Of a stretch of DNA of 64,000 bases, positions 1 to 64,000 are shown in pieces. Numbering within the stretch: the first letter of the stretch is position 1; every line of letters starts with the position of its first letter. The stretch comes from Brumimicrobium glaciale (lineage in GTDB: Bacteria; Bacteroidota; Bacteroidia; Flavobacteriales_D; Crocinitomicaceae), in assembly GCF_004152935.1 (NCBI RefSeq), contig NZ_SETE01000002.1:186001-250000 (forward strand), given 5' to 3'. Both the position numbers and the translations under genes were made by a program. The notes under the pieces are model-generated. The model was not told where the DNA came from, did no database searches, and saw nothing but the letters and a program-made list of their open reading frames with translations.

Positions 1-193
1 GTTGTATCGGTTGAATGGCATTTTCTAATAGAAGATTTTTCCATTTTGATAAATGCGGCTTTGTCCAATCTCCGTAAATTCTTTTAATTGATGGTGTTCC
101 ATACTTTGCGATTTCTTCCATCATTTCCTTGATGTATCTACTAGGTACGTTATCTCCGTCTATCAGTACGGCTAAATTTGAGTCTTTTTTCAT
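1..193 (-). CDS. NYN domain protein (N-terminal part, cut by window edge)
   Basis: The reverse strand reads from an ATG at 193 into the left edge with no stop, giving 64 codons that begin MKKDSNLAVLIDGDNVPSRY. The hydrophobic strand followed by LIDGDN, and then a segment with KRIYGDWTK, is typical of the NYN (LabA/DUF88) PIN-like nuclease fold; the Asp residues of IDGDN would be metal ligands. NYN proteins of this kind are predicted RNA-processing nucleases, often carrying a C-terminal LOTUS/OST-HTH domain, which would lie outside the window. The gene follows the YwqK-repeat gene on the same strand after 25 bases and may share its transcript. The family call is good; the substrate is unknown. 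Confidence 0.8.
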   Translation of the reverse strand, partial: MKKDSNLAVLIDGDNVPSRYIKEMMEEIAKYGTPSIKRIYGDWTKPHLSKWKNLLLENAIQPIQ

Positions 194-218
194 ATATTTT
201 AATTTGATTTAGAAATGC

Positions 219-1310
219 TTATCCCTTTTTCCAGAATTGCCACCATTTCTTTGATTTTGTTGTTGGAACTTCATCATCTTCAGTTTTACCTTTAGATTTA
301 TCTCCTCCAAATGTTTCTATTTCATTACCATATTCATCAAAAACATGATTTTCAATTAATTCATCTTTTTTATAATAGGCTTGTCTTTTGAGTTTATTGT
401 CAGGAAAACGTTCGATAAACTCACCATGCTTCATTCCTTTTTTATATGTTTCAAGCGATTGAATGTGACCCTGGATATAAAAGGATTTGAATGTACCTTC
501 TTTAACGTCATCAGCCCAGTTTTCAGTTTTTAAAAGGTTTCCGTCATTATAGTAATATTTCCATTCCCCTTCTTTTTTACCTTGCTTATAAAGTCGTTCT
601 TGAAGAATGTTCCCTTCGTAAGTGTATTCAATATATGCACCGTCAAAAAGTCCAGCTTTATAATTTATTTCAGTCTTTACTCTTGAATCTAAATAATAAT
701 CTGTTTTTAAACCATCCAATAAACCATTTGCATAGTTTTCTATTTTAAATGTATCATTTTGGTAGACAGCATATTCAATAAATCTATCGGCATTATCAAT
801 GGTTATTTTAAACTTTTCAGTTCCTGTTTTGTACTGTCTGTAAAAAATAGATTGTCCATGTTTTGCACCATTCAAATAGTTGATGTGCCAAGCAACCAAT
901 CCGCTTGTGTCATTATAGAAAGTCCATCTTCCATTTTCTTGACCAACTATATGATTTCTTACTACTTGTGGACAACCAGATTGGTAATAAGTTGTATCAA
1001 TTCCGTCTACTTTTCCACCTGAAAAATGTACCAAACGCTCTCGTAAACCATTCATGTGGCATGTTTCACAATCTCCTGAGTATGGATTCCCAGATGTACG
1101 TGTAAGCACAAGTTTTGAATCTTGATCTACTTCAAGGTTTTCGTTACAATCTACAATATTGTCGCCATCCTTACATTCCCAATTGACATATTTTTTACCT
1201 AGTCTTTCGGCAGCTTTAGTAAAACAAGGAGCTCTTCTAACATCACCAATTTGTGAAAATACTACTGATGATATTATAATAATTAGGAATGTAAGACTAC
1301 TTTTCATCAT
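219..1310 (-). CDS. exported YwqK/MORN-like repeat protein
   Basis: The 363-residue protein begins with a signal peptide (MMKSSLTFL... ending VVFSQ) and so is probably periplasmic or outer-membrane associated. From about residue 70 it has repeats of the form G-(K)-hydrophobic-Y-(x)-G-hydrophobic-G-x-W/F-x-x-Y, such as KEGEWKYYYNDGNLLKTENW, typical of the toxin-antitoxin YwqK-family antitoxin repeat, a MORN-like beta-hairpin. Despite that family name, proteins of this type in Bacteroidota are common standalone exported repeat proteins and nothing here resembles a toxin partner. The C-terminus is Lys/Trp rich (KSKKWWQFWKKG). Its ATG overlaps the stop of the thioesterase gene by four bases (ATGA), which implies translational coupling. 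Function unknown. Confidence 0.75.
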   Translation of the reverse strand: MMKSSLTFLIIIISSVVFSQIGDVRRAPCFTKAAERLGKKYVNWECKDGDNIVDCNENLEVDQDSKLVLTRTSGNPYSGDCETCHMNGLRERLVHFSGGKVDGIDTTYYQSGCPQVVRNHIVGQENGRWTFYNDTSGLVAWHINYLNGAKHGQSIFYRQYKTGTEKFKITIDNADRFIEYAVYQNDTFKIENYANGLLDGLKTDYYLDSRVKTEINYKAGLFDGAYIEYTYEGNILQERLYKQGKKEGEWKYYYNDGNLLKTENWADDVKEGTFKSFYIQGHIQSLETYKKGMKHGEFIERFPDNKLKRQAYYKKDELIENHVFDEYGNEIETFGGDKSKGKTEDDEVPTTKSKKWWQFWKKG

Positions 1311-1708
1311 GCTGTTTCTTCGAGTTGTTTAAATGCTTCAATAAATTCTGGAAAAACTTTCACACTAGACTTACTTCTAAAATCAAAACAAACCAATTTT
1401 GATGCTCCTGTTGTGCGCAATTCGCCTTCTACAGTAACTTTATATCCAAATGTGAAACTTTTATCTCCAATTTCAATTAAATGTAGAGAAATTTCAGGAA
1501 AATCATGTAAGAAAATTGGTTTTAAATAAGTAACCTCATTTTTCACGAGTAATGTTCCTTGCTTTTTGTAATCCCAATCAGCTCCTACTAATTGACCAAA
1601 ATAATGCATTCTTGCTTGTTCGAAATAACTGAGGTAAACCGCGTTGTTAACGTGTCCCATCATGTCGCAATCTGCAAATCTAACTTGAATTTTTGTTGGC
1701 TTAATCAT
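1307..1708 (-). CDS. acyl-CoA thioesterase, YbgC/4-HBT hotdog family
   Basis: A 133-residue single hotdog-fold protein. The N-terminal stretch VRFADCDMMGHVNNAVYL carries the D-x-x-x-H-V-N-N-x-x-Y signature of 4-hydroxybenzoyl-CoA thioesterase-like enzymes, with the catalytic Asp at about residue 15 and the His/Asn loop after it. Such enzymes hydrolyse acyl-CoA or acyl-ACP thioesters in the cytoplasm; the acyl chain cannot be told from sequence. The length is normal for the family. It is the middle gene of a chain with four-base overlaps: the start overlaps the stop of the upstream CapD-like gene and the stop overlaps the start of the YwqK-repeat gene. Confidence 0.88.
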   Translation of the reverse strand: MIKPTKIQVRFADCDMMGHVNNAVYLSYFEQARMHYFGQLVGADWDYKKQGTLLVKNEVTYLKPIFLHDFPEISLHLIEIGDKSFTFGYKVTVEGELRTTGASKLVCFDFRSKSSVKVFPEFIEAFKQLEETA

Positions 1709-3609
1709 TTATCTAATTTTGTGTATTTTGAATTATTACTAATAAACTCAGGTACTATATGTTTCATCTGTTTTACTATCGCTTCATTATTCTGATCTTC
1801 AAATAAAACTATTAGTTTTTCTATTTCATCAATCACACCATCTGGACTAGGACGATTTCTTGCTCTTAAAATTTGAGCATGATGTGTCGGTAATGCATTT
1901 TCTTGATCAGCTAAAAGCTCTTCATATAGCTTTTCACCGGGTCTTAATCCTGAAATATTGATTTCTATATCTTTATCAAGTTCTAAGCCTGATAAGCGAA
2001 TCATTTTCTTAGCGAGATCAATAATCTTGATTGGTTTACCCATATCGAAAACAAATATTTCTCCCCCATCTCCCATTGCTCCAGCTTCTAGCACCAATTG
2101 ACAAGCTTCTGGAATGGTCATGAAATATCGGGTAACATTGATATCCGTCACTGTTAAAGGCCCTCCTTGTTCAATTTGTTTTTTAAACAAAGGAATTACA
2201 GAACCATTAGAACCCAAGACATTCCCAAATCGAGTGGTTACATATTGCGTTTCAGAATTTTCATTTTTTCTTTGGGCATATATTTCTGCTATTCTTTTTG
2301 AAGCGCCCATCACATTTGTTGGGTTTACCGCTTTGTCTGTAGAAATAATCACCATCTTCTCTACCTTATATTCATCTGCTAAATCAACGATAGTTTTCGT
2401 CCCTAACACATTGGTTTTAATCGATTCAGACGGGTTGTCTTCCATCAAAGGTACATGCTTATAAGCAGCGGCATGAAATACAATTTTAGGCTGAAGCGTT
2501 TTAAAAAGATTCTTCATTCTATTGTGGTCATAAACACTACCAATAACGATTTCAACATTATCGGCCAATCCATTTGAAATTAAATCAATATGTAAATCGT
2601 AAAGTCCAGACTCCCATTGATCCAATAAAATTATTTTTTTTGGCTTGTAATTAATTACTTGTCTAGCTATTCCACTTCCGATTGAGCCAGCAGCTCCTGT
2701 AATTAATATTACCTTATCCTTGATTTGATTTTTTACCACTTCAACTTCTAAACTTATCGGATCTCTGCCCAACAAATCATCGATGTTGATTTTACGAATT
2801 TGATTTAAACTGAATTCACCATTGATCCATTTCTGGAAACTAGGAACACGTTTTATGTCAACATTCTTTTCTAAACACAATTCAACAATTTCTGTAATAC
2901 TATTTTTATCAGGATTTTGAATTGCTACAATCAATTCTGTTACATTGTGTTTATCAATAAGTGAAGCTAAGTTTTTAGTATAGTAAATTGAAGTTCCTTC
3001 AAGTCTATTTCCTTCTAGCTTCTTGTTATTATCAACAAAACCAATGATTTTAGAATGAATTTTTGGATCCTTTTCAATTGTTCTTTTAGTTATTAATCCA
3101 GATACTCCAGCACCATAGATAATAATATTCTTTCGCTCTTCGTCCTTGGGTTTGGTTAGTTCATAATACAATATCTTGACCGTAAAACGAAGTCCAATCA
3201 TTAATAACAATGAAGCTAGAAACTCAACAATAATGATTGAAATAGGCAGCACAAACTTTCCATCAAAAAAGTTAAAGCGAACAACACTAGCAACAGCAAT
3301 AGTTAAACTGTAGGCCAGTAAAGCGAAAAATATTCTTTTCACATCTTCTAGCGAAGTGTGCCGTACTATGCCTTTGTGTATTTTAAAAATGTAGAATACG
3401 ACAGGTTTAAGAAGAATGACGAATAATAGAACGTTTTTAAGATTTTTCCATTCTATTGCTACAGTTTCCTGATCAGCATAAAAATCGAAACGAATTAAAT
3501 AAGCTAAAGTCAAAGCTATGATAGCGATGAAAATATCCATCATCATAACAACCCAACGAGGAGTATTGTCAATGTTTAGGATACTAGCAGTAAATTTAAT
3601 TCTATTCAT
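1705..3609 (-). CDS. membrane nucleotide-sugar dehydratase/epimerase, CapD/WbpM family
   Basis: A 634-residue enzyme with three parts: four predicted membrane helices in the first 150 residues, a CoA-binding-like Rossmann domain (IIIYGAGVSGLITKRT, about 162-180), and a C-terminal extended-SDR domain starting at VILITGAAGSIGSGIARQV (NAD-binding GxxGxxG, about residue 300). The motif STDKAVNPTNVMGASKR gives the Thr/Asp/Lys set and has Met in the place of the usual SDR tyrosine, as in WbpM/FlaA1-type UDP-sugar 4,6-dehydratases. Family members act on UDP-GlcNAc or related sugars for capsule, O-antigen or glycan synthesis at the inner membrane. It is the first gene of a three-gene minus-strand chain. 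No polysaccharide cluster is visible here; the full gene cluster may lie elsewhere. Confidence 0.88.
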   Translation of the reverse strand: MNRIKFTASILNIDNTPRWVVMMMDIFIAIIALTLAYLIRFDFYADQETVAIEWKNLKNVLLFVILLKPVVFYIFKIHKGIVRHTSLEDVKRIFFALLAYSLTIAVASVVRFNFFDGKFVLPISIIIVEFLASLLLMIGLRFTVKILYYELTKPKDEERKNIIIYGAGVSGLITKRTIEKDPKIHSKIIGFVDNNKKLEGNRLEGTSIYYTKNLASLIDKHNVTELIVAIQNPDKNSITEIVELCLEKNVDIKRVPSFQKWINGEFSLNQIRKINIDDLLGRDPISLEVEVVKNQIKDKVILITGAAGSIGSGIARQVINYKPKKIILLDQWESGLYDLHIDLISNGLADNVEIVIGSVYDHNRMKNLFKTLQPKIVFHAAAYKHVPLMEDNPSESIKTNVLGTKTIVDLADEYKVEKMVIISTDKAVNPTNVMGASKRIAEIYAQRKNENSETQYVTTRFGNVLGSNGSVIPLFKKQIEQGGPLTVTDINVTRYFMTIPEACQLVLEAGAMGDGGEIFVFDMGKPIKIIDLAKKMIRLSGLELDKDIEINISGLRPGEKLYEELLADQENALPTHHAQILRARNRPSPDGVIDEIEKLIVLFEDQNNEAIVKQMKHIVPEFISNNSKYTKLDK

Positions 3610-3713
3610 ATTTTTAATAAATTAATGACTGCAGCCTTTTAATCTTATAAAACCAAATTTTATTTATTTCCGGCGGAGTATTAAAATATAAAATTAGTGT
3701 TGAAATACATTAA

Positions 3714-4115
3714 TTATGATTCAAAAACTTCTTTCAATTCACCTGTCATGTGGTTGAATAAATTCGTAAGTGGTTTTTTAACCATCATTTTCAAAAAGGC
3801 ATTTACTTCACCATCAAAGGCGATGTGTCCTTCTGTTTTACCGTCTAAGTCATTTAAATGAATAGATAACTTAAATGGAAAAGGAGATTTTTCACCAGAA
3901 ACCATTTGAATTTCTTTGTTTGAACTCAAACCATTTTGGATCAAAGAAATTGTAATTCCTCCTTGCACTTTAAAAGAGCAATCTGTAGCTGTTCCTTTAA
4001 AATCTTTCACCTCATTTTTTGGCAACAATTCACCAAGATTCTCAGTGTTTTTTAAATATTCGAACACCTTATCGATTGGTGCGTTAACGATTGACTTATT
4101 GCTATCTATTTTCAT
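3714..4115 (-). CDS. SRPBCC (START-like) family protein
   Basis: A 133-residue protein with the N-terminal pattern of polyketide-cyclase/START-like folds: a strand with SIVNAPIDKVFEYLKNTENL (helix after a conserved N-A-P), alternating strands, and a long C-terminal helix ending in LFNHMTGELKEVFES. The family forms a hydrophobic ligand pocket, but the ligand is not predictable. It follows pyrE on the same strand with a nine-base gap and is very likely co-transcribed with it. This is a small orphan fold, so functional transfer would be guesswork. Confidence 0.75.
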   Translation of the reverse strand: MKIDSNKSIVNAPIDKVFEYLKNTENLGELLPKNEVKDFKGTATDCSFKVQGGITISLIQNGLSSNKEIQMVSGEKSPFPFKLSIHLNDLDGKTEGHIAFDGEVNAFLKMMVKKPLTNLFNHMTGELKEVFES

Positions 4116-4124
4116 TTTCTGCTA

Positions 4125-4766
4125 TTATTTACCCCATGTATCAGGCGCAATTCGCCATTCACGAAGTGATCCCATATCTTTATCTGTAACTGTACCTTGT
4201 TTTAAAGCAATGTCAACCATCACATCATAATTTGAAAGTACATTCAATTGACAATTTGCTGCTTCGAAAGCTTTTGTTGCTGTTTCAAAACCGTAATTAA
4301 AAATAGCCACGACTCCTTTCACATTCAATCCTGCAGAACGCAAAGCTTCAACTGCTTTTAAGCTACTTCCACCTGTTGAAATTAAATCTTCGATTACCAC
4401 AACACTAGAACCTGTTGAATAATCTCCTTCAATCATATTTTCCAGTCCGTGACCTTTTGCAGATGAGCGAACATATACAAAAGGAACGCCTAATTCTTGC
4501 GCAACCAATGCTCCCATTGCGATTCCACCAGTGGCAACACCAGCAATAATATCTGGTTTACCGTATTCTTCTAAAACTGCTTTGGAAAACCCTTGACGGA
4601 TAAAAGTACGAATTTTAGGATAAGAAAGTGTCTTGCGATTATCACAATAAATTGGAGATTTCCAACCAGAAGACCAAGTAAATGGATTATTTGGTTGAAG
4701 CTTAATTGCTTTAATTTGCAATAAATATTCTGCTATCTTTGCAGCGTTATCAATATCATTAATCAT
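4125..4766 (-). CDS. pyrE: orotate phosphoribosyltransferase
   Basis: A 213-residue enzyme converting orotate and PRPP to OMP in de novo pyrimidine synthesis. The type I phosphoribosyltransferase motif is plain at residues 122-135 (VVVIEDLISTGGSS), where the adjacent acidic residues bind PRPP/metal. The flexible-loop lysines and histidine follow VYVRSSAKGHGLEN. Length fits PyrE. The ATG at 4766 lies only eight bases from the divergent NUDIX start. A TACATTTG box on this strand (4779-4772) sits directly before the ATG, so the transcript may be leaderless or nearly so. The START-like gene follows closely downstream. Confidence 0.95.
   Translation of the reverse strand: MINDIDNAAKIAEYLLQIKAIKLQPNNPFTWSSGWKSPIYCDNRKTLSYPKIRTFIRQGFSKAVLEEYGKPDIIAGVATGGIAMGALVAQELGVPFVYVRSSAKGHGLENMIEGDYSTGSSVVVIEDLISTGGSSLKAVEALRSAGLNVKGVVAIFNYGFETATKAFEAANCQLNVLSNYDVMVDIALKQGTVTDKDMGSLREWRIAPDTWGK
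4734..4741 (+). promoter_or_regulatory. TAnnTTTG -7 box for the NUDIX gene
   Basis: TATCTTTG matches the Bacteroidota -7 consensus TAnnTTTG and lies about 33 bases upstream of the NUDIX ATG, inside the start of pyrE. A TTTG at 4715-4718 could be the -33 element, though the 15-base spacing is shorter than usual. Inference from consensus only. Confidence 0.5.
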
Positions 4767-4771
4767 AATCG

Positions 4772-4779
4772 CAAATGTA
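4772..4779 (-). promoter_or_regulatory. TAnnTTTG -7 box for pyrE, immediately before the ATG
   Basis: The reverse strand reads TACATTTG followed by five bases and then the pyrE ATG. If this box is used, transcription would start at or within a few bases of the ATG. It overlaps the NUDIX start codon on the other strand, so the two divergent promoters would interfere. Confidence 0.4.
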
Positions 4780-5404
4780 TAAAGTTTTTGTCGATAATAT
4801 CTCGATTTACTTTCAAAAAGACATTTTCTTTAAAAGTAATATTTCACAAGATTTCTTTCCATCTATTTCAACTAACAAGTATAATTATTTTTTAAAGGAA
4901 ATCGGCAGAATAAAAGTTAAAGAGCAAATATTCGTTCAAAGTACTGATCCGATGGCTCAAATACTGACTCTTTTTGGAAATTTCACATGGATTGAAGCAG
5001 CTGGTGGAATTGTTCAAAACAAAGAAAGTAAAAAAGGATTATTCATATTTAGAAATGGTTTATGGGATATTCCAAAAGGTAAAATTGAGGAAGGTGAAAA
5101 TCCCAGAGAAGGTGCTATTCGAGAAATCCAAGAAGAATGTGGTTTAAAAGACCTAACGATAACCGGTGAACTCTCCCCTACTTACCATATCTATTTTGCC
5201 TATGGAAAGCATTTTATCAAGAAAACACATTGGTTTACTTTAGAAACAAATGACGTTAATGTGGAGCCACAAACTGAAGAAGGAATTACTGAGGTGAAAT
5301 GGTTTGATTTTGATGATTTGGCAGCTGTGAAAGCGAATACTTTCGCCTCAATTCTTGAGGTTTTAGAGGAATGGCTAAGGCTGCACTCAGCCACCCTCGA
5401 TTAG
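4775..5404 (+). CDS. NUDIX hydrolase
   Basis: A 209-residue protein with a roughly 70-residue N-terminal extension before the NUDIX domain. The Nudix box runs at about 102-124 as GKIEEGENPREGAIREIQEE plus CGL, fully matching Gx5Ex7REUxEExGU with the metal-binding REIQEE. Nudix enzymes hydrolyse nucleoside diphosphates linked to other groups; the specificity of this extended version is unknown. The preceding segment WIEAAGGIVQNKESKKGLF is the usual substrate-side strand. It is divergent from pyrE, with start codons eight bases apart, and converges on the OmpA gene across the hairpin arrays. Confidence 0.88.
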   Translation: MYKVFVDNISIYFQKDIFFKSNISQDFFPSISTNKYNYFLKEIGRIKVKEQIFVQSTDPMAQILTLFGNFTWIEAAGGIVQNKESKKGLFIFRNGLWDIPKGKIEEGENPREGAIREIQEECGLKDLTITGELSPTYHIYFAYGKHFIKKTHWFTLETNDVNVEPQTEEGITEVKWFDFDDLAAVKANTFASILEVLEEWLRLHSATLD

Positions 5405-5453
5405 AAATTTCTGAAAAGATTATGTCTTTTGAATATTTGGCGATTTGGTTTGG

Positions 5454-6455
5454 GGCGATTTGCAAATCGCCCGTACCATCGCAGTGCTTTTGCTGTTGCA
5501 AAAGAGGTGAAAAAGTCATTCATTCTGTGAAGTAGATATTATGAGCTAGAAAGCATTAGATCAGTCGATGCACTTGGGACGATTTGCAAATCGTCCGTAC
5601 CAGTCACAGTGCTTTTGCTGTTGCAAAAGAGGTGAAAAAGTCATTCATTCTGTGAAGTAGATATTATGAGCTAGAAAGCATTGGATCAGTCGATGTACTT
5701 GGGACGATTTGCAAATCGTCCGTACCAGTCGCAGTGCTTTTGCTGTTGCAAAAGAGGTGAAAAAGTCATTCATTCTGTGAAGTAGATATTTATGAGCTAG
5801 AAAGCATTAGATTAGTCGATGCGCTTGGGACGATTTGCAAATCGTCCGTACCAGTCGCAGTGCTTTTGCTGTTGCAAAAGAGGTGAAAAAGTCATTCATA
5901 CTGTAAATTAGATATTATGAGCTAGAAAGCATTAGATCAGTCGATGTACTTGGGACGATTTGCAAATCGTCCGTACCAGTCGCAGTGCTTTTGCTGTTGC
6001 AAAAGAGGTGAAAAAGTCATTCATTCTGTGAAGCGGATATTTCTGTGCTAGAAAGCATTAGATCAGTCGATGCACTTGGGACGATTTGCAAATCGTCCGT
6101 ACCATCGCAGTGCTTTTGCTGTTGCAAAAGAGGTGAAAAAGTCATTCATTCTGCGAAGCAGATATTTCTGTGCTAGAAAGCATTAGATTAGTCGATGCAC
6201 TTGGCACGATTTGCAAATCGTCCGTACCAGTCGCAGTGCTTTTGCTGTTGCAAAAGAGGTGAAAAAGTCATTCATTCTGTGAGGTAGATATTTCTGTGCT
6301 AGAAAGCATTAGATCAGTCGATGTACTTGGGACGATTTGCAAATCGTCCGTAACAGTCGCAGTGCTTTTGCTGTTGCAAAAGAGGTAAAAAAGTCATTCA
6401 CTCTGTGAAGTAGATATTATGAGCTAGAAAGCTCTAGAGCAAGCGATGCACTAAG
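5454..6455. repeat. tandem array of eight ~125-bp hairpin units
   Basis: Eight near-identical units start at 5454, 5578, 5703, 5829, 5954, 6080, 6205 and 6331 (periods 124-126 bp). Each begins with the 18-base perfect palindrome GACGATTTGCAAATCGTC, then carries a second hairpin CTTTTGC-TGTT-GCAAAAG, then the conserved block AGTCATTCATTCTGTGAAG and GCTAGAAAGCATTAGATCAG. Unit 1 has GGCGATTTGCAAATCGCC, a double change that keeps the palindrome; unit 7 has one arm base changed. The period is not a multiple of three and the units contain stops, so this is not coding. The array fills a convergent gap between the NUDIX and OmpA genes. There are no variable spacers, so it is not CRISPR. Confidence 0.9.
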
Positions 6456-6467
6456 CCTGTCGAATGT

Positions 6468-6843
6468 GGCGCATCTTGTTTTGAAATCCAAGGAGCTGAC
6501 TTTTGTCAGTGACTGTTTTTAAAACTCGGTACAACGCAGATATTGAACTTTCTTTTGAAGACTAATTATTAAAAGTGGTATTTCTGAGCTAGAAAGCTCT
6601 AGATCAAGGCGCATCTTGTTTTGAAATCCAAAGAGCTGACTTTTGTCAGTGACTGTTTTCAAAACAAGATGCAACGCAGATATTGAACTTTCTTTTGAAG
6701 ACTAATTATTAAAAGTGGTATTTCTGAGCTAGAAAGCTCTAGATCAAGGCGCATCTTGTTTTGAAATCCAAGGAGCTGACTTTTGTCAGTGACTGTTTTC
6801 AAAACTAGATGCAACGCAGTTATTGAGCTTTCTAGCTCAGAAA
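6468..6843. repeat. three 140-bp stem-loop units directly after the 125-bp array
   Basis: Units begin at 6468, 6608 and 6748 with GGCGCATCTTG. In the middle unit GCATCTTGTTTTGAAA (6611-6626) pairs perfectly with 6657-6672, and an inner hairpin CTGAC-TTTT-GTCAG lies at 6636-6649. The first and third units have imperfect right arms. The last unit is also enclosed by an outer 19-base inverted repeat (6721-6739 with 6825-6843) that ends flush with the OmpA stop codon. The constant right border AACGCAG-TATTGA recurs in dispersed elements at 37421, 49840 and 53347. Confidence 0.88.
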
Positions 6844-7701
6844 TTAGATGAATTTAAAATGCACTCGCCTATTCCTCTGTTTCCCGGCTTTCGTTTTATT
6901 CGTATCAATCGGTTGTCTTTTCCCTTTAAAATCTATTTCTAGTTTTTCGGGTTCTATTCCTTGTTTTTTGAAATAGTCTTTAATTGCATTTGCGCGGCGT
7001 TCGGAAAGTCCAATATTGTATTGATCTGTTCCAACAGCGTCGGTGTGACCGGTTATTTCAACACGTAAATCATGGATTCCGTCTAATACTCTTGCCATTC
7101 TATTTAGATATTCATTAAACTCAGGTTTGATTTCAGACATGTCATGGTCAAAAAATATAGGTTGAAATTTGAACTTTTGTTGTTCAAGTTTCATGATTTC
7201 TGGAGCAGGATATCCTTTTTTGTAGGCTTTTACAAATCTGTGTTTCCAAAGATGTGTTGATGCCGACTCTTTTTCCATGTTGACTTTGTGATCAGATCTG
7301 AAGATAACGACTTCTCCTTGAATATTTCGACAATCAGAGCTTTTAAAAGTTCCTTTTAGATAGGCAGTTGAATCGTTATATTCTAAAGTGTAATCTAGTT
7401 TGCAAATTGGAGAGTTCCTGGTATTCGATGAGCGACGTCCTAATTTTTCGGTTAAAGTTAAAGCACTTCCATCCTGTTTTCCTTCGAAGGATTTCACTGC
7501 AAATTCAGCATCATCTAGTAATTCCACCCTAGCTATTCCAGTGATCTGTTTTCCGCTCTGTTCTATTTTCAAATAGATGATATCCGCTTTTTCTAATTCT
7601 TGACCGTTGGTTATTAATATTCCCGACCAAGTTCCAGAAAGATCTTGTGCCATTGCATTTACTGCAATTAAGAATAGGATAAAAAGTAGTTTTTTCTTCA
7701 T
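6844..7701 (-). CDS. exported OmpA-family protein
   Basis: The start at 7701 was chosen because it opens a clean signal peptide (MKKKLLFILFLIAVNAMAQ), giving 285 residues; a longer frame from 7740 would bury it. The N-terminal half is a small beta-rich domain (DLSGTWSGILITNGQ...). The C-terminal 110 residues are an OmpA/MotB peptidoglycan-binding domain with FFDHDMSEIKPEF, ITGHTDAVGTDQYNIGLSERR and the closing RNRRVHFKFI. These residues (Asp and Arg of NxxLSxxRA) normally bind diaminopimelate, anchoring an outer-membrane or periplasmic protein to the cell wall. The gene is convergent with the NUDIX gene across the repeat arrays. Confidence 0.88.
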   Translation of the reverse strand: MKKKLLFILFLIAVNAMAQDLSGTWSGILITNGQELEKADIIYLKIEQSGKQITGIARVELLDDAEFAVKSFEGKQDGSALTLTEKLGRRSSNTRNSPICKLDYTLEYNDSTAYLKGTFKSSDCRNIQGEVVIFRSDHKVNMEKESASTHLWKHRFVKAYKKGYPAPEIMKLEQQKFKFQPIFFDHDMSEIKPEFNEYLNRMARVLDGIHDLRVEITGHTDAVGTDQYNIGLSERRANAIKDYFKKQGIEPEKLEIDFKGKRQPIDTNKTKAGKQRNRRVHFKFI

Positions 7702-7819
7702 GGATAAGCGCAAAGATTCAAAAAATGTTCCATTTAACAAGAAGTTGAGTGATTTTATAATGTTATTGGTTTTAGTTTTTGATTATTTTTGAAGAATAAA
7801 CAATACCGATAACACTATT

Positions 7820-9325
7820 TTGAACTCAATTTCAACAATTCATCCTTCTCAGAAACAAAATGCAATTATTGTATTTATCCTGATTTTAACAAACTTTATT
7901 CTTAAAGGAATATTCCTCGCATCCAATTCGTTAGGTGGCGACGAACCTTTCAGTGTCTATTTTGCTCAAATGGATGTTTCTTCGATTATTGAGTTGCTGT
8001 CTAAAGGAAATAATCCACCTTTTTATGAGGTATTCTTGCATTTCTGGATTAAGCTCTTTGGAATTTCAGAATTCTCTGTTCGTTTTCCTTCGTTGATTTT
8101 TAGCTCGATTACGGTTTTCTTTATTTATCAATTGGGAAGAAAACACCTAAATCATAGAATTGGAATTTATGCTAGTATTCTATTCATTTTCTCTAATTAT
8201 CATGTGATATTCGCTCACGAAGCGCGTGTTTATGCTCTCTTGGGAATGTTGACTACCATGTCAATGTATTTATATTTGGAAATAATTAAATTGCTTTCAA
8301 GTGTTAATCAATCAACAAAAGAGCTTTCTAAAAAGGTAATAATTAGAAAATTGATTCTTCTGATTTTAACCAATACACTCATCATTTATGCGCATTATTT
8401 TGGATTCTTTGTTCTTGTTGTGCAATTCCTATTCTTCGTTTTTAATCGTTCATTAATTTCAAAATATTGGAAACAGTTATTATTGATTACTTTAATCATT
8501 GCAATGCTTTACCTCCCAAATCTAATCGTGTTTTTTAATCGCTTCATAGCATCTTCTGGAGAAGGAACTTGGATGAAAGAACCTGATGGCGTTGTTGACC
8601 TCTACAATATGATTTGGAAGTTTACCAATGCGCCAATTGTTGCGGCATTGGCAATTACAGTAATGGTTTCTGGGTTGATTAAGTATATTATTGTGAGAAA
8701 AAATAAAAAGTCACTTCTCCCCGCTCAACTAATGATTTTTTGGTTTGTATTTATCTTCTTTTTCATGTTTGGAATTTCTTATGCAGTTCCTATGTTCTTG
8801 GATCGCTATTTAATGCCAGCAGCCATCGCTTTTTGTTTTGTGGTTGGAATCAGTATGGATTATCTCATCAAAAAACCAAAATTCAGATACATTATTCCCG
8901 CTATAATTTGCATTTTACTAATTGTAACTGTCAAACCTAACAAATCGAATAAAAGAAATGCTGAAGAAGCGACTGAATTAGTTGAATCCATTAATAATTC
9001 AAATACGCTGGTTATTATTTCTCCAAAGAATTTCATTTTAGATTTCTCTTATTATCATGACCAAAAGCTCTTTAAGGATTACAATACCGAAGACATTTAT
9101 GCCAATGCTGACAAAGGATTGAGAATGGAAAACATTCATGGGATAAATTCTATTGATGAAATTGATTTATCAAATTGGGAGCGTGTTATCTACTTGGATG
9201 CTTCTGCTGATTTTAATAATCCGAACAACAATATCAATAATGTACTGAATGAAAAGTACGATAAACAAAATCAATACGAGGTTTATGAAATTTATACAAT
9301 TTCTGAATTTCAGGTGAAAAAGTAA
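7820..9325 (+). CDS. GT39/ArnT-like membrane glycosyltransferase
   Basis: A 501-residue polytopic membrane protein with about ten hydrophobic segments. The first loop has [14 protein letters not shown] followed by [13 protein letters not shown], matching the acidic first-loop motif and PPxYF-like segment of dolichyl/undecaprenyl-phosphate mannosyl- and arabinosyl-transferases (PMT_2, GT-C fold), and then SEFSVRFPS. Such enzymes transfer a sugar from a lipid-phosphate donor on the periplasmic side. The start is assigned to TTG at 7820 because a stop lies in frame at 7790 and no ATG precedes the first helix. The C-terminal 130 residues are a soluble tail. Acceptor unknown; probably envelope glycan or protein. 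Confidence 0.82.
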
Positions 9326-9488
9326 CACTATTAACAATAGGTTAGTAAATAGAAAAACGTCTTTATAATTTACAAGTCCGTTTTTGGGTTATTATTTATA
9401 GAAAATATTGTGTAGGCTTTCAGGTTCACATAAAATCCCATTCCAACCCAAAATGAACCAATCACAATCTCAACTGTACATCACACTT

Positions 9489-11408
9489 ATGAATAAATAT
9501 ATCTACACGCTTTCACTTATTTTTATTGCCCTACAAAGCTTTGGTCAGAATAAAATAGAAGGAAACTACAACGCCAATTATAAGCTGTTTGAGACAACTG
9601 ACTCAACCTATCACATTGATTTCTTTAAAAATGGTGTTGCTCGGATTTATCAGTCTGGATACATTGGACTAATGGACAGCACAGGACTTGTGTTAATTCA
9701 GCCAAAATATGATCAAATTTATGATTTTGAAGGAGATGTAGCGAAAGTCAGTCTTCATAGAAAAATTGGTTTGATAGACCGATTTGGAAATGAACTCATT
9801 GAACCTTTTGCTTATGAAATAGAAGACTTTATTGACGGATTTGCCAAGTGTAAAATCAATTATCTGGAAACTAAAATTATTGATACCCAAGGAAATTTCA
9901 TTAATGAATTCGCTTACGACTACATAAGTGCTATGAATAATGGTCGTTTTACATTTATAAGAGAAAACAACTTCGGGCTTTTGACACCTCAAGGAAAAGA
10001 ATTAGTGGTGATTGAAAACTATGACAGAAATGTCTATGGAGATTTAGTTCATTATGCACATTATGGAGCAGGTTTGGTTTTAGACAATGCCGATTATTGT
10101 AATTTATTTGAATTCAATGATGGCCGCGCAGTAACTTTCGATATGGTTAAAGGTTCGATTAAATTTGGTTGTATTGATAGCAATGCCAATATTGTTGTAC
10201 CGATTATTTTTGATCGCATTGAACCATTTGAAAATGGATTTGCAGTTGTGAAACAAAAAAACTTATGGGGTGTCATAGATAAAAATGGTAAAATCATTCT
10301 TTCTTGTACGTATGAATCAGTGAAAGTAATTGATGCAAATCACTTCATTATTTCGAAGAATGAAAAGTATGGAATTGTTAATCGAAATGGTGATACGTTG
10401 CTTCCTATGAATTATGAATCTATTAAAATGATTCCAGATAATAATTTCATAGTCGCTAAAAATAATCGTTTTGGAGTCATCAATGAAAACGAAGAAATTC
10501 TACTAAAAATCGATTATCCATATTTAAAATATCTATTTGATGGAATGTTCATTACCAATAACGGCGAGAAATGGGGCGTTGTTAATTATTCAGGTAAAAA
10601 AATCCTTTCTTTTAACCATGACGGTATTATGCAATTGAACGACAGCACTGGAATTGCATCCGTACACAAATCTGACTTTTCTCTCAATACAGGTGTGCCC
10701 AGGTATGTTTACAATGGTGAATATTTTACTTTTGATGCAACTGGGAGACTAATGAATAAAAATTCGCCATTTTCAAAAACGATAGAAATGGTTGGTGACA
10801 ATCATAATTCTGCGCATGTGATAAGAATGGGTCACAATACTTTTGTTCCTTTCTCAGGGTTTGAAAAACGGTCAATTAACGAAGCTGTAGCATCAGATAA
10901 ATACAACTTTGTTCAACAATTAGAGAACGGATTTAAAATAGTGGGAGTCAAAAAGGAAACCCCGAATAATTATAATATACAACTACTCACACTTCAATTA
11001 CCCAGCTATACCAAAGGAATCATAAATGCAAATGGTGAATTTGTTGTTCCGATGCGCTATGATGAAATTATTTACAATTCAGTTGAAGATTCTGAATCTT
11101 TTTTTCAAATGGTTCAATGTGCACCTCGTAATTTATTTACTGTTACGCTTGATGGATTTCAGGGCGTAATTAACCTTAAAAATGAAATTGTAATTCCAAT
11201 TGAATATGATTTAATAAAATTCTGTTCTGGAATAATTTCATTAACAAAACTAACTGAAGGAGAATTAATTGATGGATACCAAGAGGATAATTACCAAATC
11301 GGAATAGCAGATATGAATGGAAGAATAATTATTCCTTTAGAGGAAAGAAGTTATGGAGATGATCCTCTGGATGCTTGGATTAGTGATGAGGAAAGGGGAA
11401 ACAAATAG
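9489..11408 (+). CDS. exported WG-repeat protein
   Basis: The start at 9489 opens the signal peptide MNKYIYTLSLIFIALQSFGQ and gives 639 residues; an upstream TTG would precede it with polar sequence. The mature protein consists of WG repeats of about 45-50 residues such as LWGVIDKNGKIILSCTYESV, KYGIVNRNGDTLLPMNYESI and KWGVVNYSGKKILSFNHDGI, with further degenerate copies near residue 520-600. WG-repeat proteins are common exported proteins in Bacteroidota and are of mostly unknown function; the repeat is thought to be a binding scaffold. No C-terminal sorting domain is visible. A middle section (about residues 420-520) lacks clear repeats. Confidence 0.85.
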   Translation: MNKYIYTLSLIFIALQSFGQNKIEGNYNANYKLFETTDSTYHIDFFKNGVARIYQSGYIGLMDSTGLVLIQPKYDQIYDFEGDVAKVSLHRKIGLIDRFGNELIEPFAYEIEDFIDGFAKCKINYLETKIIDTQGNFINEFAYDYISAMNNGRFTFIRENNFGLLTPQGKELVVIENYDRNVYGDLVHYAHYGAGLVLDNADYCNLFEFNDGRAVTFDMVKGSIKFGCIDSNANIVVPIIFDRIEPFENGFAVVKQKNLWGVIDKNGKIILSCTYESVKVIDANHFIISKNEKYGIVNRNGDTLLPMNYESIKMIPDNNFIVAKNNRFGVINENEEILLKIDYPYLKYLFDGMFITNNGEKWGVVNYSGKKILSFNHDGIMQLNDSTGIASVHKSDFSLNTGVPRYVYNGEYFTFDATGRLMNKNSPFSKTIEMVGDNHNSAHVIRMGHNTFVPFSGFEKRSINEAVASDKYNFVQQLENGFKIVGVKKETPNNYNIQLLTLQLPSYTKGIINANGEFVVPMRYDEIIYNSVEDSESFFQMVQCAPRNLFTVTLDGFQGVINLKNEIVIPIEYDLIKFCSGIISLTKLTEGELIDGYQEDNYQIGIADMNGRIIIPLEERSYGDDPLDAWISDEERGNK

Positions 11409-11539
11409 GATATTGTGATTATAAAAATTCTAAGTAAAATAAAATCATTTATTTACATTTGATCATCATTCTAAAAATTACACTACTGCCCTACTCAAAT
11501 TATTGTCAACAACTTAAACACATTTTTCAACTGCTAATT

Positions 11540-11710
11540 ATGAAAACAAAAGAGAATTCTAAAAGCGGGAAAGAACACGTTGACACAAAATGCGGAGTGA
11601 TAGGAACAAAAAACCGAGAGAAATTCGAAGGGGAGTTTGAGTCATTTCGGATTGGTGTTCTTATTCAAAACGCTAGAAGAAAAATACGACTCAACAAATT
11701 ATGCGTCTGA
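11540..11710 (+). pseudogene. truncated HigA-type (XRE) antitoxin N-terminus
   Basis: From an ATG at 11540 the frame gives 56 residues: a lead ending KYG/KCG-like (TKCGVIGTKNREKFEGEF), then ESFRIGVLIQNARRKIRL, then NKLCV and a stop. This is the usual lead and first helix of HigA-like antitoxins (E-F-x-I-G-x-L-I-x-E-A-R-K), which should continue with L-T-Q-E-Q-L-A. The homology ends exactly there, and another frame (TLEEKYDSTNYASDERGFRF...) opens across the junction. No HTH remainder or HigB toxin is seen. I read it as a remnant left by a deletion or recombination event. The call is by recall of the family pattern, not a search. Confidence 0.5.
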
Positions 11711-11769
11711 TGAAAGAGGTTTTAGATTTGCAATGGAGATCATTGACCAAAATTCACAATATTTAGAAA

Positions 11770-12071
11770 ATGAAAACTGCATTTATCCTATTGTTTATAA
11801 TGGTTAGCCGCATTGGAAACAGTCAAGAGGGAAATTCTTACATTGAATATCATAAAAAATGTAGAAAAGCGGAACAACTCTTCCTTAAAGATATTACTGA
11901 TCAATGCTTTGAGCTTTATAATCAAATTTTTGATTTAAATGATTCACAAAATCCTCAAAAATAGAATTAGAAAGGGATGTATTTAAAAAACAGGGAAAGG
12001 ATATGATGTTTTTTGGTCTCCTTTTAGATGATAAATTAGATTCTAAATCAATCTTGACTCAAAATTCTTAA
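11770..12071 (+). pseudogene. truncated exported protein remnant
   Basis: An ATG at 11770 opens a signal peptide (MKTAFILLFIMVSRIGNSQ) and a helical stretch (EYHKKCRKAEQLFLKDITDQ) that stops after 64 residues at 11964. In another frame, sequence continues directly as KIELERDVFKKQGKDMMFFG... to a stop at 12071, with similarly protein-like composition. The simplest reading is one decayed gene with a frameshift or internal deletion. It could also be a genuine 64-residue secreted peptide. The whole stretch 11409-12142 looks like debris between the WG gene and the next intact gene. Confidence 0.4.
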
Positions 12072-12142
12072 AATAAGATTAATTACTTAATTTAGTCCAA
12101 AATTACACGAAACACTTTACTATAAACTTAAAAAGAAACCCA

Positions 12143-12991
12143 ATGACTAAGAATTTAACTTTCATACTATTGATTTTGATATCATTCACAAACTTTGCAC
12201 AAGAGAGTGTTCTTTTTGAAATTCAATACAAGCCAAATAAAAATTACATAACTAAAACGACAACAACCTCACTCTCTGAAGTTGATTTTGTTGCGGATGA
12301 AGAAATAATAAAAGCACTAAAAGACAATGGTATTGACATGCCAATGATTGTGAATAGCGAAGTGAAAATCTCATCGAACATCTTCACGGACAATATAAAT
12401 GAGAATGGTGAAACTCCTGCTACAATGAACTATGGTGAGATGATTTCTACAAATACGATAAATGGTGAAACAAAAACTGAAAAATTACCACTTTCAGGAT
12501 CGAAAATTACAGGTAAATATGATAAAGACTTCATGTTTCATGTTGACTCGATACATGGAGAAAATATTTCAGTAGAAACGAAAAGAAACTTGATCACCAC
12601 AATCGAAAGTGTTCAGCAATCAATCAAATTTCCTGAGCAACCAATGAAAGTTGGCGATACTTTTAAAAGTGAAGTTCCAATGTCTATTCCTATTGATGGA
12701 ATGAATCCTGTATTAATTAACATTAGTATTGAATACTACCTTAAAGAAATTAAAGAGGAAAAAGCGTTTTTTGATATTGTTCAAACTGTTGGACTCGACA
12801 TGAGTAGAGAACAATTTAATATGTCTGCAAAAGGAACAGGATCAGGAAGTGCTATTTTTGATATTAAAGAAGGGTTTTTAACAAAATTCATCACTGAATT
12901 GCCAATGGATATGACTTTGGATATCAATGAGGAAATATCAATGAAGCTGAAAGTGAAAACGAAATCTGAACAAATTACTGAGATTAAATAG
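12143..12991 (+). CDS. exported protein, possibly DUF6263-like
   Basis: A 282-residue protein with signal peptide MTKNLTFILLILISFTNFAQ. The mature part is beta-rich, starting with FEIQYKPNKNYITKTTTTS, then a central block (SVQQSIKFPEQPMKVGDTF followed by SEVPMSIPIDG), and it ends with amphipathic strands (DMTLDINEEISMKLKVKTKS). The P-x-x-P-x-x-x-G-D-T-F pattern occurs in Bacteroidota exported proteins classed as DUF6263; I am not certain of that assignment. No catalytic motif is visible. It stands alone, with about 150 bases of untranslated sequence before it. Confidence 0.65.
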   Translation: MTKNLTFILLILISFTNFAQESVLFEIQYKPNKNYITKTTTTSLSEVDFVADEEIIKALKDNGIDMPMIVNSEVKISSNIFTDNINENGETPATMNYGEMISTNTINGETKTEKLPLSGSKITGKYDKDFMFHVDSIHGENISVETKRNLITTIESVQQSIKFPEQPMKVGDTFKSEVPMSIPIDGMNPVLINISIEYYLKEIKEEKAFFDIVQTVGLDMSREQFNMSAKGTGSGSAIFDIKEGFLTKFITELPMDMTLDINEEISMKLKVKTKSEQITEIK

Positions 12992-13336
12992 ATTTTCATT
13001 ATGGCGCATAGATTTACTAGCATCGTTCGGCGCATTGCACTTTATCTGCTATTCTAAAGCATTCTGCATCGAAGAAACGATGATAATCTGAATGTTGATG
13101 GAAATTAAATTCTACAAAAATTAAATCTATTCTTTTCGAATTTCAACTCTACCTCTAACTTTCTGATTTTCATTAAATATTAAGTACAAAAAGGCAACTC
13201 ATTTCATCTTACCACGTTAATCTTGTGAATTTACTTTTGATATTTTACTATCTCAGATTAGTAACTTATGAAAGTGCAATAAGCAAAGAAAATCATCTTG
13301 TTATTGTTGTTTTCTTAACTTAAAACACTGCTCACA
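12992..13336. other. 345-bp gap without recognised feature
   Basis: I see no reading frame, hairpin or repeat of note between the exported protein and the Ig-repeat gene. It is AT-rich and presumably holds the promoter of the Ig-repeat gene, but no TAnnTTTG box is evident close to the ATG at 13337. Confidence 0.5.
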
Positions 13337-16146
13337 ATGAAAAATAGAAGCTACGTATTACTTGTATTCATGTTTGTCTCAATTTCTTCAAACTCACAGA
13401 ATCTAATTCCAAATGGAGATTTTGAAACTTATACAAGTATACCAACTTCTTTATCGCAGCCCTACTTGGCTACAGGATGGAATAACGTGAATGGCGTTTA
13501 CATAGGACAAGTAGCAACTCCTGATTATCTTCACACTTCAGGTTATATGGGAGTAACAATGCTAGGTACTGGTATGCCAAATAATGGTGCAGGTCAGATG
13601 GGTATGATTACTTACTCCTATAGTCACCAAAATTCTCGGGAGTATATTTCAAGACAACTTAGTTCAACACTTATAATAGGGCAAGAATATGAAATAAGCT
13701 TTTTTCTTACCCAAGGACAAGCGATACATACAGGAAACTCAGACAATTTTGGAGTACATTTTTCGGAGCAACAATTAGTACAACCCGATATTCAAAATAT
13801 ACCTGCCGCAATTCCAGTTGTCCCTCAAGTTGTAATACCTGGAATTTTAACTATTCCTGATTTTTGGCAACAATACACATTTACATTTATTGCAAATAAT
13901 ACATCTAATTATATAACCATTGGTAATTTCGCTCTCGACGCGAATACAGCAAAAACTGGTGTTGGAGATGCTTATTACTTTATAGATGATGTTGAGCTTA
14001 TCCCCTTGCCAACTTTACAAATTCATGGCGACATTTCACTGTGCACGGGCGACTCTACAACTCTAACTGTAGCAAATGGAACAGCATTGGGCTGGGCAGA
14101 TAGCTCTAATCCTTCCAGCATTATATCTACTTCATCCTCCATTACAGTGGCGCCATTAGTAACAACTACATACTTTGTTTACAGTTCAAGTGACACAGCT
14201 TCTCGAACTGTAAGCGTTAAGGATTATCCGGTTGTAGATTTAGGGAATGATACGCTATTATGTCAAGGTCAAAATTTAACTCTAGATGTAACCACTCCAA
14301 ATGCTAATTATATATGGCAAGACTACTCAAGTAATTCAATATTTAATGTTTACCAGCAAGGCACTTATTCAGTAGAAGTAAATGTAGGCAGTTGCAGTTC
14401 CTCTGATACAATACTTGTAAATTATATTCCTACTCCTAACATTAACCTTGGGGCAGATACGGTTTTGTGTCAGGGTCAGAATTTACTTCTTGACGTTACT
14501 ACTCCAAATGCTACTTATTTATGGCAAGACAATTCAACAAACCCAACTTTAAACGTTTCGCAGCAAGGAACTTACTGGGTTGAAGTAACTGCAAACAATT
14601 GTAGTTACATGGATACAATAGTGGTAAATTATATTTCAACATCATTCATAGATTTAGGAGCAGATACAACGATTTGTCAAGGATCGAATTATATTCTAGA
14701 TGCTTCCATTTCAAATGCAACTTATTTATGGCAGGACAATTCAACGAATTCAACTTTAAACATCACCCAAACAGGATTTATTGGGTGGAAGTTTCTTTAA
14801 ATGCATGTATAGTTTCAGATACTATCCAAATTAATGTTAGTCCAGCACCAATCATCGATTTAGGAACTGATACAGTGCTTTGCCAAGGGGAAAATTTGTT
14901 GCTTGATATTACTACTCCAAATGCAACATATTTATGGCAAAACAATTCCATTAACCCAACTTTGAACGTTTTTCAACAAGGTACTTATTGGGTAAAAGTA
15001 ACTGAAAATAATTGTAGTTCCAAAGATACAATTAATGTAAATTATAATCCGATTCCAATCATTGATTTAGGAACAGATACAGTTCTTTGTCAAGGAGAAA
15101 ATTTGATTCTTGACGCGACAACGCCAAATGCTATTTATTCATGGCAAGATAATTCGACAGGTCCATTTTTAAATGTGTTTCAATCTGGAACATATTGGGT
15201 TGATGTAAATGTAAATAATTGTAGTTCCATCGATACAATGATGGTGAATTTTATTCCAGTACCGGCTATAAACCTAGGAAACGACACAACCTTATGTCAC
15301 GAAGAATCATTAAATCTCGATGTTTCTGCTCCAAATGCTAACTATTTATGGCAAGACAATTCAGTAAACCCGATATTTAATGTCACTCAGCAAGGAACTT
15401 ATTCTGTGGAAGTGACTGTAAATAATTGTAGTTCCACAGATACCATTATAGTAAATTATAATCCTTTGACAATTATTAATTTAGGAGCAGATACAACATT
15501 GTGTCAAGGTGAAATTTTAGAACTAGATGCTACAACTTCAAACGCTAATTACATCTGGCAAAATAATTCAACCAATTCTACATTTAATGTAAATCAACAA
15601 GGAACTTATTGGGTAAAAGTTACTGTAGATAATTGTAGTGTCTCAGACACGATAACAATAAACTTCAAACCTTCACCAATTTTCAATCTTGGCCTTGATG
15701 CTGAAATGTGTCAAAATGATACATTAGTGCTAGATGCTACCACTTCAAATGCAACTTATTTATGGCAAGACAATTCTACAGATTCAATATTATATGTTAC
15801 ACAAATTGGTAATTACTGGGTTGAAGTAACTGTTAACGAATGTACGGCAATAGACTACATTACAATTAATTATAAATGCGAATCCATCCTCGAAATTCCA
15901 AACATATTCACGCCAAATGGAGATGGAATTAATGATTATTTCGTTCCTGTAAAAAGTGAAGGAATTGCTTCAATGAAGACTGTTATTGTCAACAGATGGG
16001 GAAATGTTGTTTTTGAAACAGACGACCTTTTGATCAATTGGAATGGACAAAATGTAAACGATGGAACTTATTTTTGGATTATTGAATATATTGATTTGAA
16101 TGAAGGTGAAAATAAAATTCATGGCTTTGTGAATGTGTTGAAATGA
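13337..16146 (+). pseudogene. T9SS-sorted Ig-like repeat surface protein, frameshifted
   Basis: Two overlapping frames (13337-14800 and 14674-16146) form one 2810-base gene that lacks one base. The break is near 14777: ACAGGATTTATTGGG should read ACA GGA ATT TAT TGG, and adding an A restores the repeat and gives exactly 937 codons. The product has a signal peptide (ending ISSNSQ), an N-terminal domain of about 200 residues beginning NLIPNGDFETYT (carbohydrate-binding-like), an Ig-like domain, then eight 69-residue repeats of the form IDLGTDTVLCQGENLLLD...ATYLWQDNS...GTYWVEV...C. It ends with IPNIFTPNGDGINDYF and a WNGQ...GTYFW segment, the type B gliding-motility C-terminal signal for type IX secretion. 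Either a sequencing error or a recent loss; the repeats downstream of the break remain intact. Confidence 0.85.
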
Positions 16147-16186
16147 CAATAAATCATTATAATTGTCGCAACTTAAAATCCAAACT

Positions 16187-16480
16187 ATGGGAGACACTCA
16201 AACAATTACATTCAGGGAAGATATTTTTGAAAATCATCCAAATTGCTTTAATGGATGGAGCGAAGATTATGTGCAATTAATTATTAAAGAAGCACTTAAA
16301 GTGTTGAATTATAAAGGTGATGTCGATAAAGTAACATTCTCTAAATATGCATGTCAAAAGCTAGATGAATCAAATAGATATTCAGAAGTCTGTTATGTGG
16401 CTACAAATCAGCCTGGATTTTTCTTTATCATGAGAGATATGGTAGATCATATTAATGTTGTTTATAACAGGTGGGATTAG
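16187..16480 (+). CDS. small conserved-looking protein of unknown function
   Basis: From an ATG at 16187 the frame gives 97 residues starting MGDTQTITFREDIFENHPNC. It has no signal peptide and no membrane segment, is mixed alpha/beta by eye, and ends with a C-Y-V-A-T-N-Q-P-G-F-F-F-I strand and VVYNRWD. A longer frame from TTG at 16163 adds eight residues and is less likely. It lies 40 bases after the Ig-repeat gene on the same strand. I do not recognise the family. Confidence 0.55.
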   Translation: MGDTQTITFREDIFENHPNCFNGWSEDYVQLIIKEALKVLNYKGDVDKVTFSKYACQKLDESNRYSEVCYVATNQPGFFFIMRDMVDHINVVYNRWD

Positions 16481-16570
16481 TGGAAAACTATTATTCCTAA
16501 ACTCATGAAAATAAAATTACAAAAGCATTTTCTCTCTCTTTTTATAAATACCTTTTCAATGATTTAAAAA

Positions 16571-17275
16571 ATGGGATTTCTATACAAATATTTTCTTAGT
16601 TCAAGCCTTAGAATCTACTTATCAGTAAGTTTGTTTTTTGCAGTTGTATTTACAGTGATATTACTGTTTTCGACGGACGGAGATATAAAATTATCTCTGA
16701 TTGTTGGTCTTGTGATATTTATCGTTGTTTTCATCTTCGCCTATTTAAACGATCATTTTGGAGAAAAGAAACACATCTCTTTTGTACATGGTAAGGTCTT
16801 TCGTGAAATTAAAGACAAAATGAATTTAGACATTGAGCGTCTGAATAACAATAAATACAAGGGTTTGAAAGGTGTTTATAAAGAGTATTACTTTAAGATA
16901 TATTACGATTGGAATACCTCAATATCAAACAGAAATATTTACAGAGAAATTTGCATTATGCTTTATTTTTCACCGCTTTTGACTTCCGATGATTCGTTTG
17001 ACATTCGACTATTAGACAAACTGAATGAAAAATATAAAGACAAAGGAATCTTTGTCTCAAAGTCTGAAATCAAGCTAGAAGCCTCCTATTTGAAAGTAAG
17101 TAGAGGTTATACACTATTTACGAGCACTGAAGACATTGCTAAACAAATAGAAAGAGCAGTAGAAATTGCAAATATCGAAAATTTAAAGCCTATTGATGAG
17201 AAAGTAGTTAATGGTCTCATTGAAGAAGATAGTTATTATTATGGCCCCGATATTGAAACGTTTTATGATGTTTAG
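16571..17275 (+). CDS. two-helix membrane protein of unknown function
   Basis: A 234-residue protein with two hydrophobic segments in the first 60 residues (IYLSVSLFFAVVFTVILLF and SLIVGLVIFIVVFIFAYL), followed by a cytoplasmic-looking domain of about 170 residues with many Lys and Tyr (YKGLKGVYKEYYFKIYYDW). The overall form resembles small DUF-type proteins of Bacteroidota accessory regions, but I cannot name a family. It sits between two other poorly known genes and has no clear operon partner. Confidence 0.55.
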   Translation: MGFLYKYFLSSSLRIYLSVSLFFAVVFTVILLFSTDGDIKLSLIVGLVIFIVVFIFAYLNDHFGEKKHISFVHGKVFREIKDKMNLDIERLNNNKYKGLKGVYKEYYFKIYYDWNTSISNRNIYREICIMLYFSPLLTSDDSFDIRLLDKLNEKYKDKGIFVSKSEIKLEASYLKVSRGYTLFTSTEDIAKQIERAVEIANIENLKPIDEKVVNGLIEEDSYYYGPDIETFYDV

Positions 17276-17393
17276 TCTTTGCAATTAAAGAGTTGAAAGT
17301 ATAAATATGATGAGTTTAGTTGCAGACATTAAAAATTCATGTTCAAATTGAAATCAATAAACTTAAATACAATTCATTAACTACTAACAAACT

Positions 17394-17450
17394 ATGAACA
17401 AAGTAGAGAAAGTAAAAAACTTTGTAAGGGATATAGACAAGTATTCTTAG
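17394..17450 (+). pseudogene. 18-residue ORF, probable gene-start remnant
   Basis: ATG at 17394 opens MNKVEKVKNFVRDIDKYS and a stop. It looks like the amphipathic start of a longer protein that has been cut short. No continuation is seen in the other frames. It may be mere chance; reported only because the gap 17276-17508 has nothing else. Confidence 0.2.
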
Positions 17451-17472
17451 TTTACTTTTCGTTATAAAACGC

Positions 17473-17480
17473 TAATTTTG
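17473..17480 (+). promoter_or_regulatory. TAnnTTTG -7 box upstream of the YD-like gene
   Basis: TAATTTTG lies 28 bases before the ATG at 17509 and matches the Bacteroidota -7 consensus. No clear -33 TTG is seen. Confidence 0.45.
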
Positions 17481-17508
17481 AAGATTATCTATAAACATTA
17501 ATTTTACC

Positions 17509-19197
17509 ATGAAATCAATAACTTTAATATTCCTTTTCTCTCTCTTTTTAACTTTTTCTTTCGGTCAAAACAATGCCAATCCATTTGAATTATCCAACTT
17601 TGAAATCAAAGAAAAAAAGGTTAAAAAAATAACGGAATATGACGGTGATAATGCATTGGTAAAGTTTGGAAAGTATGACGAACAAGGAAATCAAATTTAC
17701 TTTAAAGAAGACAATAGAATTATTGAATTTGAATTAGACTATGACCCAAATGGATATCTAACTAAGGAAATAGCCACTGGTCTTAACTATGAAATCATCC
17801 TCAAAAGGGAAATAGTTCTAAATCAATCTGGAAAAGTAGATTCAGTAATTTATAATCTCCCGCTGCCAATGTATTATGAAGGATTTTCAGAAAAATACAT
17901 TTATAACAAGGATGGTTCAAACAAAAGCATTATTGTATATGAACTTCCAGAGAAAAGAAAGCTCTTTCAATACAATTATACTTACAATTCCGATAAAAAG
18001 TTAAAAACGCTTCAAACTTTAGGTTTTGGTGATGAAGGAACTCAAAATTATTTCAAAAAAGAATTTGAGTATTTTGAGAATGGAAGTATGAAGATTGTTT
18101 CACAAATCACAGAGAATGGCGACACTATTTCTATATCTTCTTATAATATTGATGGAGAATTGATTAACGAAAAAATTTCAATCTATTATACTACCCCAAA
18201 TGGATACTTGTACTCTCCTATTCTTTATGCTGAAGCTTTAAAAGATTTAGAAACCCCACTAACTACATTTTCGATTGTCACAAATATAAACCGTAAAAAA
18301 GATGATCAGAATTACTTAATGAATATAGATCACAGTTATAAAGGTGGAAATTTAATCAAATCAGTTCAAGCCTACATAAATGGAGATAAGGTTTATAAGA
18401 TGGCTGAAATCAATTTCACATATAATTATGTAAATGAATTGGTTGAGAAAACCACTATCAATTTCAATAAGCCAGACACAACAATAGTAAGTTACAAGCA
18501 AAATCAGGGACAAAAGCGTATTGATTTGAATCAAAAATCTAGATCTTATGTTTTGATTAATAAAAACCCAAGACTAGAATTATCAGTTGAATCCTTTCTT
18601 CAACAATGGGAATGTAAAACGATTACGACCTATGATTCATTATTAAACACTGTAACAAAAGAAAGGTATTGTTTAGAAGAAGGAATATATCCTAATGATC
18701 CTGAGAAAGTAACAGTTGCTAAATTTGATTCGAAAAATCGCCAAATCAACGAAAAATCGTATTTGGAGTCAAGAAAAGCAGACCAAAACACCTCATATAC
18801 TTTTTCAGAAAACGGATCACTTGTTGAATATCAATATAACGGACTCTACTGGAAGTATTATTACAACTCAACAGATTCAGTACTTACAAAACAAGCATAT
18901 TACTCGGACAGTATCTATGAGAATATGATTGCGTTTTTCACTTATAAATATGATACTTCAGGAAATTATGAGGTGAAATTAACTTATTCAGACAAAGAAA
19001 ATAAAAATCCAAACAATCCAATCTTACATCAATTTGATGCAGAAGGAAAAATACTAAAGCAAGAATGGGAAAGCTATAAAGGATCAGATAAAGGAACGAT
19101 GACATTCATTTACAATGAAATGGGCCTTTGCATCGAAGAGATTTTTGAAAGAGGAAGTGATGGTTTTGTTACTCAATATGTTTATGAATTTTATTAG
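17509..19197 (+). CDS. exported YD-repeat-like protein
   Basis: A 562-residue protein with signal peptide MKSITLIFLFSLFLTFSFGQ. The mature part is full of short beta-hairpin units of the form K-x-x-x-x-Y-D-x-x-G-N/Y-x-x (TEYDGDNALVKFGKYDEQGN, DYDPNGYLTKE, KYDTSGNYEVKLTYSD, KFDSKNRQINEKSY), which resemble RHS/YD repeats. There is no RHS core box and no C-terminal toxin, and the protein ends in a repeat (FERGSDGFVTQYVYEFY). It is most likely a periplasmic or surface protein of the family often annotated as hypothetical in Bacteroidota. Function unknown. Confidence 0.65.
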   Translation: MKSITLIFLFSLFLTFSFGQNNANPFELSNFEIKEKKVKKITEYDGDNALVKFGKYDEQGNQIYFKEDNRIIEFELDYDPNGYLTKEIATGLNYEIILKREIVLNQSGKVDSVIYNLPLPMYYEGFSEKYIYNKDGSNKSIIVYELPEKRKLFQYNYTYNSDKKLKTLQTLGFGDEGTQNYFKKEFEYFENGSMKIVSQITENGDTISISSYNIDGELINEKISIYYTTPNGYLYSPILYAEALKDLETPLTTFSIVTNINRKKDDQNYLMNIDHSYKGGNLIKSVQAYINGDKVYKMAEINFTYNYVNELVEKTTINFNKPDTTIVSYKQNQGQKRIDLNQKSRSYVLINKNPRLELSVESFLQQWECKTITTYDSLLNTVTKERYCLEEGIYPNDPEKVTVAKFDSKNRQINEKSYLESRKADQNTSYTFSENGSLVEYQYNGLYWKYYYNSTDSVLTKQAYYSDSIYENMIAFFTYKYDTSGNYEVKLTYSDKENKNPNNPILHQFDAEGKILKQEWESYKGSDKGTMTFIYNEMGLCIEEIFERGSDGFVTQYVYEFY

Positions 19198-19736
19198 AGT
19201 GTCGATTCTATAATTTCAATTCTATTTTGTAATTAACACGAGGTTTTTGATTTATCTCAAGAATAGTAAAGCCAACTTCAAAGAACTGATTAATAATAAG
19301 GTAAAAAAAATGCTCCTATTGACGATACTTATTACTTCTGCAACTGTCAAGCAAATTACTAAAGCTTACGCATTAAGTTTTCAATCGAAATCACGGATTG
19401 AGAATTCAGTATCAGTTTAGTTTATATATCTTCTTCATTTTTTAATATTGAGTCACTAACTGAGCCACTATGGACTGAAATCACCATAAGTTCAAATGAG
19501 AATAAAATTCTATAACTGTCAAAATATTTAGATGTTAGATTTTAGAAAATTGAATATTATGTCCTTTGTCTATGATCTAAATTCTATTGTTAGATATAAA
19601 GCTTTTTAGAAGCTAATACTAGATGCACAAATGTGCTCATGGTTATAACTATTTCTGGTACCAATGAAATTTTTATCGATATTTTAACCAGTAAATCGAT
19701 AAAAAAGGAGATTCCTCGGCATTTTAGTACTTTTAA

Positions 19737-19952
19737 ATATTACAAAGGAAACTGCAAGAATTTTGTGAAATAGAAGCATCCGTAGAATTTGAAACCAATT
19801 TTGAAAAAGGAGATAAATTAGACAGTAAATTCAGTAAGATCGCAAAAGCACTTCACAGTAAAAAAAATGAGCGACAAAAATTACACTTATTCATTGATAA
19901 TCAAAATAAAAGGACAAGTTATATAAACTATAAAATTAAGTATTTATTCTGA
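19737..19952 (+). pseudogene. startless 71-residue coding remnant
   Basis: The frame is open from 19737 to a TGA at 19950-19952 and reads, in part, RKLQEFCEIEASVEFETNFE and KGDKLDSKFSKIAKALHSKK, which has protein-like composition. There is no ATG, GTG or TTG in a position to start it sensibly. It is probably the C-terminal end of a lost gene; no family recognised. Confidence 0.25.
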
Positions 19953-20300
19953 AAATAATTTAACAATTTTAGACTTCATAAATAAAAATATAAAACTTAT
20001 TATTTGACTACTTTTAAATCACAAATCTCCTATAAGTTAAGCCATCACTGAATTTTATAATTTAAGTTAAAAACAAATATTTTTGAATAAAACTTAAAAT
20101 AAATATTCAATATATAATTAATTTTAGTTACTTTTAAAGGGATAAAGTATTGTATTCGAATCATATATTTACTGAAACACTATACTTATAGATTGGCTTC
20201 CAGCTTAATTTTTAAAATCACAGATTTTTAAATAATTAAACTTCAAACTTCCGAAATTTTATAGAAGTTTCCGAATCCAATTATAAAATGAAACCATTTG

Positions 20301-20328
20301 AAAAGCTATACAAATAGCTCTTTTTTTT
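20301..20328 (+). terminator. hairpin with T-run ahead of the amine cluster
   Basis: AAAAGCTAT-acaa-ATAGCT followed by C and eight T. It is a plausible rho-independent terminator on the plus strand, although the nearest intact upstream plus-strand gene ends over 1 kb earlier, which again suggests that a gene has been lost between. Confidence 0.45.
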
Positions 20329-20419
20329 GCCTTTAAAAAGTACATTTTAGTTCCATACATTTAAAAAGCATGGCCTGTCGATTTAAAGCTTAATATGAAT
20401 TATAATACAGATTTAATAA

Positions 20420-21733
20420 ATGAAAAATGATAAAACACATTCTCTTGAATTACTTGAGAGGAGAAAAAAGATAGTAGCAAACGGAGTTGGAGTATTCAAT
20501 ACAGCAACCGTTGCACACGCTAAAGGAGCAATCATTACAGATCTTGATGGCAATGAACTTATAGACTTTGCTGGTGGAATTGGAGTTGTCAATGCTGGTC
20601 ACTGTCCAGAACCAGTTGTTGCTGCGATTAGAGAACAAGCTGGGAAATTTCTACACACGAGCTTCAACGTGGTGACTTACGAGCCTTACATTGAATTATG
20701 TGAAGAATTGGTTGAAATTCTTCCACACGGAGAACATACCAAAGCGATGTTAGTGAGTACAGGCGCTGAAGCAGTTGAGAATGCTATAAAAATAGCTAGA
20801 CAAGCCACTAAACGCCAAGCAGTAATCTGCTTTACTGGTGCTTATCACGGTCGAACAATGATGGCGATGTCTTTAACGAGTAAAATAACCTACAAACCAG
20901 ATTGTGGTCCATTTGCTCCAGAAGTTTACCGCCTGCCCTTTCCAAACGTATACCGTTATAAAGGACAAAGAGATGAAGACACTTTTATAGATGACGAATT
21001 ACACAGGTTACATGAAAGTATACTTAACACAGTTGACTTTAACTGCCTTGCTGCTATAATTATAGAGCCAATTCAAGGAGAAGGTGGTTTTAATCCGGTT
21101 CCAAAAAGGTATTTGCAAGGACTTCGTGATTTTTGTGATCAATACGGAGTTATGTTAATCATGGACGAAGTGCAAAGTGGATTCTGCAGAACTGGTCATT
21201 GGGCAAGTTGGCAACATTATGGTATTACTCCAGACATAAGTACTTATGCGAAATCTATGGGTTCTGGACTTCCAATTGCAGCAGTTTTAGGACGCGCTGA
21301 GATTATGGACGCTGCAGCTGGTGGATCCATTGGAGGAACTTATATCGGAAGTCCAATTTGCTGTGTTGCATCTTTAGCAACCATAAAATACATGAAAGAA
21401 ATCGATCTGAACAAAAAAGCATTGGTTGTTGGTAAAACAATCATGGATCGACTAAATAAATTAAAGGAAGAATATCCCTCAATTGGTGATGTGCGTGGCG
21501 TTGGAGCAATGATAGGAATTGAATTTGTTAAAAACAATGATCCTAAACAGCCAGATGCCGAAATATGCACAGAAATCATAAAAGGATGTTCAGAAAACGG
21601 ATTAATCATGATAAGTGCAGGTACACATAAAAATATTATTCGCATATTATCACCATTGGTAATCACTCCAGAACAACTAGATAAAGGGTTATCGATATTC
21701 GAAAACCAAATTAAAAAAGCTTCAAACAAATAA
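20420..21733 (+). CDS. gabT: class III aminotransferase, 4-aminobutyrate type
   Basis: A 437-residue PLP enzyme with all class III marks: the cofactor region LVSTGAEAVENAIKIAR near residue 110, ITGA/YHGRT-like AYHGRTMMAMSLT, the acidic pair in IMDEVQSGFCRTGHW (about 245-260) and the Schiff-base Lys278 in TYAKSMGSGLPIA. The motif set and length fit 4-aminobutyrate:2-oxoglutarate transaminase, which makes succinate semialdehyde and glutamate; related enzymes act on putrescine, ornithine or other omega-amines, so the symbol is provisional. It opens an eight-gene plus-strand cluster and is followed after two bases by the nitrilase-family gene. A semialdehyde dehydrogenase closes the cluster, supporting an omega-amine catabolic role. 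Confidence 0.82.
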   Translation: MKNDKTHSLELLERRKKIVANGVGVFNTATVAHAKGAIITDLDGNELIDFAGGIGVVNAGHCPEPVVAAIREQAGKFLHTSFNVVTYEPYIELCEELVEILPHGEHTKAMLVSTGAEAVENAIKIARQATKRQAVICFTGAYHGRTMMAMSLTSKITYKPDCGPFAPEVYRLPFPNVYRYKGQRDEDTFIDDELHRLHESILNTVDFNCLAAIIIEPIQGEGGFNPVPKRYLQGLRDFCDQYGVMLIMDEVQSGFCRTGHWASWQHYGITPDISTYAKSMGSGLPIAAVLGRAEIMDAAAGGSIGGTYIGSPICCVASLATIKYMKEIDLNKKALVVGKTIMDRLNKLKEEYPSIGDVRGVGAMIGIEFVKNNDPKQPDAEICTEIIKGCSENGLIMISAGTHKNIIRILSPLVITPEQLDKGLSIFENQIKKASNK

Positions 21734-21735
21734 TT

Positions 21736-22680
21736 ATGAAACCATTCGCAATTGCCGGGATCCAAATGAAGGTATCCGCTGTCGCTTCCAATGTGGAAAT
21801 GATGAAACTTAAAATTGATATTACCATGAATCTCTATCCTTGGATAGAAATGATCATGTTTAGTGAATTATGTGCTTTTGGTCCTTTGACGCACCATGCA
21901 CAAGCGATTCCAAACAATTTTGAAGCAGAAATGCAAGCCAAAGCCAAACAATATGGTATTTGGTTACTACCGGGTTCTATCTTCGAAAAAAGTGAAGATA
22001 AAATTTACAATACTGCTTGTGTTATCAATCCAGAAGGAGAAATAATCAAGCGTTACAGAAAAATGTTCCCATTCTATCCTTATGAAACAGGAGTGACTCC
22101 TGGTAATGAATATTGTGTATTCGATGTGCCAGGTGTTGCCAGATTTGGAGTCTCTATTTGTTATGACATGTGGTTCCCTGAAACAATAAGAACATTAGTT
22201 ACAATGGGAGCTGAAGTAATTATGCACCCTACGATGTCGGGAACAATTGACAGAGATATTGAATTGTCGATTGTTAGAGCAATGGCATCCATCAACCAAT
22301 GTTATTTATTCGATGTAAACGGTTTAGATACAGGAGGATGTGGACGTTCAATTGTTTGTGGACCAGACGGAAGAGTTTTACATCAATCAGAAGGAACAGA
22401 GGAAATTATTCCTTTAGAACTCAATATTGAAAGAGCGAGAAGAAGTCGTGAATTGGGGATATTGAGATTAGGTCAGCCTTTAAAGAGCTTTAGAGATCAT
22501 TTGAAGACAGGATTATTCAATATCTATCAACCTAATGTCGCAACGCCTTATTTGGACTCCCTAGGACCATTAATTAAGCCAACTCGACTTGATACAATAA
22601 CAGAATTAACAATAAAAGAAAATGAGCTCATTCATAAAGAAGAAGATTCAATTCATTATAAAGGAGATGGAATAATATAA
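21736..22680 (+). CDS. nitrilase-superfamily amidohydrolase
   Basis: A 314-residue carbon-nitrogen hydrolase. The catalytic triad is visible: Glu44 in MIMFSELCAFG, Lys109 in KRYRKMFPFYPYE and Cys142 in GVSICYDMWFPE. Family members hydrolyse amides (N-carbamoylputrescine, omega-amides, aliphatic amides) or nitriles. The CYDMWFPE context is more amidase- than nitrilase-like. It is separated from the aminotransferase by two bases and is certainly co-transcribed with it. In this cluster it could hydrolyse a carbamoyl- or amide-linked amine, but the substrate cannot be read from the sequence. The C-terminal 60 residues (GLFNIYQPNVATPYLDSLG) extend beyond the core and may mediate oligomer contacts. 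Confidence 0.85.
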   Translation: MKPFAIAGIQMKVSAVASNVEMMKLKIDITMNLYPWIEMIMFSELCAFGPLTHHAQAIPNNFEAEMQAKAKQYGIWLLPGSIFEKSEDKIYNTACVINPEGEIIKRYRKMFPFYPYETGVTPGNEYCVFDVPGVARFGVSICYDMWFPETIRTLVTMGAEVIMHPTMSGTIDRDIELSIVRAMASINQCYLFDVNGLDTGGCGRSIVCGPDGRVLHQSEGTEEIIPLELNIERARRSRELGILRLGQPLKSFRDHLKTGLFNIYQPNVATPYLDSLGPLIKPTRLDTITELTIKENELIHKEEDSIHYKGDGII

Positions 22681-22744
22681 GAACACAGAAAATTCATAAA
22701 TAAAATTACAAGTACTCAATGCATTTAGGTTTTCGAGCAATTAA

Positions 22745-22837
22745 ATGAGTTTATTTTCTTTTTGCAAGACAAAATTTCCAATCATAGCATCAGTTAAGGT
22801 TTTAAATTTTAAAGCAAAGAAAAAGGAAAAGAAATAG
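22745..22837 (+). CDS. 30-residue lysine-rich micro-ORF (doubtful)
   Basis: ATG at 22745 opens a short frame ending FKAKKKEKK and a stop, in the only sizeable gap (22681-22893) of the amine cluster. Its basic tail resembles in composition the Lys/Ala tail of the ATP-grasp gene downstream. No ribosome-binding context or homology supports it; it may be chance or a remnant. Confidence 0.15.
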   Translation: MSLFSFCKTKFPIIASVKVLNFKAKKKEKK

Positions 22838-22893
22838 CTGAAAGCAAGAAAAGCTAAATGTAGAGAGTTTAACCACTAAAAACGAAATAAACA

Positions 22894-23295
22894 ATGGGAG
22901 GACAATCAATTAGTAAAAAGAGAGTAGCAATAAAAGATTACGTGAGTTGGTTTGAAATACCTGCCATTGATTTTGATCAAGCAGTGAGTTTCTACAATGA
23001 AATTTTTGGTATAGAAATGACACAAAACATTACAGATGTGAATGCTATGGCATTTTTCCCTGTAACATCAGGAATTGGTGGAGCGGTTATTTCAGGTCCA
23101 GGATCCATTCCTTCAGACAAAGGACCGTTGATTTATTTAAATGGCGGAAAGGATTTGAATACTATTTTAAATAAAGTGGAAGACGCTGGTGGTAGAATAA
23201 TTATGTCCAAAACTCTCATTAGTGAGGACGAAGGTTATTTTGCTATTTTCATTGATTCTCAGGGTAATAAACTCGCATTACATTCTAAAAACTAA
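22894..23295 (+). CDS. VOC (glyoxalase/bleomycin-resistance fold) protein
   Basis: A 133-residue protein with paired beta-alpha-beta-beta-beta modules: VSWFEIPAIDFDQAVSFYNE (first strand and helix), then a second module ending EGYFAIFIDSQGNKLALHSK. The D-x-x-G-N-x-x-x-x-H pattern is usual for VOC proteins whose His and Glu bind a metal. Function ranges from isomerases to dioxygenases, so nothing more precise can be said. It lies three bases before the GTG start of the decarboxylase, so the two are transcribed together. Confidence 0.85.
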   Translation: MGGQSISKKRVAIKDYVSWFEIPAIDFDQAVSFYNEIFGIEMTQNITDVNAMAFFPVTSGIGGAVISGPGSIPSDKGPLIYLNGGKDLNTILNKVEDAGGRIIMSKTLISEDEGYFAIFIDSQGNKLALHSKN

Positions 23296-23298
23296 TTT

Positions 23299-26043
23299 GT
23301 GGCTAAAAACAAAACAAAGAGTGCTCCTTATTACAACATAGGACAACTAAGGGTTGATTTTTGGAATAAACTAAAAATCCAAACTTCTGAACTTTCCCGT
23401 TGCAATAAAGGGTCGGTAAATGAAAAAGATCACAAACAAAGGATTAAAGAGCTTCTAAAAGATCTAAAAGGTGTCGAATGTTTTTTTGCATCTCCAGGAA
23501 AAGAACGGCTTAGTAAGTTGGAAAAAGCATATATAAATGAAGAGTTTACTTCATTGGCGAATTTAGTTCAAGAAACAACTAAACAATTAGTTGGTGATGG
23601 TTACAGAAGTAATCCTGAATTCATTGATTTTGATGAACACAGCATGGATTCCGTTGAAAATCATGAACAGCATAACAGCGTAAGAAAAAATCATTTTGAA
23701 GTGCTTTTCATTGATAATATATCTGAAAAAGAAGAAGTAAAATTAAAGGATACGCTAAAAAAGCTTCAAAATCCTAGTGATAATTTCACTTATGGCGTTG
23801 TCGTTCAGCGATCGTTTCAGGATGGACTCATAGCTTTGCTTTTCAATCACAACATTCAAGCAGTTGTTGTGCGCTATGCTCCACCCTATCGTTCAAAGAA
23901 TATTTCACCTTTAATTAAACCTTACATTGAGGAAATTGGTAAATATGATTATTCTTTAAAATCTGAAACTGATTTAGGCCCTATTATGGGTGAATTGATA
24001 AAAGAAATTCGTCCTGAACTAGATACTTATTATGTGACCGATACTTCTTTGGGTCAGCTTAAAGACAGTACCATTAAAGATTTTAGAAGAATTTTTTACC
24101 AAACTGAGGACATTCAAGAATTGCATTTAACAATCATGCGAGGAATTGCAGAGCGTTACAATACACCGTTCTTTTCTGCACTTGTAGAATACAGTAAAAA
24201 GCCAACTGGAATTTTTCACGCAATGCCTATTTCGAGAGGGAATTCCGTTTTTAAATCTAGGTGGATTAGTGATTTTGGTGAATTCTACGGACGAAATATG
24301 TTCTTAGCAGAAACATCTTCTACAACTGGGGGACTTGATTCTTTATTGCAACCCACTGGGCCAATAAAGAAAGCGCAAGAGATGGCAAGAGATGCTTATG
24401 GATCTTGCAATACATACTTCGTAACTAACGGAACATCAACCGCAAATAAGATCGTAATGCAAGGATTGGTTAAACCCAATGATGTTGTGTTAATTGATAG
24501 AGATTGTCATAAATCTCACCATTATGGATTGGTTTTAGCAGGCGCTTATCCAGTTTATTTAGACTCCTATCCTATCGAAGAATACTCGATGTATGGAGCT
24601 GTTCCTTTAGAACAAATTAAAACTAAAATGCTTCAGCTGAAAGATGCTGGAAGATTAGATAAAGTCAAAATGTTGCTTTTAACGAATTGTACTTTTGACG
24701 GTCTAGTGTACAATGTTGAGCGCGTAATGGAACAAGTACTTGCCATTAAGCCTGACATGATATTCTTATGGGATGAAGCTTGGTTTGCATTCGCTGGTTT
24801 TGGTTATGATTATCGTCAAAGAACTGGAATGTTTGTTGCCAAAAAATTACGCAAAAAATACAGTACACCAGCTTATAAAAGACAATATGCTGAACACATT
24901 AAAGGATTAAAAGAAGGTGAACAAGCTCTGATGCCGGATCCAGAAAAAGTTAGAATCCGCGTATATGCAACTCAAAGTACTCACAAAACATTGAGTAGTT
25001 TCAGACAAGGTTCTATGATTCATATTTGGGATGAAGATTTCAGAAGAAAAACAGAGAATACTTTCTTAGAAGCTTATATGACGCACACTTCTACCTCACC
25101 AAATTACCAAATGTTGGCTTCTTTGGACATTGGAAGACGACAAGTTCAACTCGAAGGATTTGAGTTGGTGGAGAAAAGTATAGAAATGGCAATGGTTTTG
25201 CGTGCAAAAATCACGGATAATCCTCAATTAAGTAAGTATTTCGAAGTATTGACAGTGAGTGATTTTATTCCAAATGAATTTCGCCAAACTGGACTCAATG
25301 AGTATTATACGCAAAAATCAGGTTGGAACAGAATGTACGAAGCTTGGAAAAGTGATGAATTCGTTTTAGATCCAACTAAAATCACATTATACATAGGGAA
25401 AACTGGTGTTGATGGTGATACTTTTAAAAATAAGTATCTAATGGATAAATTTAATATCCAAATTAACAAGACATCACGTAATACCGTTCTTTTCATGACC
25501 AATATTGGAACAACAAAAGGAAGTATAACTTACTTAACCAATGCTTTGTTGCGAATTGCTGATGAATTGGATGAAGAATACAAATCATTGAACGATAAGG
25601 AAATAGAAATAAGAGAGAAAAGGATTTATTCCTTAACAAAAGAAGTTCCACCTCTCCCCGATTTTAGTTATTTCCACAACTCTTTCCGCGCTGTACCGGG
25701 TGTTCCTGGAGGAAATTTGCGTGAAGCATTTTTCTTGGCTTACGAAGAAGATAATTATGAATATGTTCCTTTAAATGAATGCTTAAAAGTTATGGAAACA
25801 GGAAGAGCTTTAGTAGCTTCTACCTTTGTGATTCCTTATCCACCAGGATTTCCAGTTCTCGTTCCAGGTCAAGTAATAAGTAAGGAAATCGTCAATTTTA
25901 TGACTGCATTAGATGTCAGTGAAATTCATGGTTACCGAGCAGACTTAGGAATTAGAGTTTTTAAAGAGAAAGTGCTTGACAGACATAAAGTGATTACCTC
26001 AATTGGTGGAATGTCCACGGGTAAGGGTAAGACTAAGAAATAA
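23299..26043 (+). CDS. long Orn/Lys/Arg-type PLP decarboxylase
   Basis: A 914-residue protein with a GTG start three bases after the VOC stop. Residues about 100-330 form an N-terminal wing/linker region; the PLP core follows with SSTTGGLDSLLQPTGPIKKA, NTYFVTNGTSTANKIVMQGL, DRDCHKSHHYGLVLAGA, WDEAWFAFAGF and the Schiff-base Lys563 in ATQSTHKTLSSFRQGSMIH. These are the marks of group III Orn/Lys/Arg decarboxylases. The enzyme should remove the carboxyl of a basic amino acid to give agmatine, cadaverine or putrescine; which one is not clear. It is over 150 residues longer than the E. coli inducible enzymes, mostly in the N-terminal third. Upstream amidase and downstream ligase and hydrolases imply that the amine is processed further, not just exported for acid resistance. 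Confidence 0.85.
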   Translation: MAKNKTKSAPYYNIGQLRVDFWNKLKIQTSELSRCNKGSVNEKDHKQRIKELLKDLKGVECFFASPGKERLSKLEKAYINEEFTSLANLVQETTKQLVGDGYRSNPEFIDFDEHSMDSVENHEQHNSVRKNHFEVLFIDNISEKEEVKLKDTLKKLQNPSDNFTYGVVVQRSFQDGLIALLFNHNIQAVVVRYAPPYRSKNISPLIKPYIEEIGKYDYSLKSETDLGPIMGELIKEIRPELDTYYVTDTSLGQLKDSTIKDFRRIFYQTEDIQELHLTIMRGIAERYNTPFFSALVEYSKKPTGIFHAMPISRGNSVFKSRWISDFGEFYGRNMFLAETSSTTGGLDSLLQPTGPIKKAQEMARDAYGSCNTYFVTNGTSTANKIVMQGLVKPNDVVLIDRDCHKSHHYGLVLAGAYPVYLDSYPIEEYSMYGAVPLEQIKTKMLQLKDAGRLDKVKMLLLTNCTFDGLVYNVERVMEQVLAIKPDMIFLWDEAWFAFAGFGYDYRQRTGMFVAKKLRKKYSTPAYKRQYAEHIKGLKEGEQALMPDPEKVRIRVYATQSTHKTLSSFRQGSMIHIWDEDFRRKTENTFLEAYMTHTSTSPNYQMLASLDIGRRQVQLEGFELVEKSIEMAMVLRAKITDNPQLSKYFEVLTVSDFIPNEFRQTGLNEYYTQKSGWNRMYEAWKSDEFVLDPTKITLYIGKTGVDGDTFKNKYLMDKFNIQINKTSRNTVLFMTNIGTTKGSITYLTNALLRIADELDEEYKSLNDKEIEIREKRIYSLTKEVPPLPDFSYFHNSFRAVPGVPGGNLREAFFLAYEEDNYEYVPLNECLKVMETGRALVASTFVIPYPPGFPVLVPGQVISKEIVNFMTALDVSEIHGYRADLGIRVFKEKVLDRHKVITSIGGMSTGKGKTKK

Positions 26044-26075
26044 ACAATTGCATTAACAGATTAAAATAAAGAAAT

Positions 26076-27701
26076 ATGGCTATAAAAAAAACATCATTAA
26101 CAGAGAAAGTTACAAAACCAACTGCTAAAAAAGCAACAGTGAAGAAGGCATCAGCTAAGAAAACTACTGCGAAAAAAGCATCTGATAGTAAACCAACTGC
26201 GAAAAAGGTAACTGTGAAAAAACCAGCGGCAAAAAAGAGCAATACTCCTGAAGTGCTTAATGGAATTCCAGATATTAGAAGATTTTTCCATAAAAATGAA
26301 ACACCACTCTATTTTATTAGCGCTACAAACTTTAATATGTTGGGAGCTGATGAATGGATTAAAGGATTCAAGTTTATAAGTCATATTGAATGTTTTGATG
26401 GTGAGCATCCTAATGTTTTTTCACCGAAAGAAGAAATTCCGCACGATGATTTCACAGGTATTGAGGATATTAACAACTATTTATTACAACACCCAGAAGT
26501 ACAGGATTATATTAACATCCGTAAAAAAGGTAAAACTGTTGGTAAAGCGATGTTCTTAATGTTTGATGAAGAAACTGAGAAATTAGCAAAAAAATTAGGA
26601 TTAGAAATCATGTTCCCTCCTGCAAAGATGAGAACAATGATGGACAATAAAGTAAACACAAATAGATTGGCTGAAAAAGCGGGTGTCGCTTGTGTTCCTT
26701 ATGTCCTTTCAAAAGTTGAGAACTACGCGCATTTGAGTGAAGTTTCTAAGAAATTAGGAAAAGATTTAGTAATTCAAACTCCATTTGGAGATTCTGGACA
26801 CACTACTTTTTTCATTACCAATGAAGAAGAATTCAAAAAGCATGAAGAAGAGATTATAAAAGAAGACGAAGTTAAAATCATGAAGCGAATTAACTGTAAA
26901 GGTTCTGCTATTGAGGCTTGTGTTACTAGACACGGAACAATCGTTGCTCCTTTGATGACAGAATTGGTTGGTTTTAAAGAAATGACTCCTTACAAAGGGG
27001 GTTGGTGTGGAAATGAAATTTATCCAGATGCATTTACACCACAAATTAGAAAGAAAGCAGCCAAATACACTCAGTTATTTGGTGATCAATTAAGAAAAGA
27101 AGGTTACAAAGGTTATTTTGAATTAGATTTCTTAATTGACCAAGACAACGGTGAAATTTATCTAGGAGAATTAAATCCTCGTGTTACTGGTGCAAGTTCT
27201 ATTACTAACCACGCTGTTTTTGCATTAGCGGATGCTCCATTATTTATATTCCATATTTTGGAATGGATGGGTGTTGAATATAATTTGAATGTAAACGAAA
27301 TCAATAAACGTTGGGCAAAACAAGAAAACCTTGATGGTTGGAGTCAATTGATTATCAAACATACTGAAGATACAATCGAATATATTTCTGAAGCGCCAAG
27401 ATCTGGAATTTGGAAAATGTTTGACAATGGACACATTCAATATGATAGAATGGACAGCCACAGAAGAGCAGTTGAATCAGAAAGTGAAGCATTCTTCTTG
27501 CACATTTCCAAAAAAGGAGATTACTTGTACGAAGGAGCAGATATGGGAATCATAGTTTCTAGAGGCAGAATGATGACTGATGATTTCAAGCTAAACAAAC
27601 GTGCGAAAAATTGGATTAAAGCTATTCGAGGACAATATGTATCTCATTTAATAGAAGATAAAAGAGAAAGAGTTGCGCTTACAGGAAGTTTAACTAAATA
27701 A
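26076..27701 (+). CDS. ATP-grasp ligase with histone-H1-like Lys/Ala N-terminal tail
   Basis: A 541-residue protein. Residues 1-55 are a basic, low-complexity tail built of repeats such as KKATVKKASAKKTTAKKAS and KKVTVKKPAAKK, like bacterial histone-H1-type (Hc1) tails. The rest is an ATP-grasp enzyme: central KDLVIQTPFGDSGHTTFF (nucleotide-binding strand and glycine loop), a Lys/Glu strand in VKIMKRINCKGSAIEACV, and the metal-binding YFELDFLIDQDNGEIYLGELNPR (written here in two parts: YFELDFLIDQDN, GEIYLGELNPR), followed by TGASSITNHA. Biotin-carboxylase-like relatives couple ATP hydrolysis to acyl-phosphate formation and attack by an amine. Here it would join a carboxylate and the decarboxylase-derived amine. 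Start and tail are supported by the continuous frame and a 32-base gap after the decarboxylase. Confidence 0.82.
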   Translation: MAIKKTSLTEKVTKPTAKKATVKKASAKKTTAKKASDSKPTAKKVTVKKPAAKKSNTPEVLNGIPDIRRFFHKNETPLYFISATNFNMLGADEWIKGFKFISHIECFDGEHPNVFSPKEEIPHDDFTGIEDINNYLLQHPEVQDYINIRKKGKTVGKAMFLMFDEETEKLAKKLGLEIMFPPAKMRTMMDNKVNTNRLAEKAGVACVPYVLSKVENYAHLSEVSKKLGKDLVIQTPFGDSGHTTFFITNEEEFKKHEEEIIKEDEVKIMKRINCKGSAIEACVTRHGTIVAPLMTELVGFKEMTPYKGGWCGNEIYPDAFTPQIRKKAAKYTQLFGDQLRKEGYKGYFELDFLIDQDNGEIYLGELNPRVTGASSITNHAVFALADAPLFIFHILEWMGVEYNLNVNEINKRWAKQENLDGWSQLIIKHTEDTIEYISEAPRSGIWKMFDNGHIQYDRMDSHRRAVESESEAFFLHISKKGDYLYEGADMGIIVSRGRMMTDDFKLNKRAKNWIKAIRGQYVSHLIEDKRERVALTGSLTK

Positions 27702-27725
27702 TTAAGAACTAAATATAAAAACAAG

Positions 27726-28919
27726 ATGCAATTACGATTTGATGCTGTTTCTGAACCATCAGTAGCTGGAGCAAAATGGAAACATTTATTTGATGCTTAT
27801 TGGCCAGGCTACAAAACGTGGTTTTTGTCACAGAACACTGCGCTAACTCCAGATTTAAAAACATCTCAGGAGGCGTTGAAAAAATATATGCCTAAAATGT
27901 GGCCAACTTATGTCCATTTATGTGAAATAACGAATGCAGATGTTGATATCGCTCGTTTCCTGACGGGTTTTCAACCACCAGCTTACATTAGCGCTTGTGC
28001 TCAAGTTGTAATTAATACTGATGAAATTCAATTGGTTAGAAACTACGACTACGCAGCTGAATTACTGGAAGGAACTCTTCTACTAAGCAAATGGAACGAC
28101 CTAAAAGTTATGGGGACTTCCGACTGTTTAATCGGATTAGTTGACGGAATAAATGATTCAGGGCTTTGCGTTTCTCTAACTTTTGGAGGACGTAAAGAAG
28201 TTGGATATGGGTTTGGAATTCCATTCATATTAAGATATGTTTTAGAATTTTGTACAACGACAAAAGAAGCTGTTAAAGTTTTGAAAAGCATTCCATCTCA
28301 CATGTCTTATAATGTGACGGTTGTTGATAAAACAGGAGAAACTAAAACTGTAATGTTGGCACCAGACAAAGAAACTAAGGTTTCTAATATTCCTTTTGCT
28401 ACGAATCATCAAGGGACAGTGGATTGGCCAGAAAATGCTGTTTTTAATCAAACAGTAAAGCGCTATAACTTCATTAAGAACTATTTAAAATCGAAAGATG
28501 TTAAAGCAGAGGAATTGGCAAAAGCATTCTTGCACCCTCCACTTTACAACACGAAATTTAGAGAAGGATTTGGAACGCTTTATACTGCGGTTTATCATCC
28601 AGAGAAATTAAGAATGCAACTTTTATGGCCAAATGTAAAAATGGTTCAAAGTTTCGATAATTTTGTTGAAGAGCAAGTCACTATTTATTATGAGCAATCT
28701 TCTGTTCAAACTTCACCAGCAATTTCTGCTCCTACTCAAAAAGCAACTGCAGATGGAGCTTACAACTGGCAAGATGCTGTTGTGGATTCATTAGTGAAAA
28801 GTATGGCTGGAAAAGAATCGAAAGCGAAACAAAAAGAATTGCGTGAGAAATTAATGCCTAATGGTATTATTGCTTGGGAAGAAATCGCTAATTTCTGGAA
28901 TGAACCCACTACATATTAA
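27726..28919 (+). CDS. C45-family Ntn acyltransferase/hydrolase, copy 1
   Basis: A 397-residue member of the acyl-CoA:6-aminopenicillanate acyltransferase (C45) family. These Ntn enzymes self-cleave before a Cys that becomes the nucleophile. The candidate is the Cys of YISACAQVV near residue 95, followed by the conserved QLVRNYDY (Arg and Asp) and later FATNHQG (Asn of the oxyanion region). C45 enzymes make or break amide bonds; known ones include penicillin acyltransferase and the insect N-beta-alanyl-dopamine hydrolase Tan. It follows the ATP-grasp gene by 24 bases and is followed by a close paralogue 21 bases on. No signal peptide, so cytoplasmic. Confidence 0.82.
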   Translation: MQLRFDAVSEPSVAGAKWKHLFDAYWPGYKTWFLSQNTALTPDLKTSQEALKKYMPKMWPTYVHLCEITNADVDIARFLTGFQPPAYISACAQVVINTDEIQLVRNYDYAAELLEGTLLLSKWNDLKVMGTSDCLIGLVDGINDSGLCVSLTFGGRKEVGYGFGIPFILRYVLEFCTTTKEAVKVLKSIPSHMSYNVTVVDKTGETKTVMLAPDKETKVSNIPFATNHQGTVDWPENAVFNQTVKRYNFIKNYLKSKDVKAEELAKAFLHPPLYNTKFREGFGTLYTAVYHPEKLRMQLLWPNVKMVQSFDNFVEEQVTIYYEQSSVQTSPAISAPTQKATADGAYNWQDAVVDSLVKSMAGKESKAKQKELREKLMPNGIIAWEEIANFWNEPTTY

Positions 28920-28940
28920 TTTTAGAACGTAAAACAATTA

Positions 28941-30110
28941 ATGCAATTACAGTTTAAAACCGTTTCTGAGCCTACAAAAGCTGGGGAAAAATGGAAAAAG
29001 TTATTTGATGCCTACTGGCCTGGTTATAAGGAGTGGTTTTTGTCAAATAATTCTGTTTCTACGCCAGACCTTAAGACTTCTCAGGAAGCGCTTAAACAAT
29101 TTATGCCAAAATTTTGGGCAACGTATCAGCATTTGTGCAAGTTAACAAATGCTGATGCGGATGTTGCCCGATTCTTGACCGGTTTTAGACCGCCAGCTTA
29201 TGTTAGTGCTTGCGCCCAAGCGGTTATCAATACTAACGAAATTCAACTTGTTCGAAATTATGATTATCACCCTGACTTATTGGAAGGTACTTTATTGTTG
29301 AGCAAATGGAACAATAGAAAAGTTATTGGTTCTTCCGATTGTTTAATTGGTTTGATAGACGGTATGAATGATGCTGGACTTTGTTTATCGCTCACTTTTG
29401 GTGGACGAAAAGAAGTAGGTTGGGGATTTGGTATTTCTTTGATCTTAAGATATGTGCTAGAATTCTGCAATACAACCCAAGAAGCAGTGCTGGTTTTGAA
29501 AAGCATTCCTTCACACATGTCCTACAATGTAACAGTGGTAGACAAAATTGGTGAATTTAAAACTGTAATGTTGGCGCCCAATAAAAAAACTTTGACTACA
29601 ACAGCTGCTTTCGCTACAAATCACCAAGGCGCTGTTTATTGGCCAGAAAACGCTAAATTTAATCAAACTGTAAAGCGTTATAATTTCATCAAGAATTACT
29701 TAAACTCGAAAGACATTCGATCAGAAGAATTAGCAAAAGCTTTTCTACACCCTCCTTTGTACAATACAAAATTCAAAGAAGGATTTGGAACACTTTATAC
29801 AGCTGTTTATCATCCTGAAAAATTAAGCATGCAGCTTTTATGGCCTAATGCTTCATTAGAAAGAACTTTTGATAATTTTAAGGAAGAAAAGCTAGTGATT
29901 CAATATGATCAAAAAAGTCATACTGATAACTTAGCACAATCAAAAGAAATCTCCTACAGATGGGAAGAAGCTGTTGTTGATTCCTTGGTTAAAAGTTTGG
30001 ACAGCAGAGCTTCAATAAAAAAACAAAAAGAATTGCGTGAAAAGCTTATGCCTCAAGGAGAAATTGCTTGGGATGCGATCACGAATTATTGGAATGAACC
30101 AATCTTATAA
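28941..30110 (+). CDS. C45-family Ntn acyltransferase/hydrolase, copy 2
   Basis: A 389-residue paralogue of the preceding gene; in the first 60 residues about three in four positions are identical, and the candidate nucleophile (YVSACAQAV), QLVRNYDY and FATNHQG are all kept. The copies differ mainly in a short loop near residue 310-335 before the shared C-terminal region (YRWEEAVVDSLVKSLDS against YNWQDAVVDSLVKSMAG). This is a tandem duplication with both active sites intact, which suggests different substrates, hetero-oligomers or dosage. 23 bases separate it from the dehydrogenase. Confidence 0.82.
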   Translation: MQLQFKTVSEPTKAGEKWKKLFDAYWPGYKEWFLSNNSVSTPDLKTSQEALKQFMPKFWATYQHLCKLTNADADVARFLTGFRPPAYVSACAQAVINTNEIQLVRNYDYHPDLLEGTLLLSKWNNRKVIGSSDCLIGLIDGMNDAGLCLSLTFGGRKEVGWGFGISLILRYVLEFCNTTQEAVLVLKSIPSHMSYNVTVVDKIGEFKTVMLAPNKKTLTTTAAFATNHQGAVYWPENAKFNQTVKRYNFIKNYLNSKDIRSEELAKAFLHPPLYNTKFKEGFGTLYTAVYHPEKLSMQLLWPNASLERTFDNFKEEKLVIQYDQKSHTDNLAQSKEISYRWEEAVVDSLVKSLDSRASIKKQKELREKLMPQGEIAWDAITNYWNEPIL

Positions 30111-30133
30111 TAAAAATCTAATTAAAAATAAAT

Positions 30134-31489
30134 ATGGAATTTAAAAGTATCAATCCTTATAACGGAGAAGAAATTGCAGTTTATCATTCAATTTCTAAAG
30201 AAGAATTAGCAGAAAAACTAGACAACAGTCAAATTGCATTTCAATCTTGGAAAAAAGTGCCACTTGCTGAGCGTTGTGCCCTTCTTAAAAAAGCTGGACA
30301 AATCTTACGCGATAATGTTGAGGAATATGCGAAAATGATTACCCTTGAAATGGGGAAACCAATTTCTGAATCAAGAGGAGAAGTAAAGAAATGTGCTTTG
30401 GTTTGTGATTATTATGCTGACAATGCAGAAAGTTTTCTTGCAGACGAAGTGATTGAAAGTGATGCATCAAAGAGTTTTGTTTCACATCAGCCTTTAGGTG
30501 GAGTATTTGCTGTTATGCCTTGGAATTTTCCTTTTTGGCAAGTATTAAGATACGCCGCTCCTACTCTAACGTCTGGAAATGTTGGATTATTGAAACATGC
30601 TTCAAACGTTTTTGGTTGTGCTCAATTGATTGAGGATGTTTTTACAAAAGCTGGATATCCTAAAAACGTATTCCAAAGTTTGGTTGTTAACCACGATGTT
30701 ACGGAACAAATTGTATCGCATGAAGGTGTAAGAGCAATTACGTTAACGGGAAGCGAAAGAGCTGGTTCTGCAGTTGCGTCTTTGGCAGGTAAACACATTA
30801 AAAAATCATTATTGGAACTTGGAGGAAGCAATGCTTTCATCGTTTGGGAGGATGCTGATATTGATAAAACCGTAAAAATTGCATTAACTGCAAGAATGAT
30901 GAATTGTGGCCAAAGTTGTATTGCTGCTAAAAGATTTATCATTCTAGAAGGTGTCTACGATGAATTTGTAGAGAAATTTACAGAAGCGGTAAAAACATTA
31001 AAATCTGGTGATCCGATGGATGATGATACAACATTAGGTCCTTTAGCAAGAATAGATTTAGCAGATGAATTACAAAAACAAGTGAAGAATTCTATAGATC
31101 AAGGTGCAAAATTAATTCTCGGTGGGAAACAAAATGGTTGTTCCCACGAACCAACAGTTTTAGGAGATGTTGTACCAGGAATGGATGCCTTTGATCAAGA
31201 AAGTTTTGGGCCTTTAGCAGCAATGATTAAAGCAAAATCGATTGAACATGCTTTCGAATTATCTGAAAACTCAAAATTCGGATTAGGTGTTACAGTTTGC
31301 ACAAAAAACATAGAATTAGCATTAAGCCACGTTGACAAAGTAAGCGATGGTGCATATTTCATCAACGAACTTGTAAAATCAGATCCACGTTTACCATTTG
31401 GAGGAACTAAACTTTCAGGATACGGAAGAGAATTGTCAAAAGATGGAATGATGGAATTTGTGAATAGGAAGACAGTTTATGTGAAGTAG
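30134..31489 (+). CDS. gabD: succinate-semialdehyde-type aldehyde dehydrogenase
   Basis: A 451-residue NAD(P)-dependent aldehyde dehydrogenase with the general base Glu228 in SLLELGGSNAF and the nucleophile Cys262 in MNCGQSCIAAKRF, plus VMPWNFPFWQV (cofactor strand) and ITLTGSERAG. Length and motifs fit the short succinate-semialdehyde dehydrogenase group (GabD/YneI-like). It would oxidise succinate semialdehyde from the gabT-type enzyme to succinate, or a related omega-aminoaldehyde to an acid. It is the last gene of the cluster; a long repeat-containing gap and a hairpin terminator at 31861 follow. The symbol is provisional because relatives accept other aldehydes. Confidence 0.8.
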   Translation: MEFKSINPYNGEEIAVYHSISKEELAEKLDNSQIAFQSWKKVPLAERCALLKKAGQILRDNVEEYAKMITLEMGKPISESRGEVKKCALVCDYYADNAESFLADEVIESDASKSFVSHQPLGGVFAVMPWNFPFWQVLRYAAPTLTSGNVGLLKHASNVFGCAQLIEDVFTKAGYPKNVFQSLVVNHDVTEQIVSHEGVRAITLTGSERAGSAVASLAGKHIKKSLLELGGSNAFIVWEDADIDKTVKIALTARMMNCGQSCIAAKRFIILEGVYDEFVEKFTEAVKTLKSGDPMDDDTTLGPLARIDLADELQKQVKNSIDQGAKLILGGKQNGCSHEPTVLGDVVPGMDAFDQESFGPLAAMIKAKSIEHAFELSENSKFGLGVTVCTKNIELALSHVDKVSDGAYFINELVKSDPRLPFGGTKLSGYGRELSKDGMMEFVNRKTVYVK

Positions 31490-31542
31490 GGTTTTTTAAT
31501 GATGAATTATGAGAGATGAATTATGAATTTTTCAGGGTTCAA

Positions 31543-31830
31543 TCATTGTCAAAGTATTATGTGATTTAAGGATTCAAAAATTGAGAGATTTAAGATTTCA
31601 AAAGGATGAACATTGTACGAAGGAATAATGTAGGGACGTTTTGAAAACGTCCTTATCATTTCCAAAGTATTATGTGATTTAAGGATTCAAAAGTTGAGAG
31701 ATTCAAAATTTCAAAAGGATGAACATTGTACGAAGTGATAATGTAGGTACGTTTTGAAAACGTCCTTATCATTGTCAAAGAATTATGTGATTTAAGGATT
31801 CAAAAATTGAGAGATTCAAATAATTAAGAA
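31543..31830. repeat. 113-bp direct repeat, about 2.5 copies, with palindrome
   Basis: Copies begin at 31543, 31656 and 31769 with TCATTGTCAAAG or TCATTTCCAAAG, followed by GATTTAAGGATTCAAAA and GAGAGATT. The first two copies contain GGACGTTTT-G-AAAACGTCC (the second with GGTACG...), the same form as the palindrome of the 5454 array but with other bases; the third copy is truncated before it. Confidence 0.85.
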
Positions 31831-31860
31831 TTCATGGGTGAAATTTTTATAGAATTTATT

Positions 31861-31900
31861 AATCCAGCTAGATGAGGAAATGTTTAGCTGGATTTCTTTT
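31861..31900 (+). terminator. rho-independent-like terminator
   Basis: AATCCAGCTA (31861-31870) pairs with TAGCTGGATT (31885-31894), followed by TCTTTT. It would end transcription of the amine cluster through gabD. Confidence 0.7.
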
Positions 31901-32302
31901 ATTGCTGGACTGTATGAAAAAACGTGATACATGAGTAAGCAAAGTTCTAATTGGTAAACTACTCGAAGGAAAAGCTACCAAAAATCAAATAAGAATAGTG
32001 CTTGCCTATTTTTTAATTATGATTTTTTCAAGGAATTCTTTACTTGATTTAAATTGACAGAATACCTGTATTCAATTAACTTTTTGACAATTAGACTATA
32101 AATCCTTCTGTTTTCACATTCAGATAAAACTTAATATCTGTATCTTCAATTAAATATTTAAGAAACTTTACACCTTTACATTAGTCAAGTTCTTTCCCTG
32201 AACCACCACCCTACTCATTTGAATTTAAACTCAATTCCCAATAAATCCCAACAAAAGAATATTCTCAAATAATGTCCGTTTTGGAATAAATTCCATAGAT
32301 AA

Positions 32303-33814
32303 ATGACGAGCAACAAAAGAGATATTTTAGCAGTAATACTATTTTCAATTCTATTCACCTTCCTGTTTCACCAAAAAGCATTAGGTTTAAACTTACTCAT
32401 TGCCGAAGTCGTATTGATTTCTTGGTTAGTCTTTTCTAAGCAGTTCCAATTTAAAGGATTATATCCCATTTCTGTGGGAATAGGATTTGTTATTACTTCC
32501 TTAGCAACCATTTTCACTCATTCCCTATTCTCTTATATTCTTCATTTTATAGTTTTCTTCATCTTTATTGGATTGATCATTTATCCTCAAACTAAATCAC
32601 TATTGAATTCTGTTGGTCAAGCTTTTTCAAATATTTTTGAATCTCAAGGTCAATTCTTTAGAAAACTAACAAGTTCAAGGATAAAAGGTCGGAAACTGAG
32701 TACTTATACTCGAAAAGCTAGCATTTTTGTTATTCCAATTTTAATCATACTTTTCTTCGTTTATATTTATAGAAATTCAAATCCTGTTTTTGATGGGCTA
32801 GTCAATGATACATGGAATTTCATTGGAGATAAATTGAATTCAATCTTCGCAACTTTTGATTTTCTATTATTCATGACTTTTATTATTTGTTTATTTATCA
32901 GCATATTCTTGTTGATTAGAATTCCAAATAAGGAACTAATTAAGCTAGATAAAAATGCAAATGAAAAACTTCAGCGGAAAAGAAGAATAGAACTTAAATA
33001 TTTCAGACCCAATGGACTTATCAATGAATACAAATCTGGTGTATTCTTATTGGTTATTCTAAATCTAATGATTCTGGTTTTGAACTTCATTGATATCAAA
33101 TGGGTTTGGTTTAACTTCGAATGGGAAGGTCAATATTTAAAGCAATTTGTACATGAAGGAACTTATCTTCTCATCTTTTCTATCATTATTTCTATAGTTT
33201 TAGTATTGTTTTATTTCCGTAAGAATTTGAATTTTTACAAAAACAATAAGCTCCTTAAATACCTGAGCTATATTTGGTTAATTCAAAATGGAATATTGAC
33301 GATTTCTGTTGCAGTTAGGAATTTCTGGTACATCAATTATTTTGCATTGGCTTACAAAAGAATTGGCGTAATCATTTTTCTCATTCTTTGTTTATATGGA
33401 TTGTACACTGTTTTTATGAAAGTTAAACACAGAAAATCTAGATTTTATCTTTTTAAAACAAACTTCAATGCTTTTGTTCTGGTTTTGGTCATCAGTTCAC
33501 TGTTCAATTGGGATTCAATCATTGCTAAATACAATTTCAGGAATTCAGACACTTCATTTTTACACCTCAATTATATGTCAACACTTTCAGATAAATCATT
33601 GCCCTATCTGGATAAAACACTTTTAGAATTAGAGCAAATTGAAATAATTCAAAATGAAAAGTTTCCATTTGGAAGAGACTATATGACTTCTGAAAGGTAT
33701 TTTAATGTGATAGAAATGCGGAAAGAGAATTTCAGGGACAAATGGGAATCAAAAGGATTTCTCTCATGGAATTATCCGGAATATAAAGCTTATCAGAAAT
33801 TGTTTAAAGATTGA
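32303..33814 (+). CDS. DUF4153-type multi-pass membrane protein
   Basis: A 503-residue protein with about eleven hydrophobic segments across the first 400 residues and a C-terminal soluble tail of about 100 residues. The segment SVAVRNFWYINYFALAYKRI followed by a further helix is characteristic of DUF4153/DUF4173 membrane proteins in Bacteroidota. Function is unknown. The gene is on the plus strand with its own presumed promoter; the cytochrome gene follows after about 80 bases. Confidence 0.7.
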   Translation: MTSNKRDILAVILFSILFTFLFHQKALGLNLLIAEVVLISWLVFSKQFQFKGLYPISVGIGFVITSLATIFTHSLFSYILHFIVFFIFIGLIIYPQTKSLLNSVGQAFSNIFESQGQFFRKLTSSRIKGRKLSTYTRKASIFVIPILIILFFVYIYRNSNPVFDGLVNDTWNFIGDKLNSIFATFDFLLFMTFIICLFISIFLLIRIPNKELIKLDKNANEKLQRKRRIELKYFRPNGLINEYKSGVFLLVILNLMILVLNFIDIKWVWFNFEWEGQYLKQFVHEGTYLLIFSIIISIVLVLFYFRKNLNFYKNNKLLKYLSYIWLIQNGILTISVAVRNFWYINYFALAYKRIGVIIFLILCLYGLYTVFMKVKHRKSRFYLFKTNFNAFVLVLVISSLFNWDSIIAKYNFRNSDTSFLHLNYMSTLSDKSLPYLDKTLLELEQIEIIQNEKFPFGRDYMTSERYFNVIEMRKENFRDKWESKGFLSWNYPEYKAYQKLFKD

Positions 33815-33897
33815 TTGATAATAAGGCTTATGTGACTTTTGTTGCAGAAATTGAAGTTGAATAATACTAACTTTCCCAAACTTATTAAACACAAACG

Positions 33898-34374
33898 ATG
33901 AATAAAATTCATATTATCGGTCTGTTCAGCACTATTTTCTTATTTAGTTGTGGCAATGAACCAAACAAAGATATTTCAGCGGTAAATATAAATCCAAATT
34001 CAGAAACTCAAAATATTACTGTAATTTCCAATGAAGTTGCACTTGATCGACTTTCAAATAATTGCTTTGCTTGTCATAATCCAAACTCTGAATCTCACGA
34101 TGATATTCTTGCGCCACCATTAGCTGGAATCAAGCACAAATACAAAAAGCATTATCCGAATGAACAAGAATTCATTACTCAAATGACGGAGTTTGTTGAT
34201 TCACCAACAAAGGAAGAAGCATTAATGAAGGGTCCTGTAAAACGATTTGGAGTAATGCCGAAAACTGCTTTATCTAAAAAAGAAGTTCAAGAATTGGTTC
34301 AATATATCTACAATAACGAGATTGAATCTCCTGAATGGTTTGAAGAACATTTTGAAGAAAAACACGGTAAGTAA
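33898..34374 (+). CDS. c-type cytochrome lipoprotein
   Basis: A 158-residue protein with a lipobox (IFLFSCGNE, Cys at about residue 18), so it is a lipoprotein. A single haem site CFACH in NNCFACHNPNSES binds c-type haem, and the distal ligand is likely the Met of RFGVMPKTALS. The C-terminal helix ELVQYIYNNEIESPEWFEEH is typical of small mono-haem cytochromes. It should act as an electron carrier at the periplasmic side. Its stop overlaps the next gene's ATG by one base, so the two form an operon. Confidence 0.85.
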   Translation: MNKIHIIGLFSTIFLFSCGNEPNKDISAVNINPNSETQNITVISNEVALDRLSNNCFACHNPNSESHDDILAPPLAGIKHKYKKHYPNEQEFITQMTEFVDSPTKEEALMKGPVKRFGVMPKTALSKKEVQELVQYIYNNEIESPEWFEEHFEEKHGK

Positions 34375-35603
34375 TGAAAAACACAATCAAATTAAGTGCT
34401 CTTTTGTTACTTTTTATTGTCCATTTACCTGCTAAGGCACAAGACAATAAGTTAAAACAACATATTCAAATACTCTCCTCTGATTCAATGCAAGGTCGAC
34501 TTGTTGGTACGATTGGAGAGCAAATGGCTGCTGACTACATTCAATCTCAATTTGAAGAATTAAAACTCTCCCCTCTTCCGAATCATTCCTATAAACATGA
34601 TTTCTCTTTTACTTACAATAAAAATCCTCACAGTTATGAGATTAGTTATGATACCATAAAAGGTCAAAATGTTGTTGCCTATATTGATAATGGAGCAAAA
34701 CATACATTTGTATTTGGAGCACATTACGATCATTTAGGTCATAATGAATATAATCTTTCAACAGATCCAAATGGAACTGGATTTATACACAATGGAGCTG
34801 ATGACAATGCATCTGGAGTTGCTGCTGTATTAGAATTAGCGAAGATCTATAGTTCCAATAATATAAAGGAATCTGTAAATTTCATCTTCGCTTGTTTCTC
34901 TGGCGAAGAATTAGGATTGGTAGGGTCAAATGCTTTGGCAAAAACCATTAAAAGTGAATTCCCTAACACATCCTTAATGATCAACTTCGATATGATTGGT
35001 CGCATGGATTCGACTAATAATTTGAATATTGGAGGAATTGGAACTTCTCCAATACTAAATGATGTTGTGAAAAGTAAAAAGCCAATAGACTTTAATATTG
35101 AACTAGATTCTAGCGGTGTTGGCCCTTCTGACCACAGTTCATTCTATTATCAAGACATTCCAGTGCTATTTTTCTTCACTGGTTTGCATACAGATTATCA
35201 CAAACCGAGTGATGATGAGCATAAAATTAACTACTCAAAAATGAATGATATTATTGATTATTCAAAAGCAATAGTTGACTCACTGGCGTTTTCTCCTAAT
35301 TTACCTTTTACCAAAACCAAACTAAAAATAGAGAAAAGGTCAAAGACTTATAAATATTCATTAGGTATTTTTCCAGAGTATAAAAATTATGGAGATGGAT
35401 TACACATTCAAGAAGTAATCGAAAATAGAACCGCTGAAAAGTATGGATTAAAAAGTGGTGACATAATTACAAAAATTGGAAAAACTGATGTTTCAGATAT
35501 TTATTCTTACATGGAAGCTTTATCAAAACTGAAAGCAGACAAAAGTTATAAAGTTAAATTCACTAGAGATGAAAAAGAAATGGTCGTTAAAGTGAAGTTC
35601 TAA
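34374..35603 (+). CDS. exported M28 zinc aminopeptidase with C-terminal PDZ
   Basis: A 409-residue protein with a signal peptide (MKNTIKLSALLLLFIVHLPA...AQ). The M28 zinc ligands are all there: GAHYDHLG (His), NGADDNASG (Asp), SGEELGL (Glu base and ligand), MINFDMIGR (Asp) and GLHTDYHKPSDD (His). A PDZ domain occupies about residues 320-409 (LHIQEVIENRTAEKYGLKSG) and probably binds peptide ends. Such enzymes remove N-terminal residues from peptides in the periplasm or outside. The ATG overlaps the cytochrome stop by one base (TAATG). Confidence 0.88.
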   Translation: MKNTIKLSALLLLFIVHLPAKAQDNKLKQHIQILSSDSMQGRLVGTIGEQMAADYIQSQFEELKLSPLPNHSYKHDFSFTYNKNPHSYEISYDTIKGQNVVAYIDNGAKHTFVFGAHYDHLGHNEYNLSTDPNGTGFIHNGADDNASGVAAVLELAKIYSSNNIKESVNFIFACFSGEELGLVGSNALAKTIKSEFPNTSLMINFDMIGRMDSTNNLNIGGIGTSPILNDVVKSKKPIDFNIELDSSGVGPSDHSSFYYQDIPVLFFFTGLHTDYHKPSDDEHKINYSKMNDIIDYSKAIVDSLAFSPNLPFTKTKLKIEKRSKTYKYSLGIFPEYKNYGDGLHIQEVIENRTAEKYGLKSGDIITKIGKTDVSDIYSYMEALSKLKADKSYKVKFTRDEKEMVVKVKF

Positions 35604-36008
35604 ATCTAAATGCATTTTTCGGTTCTAACTATTTCAATCTATTGGAATTTTGAAATAAACACCGCTAACAGTTGCTAACAGTATAATTTCGGAAACTAAA
35701 AATAGGATTCATGTAGCTGTTTATACCAATAGCAATTGAAGCGCATCAATATTTGACAATAGGTAATTTCAATAATGGTTCCGGAACAAATACAGTTTGT
35801 GCCAATCTACCATCTTAGTTAACAATTAGCTGAAAAGGCAATTAGGACTAAAAGTAAAATTTTAGTCCTTTTGTGATTAAAACTCATTCTATTCCCAAAA
35901 ACTTCATCCAACTAAACCCAATATAACTCCTTAATCTTTTCCTAAACCAAAAGTCTTATCAAAAGTTGACAATTCGTAATTAAAAATTCTTAATTCCCTT
36001 ATATTTCC
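35604..36008. other. 405-bp convergent gap
   Basis: Between the M28 gene and the convergent helicase gene. It contains the hairpin at 35844-35873 and AATTCGTAATT-type short repeats near 35970, and no gene-like frame. Confidence 0.55.
35844..35873. terminator. bidirectional hairpin terminator
   Basis: AGGACTAAAA and TTTTAGTCCT flank a six-base loop and are followed by TTTTG; it has A-rich and T-rich flanks, so it could serve both the M28 gene and the convergent helicase gene. Confidence 0.65.
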
Positions 36009-37322
36009 TTAAATCCCATAAATCCGAACTTTCTTTTTCTTAAAATAAGTGTTGTTCAATTTATCAACCAATTCATCGGCTTTTTTAAGTGGAACCGCCA
36101 CAAATGCACAATCTTGTTTCAATTCAATCATTCCAAGCTCGTCTTTTGTTAAACCTCCTTTTTTCATAAATACACCAGCGATATCACCTTTCGAAATCTT
36201 ATCTTTTCTTCCTCCCGAAATAAATAAGGTGGTGAAAAATGAAGTTGTAATTCCTGCCGTTTTTAATTGATCTAAAGCGCTTGTATTTCTAATAAAGTCA
36301 GGTAAATTCTTGGTTCTGTCTTTTATAATATATGCTGTTCCTTTTTCTGTAACACGGGCTGTACGCCCATTTCTGTGTGTAAATTCTTCGTTTGCATGTG
36401 GCAACTCATAATGAATAATATAACTTAATTCAGGAATATCCAAACCACGTGCAGCTAAATCTGTGGCAACCAAAACTTGTGTACTTCCATTTCTAAATTT
36501 AATCAAAGAACGTTCTCGGTCAATTTGTTCCATTCCACCAGAAAAACAGCTGTGACTAATTTTAAAAGTTTCTAAATATTCACTTACTTCGTCAATAGTT
36601 GCTTTGAAATTACAAAACACAATCCCATTTTGATTTCCAACATGCTTTAAAAGCTTAACTAAAGTCTCTAATTTTTGAGCAGCATAAGTTTCAACAACTT
36701 TAATTTCTAAGTTATTATTTGGCCTGTCTTTTAAATAATTTAAAGTTGAAGCTTCACTCATTTTTACAAATGTCGGAATTTTGATATTTGACGTAGCAGA
36801 AGTTAAAATACGTTTTTTTAAATTCGGTAAGAAGCTAATAATCTGAGTTAATTCCTCTTCAAAGCCAATTTCAAGAATTTTATCGAACTCATCCAACACC
36901 AAATACTTGATTGTATCTGTATCCATTCGTTCATCTGTGAAATGATCTAAAATTCTCCCTGGCGTTCCAATAAGTACTGATGGCGTATGTTTCAGCTCAG
37001 TTCTGTCTTTTGATTTTGAACGACCACCATAAACAGCATTCAATTTAAAACCTGTTCCCATGTGACGAAAAACTTGTTCTATCTGAATGGCTAGTTCACG
37101 TGAAGGAACAACAATTAATGCCTGAAGTCCCTCAATTTTAGGATCTAACATTCTAAACAAAGGCAGTAAAAAAGCCAAGGTTTTCCCTGTTCCAGTTGGT
37201 GAAAGCACGATTGTATTTTCCGTCTTCTCAATCACCTCCTTGGCATCCTGTTGCATTGGATTTAATCCGTTGATATTCAATTTATCTAAAATATCTTGTT
37301 GCGATTTTATAATATTGGCCAT
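36009..37322 (-). CDS. DEAD-box-type RNA helicase, DbpA-like, with DEFD motif II
   Basis: A 437-residue SF2 helicase. Motif I is LSPTGTGKTLAF, Ia VPSRELAIQI, Ib GTPGRILDH, motif II is LDEFDKI (DEFD in place of DEAD), motif III LTSATSN, V ATDLAARGLD and VI HRNGRTAR (Gly kept, but Asn in the usual I/S position). The C-terminal 75 residues (GDIAGVFMKKGGLTKDELG) match a DbpA-type RNA-binding domain. DbpA acts on 23S rRNA helix 92 during 50S assembly. It is adjacent and same-strand to a second DEAD-box gene, separated by a repeat element, so the pair may not form an operon. Confidence 0.82.
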   Translation of the reverse strand: MANIIKSQQDILDKLNINGLNPMQQDAKEVIEKTENTIVLSPTGTGKTLAFLLPLFRMLDPKIEGLQALIVVPSRELAIQIEQVFRHMGTGFKLNAVYGGRSKSKDRTELKHTPSVLIGTPGRILDHFTDERMDTDTIKYLVLDEFDKILEIGFEEELTQIISFLPNLKKRILTSATSNIKIPTFVKMSEASTLNYLKDRPNNNLEIKVVETYAAQKLETLVKLLKHVGNQNGIVFCNFKATIDEVSEYLETFKISHSCFSGGMEQIDRERSLIKFRNGSTQVLVATDLAARGLDIPELSYIIHYELPHANEEFTHRNGRTARVTEKGTAYIIKDRTKNLPDFIRNTSALDQLKTAGITTSFFTTLFISGGRKDKISKGDIAGVFMKKGGLTKDELGMIELKQDCAFVAVPLKKADELVDKLNNTYFKKKKVRIYGI

Positions 37323-37420
37323 TTAAATATGTTTAATTTAAAATAATGTGAAAAATGTCTTTTTTTACTAGTTTCTTGGTCTTTAAACAAACTATACATC
37401 TTCAATTAGAAAGTTTAAAA

Positions 37421-37520
37421 GACAAGGCTTGCGAATCCGATAACTATCGGATTTTAAATATTTAGGCGTTTATCTTTATAAACAACTGAATTTTAAAACG
37501 AGCATAACGCAGGATTTTAA
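37421..37520. repeat. dispersed stem-loop element, GACAAGGCTTG family
   Basis: GACAAGGCTTGCGAA starts the element and CGAGCATAACGCAGG ends it. An inner perfect hairpin AATCCGAT-AACT-ATCGGATT lies at 37434-37453. The borders match the element at 49840 and, in layout, the 140-bp units at 6468. It fills the gap between the two DEAD-box genes. Confidence 0.65.
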
Positions 37521-37535
37521 ATTTTCTAACGAAGA

Positions 37536-38831
37536 TTAATTATTCTCTCTCCAATAATTCGCCAATACCTTTTCAATCAATTCTTCTTTCGTTAAATGAT
37601 GAAATATAGTTTTAACCTGTGTTTTTAATTCTTCGGGCATTTGACGATTGGGTTTAGTTTTGAAAACTTTTTTGGCCCAAACCAAAGTATTATTTTCTTC
37701 AATGTCATCCGCATTTGCTTTTTCAACGGGTTTGAAGTGAATTCCAAGTTCCTTTTCAAAACCAGCAATTTCTTCAACTTCTTCCTTTTGAATAATTGTC
37801 ATTGAAAGCCCCTTAGCTCCTGCTCTTCCTGTTCTCCCGCTTCTGTGAACATAAGCTTCGTGCGTATCAGGAAGATGATAATTTACGATATAAGCCAATT
37901 CTTTAACGTCAATTCCCCTAGCTACTAAATCAGTTGCAACAAGAATATCAATGTGACCTTCACGAAATTGATCCATTATTCGATCACGAATTCCTTGCGA
38001 TAAACTCCCGTGCAATGCTCCTGAAGAAATCTTACGAATTGCTAAGTTCTTTGCCAATTTGTTAACTGCTGCTTTGGTTTTACAAAATATAATTCCTCTG
38101 CCTCCTTCTTGTGTACTTAAGAAATGTAAAAGCACATCCAACTTCTCAATTGGTTCAACAACTAAATATTGATGATCAATTCCTTCATGACCTATTGTTG
38201 CCATATCTGAATTTACAGATACCGCACTTTTTGACATGTAATTATGAACAATATCTTTCAAATCGCCCGGCATTGTGGCACTGAACAATAGCGTTCTGCG
38301 TTTTTTAGGCAATGCTTTAAGAATTGGCATCAAGTCATCTTTCAATGCTTGAAACATCTCATCAGCTTCATCTAAAACTAAGTTTTTCAAAGATTTAATG
38401 TCCAACGCATTTTTCTCCAACAAATCTAAAAAACGACCTGGAGTTGCCACTACAATGTGCGTAGGTGATTTCAATTCTTCAACCTGCGTTTTTATCGGTG
38501 CTCCACCCGAAAGTAGTGTGATTGAAACTTCTGGAGAATGTTTAGCATAGTCCACTAGATTCGTATAAATCTGCTGACTCAATTCTCGTGTTGGAGATAA
38601 AATAAGTGTTTGAATACTATCGTTCTCCGTATCGACCATTTGTAACAATGGCAATCCGAAAGCAGCTGTTTTACCCGTTCCAGTTTTCGCAAGCGCTACG
38701 ATATCCTCATTTTGATTGAGAATTATTGGAATAACTTGTTCTTGAATATCTGTTGCTTCAGTTATTTTTAATTCGTTTAATGCTTGTTGAATCTGTGGAT
38801 TGATTCCTAATTCGGATAAAAGTCTGGACAT
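37536..38831 (-). CDS. DEAD-box RNA helicase
   Basis: A 431-residue RNA helicase: Q motif near the N-terminus, then ALAKTGTGKTAAFGLPL (I), LSPTRELSQQI (Ia), ATPGRFLDLL (Ib), LDEADEMFQ (II), LLFSATMP (III) and HRSGRTGRAG (VI). A 55-residue C-terminal extension (RQMPEELKTQVKTIFHHLTK) is not an obvious RNA-binding domain. It probably remodels RNA in ribosome assembly or mRNA decay; cold induction is common in the family. Promoter-like TATCTTTG on this strand lies just upstream. Confidence 0.9.
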   Translation of the reverse strand: MSRLLSELGINPQIQQALNELKITEATDIQEQVIPIILNQNEDIVALAKTGTGKTAAFGLPLLQMVDTENDSIQTLILSPTRELSQQIYTNLVDYAKHSPEVSITLLSGGAPIKTQVEELKSPTHIVVATPGRFLDLLEKNALDIKSLKNLVLDEADEMFQALKDDLMPILKALPKKRRTLLFSATMPGDLKDIVHNYMSKSAVSVNSDMATIGHEGIDHQYLVVEPIEKLDVLLHFLSTQEGGRGIIFCKTKAAVNKLAKNLAIRKISSGALHGSLSQGIRDRIMDQFREGHIDILVATDLVARGIDVKELAYIVNYHLPDTHEAYVHRSGRTGRAGAKGLSMTIIQKEEVEEIAGFEKELGIHFKPVEKANADDIEENNTLVWAKKVFKTKPNRQMPEELKTQVKTIFHHLTKEELIEKVLANYWRENN

Positions 38832-38845
38832 TGCTATTTTTTCAG

Positions 38846-38853
38846 CAAAGATA
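38846..38853 (-). promoter_or_regulatory. TAnnTTTG -7 box upstream of the DEAD-box gene
   Basis: The reverse strand has TATCTTTG 14 bases before the ATG at 38831, matching the Bacteroidota -7 consensus. The predicted leader would be very short. Confidence 0.45.
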
Positions 38854-39324
38854 GGTACAGTTTTTTGTGAATTGGTGGTTGTGGTAGTTTAATTAGAAAA
38901 TTTCACTATTATTTTAATGAAATGAATCAGGAATTTCGCTAATTCAAGACTAAATAAGAAATAGGATAATAAATATCGAGTTGGCGATGGTTTAAGATTA
39001 TCACGATTAAATAAAAGCTTGAGCTCAAAACTGAGAAGTATATTTTGAAGCTACATTCTACATAATGACATGAGATTGTGAAACCAACAGAATATATTCC
39101 TCCAGTTGAAAAATTCTTAAAATCCATATAATAAGATTTCATCAACTTTATAAATATAAAAGGCTCTATATGAAATACTGTGGGTAATCAATTTTAATCA
39201 TTTGAAAAATTAATAGTATGATACGTATTTAACTGTAACCTGCACGAGTTGTATTTTAAAGTATTTATCCAAATTCATTTCATTTTCACAAGCAAGCATA
39301 TGGGGGTCTGTATTTCAGATGGTT

Positions 39325-39522
39325 AGTCCCGTCGGGACGGCATATTAATAGCCAAGGACGTAAGTCCTTGGTTTAAAACAAATAGATATAATACAAAACC
39401 CAACAAAATCGACCTAATTACATGCAATTAGGTCGATTTTGTTGGGTTTTGTTTCGGTTTGTATCGTTTGGCGGATGGACTTACGTCCATCCCTATTATC
39501 ATGCCGTCCCTCTGGAACTTCG
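39325..39522. repeat. nested inverted-repeat element (REP-like)
   Basis: Left arm: AGTCCCGTCGGGACGGCAT, then ATTAATAGCC and the palindrome CCAAGGACGTAAGTCCTTGG (39352-39371). Right arm: GGATGGACTTACGTCCATCC (39473-39492), then CTATTATC and ATGCCGTCCCTCTGGAACT. The arms are inverted copies with changes, as in REP/BIME-type elements that I recall as common in Bacteroidota genomes. No transposase is present. Confidence 0.75.
39393..39452. repeat. perfect 27-bp hairpin inside the inverted-repeat element
   Basis: 39393-39419 (starting ACAAAACCCAACAAAATCG) is the exact reverse complement of 39426-39452, with a six-base loop ACATGC. No mismatch occurs in 27 pairs. It is centred between the two flanking palindromes and could fold in RNA of either strand or act as a cruciform. 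Confidence 0.9.
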
Positions 39523-39972
39523 AACAATCAATGCTTAAATAACAGGGGCTTATAAAATTAAGCGAAATGTATTTTAATAGAAAGTATCCATTTAAATAAA
39601 AGTAGAATCAAATTAACAATCGTTTAGCTTCAATTAAAACCATAGATTTTAAATCTACCCACACAAAATCATATAGAATCATATAAAATAATATGCTTAC
39701 CATTTAAATCTCAGGATATAATTCAATTTTCATTTAAATACCTCCACCTTGACAAACAATTATTAATGAGCAGATAAAAAAAATACTTCAATGCGAAAAT
39801 ATAAAAATTTGTTTTTATGTTTTCCGAAGGATCTATTTGACTTCCCTAATATGTGAATTTAACAATTTTCAATTGCCATTTTAACAGATCTATAAACCTA
39901 TACAAAAAGCAATTAAATATAAGAAAAGGTTTTGCGATTTAAGTGGGTAACCTAATAAAATAAATAACACAA

Positions 39973-40002
39973 AAAAGCCCAGACAATAATGCCTGGGCTT
40001 TT
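39973..40002 (-). terminator. secDF terminator
   Basis: On the minus strand AAAAGCCCAG and CTGGGCTTTT pair around a ten-base loop and are followed by TTTTTTG; it lies 22 bases after the secDF stop. Confidence 0.8.
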
Positions 40003-40023
40003 ATATATTTTATAGTTAAGAAA

Positions 40024-43000
40024 TTAAACAGTCTCTGCTGTCTCTATTTCCTCATGAATGTGTTTTTTACTTTTCATTAAGTCTGCTACTATTGGTGTTG
40101 CTATACATACAGAAGAGTAAGTACCTACAACAATACCAATCATCAATGCAAACACGAATCCTTTAATTGCACCACCATCAAAGATGAAGATAGTTAACAA
40201 TACGATAAATGTAGACAAAGATGTATTAACAGTACGACCTAACGTTGAGTTAATCGCGTCATTGATGATTTCGTTTTGAGTTTTTCTTCTGTACTTATTC
40301 AAGAATTCACGAATTCTATCGAATACAACCACGGTATCATTTATGGAATAACCTACAACAGTAAGAATCGCAGCAACGAATGCCTGGTCAACTTCCATAT
40401 TGAAAGGAAGTACACCGTGCAATAATGCAAAGATTCCAAGTACGATTATAACATCATGTCCCATCGCTACAATTGCACCCAATCCATATTGCCATTTTCC
40501 GAATCGGATCAGGATATAAACGAAGATAATTACTAATGACAAGATAATTGCAATAGAAGATGATCTTTGTAATTCCTCAGAAACTGTTGGAGAAACTGAA
40601 CGGCTATTTTCAATTGTTGCTGTTCCGAATTGTGCTTCGGCTATTTCTAATGCTTTCAACAAGTCCTTGCGAACAGTTGCTTCAGAGTTAGGCACATTTT
40701 GCAAATAATCTGTAGCGATTTCAACACGGTAATCAGAATTTCTGATTTTTACTTCAACTGAAGCAGGTGCTCCGTCTACTTGTAATCCGTCTCTAAGTAT
40801 TGATTTTATTTGTTCAACATCTTGTCCAACTGGCTTGTCAAAAACAGTTTCGTAAGTTCTACCACCAGAGAATTCAACAGATGGTTTTAAACCACGTGTA
40901 GAGATTGCAATAATTCCTCCTAATACTAAAATACTAGATAAGATATAGAATTTCTTACGGTTCTTGATGAATGCAATATTTACGTTAGTAAATGCATTTT
41001 TCGTCATTGGTGTAGAGAAAGCAAAAGTTTTCTTTTTATCAATTTGAGATTCAAAAATCAAACGAGTAATAACAACCGCTGCAAAAACAGAAGTAAAAAT
41101 ACCGATGATTAATGTCGTTGCGAAACTTTCAATTGGTCCTGTTCCGAATGTTTTCAAAACAATAGCCACTAATAAAGTAGTAACGTTGGCATCAATAATT
41201 GAAGATAATGCGTTTCCGTAACCATCTTTAATAGCCAATTTCATTCCTTTACCTTCACGCAATTCTTCACGAACACGCTCGAAGATAAGTACGTTTGCAT
41301 CCACCGACATACCGATTGTAAGAACGATACCAGCAATACCCGCAAGTGTAAGAACAGCTCCAAAAGCAGCTAAGAAACCAACGATTAAAACGATGTTAAT
41401 AACCAAAGCGATATCAGCAACTAAACCAGCACGACCATAGTAGAATACCATGTAAATCAATACCAATGCAAGAGCAAAAGCGAATGAGATTAAACCTGAA
41501 CGAGAGTTTTCAGCACCAATAGTTGGTCCTACAACTGCTTCATCAACAATAATACATGGTGCTGGAAGTGCTCCTGCATTCAATAAGTTAGTTAATGCTT
41601 GTGCCTCCGCAACTGTAAAGTCTCCAGAAATTAATGTTTGTCCACCTGTAATTGGTCCGTTAATGATTGGTGCGCTATACACTTTCTCATCCATCGTAAT
41701 AGCGATAAAGTTCCCAACGTTTTCAGAAGTCATTTTACCCCATTCTTCAGCACCACGGTCACTCATTTCAATACTTACTCCACGATCAGATTGATTTGGA
41801 TCAAAAGATAAACGTGCATTTTCAATATCAGTACCACCTACTCTAGCTTTTAAAGCTTGTGGAATTTTCATTGCATACAAAGTATAATACGTTGTATCAG
41901 CTATTCCAATATTTTCTCCTTTAGAACCCCAAACGAATTTAATGTTTTCTAACATCAACTCTTCAGCCTTGTCATTAAGGATAGTATTTACTTTTGAAGT
42001 ATCATTTGCTTTTGCAAAACCTAAACGTGGACTATTTTGAAATCTATTTTCAGCATCAATGTTCACTTGGAACATTCTACCAAAAGATGATAATTTAAAA
42101 GTTGTGTCCTTAGCTGCATCTTCTTCAATTGCTAATTCTTCTTCTAAACTTAATGCAGAAGAATCTTCTTTTTTAACGATTTCTGTATTTTCAGTAACTG
42201 TTGTGTCTACATCATCACTAAATAGGTCATCAAACTCGTCATTACTAACATCATCAGAACGTTCGATTAACAATTCGTTAAAGAATCCACCTAACTCTTC
42301 ACCTTTATAAGCAAGGTAAAATTCTAGGTTGGCAGTACTTTGTAAACGTTGTCTTACCGTTGCTTGATCCTTCACACCAGGAAGTTCAATATACAAACGA
42401 TTTGCATTATTGTCCTTAGTAATGTTTGGTTGAGCAACACCGAATTGGTTAATACGATTTTCCATAATCGTTTCCACACCATCCAATGCACCGTCAGAAA
42501 GACCTCTTAAATAAGCCTTAGTAGCTTCGTCAGTTGCTTTATTGGTGATTTTAGAAACAACATCATCAGATGAAAATTCACGAATCAACAAACGATCTGG
42601 GAACATCTCTTGGTGTTTAGCCACGAAAATGTCAATAAAGTCACCTCCTTTAGAGTTGAACTGATCTAATGCGCTTTCATAAGGTTTTTTGAAATGCAAA
42701 TCTCTAGAATTTAAAGCTGCATTTTTCACTAATTCAGACATTGATAACTCAAGTGTCACAGACATCCCTCCTTCAAGGTCAAGTCCTAGCGAAACGCTTT
42801 TTCCTTTTACTTCATTGAAAGTGTTACCTAAGTAAACTACTTCATCATTTTTCTCTTTTAAAATCTCATTGATAAAAGCAGCTTTTGCCAAGGCATAAGC
42901 TTCGTTATCAGTATTGAAATTAACGAAAGTACCGTTAGGCAACTTTACAGAGTCCTCTTTTGCACTAGCTTTAAGTGCTTCTACTCTTTCAATTGCCAAT

Positions 43001-43110
43001 TGCTCAGCTTCCTTTTCAATACCACCTCCAATGAAAGAAAATGAGATTTGGTATATACTTACTACCAGCAGTAAGATAGTAAAAAACCAAAAAAATCCTT
43101 TGTTACGCAT
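40024..43110 (-). CDS. secDF: fused protein translocase subunits SecD-SecF
   Basis: A 1028-residue fusion. The SecD half begins with one helix (MRNKGFFWFFTILLLVVSIY), a large periplasmic domain with SLGLDLEGGMSVTLEL, and its five-helix block (AGIAGIVLTIGMSVDANVLI, then FERVREELREGKG); the SecF half begins about residue 735 (FYILSSILVLGGIIAISTRG) and has the second VGYSINDTVVVFDRIRE block. SecDF uses the proton gradient to pull secreted proteins through SecYEG. The fusion is normal in Bacteroidota. The acidic insert around residues 290-340 (SNDEFDDLFSDDVDT) is not part of the core. Promoter TATATTTG with a TTG 20 bases upstream lies before it. Confidence 0.95.
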   Translation of the reverse strand: MRNKGFFWFFTILLLVVSIYQISFSFIGGGIEKEAEQLAIERVEALKASAKEDSVKLPNGTFVNFNTDNEAYALAKAAFINEILKEKNDEVVYLGNTFNEVKGKSVSLGLDLEGGMSVTLELSMSELVKNAALNSRDLHFKKPYESALDQFNSKGGDFIDIFVAKHQEMFPDRLLIREFSSDDVVSKITNKATDEATKAYLRGLSDGALDGVETIMENRINQFGVAQPNITKDNNANRLYIELPGVKDQATVRQRLQSTANLEFYLAYKGEELGGFFNELLIERSDDVSNDEFDDLFSDDVDTTVTENTEIVKKEDSSALSLEEELAIEEDAAKDTTFKLSSFGRMFQVNIDAENRFQNSPRLGFAKANDTSKVNTILNDKAEELMLENIKFVWGSKGENIGIADTTYYTLYAMKIPQALKARVGGTDIENARLSFDPNQSDRGVSIEMSDRGAEEWGKMTSENVGNFIAITMDEKVYSAPIINGPITGGQTLISGDFTVAEAQALTNLLNAGALPAPCIIVDEAVVGPTIGAENSRSGLISFAFALALVLIYMVFYYGRAGLVADIALVINIVLIVGFLAAFGAVLTLAGIAGIVLTIGMSVDANVLIFERVREELREGKGMKLAIKDGYGNALSSIIDANVTTLLVAIVLKTFGTGPIESFATTLIIGIFTSVFAAVVITRLIFESQIDKKKTFAFSTPMTKNAFTNVNIAFIKNRKKFYILSSILVLGGIIAISTRGLKPSVEFSGGRTYETVFDKPVGQDVEQIKSILRDGLQVDGAPASVEVKIRNSDYRVEIATDYLQNVPNSEATVRKDLLKALEIAEAQFGTATIENSRSVSPTVSEELQRSSSIAIILSLVIIFVYILIRFGKWQYGLGAIVAMGHDVIIVLGIFALLHGVLPFNMEVDQAFVAAILTVVGYSINDTVVVFDRIREFLNKYRRKTQNEIINDAINSTLGRTVNTSLSTFIVLLTIFIFDGGAIKGFVFALMIGIVVGTYSSVCIATPIVADLMKSKKHIHEEIETAETV

Positions 43111-43144
43111 AATTTTAAAGTGTCGTTTATTATTTAATAGCTGG

Positions 43145-43152
43145 CAAATATA
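43145..43152 (-). promoter_or_regulatory. TAnnTTTG -7 box of secDF with -33 TTG
   Basis: TATATTTG on the minus strand, with TTG at 43175-43173 (20-base spacing), is a full match to the Bacteroidota sigma-factor consensus and sits 34 bases upstream of the ATG. Confidence 0.65.
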
Positions 43153-43323
43153 GAATTATCATTTATTAATCACAACCTAAAGTTAAGATGTTATTCATTT
43201 ATTTTAATTTACATAAATATTCGCTCGTCGAAGCTTTACTGTATTCGTCGATAAAAAGGTAAGTTGTGACAATAGAATATACTGAGTTATACCTCTATTA
43301 TTAAATTATTAAGGAGAATTTAT

Positions 43324-43331
43324 TACTTTTG
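43324..43331 (+). promoter_or_regulatory. TAnnTTTG -7 box of the S46 peptidase gene
   Basis: TACTTTTG followed by CAGCC; about 61 bases before the ATG at 43393. No good -33 TTG is seen. Confidence 0.5.
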
Positions 43332-43392
43332 CAGCCATCTGAAATCTCAAATAGATTCAGAATTACCATTAAATTATTAAGTAAAATTAGTT

Positions 43393-45537
43393 ATGAAAAA
43401 TCAAATTATTGCGCTTGCCTTTATTAGCACTCTACTTTTTTCGGGATTTGCTAGAGCTGACGAAGGAATGTGGCTACCATTTCTATTGGGTAGAAACTAT
43501 GAAGACATGAAAAAACATGGGTTGAATCTTACACAAGAGGAAATCTATAGTATTAACAATTCCTCCCTTAAAGATGCGATTGTCTCATTTGGAGGTTTCT
43601 GTACAGCAGAAGTTATTTCAAAAAAAGGACTTTTATTGACAAATCACCACTGTGGTTATGATGCAATTGCAGATGCTTCAAGTGAAGAAGAAAACCATTT
43701 AGACAATGGATTTTGGGCAAAAGATTTAAAACAAGAAATCGCTATCCCAGGATTAACTGCAACATTCGTAATTTCTATTGCTGATGTTACAGAACAAATT
43801 ACAAGAAACCTTACAGACGATATGTCTGAGGAGGAACGTGCTATAAAAATTAGAGAAATTTCTGCTGAATTAACTAAAGAAGCAATTGGAGATTCTAAAT
43901 ACAAAGCATTTGTTCGTGATTTCTTTGAAGGAAACGAATTTTATATTTTCGTTACTGAAACTTATGAAGATGTTCGCTTAGCGGGAACACCTCCAGAATC
44001 TATAGGGAAATTTGGACATGATTCAGATAATTGGATGTATCCTCGTCACACTGGAGATTTCTCTTTGTTCAGAATTTATTCTGGTTCAGACAACAAACCA
44101 GCAGCTTATAACGAAGAGAATATTCCTTATTCACCTAAGCACTCTTTACCTGTTTCTATTAAAGGATATGAAAAGGGAGATTTCGCAATGGTATTTGGTT
44201 TCCCTGGATCAACAGATCGTTACCTTTCTTCTTTCGGTGTTGAACAAGCAGTTAATATTGAGCAACCAAAAAGAGTTGAAATTCGTAGAGTGAAGTTGGA
44301 TATCATGAAGAAATACATGAACGAAAGCACTGTAGATCGTTTAAATTATTCTTCTAAACATGCACAAGTTGCTAACTACTGGAAATATTTTATTGGTCAA
44401 TCAGAGCAATTGAAAAACAACAAAGTAGCGGATAAGAAACGTGAATTAGAAGCAAGATTTAATGAATTCTCTAGTGGAAATCCAGAATATGCTTCTATCA
44501 TGAAAACTATTGAGGAAACATACAAATTGACGGACAAACAAGTTTATGCTGATGTTTACCAAAGTGAATTTATTTACTCAGTTGATCTTAACTTAAATGT
44601 ATTCCGTTTCGTTCTTTTAGAAGGTTATTTAGAACAAGGAATGGGTGATAGAGCTTATGCTAGCTTTAAGGAGCGCATGATGACTTTCTATGAAACGGCT
44701 AATATTGATTTAGAATTTGAAACTTTAGAAGCTGTTTTAAAAATGTACTATAAAGATATTCCTGCTGAAATGATGCCTGAATTGATCAAAAATGCAGGTG
44801 ACAAAGGGAAGTTGAGTAAATTAGTAAAGAAAGCAAAGAAGAAATCTCTTTTTGCATCTAAAGCTAAATTTGAGAAATTTGACCAATTGGTTGAAAAATC
44901 AGAGAAATTCCCAATGGAAACGCTTAAAAAAGATCCTTTATTCCAAATCATTGAATCTATTTATGTAGAATATCAAAAATTAACTGAGGACGAAGAGTAT
45001 GTGAAAGCTATGAGTGGACTTGAGCGCGCAAATAGATTGTTCGTTAAAGGATACAGAGAAATGGATAAAGACAAAACTTTCTATCCAAATGCGAACAGCA
45101 CATTGCGTTTAACTTATGGTTCTATTCTACCTTATTCACCAGAAGAAGGTAAAGAATATGACATTTATACTACATTAGAAGAAGGTTTGAAAAAAGAAGA
45201 TCCAAACAATCCAGAGTTCCACGTTCCTGCAAAATTGAAGGATTTATTTAACAAAAAGGATTATGGAAGATATGGAAATGACAAAGGTGAAATGGTTGTA
45301 AACTTTATCAGTAACAACGATATCACTGGAGGAAACTCAGGTTCACCGGTTCTTAATGCAGATGGTCATTTAATTGGAACTGCGTTTGACGGAAACTGGG
45401 AAGCAATGTCAGGTGACATCTTCTTTGAAAAAGATATCCAACGTACAATTTCTTGTGATATTCGTTATGTTTTGTTCATTATTGAAAAATATGGTGAAGC
45501 GCTTAACTTGATTGAAGAAATGGAGATTGTTGAATAA
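43393..45537 (+). CDS. S46-family dipeptidyl-peptidase (DPP7/DPP11 type)
   Basis: A 714-residue exported serine peptidase with a signal peptide (MKNQIIALAFISTLLFSGFA...RA). The catalytic His lies in LTNHHCGYD (85-86) and the nucleophile Ser649 in TGGNSGSPVLNADG; an Asp of the chymotrypsin-like fold completes the triad. The N-terminal MWLPFLLGRNYEDMKKHGLN is the usual S46 opening. DPP7/11 release dipeptides from oligopeptides in the periplasm, providing amino acids. The specificity (hydrophobic or acidic P1) cannot be told here. A hairpin terminator lies at 45558-45587. Confidence 0.92.
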   Translation: MKNQIIALAFISTLLFSGFARADEGMWLPFLLGRNYEDMKKHGLNLTQEEIYSINNSSLKDAIVSFGGFCTAEVISKKGLLLTNHHCGYDAIADASSEEENHLDNGFWAKDLKQEIAIPGLTATFVISIADVTEQITRNLTDDMSEEERAIKIREISAELTKEAIGDSKYKAFVRDFFEGNEFYIFVTETYEDVRLAGTPPESIGKFGHDSDNWMYPRHTGDFSLFRIYSGSDNKPAAYNEENIPYSPKHSLPVSIKGYEKGDFAMVFGFPGSTDRYLSSFGVEQAVNIEQPKRVEIRRVKLDIMKKYMNESTVDRLNYSSKHAQVANYWKYFIGQSEQLKNNKVADKKRELEARFNEFSSGNPEYASIMKTIEETYKLTDKQVYADVYQSEFIYSVDLNLNVFRFVLLEGYLEQGMGDRAYASFKERMMTFYETANIDLEFETLEAVLKMYYKDIPAEMMPELIKNAGDKGKLSKLVKKAKKKSLFASKAKFEKFDQLVEKSEKFPMETLKKDPLFQIIESIYVEYQKLTEDEEYVKAMSGLERANRLFVKGYREMDKDKTFYPNANSTLRLTYGSILPYSPEEGKEYDIYTTLEEGLKKEDPNNPEFHVPAKLKDLFNKKDYGRYGNDKGEMVVNFISNNDITGGNSGSPVLNADGHLIGTAFDGNWEAMSGDIFFEKDIQRTISCDIRYVLFIIEKYGEALNLIEEMEIVE

Positions 45538-45557
45538 ACGATTTTGAATTGATTTTG

Positions 45558-45587
45558 AAAGCCTCGACTGCAACGTCGAGGCTTTTT
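45558..45587 (+). terminator. terminator of the S46 peptidase gene
   Basis: GCCTCGAC-tgcaac-GTCGAGGC followed by TTTTTG, 23 bases after the stop: a textbook rho-independent terminator. Confidence 0.85.
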
Positions 45588-45622
45588 GTTTTTATATAAA
45601 CGAATTGTGATTTTCAATCTGA

Positions 45623-46282
45623 ATGAAAATTTGTATTTTTAACCAAAAACTATTGAAAAAACTTCTTTCATACGCTCCCCTACTGTTTATTCTTCCATTG
45701 ATTTTCGTACAATGCAAATTAGACAATGAAGATAAAATTGATTATCATGGAAAACTCAAGTATTTTGACAATCAATATGGAGTTAAACATTTCATTGAAA
45801 ACGATAAAAATTCAGGAGCTTACATTACCTTGCCAGAATGCTTTACCAACGAAAACTCTTCTATAAGCATCACCAACAAGAATAATTTTGTATGTTCAGA
45901 AAACAAAATTTACTTTAGTGTTGATGTGATTCCAAAAGAAGAAATCAATCATTACGCTGAATACTTTAATGACACAAAAATAAAAAATCAAGAAGGAGAT
46001 TACATCATGAGAGATTACTCGGTAGAAACAAGAGCTAATGGTTTGACAGATGCAACGAAATCAATTTACTCAAACATTGTTTCTTTTGACAATAAACCAA
46101 TTCATTTAGGAAGCGTTAAAGGCAAGGAAGGATCTCAGGGAAAAGAACTATTCTATCAATTTGGTGTTGTTTCAGGAAAGGACTCTTATTATATTTTGCA
46201 AGCAATTATGAGCAAAAATAATACAGCCTTTTTATATGATGATATTTTAGAAATATTTAAAAGTTTTAGAATAGAAAAGTAA
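45623..46282 (+). CDS. putative lipoprotein of unknown function
   Basis: A 219-residue protein with an N-terminal helix and a lipobox-like Cys (PLIFVQCKLDNED), so a probable outer-membrane-attached or inner-membrane lipoprotein. The rest is mixed alpha/beta (DKIDYHGKLKYFDNQYGVKH...) with no motif I recognise. The ATG at 45623 begins 13 residues before a second in-frame start region. Followed after seven bases by the NUDIX gene, so probably co-transcribed. Confidence 0.6.
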   Translation: MKICIFNQKLLKKLLSYAPLLFILPLIFVQCKLDNEDKIDYHGKLKYFDNQYGVKHFIENDKNSGAYITLPECFTNENSSISITNKNNFVCSENKIYFSVDVIPKEEINHYAEYFNDTKIKNQEGDYIMRDYSVETRANGLTDATKSIYSNIVSFDNKPIHLGSVKGKEGSQGKELFYQFGVVSGKDSYYILQAIMSKNNTAFLYDDILEIFKSFRIEK

Positions 46283-46289
46283 AAATGAC

Positions 46290-46916
46290 ATGATGCTTAC
46301 AATTGAAGAGATTAGAAAACAGTTAACTTTCCGATTACCGGGAGAAGATGCGCATATTCCAATGTCACCAACTGGTCGAGGTCGTTCTTCTGAAGCAATT
46401 AAACAAGCCATAAACTATAGAGAAAGTGCAGTTGCTCTAGTTATTTACGAAAAACACAACGAGCTTAAAGTAATCCTTACCGAACGTTCACCCTATCGCG
46501 GAATGCACAGTGGAGAAGTTTGTTTACCAGGCGGAAAAATGGAAGATTTTGATGAGGATTTACAACAAACTGCCATTCGAGAATGTATTGAAGAAATAGG
46601 TTTAAAATATGAAGGATTTGATTTATTAGGAAAGCTCACTCCGGTGTTTATTCCAATAAGTAATTTCAGCATCCAACCTTATGTTTTTCATTACACAGAA
46701 CCACCAGTTTTCATTAAAAACAGTAGAGAAGTAGCAGAAATATTCTCCTTTCCTATTCACCAACTTTTCGAAAAAGATATAATTAAAAAAACCAGAATCG
46801 AACTCACTGGAAGAACGGCGTTGGATGATATTCCGTATTTTGATATTAATAATAAAGTGGTTTGGGGCGCTACGGCTTTGATATTGCATGAATTTAAACA
46901 TATTTTTATTCGATAG
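46290..46916 (+). CDS. CoA-pyrophosphatase-type NUDIX hydrolase
   Basis: A 208-residue NUDIX enzyme. Before the box the segment LTERSPYRGMHSGEVCLPGG has the L-x-x-R-x-x-x-x-x-x-x-G-E-V/I-x-F/L-P-G-G of NudL/Nudt7-like CoA pyrophosphatases, and the box continues KMEDFDEDLQQTAIRECIEE with IGL. It would hydrolyse CoA or its derivatives to 4'-phosphopantetheine and 3',5'-ADP. Start is either of the two adjacent ATGs at 46290 and 46293. The preceding lipoprotein is seven bases upstream. Confidence 0.85.
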   Translation: MMLTIEEIRKQLTFRLPGEDAHIPMSPTGRGRSSEAIKQAINYRESAVALVIYEKHNELKVILTERSPYRGMHSGEVCLPGGKMEDFDEDLQQTAIRECIEEIGLKYEGFDLLGKLTPVFIPISNFSIQPYVFHYTEPPVFIKNSREVAEIFSFPIHQLFEKDIIKKTRIELTGRTALDDIPYFDINNKVVWGATALILHEFKHIFIR

Positions 46917-47129
46917 AAGAAAAATAATTACGAATTGGGAATTATGAATTACGAATTGTAGATTTTCCTTTATGACCAAAGCTCTCTTTTAAATGATGAA
47001 TTCTAATTTCCTGATATACTATTAAAACAAACATCCAAACTAACTCATGGTGCGTTCTATTAGAAGGAATCTACGTTTACATTTTATAATATTTTGTAAT
47101 CGAAATTAAAACTCCAACACAATTCGTAA

Positions 47130-47891
47130 TTAACTAAAAAGCCCATATCCCACATACCCAACCACCTCTTTAATCAAACCAAACCAGCCATTAAAAGTAT
47201 CTGAACTGGGAATTATAAACTCATCCCAAGTATAATAGCGTTCTTTTCCGACATATTGATCAGTTGAAAAAGGAGTAACATTCATTTCCACTTTTTCAAA
47301 AGAAGCTTCCGCTCTTTTCATGTGTCTGGCTGATGTTATTAATAGGAAAGAATTGAAATGTGGATAGGACTGTTTAAATAAAGCCGCTGTGAATTTAGCA
47401 TTTTCGTTCGTATTTCTTGATTCTGTTTCAATGAGAATATCAATTGCTGGAATCCCCCACTCTACAAGTTGTGTTTTGAGTTGAACCGCTTCATCTAACC
47501 CTTTATCTATAATATTTCCATGCTTACCGACAATGCATATCTTTTTAATTTTATTAGCCTTGTACAAATCAATGGCTTGCCAAATTCTGTCTCCACCTCT
47601 TCTAATACTTAAACGGTCTGCATCATTGTCATATTCGAACATTCCACCCAAAACTATTCCAACATCATGTTTTTGAATTTCAGATTTATTAATTGCTGGA
47701 ATTTCCCATAAACGAAGTGCTTCTTTGTAAATAAAAGTATTTGAAAAGAACAAAATGATTACAATTGCAGACACTTTTGAAATCTGTTTAATTTTCTTTT
47801 TTTTCGCAAAAGCCCACGTCAATATTGCTAGTATCAACCATGTTAACGGAGTTATTAAAAAGTAAACTATTTTAGAAAGGATCAAAATCAT
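47130..47891 (-). CDS. YdcF/ElyC-type DUF218 membrane protein
   Basis: A 253-residue protein with two N-terminal hydrophobic segments (IVYFLITPLTWLILAILTWA and VSAIVIILFFSNTFIY), then a DUF218 domain: HDVGIVLGGMFEYDNDADR, KKICIVGKHGNIID, ESRNTNENAKF and FLLITSARHMKRAEASF. These are the conserved elements of YdcF/ElyC/SanA proteins, which act in envelope or peptidoglycan homeostasis in E. coli; the enzymatic activity is uncertain. It faces the MscS gene divergently. Confidence 0.85.
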   Translation of the reverse strand: MILILSKIVYFLITPLTWLILAILTWAFAKKKKIKQISKVSAIVIILFFSNTFIYKEALRLWEIPAINKSEIQKHDVGIVLGGMFEYDNDADRLSIRRGGDRIWQAIDLYKANKIKKICIVGKHGNIIDKGLDEAVQLKTQLVEWGIPAIDILIETESRNTNENAKFTAALFKQSYPHFNSFLLITSARHMKRAEASFEKVEMNVTPFSTDQYVGKERYYTWDEFIIPSSDTFNGWFGLIKEVVGYVGYGLFS

Positions 47892-47925
47892 GGTGGAAAT
47901 TCTTATGTAAACACAATAAAAGATT

Positions 47926-47933
47926 TATATTTG
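47926..47933 (+). promoter_or_regulatory. TAnnTTTG -7 box of the MscS gene
   Basis: TATATTTG matches the consensus and lies 37 bases before the chosen ATG at 47970. It overlaps the TTG at 47931 that would open a longer frame, which argues against that longer start. Confidence 0.55.
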
Positions 47934-47969
47934 TGCCCAAATTTAAATTATTTAATCAATACATTAATT

Positions 47970-48827
47970 ATGAATACAGATATTCTTGATACAGAGAAAT
48001 ATTTTGGCGTTTCTCAAGGTGAAATATTTTCTAAACTTATTGAGGTTGGAGGGAATCTTCTAATTGCAGTCATAATCTTTTTTATAGGGATGAGATTAGC
48101 GAAGTTCTTCAGTAAAATGGTTGTTAAGATTCTTGAGAAAAGAGATTCTGATAAAGGTTTAATCACTTTTATGAAAGGTTTAGTAAGTGGATTAGTTAAG
48201 GTATTAACGATAATTACTGTATTCTCACAAGTGGGAATCGAAATGACTTCTTTCATAGCAATACTGGGTGCTGCTGGACTGGCTATTGGTATGGCATTCT
48301 CTGGAACATTAGGAAATTTAGCTGGTGGAGTAATGTTATTGATTTTCAAACCATTTAAAGTTGGAGATTTCATTACAACGCAAGGAGAATCAGGTACTGT
48401 GAAAGAAATTCAAATTTTTCATACAGTAATGACAACACCTGACAATAAAACGATTATTATACCAAACGGTCCTTTATACAATAGTAATATCACAAACTTT
48501 AGCATGCAACCAACTCGTCGTGTAGATTTTACATTCGGATTCGGTTATGGTGAAGACTTTAAATTAGCAAGAGACACGGTCTTAGAAATAGTTAATAGTC
48601 ATGACAAAGTATTTAAAGATCCAGAGCCATTCGTAAAACTAGGTTCTTTAGGAGATTCATCTGTAAACTTAGCAGTTAAGATTTGGTGTAATAAAGAAGA
48701 TTATTGGGATATCCACTATTACGTAAACGAGAAAGTTTATGAGAAATATGGAGAAATTGATGGATTATCTATTCCTTTCCCACAAATGGATGTGCATGTT
48801 GATGGGGCAATAAAAAGTCAGAATTAA
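47970..48827 (+). CDS. mscS: small-conductance mechanosensitive channel, MscS family
   Basis: A 285-residue channel. An ATG at 47970 was chosen over the TTG at 47931, whose extra residues overlap the promoter box. Three transmembrane segments precede the pore-lining helix AAGLAIGMAFSGTLGNLAGG (Gly/Ala pattern of TM3), followed by the vestibule beta domain (FKPFKVGDFITTQGESG, IIPNGPLYNSNITNFS). It opens under membrane tension to release solutes on hypo-osmotic shock. A strong hairpin terminator follows at 48858-48908. Family call is firm; the symbol is the generic one. Confidence 0.9.
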   Translation: MNTDILDTEKYFGVSQGEIFSKLIEVGGNLLIAVIIFFIGMRLAKFFSKMVVKILEKRDSDKGLITFMKGLVSGLVKVLTIITVFSQVGIEMTSFIAILGAAGLAIGMAFSGTLGNLAGGVMLLIFKPFKVGDFITTQGESGTVKEIQIFHTVMTTPDNKTIIIPNGPLYNSNITNFSMQPTRRVDFTFGFGYGEDFKLARDTVLEIVNSHDKVFKDPEPFVKLGSLGDSSVNLAVKIWCNKEDYWDIHYYVNEKVYEKYGEIDGLSIPFPQMDVHVDGAIKSQN

Positions 48828-48857
48828 TTAGAACATATTTAGTATAACATACTTTTT

Positions 48858-48908
48858 AATGCCGTATGCTATGAGCCATAAGCTTTAAGCATACGGCATT
48901 TTCTTTGG
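48858..48908. terminator. strong bidirectional hairpin terminator
   Basis: AATGCCGTATGCT (48858-48870) is perfectly paired with AGCATACGGCATT (48888-48900), 17-base loop, then TTTCTTT. Lies 31 bases after the mscS stop and before the convergent AlbA_2 gene. Confidence 0.8.
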
Positions 48909-48978
48909 GATAAATTTAGATTTATGGAAACCCCGCCTAAAGCTTAAAGCATAAAGCCTACCGCCTATTGCCTATTGC

Positions 48979-49611
48979 CTAAAGCATTTCTCCTACCGAA
49001 AAATAAGTTCCCCCAGAAGTAATATTCATTTCCACAACATCCCAAGTAATAAACAGAATAAGTAATCTATCGATATAGGCTTTTTTGAGTTTTGTTTCTT
49101 TGTATAACTTACTCAAAGTGATTTCACCGGCTTCCTTGATAGTATTTAAAATCAACTGTTCGTCTCTATCAAAAGTTTGCGGAGTTGAGGTTTTTGTTCG
49201 TTCCTTTTTCCAAACGCCAATCAAGATTTTACTTGCTAATAAGGTATGATCTTCTCTGCGGACGTAGGTTTTCCATTCTCCATCATCGTCCAATGCTTTT
49301 ACGGGTTTGTTTTTAACTTCATCAACAGTTACTTCTAATACCAATTTATGATCGTCTTGCATGATTTGCGTTTTCACAACCAATTCTGGCTTGCAATACA
49401 TTGCTGCTGCACCTTGAATCACATGAAATTCTTCTTCTGGATTGACTCCAACGACCTTTCCATTGTCTTTCACACCAATCAACAATCTTCCACCGTCTGT
49501 ATTGGCAAAAGCCGCTAAAGTGCGTGCAATTTTCTTGGCGTCATCCACACGAAATTTGAAATCCTGTGTCTGATGTTCACCTTCCCTAATATAAGATTTA
49601 AGAATATTCAT
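48979..49611 (-). CDS. AlbA_2 (Schlafen-type) nucleic-acid-binding protein with helix-turn-helix-like tail
   Basis: A 210-residue protein whose N-terminal 120 residues form an AlbA_2/SLFN-type domain: EGEHQTQDFKFRVDDAKKIA, then AAFANTDGGRLLIGVKDNG (the conserved F-x-N-x-x-G-G) and VVGVNPEEEF. A C-terminal stretch (EQLILNTIKEAGEITLSKLY, then KETKLKKAYIDRLLILF) resembles a winged-helix unit. AlbA_2 proteins are often regulators or accessory parts of defence and toxin systems; this one has no partner nearby and is a common standalone gene in Bacteroidota. Nucleic-acid binding is likely, target unknown. Confidence 0.75.
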   Translation of the reverse strand: MNILKSYIREGEHQTQDFKFRVDDAKKIARTLAAFANTDGGRLLIGVKDNGKVVGVNPEEEFHVIQGAAAMYCKPELVVKTQIMQDDHKLVLEVTVDEVKNKPVKALDDDGEWKTYVRREDHTLLASKILIGVWKKERTKTSTPQTFDRDEQLILNTIKEAGEITLSKLYKETKLKKAYIDRLLILFITWDVVEMNITSGGTYFSVGEML

Positions 49612-49938
49612 AGGAAACTTTTTATCGGTTATAATCGTTTTTAAAACGATTGGAAACTTTTAATATAATCTGCTTTTATACTTTAGTTAAGCCATGGCGA
49701 AGGTAAGAAAAAGGTATGAATTCAAGTTGAGGCTAAAGCTATTTTAACGAATGAATTTCAAATATTGCAATCTTAATTAATCCTAAAAGTTTCATAAATA
49801 AAATTCGCATTTTCCGGTCTTTGATAAGAAGACGTTAAAGACAAGGCTTGTGAAGTTTTTAATTTCATGATTTTATATTTATAAATGATTGCAATTAAAA
49901 ACAAGCATAACGAAGTATTTGACGCCTTATTGCAAAGA
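49612..49938. other. 327-bp gap with one repeat element
   Basis: Between aroE and the AlbA_2 gene (both minus). The right half carries the GACAAGGCTTG-family element at 49840-49925; the rest holds nothing I recognise apart from possible promoter sequence for the AlbA_2 gene. Confidence 0.5.
49840..49925. repeat. dispersed stem-loop element, GACAAGGCTTG family (second copy)
   Basis: Begins GACAAGGCTTGTGAAG; TTTTTAATT (49856-49864) pairs with AATTAAAAA (49893-49901) and GCTTG (49846-49850) with CAAGC (49902-49906). Ends CAAGCATAACGAAGTATTTGA. Same borders as the copy at 37421 with different arm and loop sequence. Confidence 0.65.
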
Positions 49939-50691
49939 TTAGCTATTCCATATCTCCCAAGCCCTCCCCGCCTGTTGTTTCAACATAGACAAACCATTTA
50001 AAGTGTCAGCTCCACTTTCTCTTGCTAATTTCAAAAACAAAGTCTCTGATGGATTGTAAATCAAGTCAACTACAAAATGATCTTCTCCAACCAATTCAAT
50101 TGGGAAGTCTGGTTTTTCATTTACATTTGGCGAAGTTCCTAATGGTGTGCAATTCACAATCATTGGAAAAGATTTCACCATTAAATCATTGGCTTGGTCA
50201 TATCCAAAAATCATTTGATCTTCTTTTGGAGTTCTTGATAAATGCGCAACCGTAATTCCTAAGTTTTCTAAAGTATAAGCAACCGCTTTTGAAGCTCCAC
50301 CTGTTCCTAGCAATAAAGCGCGTTCGTGAATATTTCTCAAAAATGGTTTAATGGATTGACCGAAACCAAAAGCATCTGTATTGTGTCCAATTGATTTTCC
50401 ATCTTTAAAATGAATGCAATTTACAGCGCCAATTTTTTTCGCTTCTGGACTTATTTCATCCAAGAAAGGAATCACTGCTTCTTTATATGGAATTGTTACA
50501 CTGACACCAGTAAATTCAGTCGGAGCAGTTTTCATCCACTCTTCTAAAGCTTTGAAATCAGGCAATTCGATATTCTCAAAAGTAGCATCAATCTGTTCTG
50601 CCTCGAATTTCTCCATGAAGTGACTTCTTGAAAAAGAATGTCCAAGCGTTTTACCTAATAATCCAAATTTTATTGTGTCTTGCTGACTCAT
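49939..50691 (-). CDS. aroE: shikimate dehydrogenase
   Basis: A 250-residue enzyme reducing 3-dehydroshikimate to shikimate with NADPH in the aromatic amino acid pathway. The substrate loop TLGHSFSRSHF, the catalytic Lys in VTIPYKEAVIPF, NCIHF and NTDAFGF (catalytic Asp), and the nucleotide-binding LLGTGGASKAVAY are all present. Length is typical of AroE. It is the last gene of a minus-strand chain with DUF368 (two-base gap) and the rhodanese gene. Confidence 0.93.
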   Translation of the reverse strand: MSQQDTIKFGLLGKTLGHSFSRSHFMEKFEAEQIDATFENIELPDFKALEEWMKTAPTEFTGVSVTIPYKEAVIPFLDEISPEAKKIGAVNCIHFKDGKSIGHNTDAFGFGQSIKPFLRNIHERALLLGTGGASKAVAYTLENLGITVAHLSRTPKEDQMIFGYDQANDLMVKSFPMIVNCTPLGTSPNVNEKPDFPIELVGEDHFVVDLIYNPSETLFLKLARESGADTLNGLSMLKQQAGRAWEIWNS

Positions 50692-50693
50692 AA

Positions 50694-51635
50694 CTAAACT
50701 TTTTCAGATTTATTACCGAATTTATCCATTAAATAAACCAATAGATATCCGAAAAGTGCCAAAAGAACAACATATAGAATTTGCGGTTCACCAATGAAAT
50801 TTCCAGGTAGTACATTCGCCATCATCCAATCTTCTTTTCCATCAGAATGAACAACGATTGGTGCATCTCCCATAGCATTTTTCCATGGCCAAATCTTTAG
50901 CAATGAACCAATAAGGAATCCAGAAAGAATCGCTAAAACAAGGTTTTTATAATTTTCAAATAAATACTTTAATAGTCGACTAAAGGAAAGAATTCCGACT
51001 AAACAACCTAAGCAGAAAAGTCCGATAATCATGAAGTCTAAATTCTTTAATCCTTCGATAATCATCGCATAAGAACCTAAAAGCACTAAAATAAATGCTC
51101 CACTAATTCCAGGTAAAATCATGGCGCAAATTGCAATAGCTCCACTCATTACGATATACCAATATTCACCCCCACTTGCGGTAACATGAACAGTTGAAAT
51201 ATAAGCCGCAATTGCAGTCCCTATAATTAATCCGATTACATTTTTCACATCCCATTTGGTGACCGTTTTCAAAATCAACTGCGCACTTGCTACAATTAAT
51301 CCGAAGAAAAACGCCCAAAGTAAAACAGGATATTCAACCAGCAAATAAGTTACTGCTTTTGCCAATGATAATACACTGATTGCTATTCCTAATATTAAAG
51401 CAACAAAAAAGTTTCCATTAACATGCTTCCAAAAAGAAGAGATTCCTTCATTTTTTAGTTTTTTAAGCGCTGTTAAATTGATATTACTGATGCTACCAAT
51501 CAGTTCTTCGTATATTCCAGTAATAAAAGCGATTGTTCCTCCAGAAACTCCTGGAATAACATCAGCAGCTCCCATTGCAAGTCCACGCAAGGTAATTCCC
51601 GCTAATTGGGAAAGTGATCTAGGTTGTTTTTCCAT
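50694..51635 (-). CDS. DUF368 family membrane transporter (PopT-like)
   Basis: A 313-residue protein with about eight transmembrane helices. It opens with LRGLAMGAADVIPGVSGGTIAFITG and has a second inverted repeat (ICAMILPGISGAFILVLLGS) with the same G-x-x-P-G-x-S-G motif, diagnostic of DUF368. Members were shown in other bacteria to move undecaprenyl phosphate back across the membrane (PopT), recycling the cell-wall lipid carrier. The one-base overlap with the rhodanese gene and the two-base gap to aroE suggest a common transcript. Confidence 0.88.
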   Translation of the reverse strand: MEKQPRSLSQLAGITLRGLAMGAADVIPGVSGGTIAFITGIYEELIGSISNINLTALKKLKNEGISSFWKHVNGNFFVALILGIAISVLSLAKAVTYLLVEYPVLLWAFFFGLIVASAQLILKTVTKWDVKNVIGLIIGTAIAAYISTVHVTASGGEYWYIVMSGAIAICAMILPGISGAFILVLLGSYAMIIEGLKNLDFMIIGLFCLGCLVGILSFSRLLKYLFENYKNLVLAILSGFLIGSLLKIWPWKNAMGDAPIVVHSDGKEDWMMANVLPGNFIGEPQILYVVLLALFGYLLVYLMDKFGNKSEKV

Positions 51636-51958
51636 TATACTTCTATTGATTGATCAATTTCATTTGCATAAGCCTCTACTCCACCAATCACAATTCCGAT
51701 ATTCGAAAAATTATGATTCGTATTTAGAAAATTAGCCACTGCAGCAGCACGTTTTCCAGATCTGCACATTACATACGTCTCTTTTTGACAATCTAACTCT
51801 GAAGCACGCTTAGGAATTTCATCCATAGGAATATGCACGCATGCAATATGTCCAATCTTAAATTCATAGTTTTCACGCACATCCAGTAATATGAATGTTT
51901 TATTCTGCTTTAAAGCAGCGGCAAGTTGTTGTACTGATATATCTTTCATCGGTTTCAA
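51635..51958 (-). CDS. rhodanese-like domain protein
   Basis: A 107-residue single rhodanese domain. FILLDVRENYEFKIGHI is the usual start, and the active-site loop with Cys is YVMCRSGKRAAAVANFL. Rhodaneses move sulfane sulfur to thiophilic acceptors or act in sulfur relay. It heads the chain with DUF368 and aroE, overlapping the DUF368 gene by one base; a functional link is not evident. Confidence 0.88.
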   Translation of the reverse strand: MKPMKDISVQQLAAALKQNKTFILLDVRENYEFKIGHIACVHIPMDEIPKRASELDCQKETYVMCRSGKRAAAVANFLNTNHNFSNIGIVIGGVEAYANEIDQSIEV

Positions 51959-52250
51959 TCAAAATAAATTCTTGGCGAATTTAACAAAAAACTAATTACG
52001 AATGAAGAATACAATTACGAATTACGAATGTGATAATTACGAATTTGTGGTCCTACTTCCACAATTGGTCTTTGATGATTCTTAAACTAAGAATAGAGAT
52101 TCAAAAATTCAATTACAAATAAGAGAATTAGGAATTTTTCAGGCTGACTTTGAGAAACATTTTTCATTCGTAATGCTTTTTTTTCAATTCGTAATTCGTA
52201 ATTGATAATTCGTAATTATTTTATTTTTTATCTTTAGAAAAAATTAAACA

Positions 52251-53330
52251 ATGAGTAAAGCAATAACTAAGGAAAGTAAAGAATTTTTAGAGAAATATTT
52301 GAACAATGCATCGCCAACAGGTTTTGAATCATCAGGTCAAAAAATGTGGTTGGAATATATCAAACCATACATTGATGATTATATGGTGGACAATTACGGA
52401 ACTGTGGTTGGAATTATAAATCCAGAAGCGGAATACAAAGTTGTCATTGAAGCACATGCTGATGAGATTGCTTGGTTTGTGCATTATATAACGGATGAAG
52501 GGTTTATTTACGTACGCAGAAATGGAGGTTCAGACCACATGATTGCTCCTTCGAAACGTGTAAATATTCACACAGATAAAGGAATAGTGAAAGCTGTTTT
52601 TGGATGGCCAGCAATTCATACCAGACAAGAAAAAGATCCTAAACCGAGTCTTAAAAACATCACATTAGATTGTGGATGTGACACAAAAGACGAAGTGGAG
52701 AAATTAGGAGTTCATGTAGGTTGTGTTGTAACTTTTGAAGATGAATTCATGATTCTCAACAAAAAACGTTACGTGGGTAGAGCTTTGGATAATCGAGTTG
52801 GTGGATTTATGATTGCACAAGTTGCGAGAATGTTGAAAGAAACTAAAACGAAACTTCCATTCGGATTGTATATTGTGAATTCTGTTCAAGAAGAAATTGG
52901 ATTAAGAGGAGCGCAAATGATTGCTCAGAAAATCAAGCCAGACGTAGCAATTATCACAGATGTTTGTCACGACACAAACACACCAATGATTGACAAAAAA
53001 GAACAAGGAGATTTAAAAGGCGGAAAAGGCCCAGTTTTAACTTATGGTCCAGCGGTTCAGAATAATTTATTGAAATTAATCTTGAAAGCTGCCGAGGAAG
53101 AGAAAATCCCTTTCCAACGCTTGGCTGCTTCAAGAGCAACAGGAACAGACACAGACGCTTTTGCATACAGTAACGATGGAGTTCCATCCGCATTGATTTC
53201 ATTGCCGCTTCGCTACATGCATACGACGGTTGAAATGACGCACGAAGAAGATGTAGAGAATACGATTAAGTTGATTTTCGCTTCGATTAAGAGGATTGAA
53301 AACAAGCAAGACTTTAGATATTTCACATAG
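52251..53330 (+). CDS. M42-family metallopeptidase (glutamyl aminopeptidase type)
   Basis: A 359-residue enzyme of the tetrahedral TET/PepA-type aminopeptidases. Metal ligands and catalytic residues are visible in EAHADEIAWFV (His, Asp), RALDNRVGGF (Asp), QEEIGLRGA (catalytic Glu and ligand), TDVCHDTN (Asp) and YMHTTVEMTHEED (His). It cleaves N-terminal residues from peptides in the cytoplasm. A degenerate promoter box TATCTTTA lies about 15 bases before the ATG. Its terminator is at 53474-53514. Confidence 0.9.
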   Translation: MSKAITKESKEFLEKYLNNASPTGFESSGQKMWLEYIKPYIDDYMVDNYGTVVGIINPEAEYKVVIEAHADEIAWFVHYITDEGFIYVRRNGGSDHMIAPSKRVNIHTDKGIVKAVFGWPAIHTRQEKDPKPSLKNITLDCGCDTKDEVEKLGVHVGCVVTFEDEFMILNKKRYVGRALDNRVGGFMIAQVARMLKETKTKLPFGLYIVNSVQEEIGLRGAQMIAQKIKPDVAIITDVCHDTNTPMIDKKEQGDLKGGKGPVLTYGPAVQNNLLKLILKAAEEEKIPFQRLAASRATGTDTDAFAYSNDGVPSALISLPLRYMHTTVEMTHEEDVENTIKLIFASIKRIENKQDFRYFT

Positions 53331-53346
53331 TTTTTGTTTATAGAAC

Positions 53347-53437
53347 TCAATATCGGCGTTGCACATATTTTTGAAATCAGTCATTGACAAATGTCAACTC
53401 CTTGGATTCCAAAAATAAGCGCGCCTTGCTATTGAGC
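53347..53437 (-). repeat. stem-loop element of the 6468 family, inverted
   Basis: Read on the reverse strand it runs CAAGGCGCGCTTATTTTTGG, AATCCAAGGAGTTGAC-ATTT-GTCAATGACTG, ATTTCAAAAATATGTGCAAC and GCCGATATTGAG, the same layout and inner block (AATCCAAGGAG-TGAC-GTCA-TGACTG) as the 140-bp units at 6468-6843. Inner hairpin TTGAC/GTCAA at 53384-53397. It lies just after the M42 gene. Confidence 0.75.
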
Positions 53438-53473
53438 TATATAATTCAAAAACTAGGTTTCGGTATTTTGACT

Positions 53474-53514
53474 AAAAAGACCGTTTAGAAGTAAAATTCT
53501 AAGCGGTTTTTTTT
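53474..53514. terminator. bidirectional terminator between M42 and small membrane gene
   Basis: ACCGTTTAGAA-gtaaaa-TTCTAAGCGGT with poly-A before and eight T after; one G-T pair. Works for the M42 gene and for the convergent gene at 53536. Confidence 0.75.
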
Positions 53515-53535
53515 ATGGAAAAAAGTAATTTAATT

Positions 53536-53808
53536 CTAATCTTCTAACTCTGATTTTTGTCTCTTAATTGGTTTTATCAGAAGTAAAGTCAAAAGAAAAA
53601 TCAGTGAATTTAAATAAAGTGCAATTGTTCCGAAAACGGCAAAATGCATTCTGTAATCTCTATTATCGTAGAAGTAAGAAAATAGGACAACCGCTATTTC
53701 TAAAGTCACAAATATAGTGACAAGCAAATATCTTTTGCGATAGATTCCATAGAAAATCATGGCGCTCCAGAGTATGATTAAAATTAAAGCCCATGATTCT
53801 AATTCCAT
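53536..53808 (-). CDS. small multi-pass membrane protein
   Basis: A 90-residue protein with three hydrophobic segments (WALILIILWSAMIFYGIY, LLVTIFVTLEIAVVLFSYF, FGTIALYLNSLIFLLTLLLI) and a charged C-terminus. No family recognised; the composition resembles small membrane proteins with unknown function. Convergent with the M42 gene. Confidence 0.55.
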   Translation of the reverse strand: MELESWALILIILWSAMIFYGIYRKRYLLVTIFVTLEIAVVLFSYFYDNRDYRMHFAVFGTIALYLNSLIFLLTLLLIKPIKRQKSELED

Positions 53809-54218
53809 TCTTATCTAACTTTTAAAAATTCTTTCTTTGCTTGCAGTTATTTTTGATTGATGAAGGTAACGCATTTTGAGATTCCATGAAATTAGAGTTC
53901 GTTTTTCTTCACAGATCCTTAGTTCAAACGCAATATTCTAAACCCATCGAATTCGATGGGTTTAAAATTCCAATCCAAATAACAGATATTCTAATTAACC
54001 CGAAATCGGTACAATTAGAAATTATTAGTTCTAGATTTTCTAGATTTTAAAGTGATCGAATTCTAACATTTTAAAAACTCTAATCCAGTCTTACGCCTCA
54101 ATCAATTGGTTGACTTATAATTACATCAAAAATAAATCAATTAAAACATTTATGGAGGCAATTATTTTCATATCTTAAATAAGCGTTTAAAAAATCAATA
54201 ACCACAAACACTTAAATC
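53809..54218. other. 410-bp region upstream of the KilA-N gene
   Basis: No frame is convincing. It contains the upstream copy of the 26-bp palindrome at 53939-53964 and AT-rich sequence that may include the promoters of the divergent small membrane gene and the KilA-N gene. Confidence 0.5.
53939..53964. promoter_or_regulatory. 26-bp perfect palindrome, upstream copy
   Basis: The left half is TAAACCCATCGAA and the right half is its exact reverse complement. The same 26 bases occur inside the KilA-N gene 480 bp downstream. The neighbouring bases differ between the two copies, so it is not part of a longer repeat. It could be an operator for a dimeric DNA-binding protein, perhaps the KilA-N product. 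Inference only. Confidence 0.5.
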
Positions 54219-55046
54219 ATGGCAAAAAATAAAACAATAAATGTAAAAGGATTTGATGTAGTTTTCTATCAAAACAAGAAGGAAGATTTCATTTCTCTAA
54301 CCGATATTGCAAAGTATAAGGACAGTTAAAGGACTGATTACATTATTCAAAATTGGTTACGAAATAGAAATACCATTGAGCTTTTAGGCCTGTGGGAGAC
54401 AATGAACAACAAAAGTTTTAAACCCATCGAATTCGATGGGTTTAGAAAACAGGCAGGATTAAATAGTTTTACATTAACCTCAAAACAATGGATTGAAAAG
54501 ACAAATGCAATTGGCTTGGTATCCAAACAAGGTAGATATGGCGGTACTTTTGCACATAAAGATATTGCTTTTGAGTTTGCATCTTGGATCTCAGTTGAAT
54601 TCAAACTTTATATAATCAAAGAATTTCAACGACTAAAAGAGGATGAAAATGACCGATTAAGTCTTGAATGGAACTTGCAGCGCACACTCTCTAAAATCAA
54701 TTACAAAATTCACACAGACGCTATTAAAGAAAACATTGTCCCTAATCTAATTTCACAATCACAAATTAACTTCGCTTATGCAAGTGAAGCTGATTTATTA
54801 AATGTGGCGCTTTTTGGAATGACTTCAAAACAATGGAAAAGGGAGAATCCAGATTTAAAAACCAACATGCGAGATGAAGCAAACATAGAGCAATTGGTTG
54901 TTATGAGTAATATGGAAAGTATAAATGCTTTATTGATTGAACAAGGTTTACCACAAAAAGAAAGGCTTATTCAACTCAATAAAGTAGCTATTATGCAAAT
55001 GAAATCACTTTTGGCTAATGAAGATTTGAAGAAATTAGATCCATGA
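54219..55046 (+). pseudogene. KilA-N domain protein with in-frame TAA at codon 37
   Basis: From ATG at 54219 the frame reads MAKNKTINVKGFDVVFYQNK, then DFISLTDIAKYKDS and a stop at 54327-54329, then continues RTDYIIQNWLRNRNTIELLG and on to 55046 (275 codons plus stop, one interruption). The DIAKYKDS*RTDYIIQNWLRN sequence is the standard KilA-N/ANT-type DNA-binding domain in which a single codon has become TAA (GAA or AAA would be expected). The rest has FKPIEFDGFRKQAG, GRYGGTFAHKDIAFEFASWI and a coiled C-terminus. KilA-N proteins are phage/plasmid-derived DNA-binding proteins. Translation might restart at ATG 54402, but that lacks the N-terminal half of the domain. Confidence 0.75.
54419..54444. 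promoter_or_regulatory. 26-bp perfect palindrome inside the KilA-N gene
   Basis: Identical to 53939-53964. Here the bases encode K-P-I-E-F-D-G-F, a conserved part of the KilA-N family, with the axis between the GAA and TTC codons. Confidence 0.5.
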
Positions 55047-55065
55047 TTTAAAACTACTTAAAATT

Positions 55066-55073
55066 TAAATTTG
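55066..55073 (+). promoter_or_regulatory. TAnnTTTG -7 box of the esterase gene
   Basis: TAAATTTG, 34 bases before the ATG at 55107, matches the consensus. No -33 TTG at the expected distance. Confidence 0.4.
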
Positions 55074-55106
55074 TAATTTTAATTCAACTTTTTCAATTCG
55101 TTTAAA

Positions 55107-55919
55107 ATGAAATATCTCTTCCTTTATACCGCCTTATTGTTCCTCACAAGTTGTGGAACAAAAGTTCAATACAATGATCCTGTTCCAAATCACGACACTT
55201 TTACTATGCATTCTCCACAAATTGGCGAAGACCGAGTAATTAATGTTTGGTTACCACCACAATATGATTCTAGTACCGACTCATTTCCTGTTTTATATAT
55301 GGCAGATGGAGGAATAGTTATGGAGGATTTTCCTCATATCGCAAATACTTTGGCTAAGCTTATCGAATTGGATAGTATTCCGCCCATCATTTTAGTTGGA
55401 ATAGAAAATACTGATCGCAGAAGAGATTTGACTGGGTTTTCGGATGTGGAGAAGGACTCAAACTACTGTCCTTTAACGGATGGCGCTAAAAACTTTAGAG
55501 CATTTATTACCAATGAATTATTTACTAAAATAGAGAGTAAATACAGAGTGAACAATCAAAAAGGCTTGATTGGAGAGTCGCTTTCTGGACTATTTGTCAT
55601 GGAAACATTCTTTCTACAACCAGAAGCGTTTGATTTCTATATCGCAATGGATCCCTCACTTTGGTGGAACGACGGCTATTTGGTAAAAAATACAGGAAAA
55701 CTAATGACTAATTTTCCAGATGAAGAGAAAAAACTATGGTTTGCTGGCTCTGTTGTTCCAGACATATCAATTAACACGAATCAACTAGAGAAAAAGTTGG
55801 AGAAATTCGCCCCTCAAAATTTAAAATGGACCTATTCGGATGAACCAGAAGAAAAACACCACACAATTTTTCGTGCTACAAAGGAAAAAGCTTTGATTTG
55901 GAGTTTGGGGAATTCGTAA
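55107..55919 (+). CDS. esterase-family alpha/beta-hydrolase lipoprotein
   Basis: A 270-residue protein with a lipoprotein signal (LFLTSCGTK, Cys at about residue 16). The core is an esterase-D/IroE-like alpha/beta hydrolase: VINVWLPPQYDSS...FPVLYMADGG, the nucleophile elbow GLIGESLSGLFVM (Ser), an acidic residue in the later strands and His in EKHHTIFRATKE. These enzymes hydrolyse esters or siderophore-like substrates in the envelope; no iron genes are near. A free-standing gene with its own promoter box. Confidence 0.82.
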   Translation: MKYLFLYTALLFLTSCGTKVQYNDPVPNHDTFTMHSPQIGEDRVINVWLPPQYDSSTDSFPVLYMADGGIVMEDFPHIANTLAKLIELDSIPPIILVGIENTDRRRDLTGFSDVEKDSNYCPLTDGAKNFRAFITNELFTKIESKYRVNNQKGLIGESLSGLFVMETFFLQPEAFDFYIAMDPSLWWNDGYLVKNTGKLMTNFPDEEKKLWFAGSVVPDISINTNQLEKKLEKFAPQNLKWTYSDEPEEKHHTIFRATKEKALIWSLGNS

Positions 55920-55950
55920 TTGATAATTTTGAAGCTGGAAGTTGTTATTT

Positions 55951-56086
55951 TTTTTGGGCATTACCCTTTTCCAACTAAAGCGATTACATTGTACTAAAAC
56001 ACTATATTCTATTGGAAAAGGGTCGGGCTTTCCGCTATATCTCTGAATGAAACGTCAGAGGATGCCGCTTTTATCCCTAATGCGGA
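55951..56086 (+). ncRNA. structured intergenic element of GGGTCGGGCTTTCCGCTATA type (candidate RNA)
   Basis: CCCTTTTCCA (55964-55973) pairs with TGGAAAAGGG (56013-56022), then CGGGCTTTCCGCTATAT, CTCTGA (56041-56046) with TCAGAG (56055-56060), and GATGCCGCTTTTATCCC with a final GCGG pairing to CCGC. From memory, sequences of this form recur in intergenic DNA of many Bacteroidota, which would make it either a mobile hairpin element or a conserved RNA; I cannot check this here. No T-run follows, so it is not an ordinary terminator. The strand is uncertain. Confidence 0.4.
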
Positions 56087-56171
56087 AGTCTACAATTAAG
56101 AATTCACTAACTTTACTTTTATCGGAAGTACCAAAAACAAAATTGAACTAAGAAATTATAAATCCAAAACG

Positions 56172-56348
56172 ATGAAACTGATTGCTTACATTTCTGGATC
56201 TCTATTTACCAGTATTACATTATTGTCAATGTTGTTTAAAATTATGCATTGGCCCGGCGGAGCTATTGGACTCATAATCGGTTATTGCGGATTGGCTTTA
56301 ATTTTCGTTCCCTCCTTTGCCGTTTACCGATACAATAAAATTAAATAG
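56172..56348 (+). CDS. 58-residue GldL_N-like membrane protein
   Basis: ATG at 56172 opens MKLIAYISGSLFTSITLLSM with FKIMHWPGGAIGLIIGYCGL and ends VYRYNKIK. Two transmembrane helices are predicted and the F-K-I-M-H-W-P-G signature of the N-terminal part of gliding-motility protein GldL is intact, but the cytoplasmic part of GldL is absent. It could be a small membrane protein sharing only that helix pair, or a duplicated fragment. It lies between the element at 55951 and the aminopeptidase gene. Confidence 0.55.
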   Translation: MKLIAYISGSLFTSITLLSMLFKIMHWPGGAIGLIIGYCGLALIFVPSFAVYRYNKIK

Positions 56349-56443
56349 AAACTATGAATTGTCAAATAACTTCAGTTCGTTAAGTTTCCTGAAACACATT
56401 AATGGATTCGTCATTCATAATTGATATAATCTCCCATTTTTGT

Positions 56444-56451
56444 TAATTTTG
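56444..56451 (+). promoter_or_regulatory. TAnnTTTG -7 box of the leucyl aminopeptidase gene with -33 TTG
   Basis: TAATTTTG with TTG at 56421-56423 (20-base spacing) and a 27-base distance to the chosen ATG. A longer frame from 56440 would start inside this box and is rejected. Confidence 0.65.
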
Positions 56452-56478
56452 AGAACCATAATTATAAACTCAAATTTA

Positions 56479-57867
56479 ATGATCAAACAAGGGAAATCAT
56501 ATTCAAAAGACGGACATATAGCATTTATTGTAGGGAAGGAATTCACAACAATAGAAGGCGTTTCAACGATTGTAGAAGAACAAGCAAAGAAATTCATCGC
56601 ATCTGATGAAAAGACAGATTATATAAAATTAGGGGAACAGTTTATTTTCTTCGTAAAGGAGAATGACGATTTAGAGAAAATTCGTGTGGCTGGTCATGAA
56701 ATCAGAACAAAATTATCTAAATCAGCTGAAGAGATTTTTATTTCTGGTAAAGGAACGAATGCTTTGGCGCTTGCTGAAGGATTGGCATTGTCAAATTATC
56801 AGTTTTTAAAGTATTTCAAAGATGCTGACAAGAAACGTTACCATTTAAAAAGCATTGTTTTATTGGATACTTTTGAGGCAAAGCAAATTAGTCGTTTAAA
56901 CAATACTACAACTGCTGTTTATTGGTCAAGAGATATGGTGAATGAACCACTCTCCTACTTAACAGCTCCTCAATTAGCGAAAGAAATTCAATCATTCGAG
57001 AAAGTAGATAACCTAAAAGTTACTGTTTTCAATAAAGCGAAAATCGAAGAATTAAAAATGGGTGGACTTTTGGCAGTGAATTTAGGTTCTGTTGATGAAC
57101 CAACTTTTACAATTGTAGAATACAAACCAAAAAATCCAAAGAACAAAAAACCAATAATTTTAGTTGGAAAAGGTGTTGTTTACGATACTGGAGGAATGAG
57201 TTTAAAGCCAACTGCTGGCTCCATGGATATTATGAAAAGTGATATGGGAGGCGCAGCTTGTATGGCTGGAACTATCTATGCGGCGGCAATGAATGAATTG
57301 GATTTACACATTATAGCATTGATTCCAGCAACGGATAATCGTCCGGGTGGAAATGCTTATGTTCCTGGTGATGTAATTACAATGTATGATGGAACAACAG
57401 TTGAAGTTTTAAATACGGACGCTGAAGGAAGAATGATTTTGGCAGATGCTTTGGCTTATTCCAATGCATTAAATCCGGAATTGGTAATTGACGCAGCCAC
57501 TTTAACTGGTGCAGCAGTTGCAGCGATAGGACAAAAAGCAGCTTGTATAATGGGAAATGCTAATCAGGAAATCATTGATGAGTTAGTTAAATCTGGATAT
57601 AATGTTCACGAAAGATTAGCACAAATGCCATTTTGGGATGATTATGCTGAAGAAGTTAAATCTTCAATTGCAGATTTAAAAAACATTGGAGGAAAGTATG
57701 CAGGAAGTATTACCGCTGGAAAATTCCTTGAGCATTTTGTGAAATCTCCTTACATTCACTTGGATATCGCTGGTCCTGCTTTTTTAGGTTCTGAAGAAAA
57801 TTACAAAGGAAAAGGTGGAACTGGAACTGGGGTTAGGTTGTTGAATAACTTTTTAGAGAATTACTAA
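56479..57867 (+). CDS. leucyl aminopeptidase (M17)
   Basis: A 462-residue M17 aminopeptidase starting at ATG 56479, downstream of the promoter box. VGKGVVYDTGGMSLKP (Lys and Asp metal ligands), KSDMGGAACM, and the M17 signature NTDAEGRMILADALAY are all present, with IDAATLTGA following. It removes N-terminal residues from peptides in the cytoplasm using two metal ions. Slightly shorter than E. coli PepA because the N-terminal domain is shorter. An inverted repeat follows at 57915-57966. Confidence 0.92.
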   Translation: MIKQGKSYSKDGHIAFIVGKEFTTIEGVSTIVEEQAKKFIASDEKTDYIKLGEQFIFFVKENDDLEKIRVAGHEIRTKLSKSAEEIFISGKGTNALALAEGLALSNYQFLKYFKDADKKRYHLKSIVLLDTFEAKQISRLNNTTTAVYWSRDMVNEPLSYLTAPQLAKEIQSFEKVDNLKVTVFNKAKIEELKMGGLLAVNLGSVDEPTFTIVEYKPKNPKNKKPIILVGKGVVYDTGGMSLKPTAGSMDIMKSDMGGAACMAGTIYAAAMNELDLHIIALIPATDNRPGGNAYVPGDVITMYDGTTVEVLNTDAEGRMILADALAYSNALNPELVIDAATLTGAAVAAIGQKAACIMGNANQEIIDELVKSGYNVHERLAQMPFWDDYAEEVKSSIADLKNIGGKYAGSITAGKFLEHFVKSPYIHLDIAGPAFLGSEENYKGKGGTGTGVRLLNNFLENY

Positions 57868-57914
57868 TTCTTTGTGACTTCGACAGCCAACAAATTCTCC
57901 TCTGTAGTCGTTCC

Positions 57915-57966
57915 CTTCGACAGGCTCAGTCAACGGATTACTCTTCGGTGACTGAGCTTGTCGAAG
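57915..57966. repeat. CTTCGACA-type inverted repeat
   Basis: CTTCGACAGGCTCAGTCA (57915-57932) and TGACTGAGCTTGTCGAAG (57949-57966) pair with one mismatch. Further short inverted pieces (CCCTTCGAC, GTCGAAGGG) extend it to about 57876-58045. I recall this as a widely distributed intergenic inverted repeat. It separates the aminopeptidase gene from holA. Confidence 0.75.
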
Positions 57967-58132
57967 GCGACGAAGGAATTGAAGAAATTGAAGCCAGTCG
58001 AAGGGAGCGTCTCGAAAGAGGAATCCGTTGACTGTCAAAGGCAACATATTCAGAAACTAAAATTTTGCTGGAAAAACGAAGGTTAACTAGCAAAATTTGT
58101 GTTATTTTAACCCCTTATTGATTCAAATTAGC

Positions 58133-59125
58133 GTGAAAGAAATTATAAAACAGTTTAAAGATAAAACACCAAATGCATTGTATTTACTGCATGGTGATGA
58201 ATCTTTCTATATCGATCAAATTACTGATGCAGCCACTAAATACATTTTAGATGAAAGCGAACGTGACTTTAATTTGACGGTTTTATATGGGAAAGATGCT
58301 GATATGGGTCAGCTTCAAGAGCAAGTAAAACAATATCCGATGATGGCTGAACGCCAGTTGGTGATTGTAAAAGAAGCACAAGATGTAAAGGATTGGGGAA
58401 TGATGGAAGCTTATTTTGAGAATCCATCACCGACCACAGTTTTGATTCTTGCACATAAACACAAGAAAGCTGATTCTCGAAAGAAGTTCTTTAAAACCAT
58501 TAAGAAAAATGGTGTTATTTTCGAAAGTAAAAAGCTTTATGAAAATCAAGTCGATGGTTGGATTATCACTTATTTGAAAGGAAAAGGATATTCCATCAAT
58601 CAAAAAGCGACAATGCTTTTGGTTGAATTTTTAGGCGCTGATTTAGGGAAAATTGCCAAAGAACTTGAGAAACTAATGATTGTTCTTGAAAAAGGAACAC
58701 AAATTAGCGAAGTTCATATTGAAGAAAATATAGGAATTTCTAAAGATTACAATGCTTTTGAATTAACGAATGCTTTGGCTTCTCGTGATATTTTGAAAGC
58801 CAATAAAATCATAAATTATTTCGAACAGAATCCAAAAGCGGCGCATATTACACAGTTGATTCCATTATTATTTGGTTTTCATGAACGATTGATGAAAGCA
58901 CATTTTTCTAATGCAACTGATGTCAATGGATTAATGTCAGCATTAAAAATGAGTTATCCAGCGGCAAAAGAAGTTTTACAAGCCAAGCGAATTTATAATC
59001 CAAAAAAGATTGCTAAAAACATTGCAACACTTCAAGAATACGATTTAAAAAGTAAGGGAATAAATCATGGGCCAGGTTCTGATGCAGATTTATTGCGTGA
59101 ATTAGTTTATCTATTAATGCACTAG
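58133..59125 (+). CDS. holA: DNA polymerase III delta subunit
   Basis: The GTG at 58133 opens VKEIIKQFKDKTPNALYLLH, which fits the usual HolA start; the frame extends upstream to a TTG at 58097 in a sequence without protein character. The 330-residue product has the HolA pattern: LLHGDESFYIDQITDAATKY, SPTTVLILAHKHKKADSRKK, a middle AAA+-like lid (QKATMLLVEFLGADLGKIAK) and C-terminal helices. It loads the sliding clamp with the other clamp-loader subunits. rsmE follows after nine bases and DUF4159 after that. Confidence 0.88.
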   Translation: MKEIIKQFKDKTPNALYLLHGDESFYIDQITDAATKYILDESERDFNLTVLYGKDADMGQLQEQVKQYPMMAERQLVIVKEAQDVKDWGMMEAYFENPSPTTVLILAHKHKKADSRKKFFKTIKKNGVIFESKKLYENQVDGWIITYLKGKGYSINQKATMLLVEFLGADLGKIAKELEKLMIVLEKGTQISEVHIEENIGISKDYNAFELTNALASRDILKANKIINYFEQNPKAAHITQLIPLLFGFHERLMKAHFSNATDVNGLMSALKMSYPAAKEVLQAKRIYNPKKIAKNIATLQEYDLKSKGINHGPGSDADLLRELVYLLMH

Positions 59126-59134
59126 TCTAAACAA

Positions 59135-59863
59135 ATGAGAAGATTTTATATTGATATCGAAACTTTGGATCAGGCTGAAATAACATTGCCACCTGACGAA
59201 TCAAAACACGCAGCGAAAGTTTTGCGCATGACGCCAGGAGATCAAATGGAGATTGTGAATGGAACTGGAGTTGTATTTACTGGTGAAATAACCGATAGCG
59301 CTCCAAAGGCAGTCGTAGTAAAAAGAATTGATTTTCATAAAGCTATTCAAGACGCACACCACATTCACATTGCGATTGCTCCTACTAAAAATAACGACCG
59401 TTTCGAATGGTTTTTAGAGAAAGCAACGGAATTAGGAATTCATGAAATCACACCGATTTTATGCAAAAATGCCGAACGCAAAAAGATTAAAAATGAACGA
59501 TTCCATAAGATTTTAGTTTCAGCGATGAAACAATCAAAGCGTTTGTTTATTCCAAAATTAAATGAATTAACTTCTATTGAAGCCTTTATAAAGCAACATC
59601 CAAATGGATTAATTGCACATTGTTACGAGGAAGAAGAACGAAATACCACAATTCAAAAGCAATTAGCATTAGATTCCAGCAAATGGATTGGGAAAAACAC
59701 TCCAATTTTAATTGGACCTGAGGGAGATTTTACCTTAAATGAAGTTAAAAAAGCCATAAAAAATGGATATCAAGCCGTAACTTTGGGTAATACGCGTTTG
59801 AGAACTGAAACGGCGGGTGTTTATGCATGTATGAATGTCAAACTATTTTTTGAAGAACGTTAG
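59135..59863 (+). CDS. rsmE: 16S rRNA (uridine1498-N3)-methyltransferase
   Basis: A 242-residue SPOUT-class methyltransferase. An N-terminal PUA-like part (FYIDIETLDQAEITLPPDES, HAAKVLRMTPGD) is followed by ATELGIHEITPI, KRLFIPKLNELT, and the SAM-binding knot motif ILIGPEGDFTLNE with TLGNTRLRTETAG. It methylates U1498 of 16S rRNA in the 30S subunit. It lies between holA and the DUF4159 gene in a close plus-strand run. Confidence 0.92.
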   Translation: MRRFYIDIETLDQAEITLPPDESKHAAKVLRMTPGDQMEIVNGTGVVFTGEITDSAPKAVVVKRIDFHKAIQDAHHIHIAIAPTKNNDRFEWFLEKATELGIHEITPILCKNAERKKIKNERFHKILVSAMKQSKRLFIPKLNELTSIEAFIKQHPNGLIAHCYEEEERNTTIQKQLALDSSKWIGKNTPILIGPEGDFTLNEVKKAIKNGYQAVTLGNTRLRTETAGVYACMNVKLFFEER

Positions 59864-59873
59864 AATAATTACC

Positions 59874-60533
59874 ATGAAATTAATATTGAGCATTTTTTCA
59901 TTTTTCATCTTAACTTTCGCTTTCGGGCAAGGAAGTTATCAATTGGCAGTACTCAAATACAGCGGTGGCGGTGATTATTACGCCAATCCAACTGCTGTTC
60001 CAAACCTAGTGAAATTCGCCAATCAACAATTAAATGCGAACATTAATCCAGAAGTTCCTTATGTTGATGTGGGCTCTTCCCTCCTATTTACTTATCCATT
60101 TGTTCACATGACAGGACATGGAAACGTTGTATTTTCTAATTCTGAAAGAGAGAATTTAAGAAATTATTTAATTGGAGGAGGATTTCTACACATCGATGAT
60201 AATTACGGAATGGATCAATATATTCGTCCGGAACTTGAAAAGTTATTTCCTAATTTTAAATTAGTAGAACTGCCTTATAATCATCCCATTTTTAATCAAA
60301 AATATAAGTTCAACGGATTACCTAAAATTCATGAACATGACGGAGAAAGAGCACAAGCATTTGGAATTATAATTGAAGGCAGATTAGCTTTACTTTATAC
60401 TTATGAAACAGATTTAGGAGACGGTTGGGAAGACATTACTGTGCACAGTGATACGCAGGAGAATCATGAAAAAGCACTTAAAATGGGACTCAATATTTTA
60501 CAATTTGCACTAATTAACGGAGGATTAGAATGA
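59874..60533 (+). CDS. exported DUF4159 protein
   Basis: The start at 59874 opens the signal peptide MKLILSIFSFFILTFAFGQ and gives 219 residues; a longer frame from 59835 would overlap rsmE by 29 bases. The mature part (SYQLAVLKYSGGGDYYANPT, then FVHMTGHGNVVFSNSERENL and GGGFLHIDDNYGMDQYI) is the DUF4159 domain, a flavodoxin/ThuA-like fold of unknown function found in exported proteins of Bacteroidota. Its stop overlaps the next gene's start by four bases. Confidence 0.85.
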   Translation: MKLILSIFSFFILTFAFGQGSYQLAVLKYSGGGDYYANPTAVPNLVKFANQQLNANINPEVPYVDVGSSLLFTYPFVHMTGHGNVVFSNSERENLRNYLIGGGFLHIDDNYGMDQYIRPELEKLFPNFKLVELPYNHPIFNQKYKFNGLPKIHEHDGERAQAFGIIIEGRLALLYTYETDLGDGWEDITVHSDTQENHEKALKMGLNILQFALINGGLE

Positions 60534-61576
60534 ATAACATTATGAAATATTTACTTTTTTCAATTGTACTATTATTAAATGCGCATTTGGTAATTGGTCA
60601 AAAAATTGACTACAAAAAACCACCTAGCCAAGAAAATACCTACTTATTTAAAGTAGTTAAATACCATAGACAGCCTGCTCCACCTGCATATATGAAAAAC
60701 CGGATTTCAGAAATAGCAGATAAACCGACAACTCAGTGGACAGCGCAAGACAGTTTATTTTATGCTTACGAAAATGTTCATTTAGAGAAATTTGAAAAAG
60801 CTTTGAGTATTTTTGCGAGATTACAAATTGATACTATTCAGGAGCCTCACGCGCAGATGCTTTACCGAACAACTTTACAGCATTTAGAACGGTATGAAAT
60901 GCTTAAAAAATTCAATAAAAAAACAATTCCAGAAGATCCTATTTCAATTTACAGTATAAAAAGCGCTGTACTTGACTTAAATGACGCATATATAAAGTAC
61001 AAAAAGAAAACTTTCATTCCTGATTCAACTTTAATATTTCCAATTCTAAAAGATAAGGCATTAGAGGAAATGAATCCTAAGAAATCGCCAAATAATAACA
61101 AATTGGTAGAAATTGCTTTTGCTATTGATTCTGCTTTTCGTCATTTTACTATTCTCCATGATGAAAAAGATTATATTCTATCTCAAGCCTTTGAAGAAAT
61201 GGCAGATTTTCAAAAAGAATATTTCTATACCACTAATGCTTTATTTTATTACGCTGGCTCAAGACATTATTATGCACCTGACATGGCGGTTGTTGAAAAA
61301 TACAATAGCACTGTTGAAGAAATGAACGAAAACAATTATATTTCTATAAGCTTTAAAACGAAGTTTGGGAAAATTATTAGTAATCGTTTTCGAATGAAAA
61401 CAGATTTTACCGAAAAAGCCGCAAAAGATTCATCTGTTGCTCCGAAATTCACTCCACCACCAAAAAAAGAAGGTCAGAAAGATTATTTACCCTGGATAAA
61501 TAATTCAATTCTCATAATGATCATTCTTGCCTTGGCTTTAGCGTTTGTAGTGTTTTTCATGAAGTCTAAGAAGTAG
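60530..61576 (+). CDS. exported membrane-anchored protein of unknown function
   Basis: A 348-residue protein starting at ATG 60530 (or 60542), with an N-terminal signal (YLLFSIVLLLNAHLVIGQ), a helical body (DSLFYAYENVHLEKFEKALS, with repeats that look TPR-like), and one C-terminal transmembrane helix (ILIMIILALALAFVVFFM) followed by KSKK. Translation is probably coupled to the DUF4159 gene through a four-base overlap (ATGA). I do not recognise a family. Confidence 0.65.
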   Translation: MNNIMKYLLFSIVLLLNAHLVIGQKIDYKKPPSQENTYLFKVVKYHRQPAPPAYMKNRISEIADKPTTQWTAQDSLFYAYENVHLEKFEKALSIFARLQIDTIQEPHAQMLYRTTLQHLERYEMLKKFNKKTIPEDPISIYSIKSAVLDLNDAYIKYKKKTFIPDSTLIFPILKDKALEEMNPKKSPNNNKLVEIAFAIDSAFRHFTILHDEKDYILSQAFEEMADFQKEYFYTTNALFYYAGSRHYYAPDMAVVEKYNSTVEEMNENNYISISFKTKFGKIISNRFRMKTDFTEKAAKDSSVAPKFTPPPKKEGQKDYLPWINNSILIMIILALALAFVVFFMKSKK

Positions 61577-61834
61577 AAATCTCGAAAAATCGAGACAGTA
61601 TTGAGTTTGGAGTATTGAATATCGTGGCGTAAAAAACTGAAATTCAAATAAATAAAATACGTTTCATGAAATTCACATTAAAAACCACATTTACTTCTAA
61701 CTTTTATTTTCAATTTTGGAGAATTGAAGAAAAATTCCTAAAGGCTGATATACATTACCCTTCCCAACATCATTAAACATTGATAATAATGCTCAAAAAC
61801 CATCCCTATCGCGTTAATAATTAATCCTTGACAA

Positions 61835-62641
61835 TTAACCATTATATTCTAAAACTGCTTTCCTAACAGATCCAAATTCCAACAATAAAGCCTTCGCCTC
61901 TTCAAACTCAATCCCGCATTGCTCTGCTACCATATTTGCTCCACGGATAACCAATTTAGCATTACTCAATTGCATATCTACCATTTTATTTCCTTGCACT
62001 TTTCCTAAACCAATCATCAAACTCGTTGAAATCATGTTTAAAATCAATTTCTGTGCTGTTCCTGATTTCAAACGTGTACTTCCAGTCACAAACTCGGGCC
62101 CAACCACAGCAACTAATCCATGTTGAGCTACTTTACTCAATGGACTATCAGGATTACAAGTAATTCCAGCAGTTAAGTTTCCCGCTGCATTTGCTTTTTC
62201 TAAAGCTCCCAAAACATAAGGTGTTGTTCCAGAAGCTGCAATTCCAACTATAATATCATCTTTTTGGATATTCATTTTCTGCAATTCCTCCCAACCTAAT
62301 TCCGTATTATCCTCCGCATTTTCAACTGCAATTCTAATCGCAGCATCTCCACCAGCGATTAATCCAACCACTAAACCTTGTTCAACTCCAAATGTTGGGG
62401 GACACTCCGAAGCATCAAGAATTCCTAGTCTTCCGCTCGTTCCAGCACCAAGATAGAATAATCTTCCACCTCTTTTCATGCGAATTAATGCTTCTTCAAC
62501 AAATGCTGTAATTTCGGGTACGATTGCCTCAACTGCCAAAGGAACCAATTGATCCTCTTTGTTCATTGCCGTTAATTGTTCATGAATTGTTAACTCTTCA
62601 AGTTTATCGTAATTGCTGGATTGTTCTGTAACTTTATTCAC
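61835..62641 (-). CDS. murQ: N-acetylmuramic acid 6-phosphate etherase
   Basis: A 268-residue SIS-fold enzyme. FYLGAGTSGRLGILDASECP (phosphosugar-binding loop), VGLIAGGDAAIRIAVENAED, IVGIAASGTTPYVLGAL and GSTRLKSGTAQK are the MurQ signatures, with Glu in the DASECPP region and ENAED as catalytic candidates. It converts MurNAc-6-phosphate to GlcNAc-6-phosphate and lactate, recycling cell-wall sugar. Slightly shorter than E. coli MurQ at the C-terminus, which is normal in this phylum. Confidence 0.93.
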   Translation of the reverse strand: MNKVTEQSSNYDKLEELTIHEQLTAMNKEDQLVPLAVEAIVPEITAFVEEALIRMKRGGRLFYLGAGTSGRLGILDASECPPTFGVEQGLVVGLIAGGDAAIRIAVENAEDNTELGWEELQKMNIQKDDIIVGIAASGTTPYVLGALEKANAAGNLTAGITCNPDSPLSKVAQHGLVAVVGPEFVTGSTRLKSGTAQKLILNMISTSLMIGLGKVQGNKMVDMQLSNAKLVIRGANMVAEQCGIEFEEAKALLLEFGSVRKAVLEYNG

Positions 62642-62691
62642 TGATAAATGTTTTATAGAATGGTGTTAAAAGAAATAATTGAAAATAATTC

Positions 62692-63030
62692 CTATTCTAA
62701 GAATAGCTTTTTGGTTGTAGTTTTCCATCCTGCTTGACTTTCATATTGCACATAGTAGATTTTAATATCAGCTTGACTCTCATAATCTACAAAGAAAATA
62801 CTTTTATCAGACTGACTTTGAAATTGTACAAAAAACCAATTTCCGTCGTTTATTCCAGCTTCACTTTCATATTCAACTCTATAAACCAATAGGTCCGCTT
62901 GACTTTCATAATCTACGACATAAGCTGTTAAGTCAGCACCACTTTTATAATCTGAAATATGAATTTTCTGACCAAAAGAGATAGTCACAATGAGCAGAGT
63001 AAGTATTAAAAGTAAGTATTTTGATTTCAT
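62692..63030 (-). CDS. exported DUF6150-type repeat protein
   Basis: A 112-residue protein with signal peptide MKSKYLLLILTLLIVTISFGQ, then five imperfect 17-19 residue repeats of the form Y-x-S-x-A-D-x-x-x-Y-x-V-x-Y (HISDYKSGADLTAYVVDYES, QADLLVYRVEYESEAG, QSDKSIFFVDYESQAD, QADIKIYYVQYESQAG) ending GWKTTTKKLFLE. This matches the DUF6150 pattern. A repeat of short strands suggests a small beta-structure; function unknown. Confidence 0.75.
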   Translation of the reverse strand: MKSKYLLLILTLLIVTISFGQKIHISDYKSGADLTAYVVDYESQADLLVYRVEYESEAGINDGNWFFVQFQSQSDKSIFFVDYESQADIKIYYVQYESQAGWKTTTKKLFLE

Positions 63031-63154
63031 AGATTTTCGACTTATAAACTACTAAATTAAGTAAAAAACTCGCCTTCAAAGCAACCCTAATACGATTAAT
63101 GTAAAAGATGGATCAAAGAATAGTCTGTGTTTCTTCATTACAGAATAAAAATAG

Positions 63155-63162
63155 TATTTTTG
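63155..63162 (+). promoter_or_regulatory. TAnnTTTG -7 box of the SulP gene
   Basis: TATTTTTG, 20 bases before the ATG at 63183, matches the consensus; no TTG at the -33 distance is evident. Confidence 0.5.
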
Positions 63163-63182
63163 CACCCCATTAAAAAAATACA

Positions 63183-64000
63183 ATGAATAAATTTATCCGA
63201 AGATTCACCACTAATCCTAAAAACGACATTCTAAGCGGAATTACCGTTTCATTGGCAATGATTCCAGAAGTGGTTGCATTTGCTTTTGTTGCGCAAATTG
63301 ATCCGTTGATGGCGCTTTCAGGTGCATTTATTGTTGGATTAATTGCTGCTATTTTTGGAGGAAGACCAGGACTTATTTCTGGTGCTGCAGGTGCGGTGGC
63401 AGTAATATTTGTTGCTATGATTGCTGAAGGTCATTCTAAAGGAATGCTTTTCGACCAACCCATTGAAAACATGGGATTCTTCTATTTAATGGCTACCGTT
63501 ATTTTAATGGGAATTATTCAAATTTTAGCGGGTGTATTTAAGTTAGGACGCTTCGTTCGCTTAATTCCTCACCCTGTAATGTTGGGATTTGTGAACGGTT
63601 TAGCTATTGTTATCTTCTGGGCACAAGTAAAAATGTTTACACATAAATCATTGGTGGTTTCAGATACTGGAGTGAAAGAATATGCGAGCACATTTATGCA
63701 AGGTTCGGAGCTCTATTTGATGATTGGTTTGGTTGCTTTAACCATGGCAATTATGTGGGGATTACCTAAAATCACAAAGAAAATCCCAGCTGCTTTAACG
63801 GCAATTTTAGTGACAACCTTTATCGCTATTGGACTTAATCTCGATGTTTCAACAGTTGGATCTTATATCATTGAAGGTGGTGGAACAGGATTAAAAGGTG
63901 AATTCCCAACTCCTAATCTAGAGCTTTGGCAGCATCTTCCTTTTAATTTAGACACCCTGAAATTCATCTTGCCTTATGCATTTCTAGCCGCTTCAGTTGG
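63183..64000 (+). CDS. SulP-family anion transporter (N-terminal part, cut by window edge)
   Basis: From ATG at 63183 the frame runs open to the right edge (272 codons seen). It begins MNKFIRRFTTNPKNDILSGI, with ITVSLAMIPEVVAFAFVAQI, GLIAAIFGGRPGLISGAAGA and a series of transmembrane helices (about eight seen) including LIPHPVMLGFVNGLAIVIFW. These motifs place it in the SulP/SLC26 family of sulfate, bicarbonate or other anion transporters; the C-terminal STAS domain, if any, lies beyond the window. Confidence 0.85.
   Translation, partial: MNKFIRRFTTNPKNDILSGITVSLAMIPEVVAFAFVAQIDPLMALSGAFIVGLIAAIFGGRPGLISGAAGAVAVIFVAMIAEGHSKGMLFDQPIENMGFFYLMATVILMGIIQILAGVFKLGRFVRLIPHPVMLGFVNGLAIVIFWAQVKMFTHKSLVVSDTGVKEYASTFMQGSELYLMIGLVALTMAIMWGLPKITKKIPAALTAILVTTFIAIGLNLDVSTVGSYIIEGGGTGLKGEFPTPNLELWQHLPFNLDTLKFILPYAFLAASV

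Follow-up and report, generated by a model that had tools for sequence, protein, structure and literature searches.

The six sites at four places in the window, meaning the whole 64-kb stretch of Brumimicrobium DNA that was analysed, form one element family by sequence and by covariance models, and the copies probably represent a non-autonomous, MITE-like mobile element of ~130-190 bp with a folded core. The element appears to be an undescribed variant of the bacterial mobile palindromes, spread across the phylum Bacteroidota. BLAST with one query per type defined two subfamilies genome-wide, A (the 53347 and 6468 type) and B (the 49840 and 37421 type), for which covariance models R1 and R2 were built, respectively, together with a phylum-wide model R3 trained mostly on other genomes and on four other copies of the window genome, none of them from the window. 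R3 matched all six window sites with E-values between 9.6e-5 and 2.1e-24 and nothing else in the 64 kb, while R2 recognized the subfamily A copy at 53321 (E=4e-15) and R1 the subfamily B copy at 49809 (E=1.5e-10). This cross-detection by models not trained on them establishes that the elements named in the initial annotation (37421, 49840, the inverted one at 53347 and three units at 6468) are genuine and belong together. The window copies, their conserved loop strands and the genes whose 3′ ends face them are as follows.

37389..37535 (+): subfamily B copy, the study element; R2 match 37390-37545, 113.9 bits, E=2e-23 (in R2 training); R3 E=1.9e-12 (not in training)
37423..37428 (+): conserved loop strand CAAGGC of this copy, by sequence; constant in alignments A2-A5
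~37434-37453: 15-nt palindrome inserted in the middle stem of this copy
37506..37512 (+): conserved loop strand AACGCAG of this copy, by sequence
37536..38831 (-): DEAD-box helicase gene facing this copy (Pfam PF00270/PF00271)
49812..49938 (+): intact subfamily B copy; R3 E=2e-24 (not in training); R2 134.3 bits (in training); R1 E=1.5e-10
49842..49847 (+): conserved loop strand CAAGGC of this copy, by sequence
49909..49915 (+): conserved loop strand AACGAAG of this copy, by sequence
49939..50691 (-): shikimate dehydrogenase gene facing this copy (Pfam PF08501)
53331..53452 (-): subfamily A copy; R3 E=1e-15 and R2 E=4e-15 (not in training); R1 142.3 bits (in training); also by sequence
52251..53330 (+): M42 aminopeptidase gene facing this copy (Pfam PF05343)
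6408-6853 (+): tandem triple of subfamily A, whole extent
6408..6571 (+): first unit of the triple, partly broken, subfamily A; R2 E=3e-6; R1 core match 6468-6539; R3 E=9.6e-5 (at 6478)
6572..6711 (+): second unit, subfamily A; R1 113.8 bits; R3 E=3e-13
6712..6843 (+): third unit, subfamily A; R1 138.7 bits; R3 E=1.3e-16
6844..7740 (-): OmpA-family protein gene facing the triple (Pfam PF00691)

Each copy is a rod of ~130 nt that folds in silico from a single strand and consists, from 5′ to 3′, of an outer stem P1, a small bulge, P2, an internal loop CAAGGC/AACGCAG, a middle stem P3, a second internal loop GGAG/TGA(C/G), whose strands could form tandem G.A pairs, and a terminal hairpin P4. The stems vary yet pair, and the two internal loops are constant across the phylum. 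The positions first given to the elements were in the right places but too short, 37421-37520 covering only the inner part of ~37389-37535. The entry CAAGGC was read correctly, and a conserved exit strand does exist, although it is precisely AACGCAG, preceded by GC in subfamily A or CAT in subfamily B, and the AG-TATTGA tail assigned to it is the start of the variable outer stem. What had been taken for constant borders is thus constant, but consists of internal-loop nucleotides in the middle of the hairpin rather than of the element ends. Some copies carry extra palindromes nested in P3 or at the apex.

Covariation supports the fold. In the subfamily A alignment, 24 of 48 pairs changed on both sides with 88% of cells paired; the corresponding figures were 18 of 47 and 92% for subfamily B, and 33 of 46 and 87% for a 24-sequence alignment from many genera. 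None of 500 shuffles reached any of five measures in each of these three curated alignments, and slid registers lowered pairing to ~40-50%, so that the original observation of arms that vary and still pair withstood the covariance test. The constancy of the core CAAGGCTTGTG/AGCATAACGCAG in the 24-sequence alignment arises partly by construction, as that pattern served to retrieve most of its sequences; the core pattern played no part in finding the copies of subfamily A and of the G214/f18 group, which nevertheless retain CAAGGC (or a near variant) together with AACGCAG, GGAG and TGA.

The nested palindromes observed in the apex or middle stem include CCGATAGCTATCGG, TCCCGAC..GTCGGGA and GCCCTGxGC..GCCTGTCGAAG..TCGATGGG (window 37434-37453 and loci L031, L040, L035, L043 and L096), and a TCCCG-type P4 recurs in distant genera. 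Shortened copies were seen at L074 (G000:C1:97933-98034) and at G000:C1:277925-277995, the former retaining the outer stems and an AGGC/AACGCAG loop, with the inner hairpin absent and the middle stem closed into a near-perfect palindrome.

The search of the complete genome and of related genomes with covariance models, as had been proposed, revealed ~45 or more copies in the window genome (BLAST plus covariance matches) and homologues elsewhere; the subfamily models gave 53 and 46 matches, which include opposite-strand palindrome echoes and cross-subfamily matches. R2 matches occurred in 6 of 10 Brumimicrobium genomes, three of which (G002, G003 and G004) have element and flank sequences identical to B. 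mesophilum, B. oceani and B. salinarum. The core pattern is present in Fulvivirga, Brumimicrobium, Cryomorpha, Labilibacter, Crocinitomix, Saprospiraceae and Cyclobacteriaceae, and also in Bacteroidaceae and Bacteroidales MAGs, Chlorobiota MAGs and one Deltaproteobacteria MAG. Among at most 150 candidates scored per genome, 18 of these genomes held 3 to 142 copies each, with at least 139 in Fulvivirga imtechensis and at least 142 in a Saprospiraceae MAG. Under strict filters, at least 11 of 395 sampled genomes of the phylum had matches, a lower bound given that scoring was limited to 8 candidates in each genome. Such a patchy distribution is what a mobile element would show. Searches of plasmids and viral contigs gave no match to the element, nor did Rfam 15, either for five loci even at E<=1 or for the window at gathering scores, and we found no paper describing the element in a library of open-access literature.

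Mobility is seen in G214, a probably Chlorobium-like relative in the f18/g60 group, which contains ~69 copies, many of them 94-100% identical, at unrelated places. Exact 4-bp repeats (ATAA, ATGA, TAAT, TTTA, TAAA, TTAT, ATTA and TACA) flank 18 of 19 young copies (shuffled mean 2.8, maximum 9), and the ends are GGGC(A/G)CCTCTATTTATT and its complement, that is, GGGCRCC...GGTGCCC, with terminal inverted repeats GGGCRCCTCTATTTATT / AATAAATAAATAGAGGTGCCC. In Fulvivirga, the terminal inverted repeats are AGTGTYTGTAAGAAAAC / GTTTTCTTAnAGACACT; by eye, elements of the Fulvivirga/Brumimicrobium type have ends AGTGTC...GACACT and a duplicated 4-bp ANNT within TANNTA, a reading that, again by eye, also fits L108 and L071. 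A script detected duplications in 16 of 57 testable copies from Fulvivirga, MAGs and Brumimicrobium (shuffled mean 3.2, maximum 9). Reading the Fulvivirga duplication as 5 bp (ANNTA), as this script did, was rejected, since the symmetric ends AGTGTC/GACACT give 4 bp. The two types of termini and targets (AGTGTC and GGGC) might represent two mobile frameworks sharing one core.

Empty sites point in the same direction. An insertion in G214 (L304) is matched by an empty orthologous site in G234 and G178, diverged around the junction so that the cut is not fixed to the base, whereas another (L308) is common to all three genomes, and when orthologous genes are compared between Brumimicrobium species, the element follows a given stop codon in some species and is missing there in others. 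Target-site duplications, for which the initial annotation had recommended looking, therefore exist in the family, mostly in other genomes; the window copies, which are old, show no clear one, and their mobility is deduced from the family. Both halves of the suggestion that this is a mobile or RNA-structured element are supported, the first by target-site duplications and presence/absence polymorphism and the second by compensatory pairing. Tandem clusters of 2-4 copies (G000:C3:369713-370531 and L092 in G004:C65) suggest local amplification.

When the element inserts, 4 bp of AT-rich target are duplicated. Such duplications naturally point to a staggered-cut (DDE-type) enzyme, and we propose that a trans-acting transposase moves the element. 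A transposase with matching ends, as the initial annotation had recommended looking for, was sought by an end-pattern search in three genomes and by scans of the element loci and was not found: among the listed places in these three element-rich genomes, no end pair lay 1-3 kb apart as expected of an autonomous copy, and the end pairs in the scanned loci enclosed only host genes or nested copies. One candidate 1.1-kb autonomous element (L137) was rejected because it holds a host housekeeping gene.

An alternative enzyme would be a RAYT or IS200-like transposase acting on a REP-type element, which we consider unlikely. Like GTAG REPs, whose termini often supply the stop codon (PMC3733652), the present copies are palindromic, dispersed and downstream of genes, and Y1/RAYT genes are present in all ten Brumimicrobium genomes. 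Their occurrence, however, does not track the element, as RAYT-like genes exist in the element-free genomes G005 and G008, whereas in G003 elements are present and a long RAYT is absent. No Y1 gene was flanked by the element at 34 Y1 loci scanned with R3 and R1, 30 of these also with R2, which gave weak, chance-level matches only, and the aligned ends (A3-A5) have no GTAG or CGTC tag at the hairpin foot. Single-strand HUH transposition is not expected to generate target duplications, and the 4-bp duplications thus further argue against this mechanism.

The duplications also bear on the idea that the copies are integron-type attC recombination sites, which likewise lie directly after stop codons and keep their structure while the arms vary; in addition, a GTTATGC near the element core recalls an attC R box. 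Tyrosine recombinases do not leave such 4-bp duplications, the copies follow single dispersed housekeeping genes rather than forming cassette arrays, and the asymmetric conserved loops show no pairing of the kind seen between the attC R and L boxes, making this origin highly improbable.

The placement of the copies relative to genes is strongly one-sided. In 46 of 63 Brumimicrobium copies, a long ORF points at the element and has its stop codon no more than 15 nt from the right end, compared with 2.7% of draws for random non-coding positions at the same loci; the left side is at a stop codon in 1 copy, or 5 when an 85-nt left arm is allowed. Outside Brumimicrobium, the right end is at a stop codon in 20 of 41 copies and the left end in 2 of 41. 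Within the window, the right ends of the 49812..49938 copy (L023) and of the third tandem unit (L051) meet the stop codons of the genes at 49939-50691(-) and 6844-7740(-), respectively, and the 53331..53452 copy lies directly after the stop codon at 53328-53330 of the 52251-53330(+) gene. The distance from stop codon to element is mostly 0-5 nt, and the docked stop codons are TAG, TAA or TGA, indicating that the element does not simply bring a fixed stop codon with it. Junctions often have the form T|AG, with the AG supplied by the element end, and the host genes are mixed housekeeping genes with no common function.

The element thus lies preferentially at stop codons with its right end towards the gene. 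These junctions suggest that, where it inserts at the T of a stop codon (ANN-T^AR), its AG would restore TAG and leave the protein unchanged; such insertions would survive because the gene stays intact. Neither TAG restoration nor the palindromic target explains the one-sided orientation. Young G214 copies show a weaker stop-codon bias, various distances to stops and no clear orientation, which implies either lineage-specific targeting or a pattern that selection makes sharper over time.

The intrinsic terminator of the gene itself lies beyond the element at several loci, and intrinsic-terminator-like sequence also follows the 53331..53452 copy. For the L048 gene, compared between G000/G001/G002 and G004/G009, the terminator directly follows the stop codon where the element is absent. 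Given its position between stop codon and terminator, the element is probably transcribed as part of the 3′ UTR of its host gene. The copies might alternatively be ordinary intrinsic terminators, alike by chance or convergence, as they are hairpins downstream of stop codons; this reading, to which we give next to no weight, is refuted by the target duplications flanking near-identical copies at unrelated loci and by the separate terminator at the same loci, and the constant internal loops common across phyla also speak against it.

A stronger alternative, to which we assign substantial though less than even weight, is that the element is a functional 3′-UTR RNA under selection, which folds in the transcript 0-5 nt past the stop codon and tunes termination or protects the mRNA end, mobility serving only to spread it. 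Ribosome stalling is described for E. coli REPs located up to 15 nt from a stop codon (PMC12306157), and the orientation of the present element to the gene is the same in distant genera. A comparison of 13 orthologous pairs gave 29 stem pairs in which changes on both sides preserved pairing, 15 in which a change on a single side did so and 58 in which pairing was lost, while core loop bases were 91% identical compared with 66% in the nearby noncoding flank. By our estimate, independent change would give only few kept double changes, so the compensation is real. This pattern is compatible with selection on the fold and also with correction of palindromes during replication, which could likewise keep the arms paired. 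Many orthologues, however, have no element, and the inner hairpin was lost in three (G003 L167, G004 L180 and G001 L199); the lack of a common function among the housekeeping hosts and the scattered distances of young G214 copies from stops further weaken the case for a selected RNA.

Returning to the MITE-like mobile element, its constant loops may be the feature that some protein recognizes, on ssDNA, on a cruciform or on RNA. We tentatively speculate, with the odds rather against so specific a scheme, that the identity of the element resides in its folded core, that a trans factor reads this core and that insertion occurs through the stop codon in a fixed orientation; dozens to hundreds of genes would thereby come to carry one common structured 3′ UTR, possibly a switch that acts on translation termination or mRNA decay in all of them.

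The element has the traits of MITEs in being short, non-coding (no ORF is carried) and multi-copy, with target duplications and terminal inverted repeats, and it resembles BrickBuilt of Porphyromonas gingivalis (PMC4596501), which is also short, non-coding and intergenic and has many copies, terminal inverted repeats and target duplications. In MITEs, however, the ends are constant and supplied by an insertion sequence, whereas here the central folded core is constant across the phylum, the ends and stems differ between lineages and no parent insertion sequence was found in three genomes and the element loci; a folded core that stays fixed while the ends vary turns the usual arrangement of MITEs around. 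REPs are 20-40 bp with a GTAG or CGTC tag, the GTAG type being tied to RAYTs (PMC3733652). With the REPs and BIMEs of the GTAG and CGTC superfamilies (PMC3733652) the element shares dispersed palindromes, variable paired stems, a position mostly just downstream of genes and termini that often give TAG, but it differs in its 130-190 bp, two internal loops, 4-bp target duplications and missing RAYT link. The element thus works like a MITE and sits like a REP, yet fails the REP tests of tag, RAYT and absence of duplication. As in the ribosome-stalling E. coli REPs, a stable hairpin stands in the 3′ UTR by the stop codon, and by analogy the same effect is predicted, although the present element lies mostly 0-5 nt from the stop and on one side only. 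Strong covariation and constant internal loops are also typical of the structured RNA families in Rfam, none of which it matches in release 15.

If our interpretation is right, these copies add a large and as yet unlisted family to the bacterial mobile palindromes, in a phylum for which such elements have been little described, and pose the testable question of how stop codons and one orientation are picked. Each genome would also offer dozens of natural 3′ UTRs in which the same fixed structure stands 0-5 nt past the stop codon, a ready test of hairpin effects on termination, ribosome rescue and mRNA stability in bacteria.

Other repeats were observed in the window. About seven tandem 125-nt units occupy 5413-6452, directly before the triple element copy, and as the unit ends (GAGCTAGAAAGC..., ...AGTAGATATTATGAGC) look like decayed element arms, this array may derive from the element. 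A 113-nt unit is present in three tandem copies at 31542-31880, a stretch with no long ORF, and a 32-nt palindromic repeat, TTCTAAACCCATCGAATTCGATGGGTTTAAAA, is found at 53936-53967 and 54416-54447, the second copy at the start of a KilA-N gene. The sole curated RNA in the window (Rfam, gathering scores) is an Acido-Lenti-1 RNA (RF01687, 46.8 bits) at 39325-39371 (-), between two minus-strand genes.
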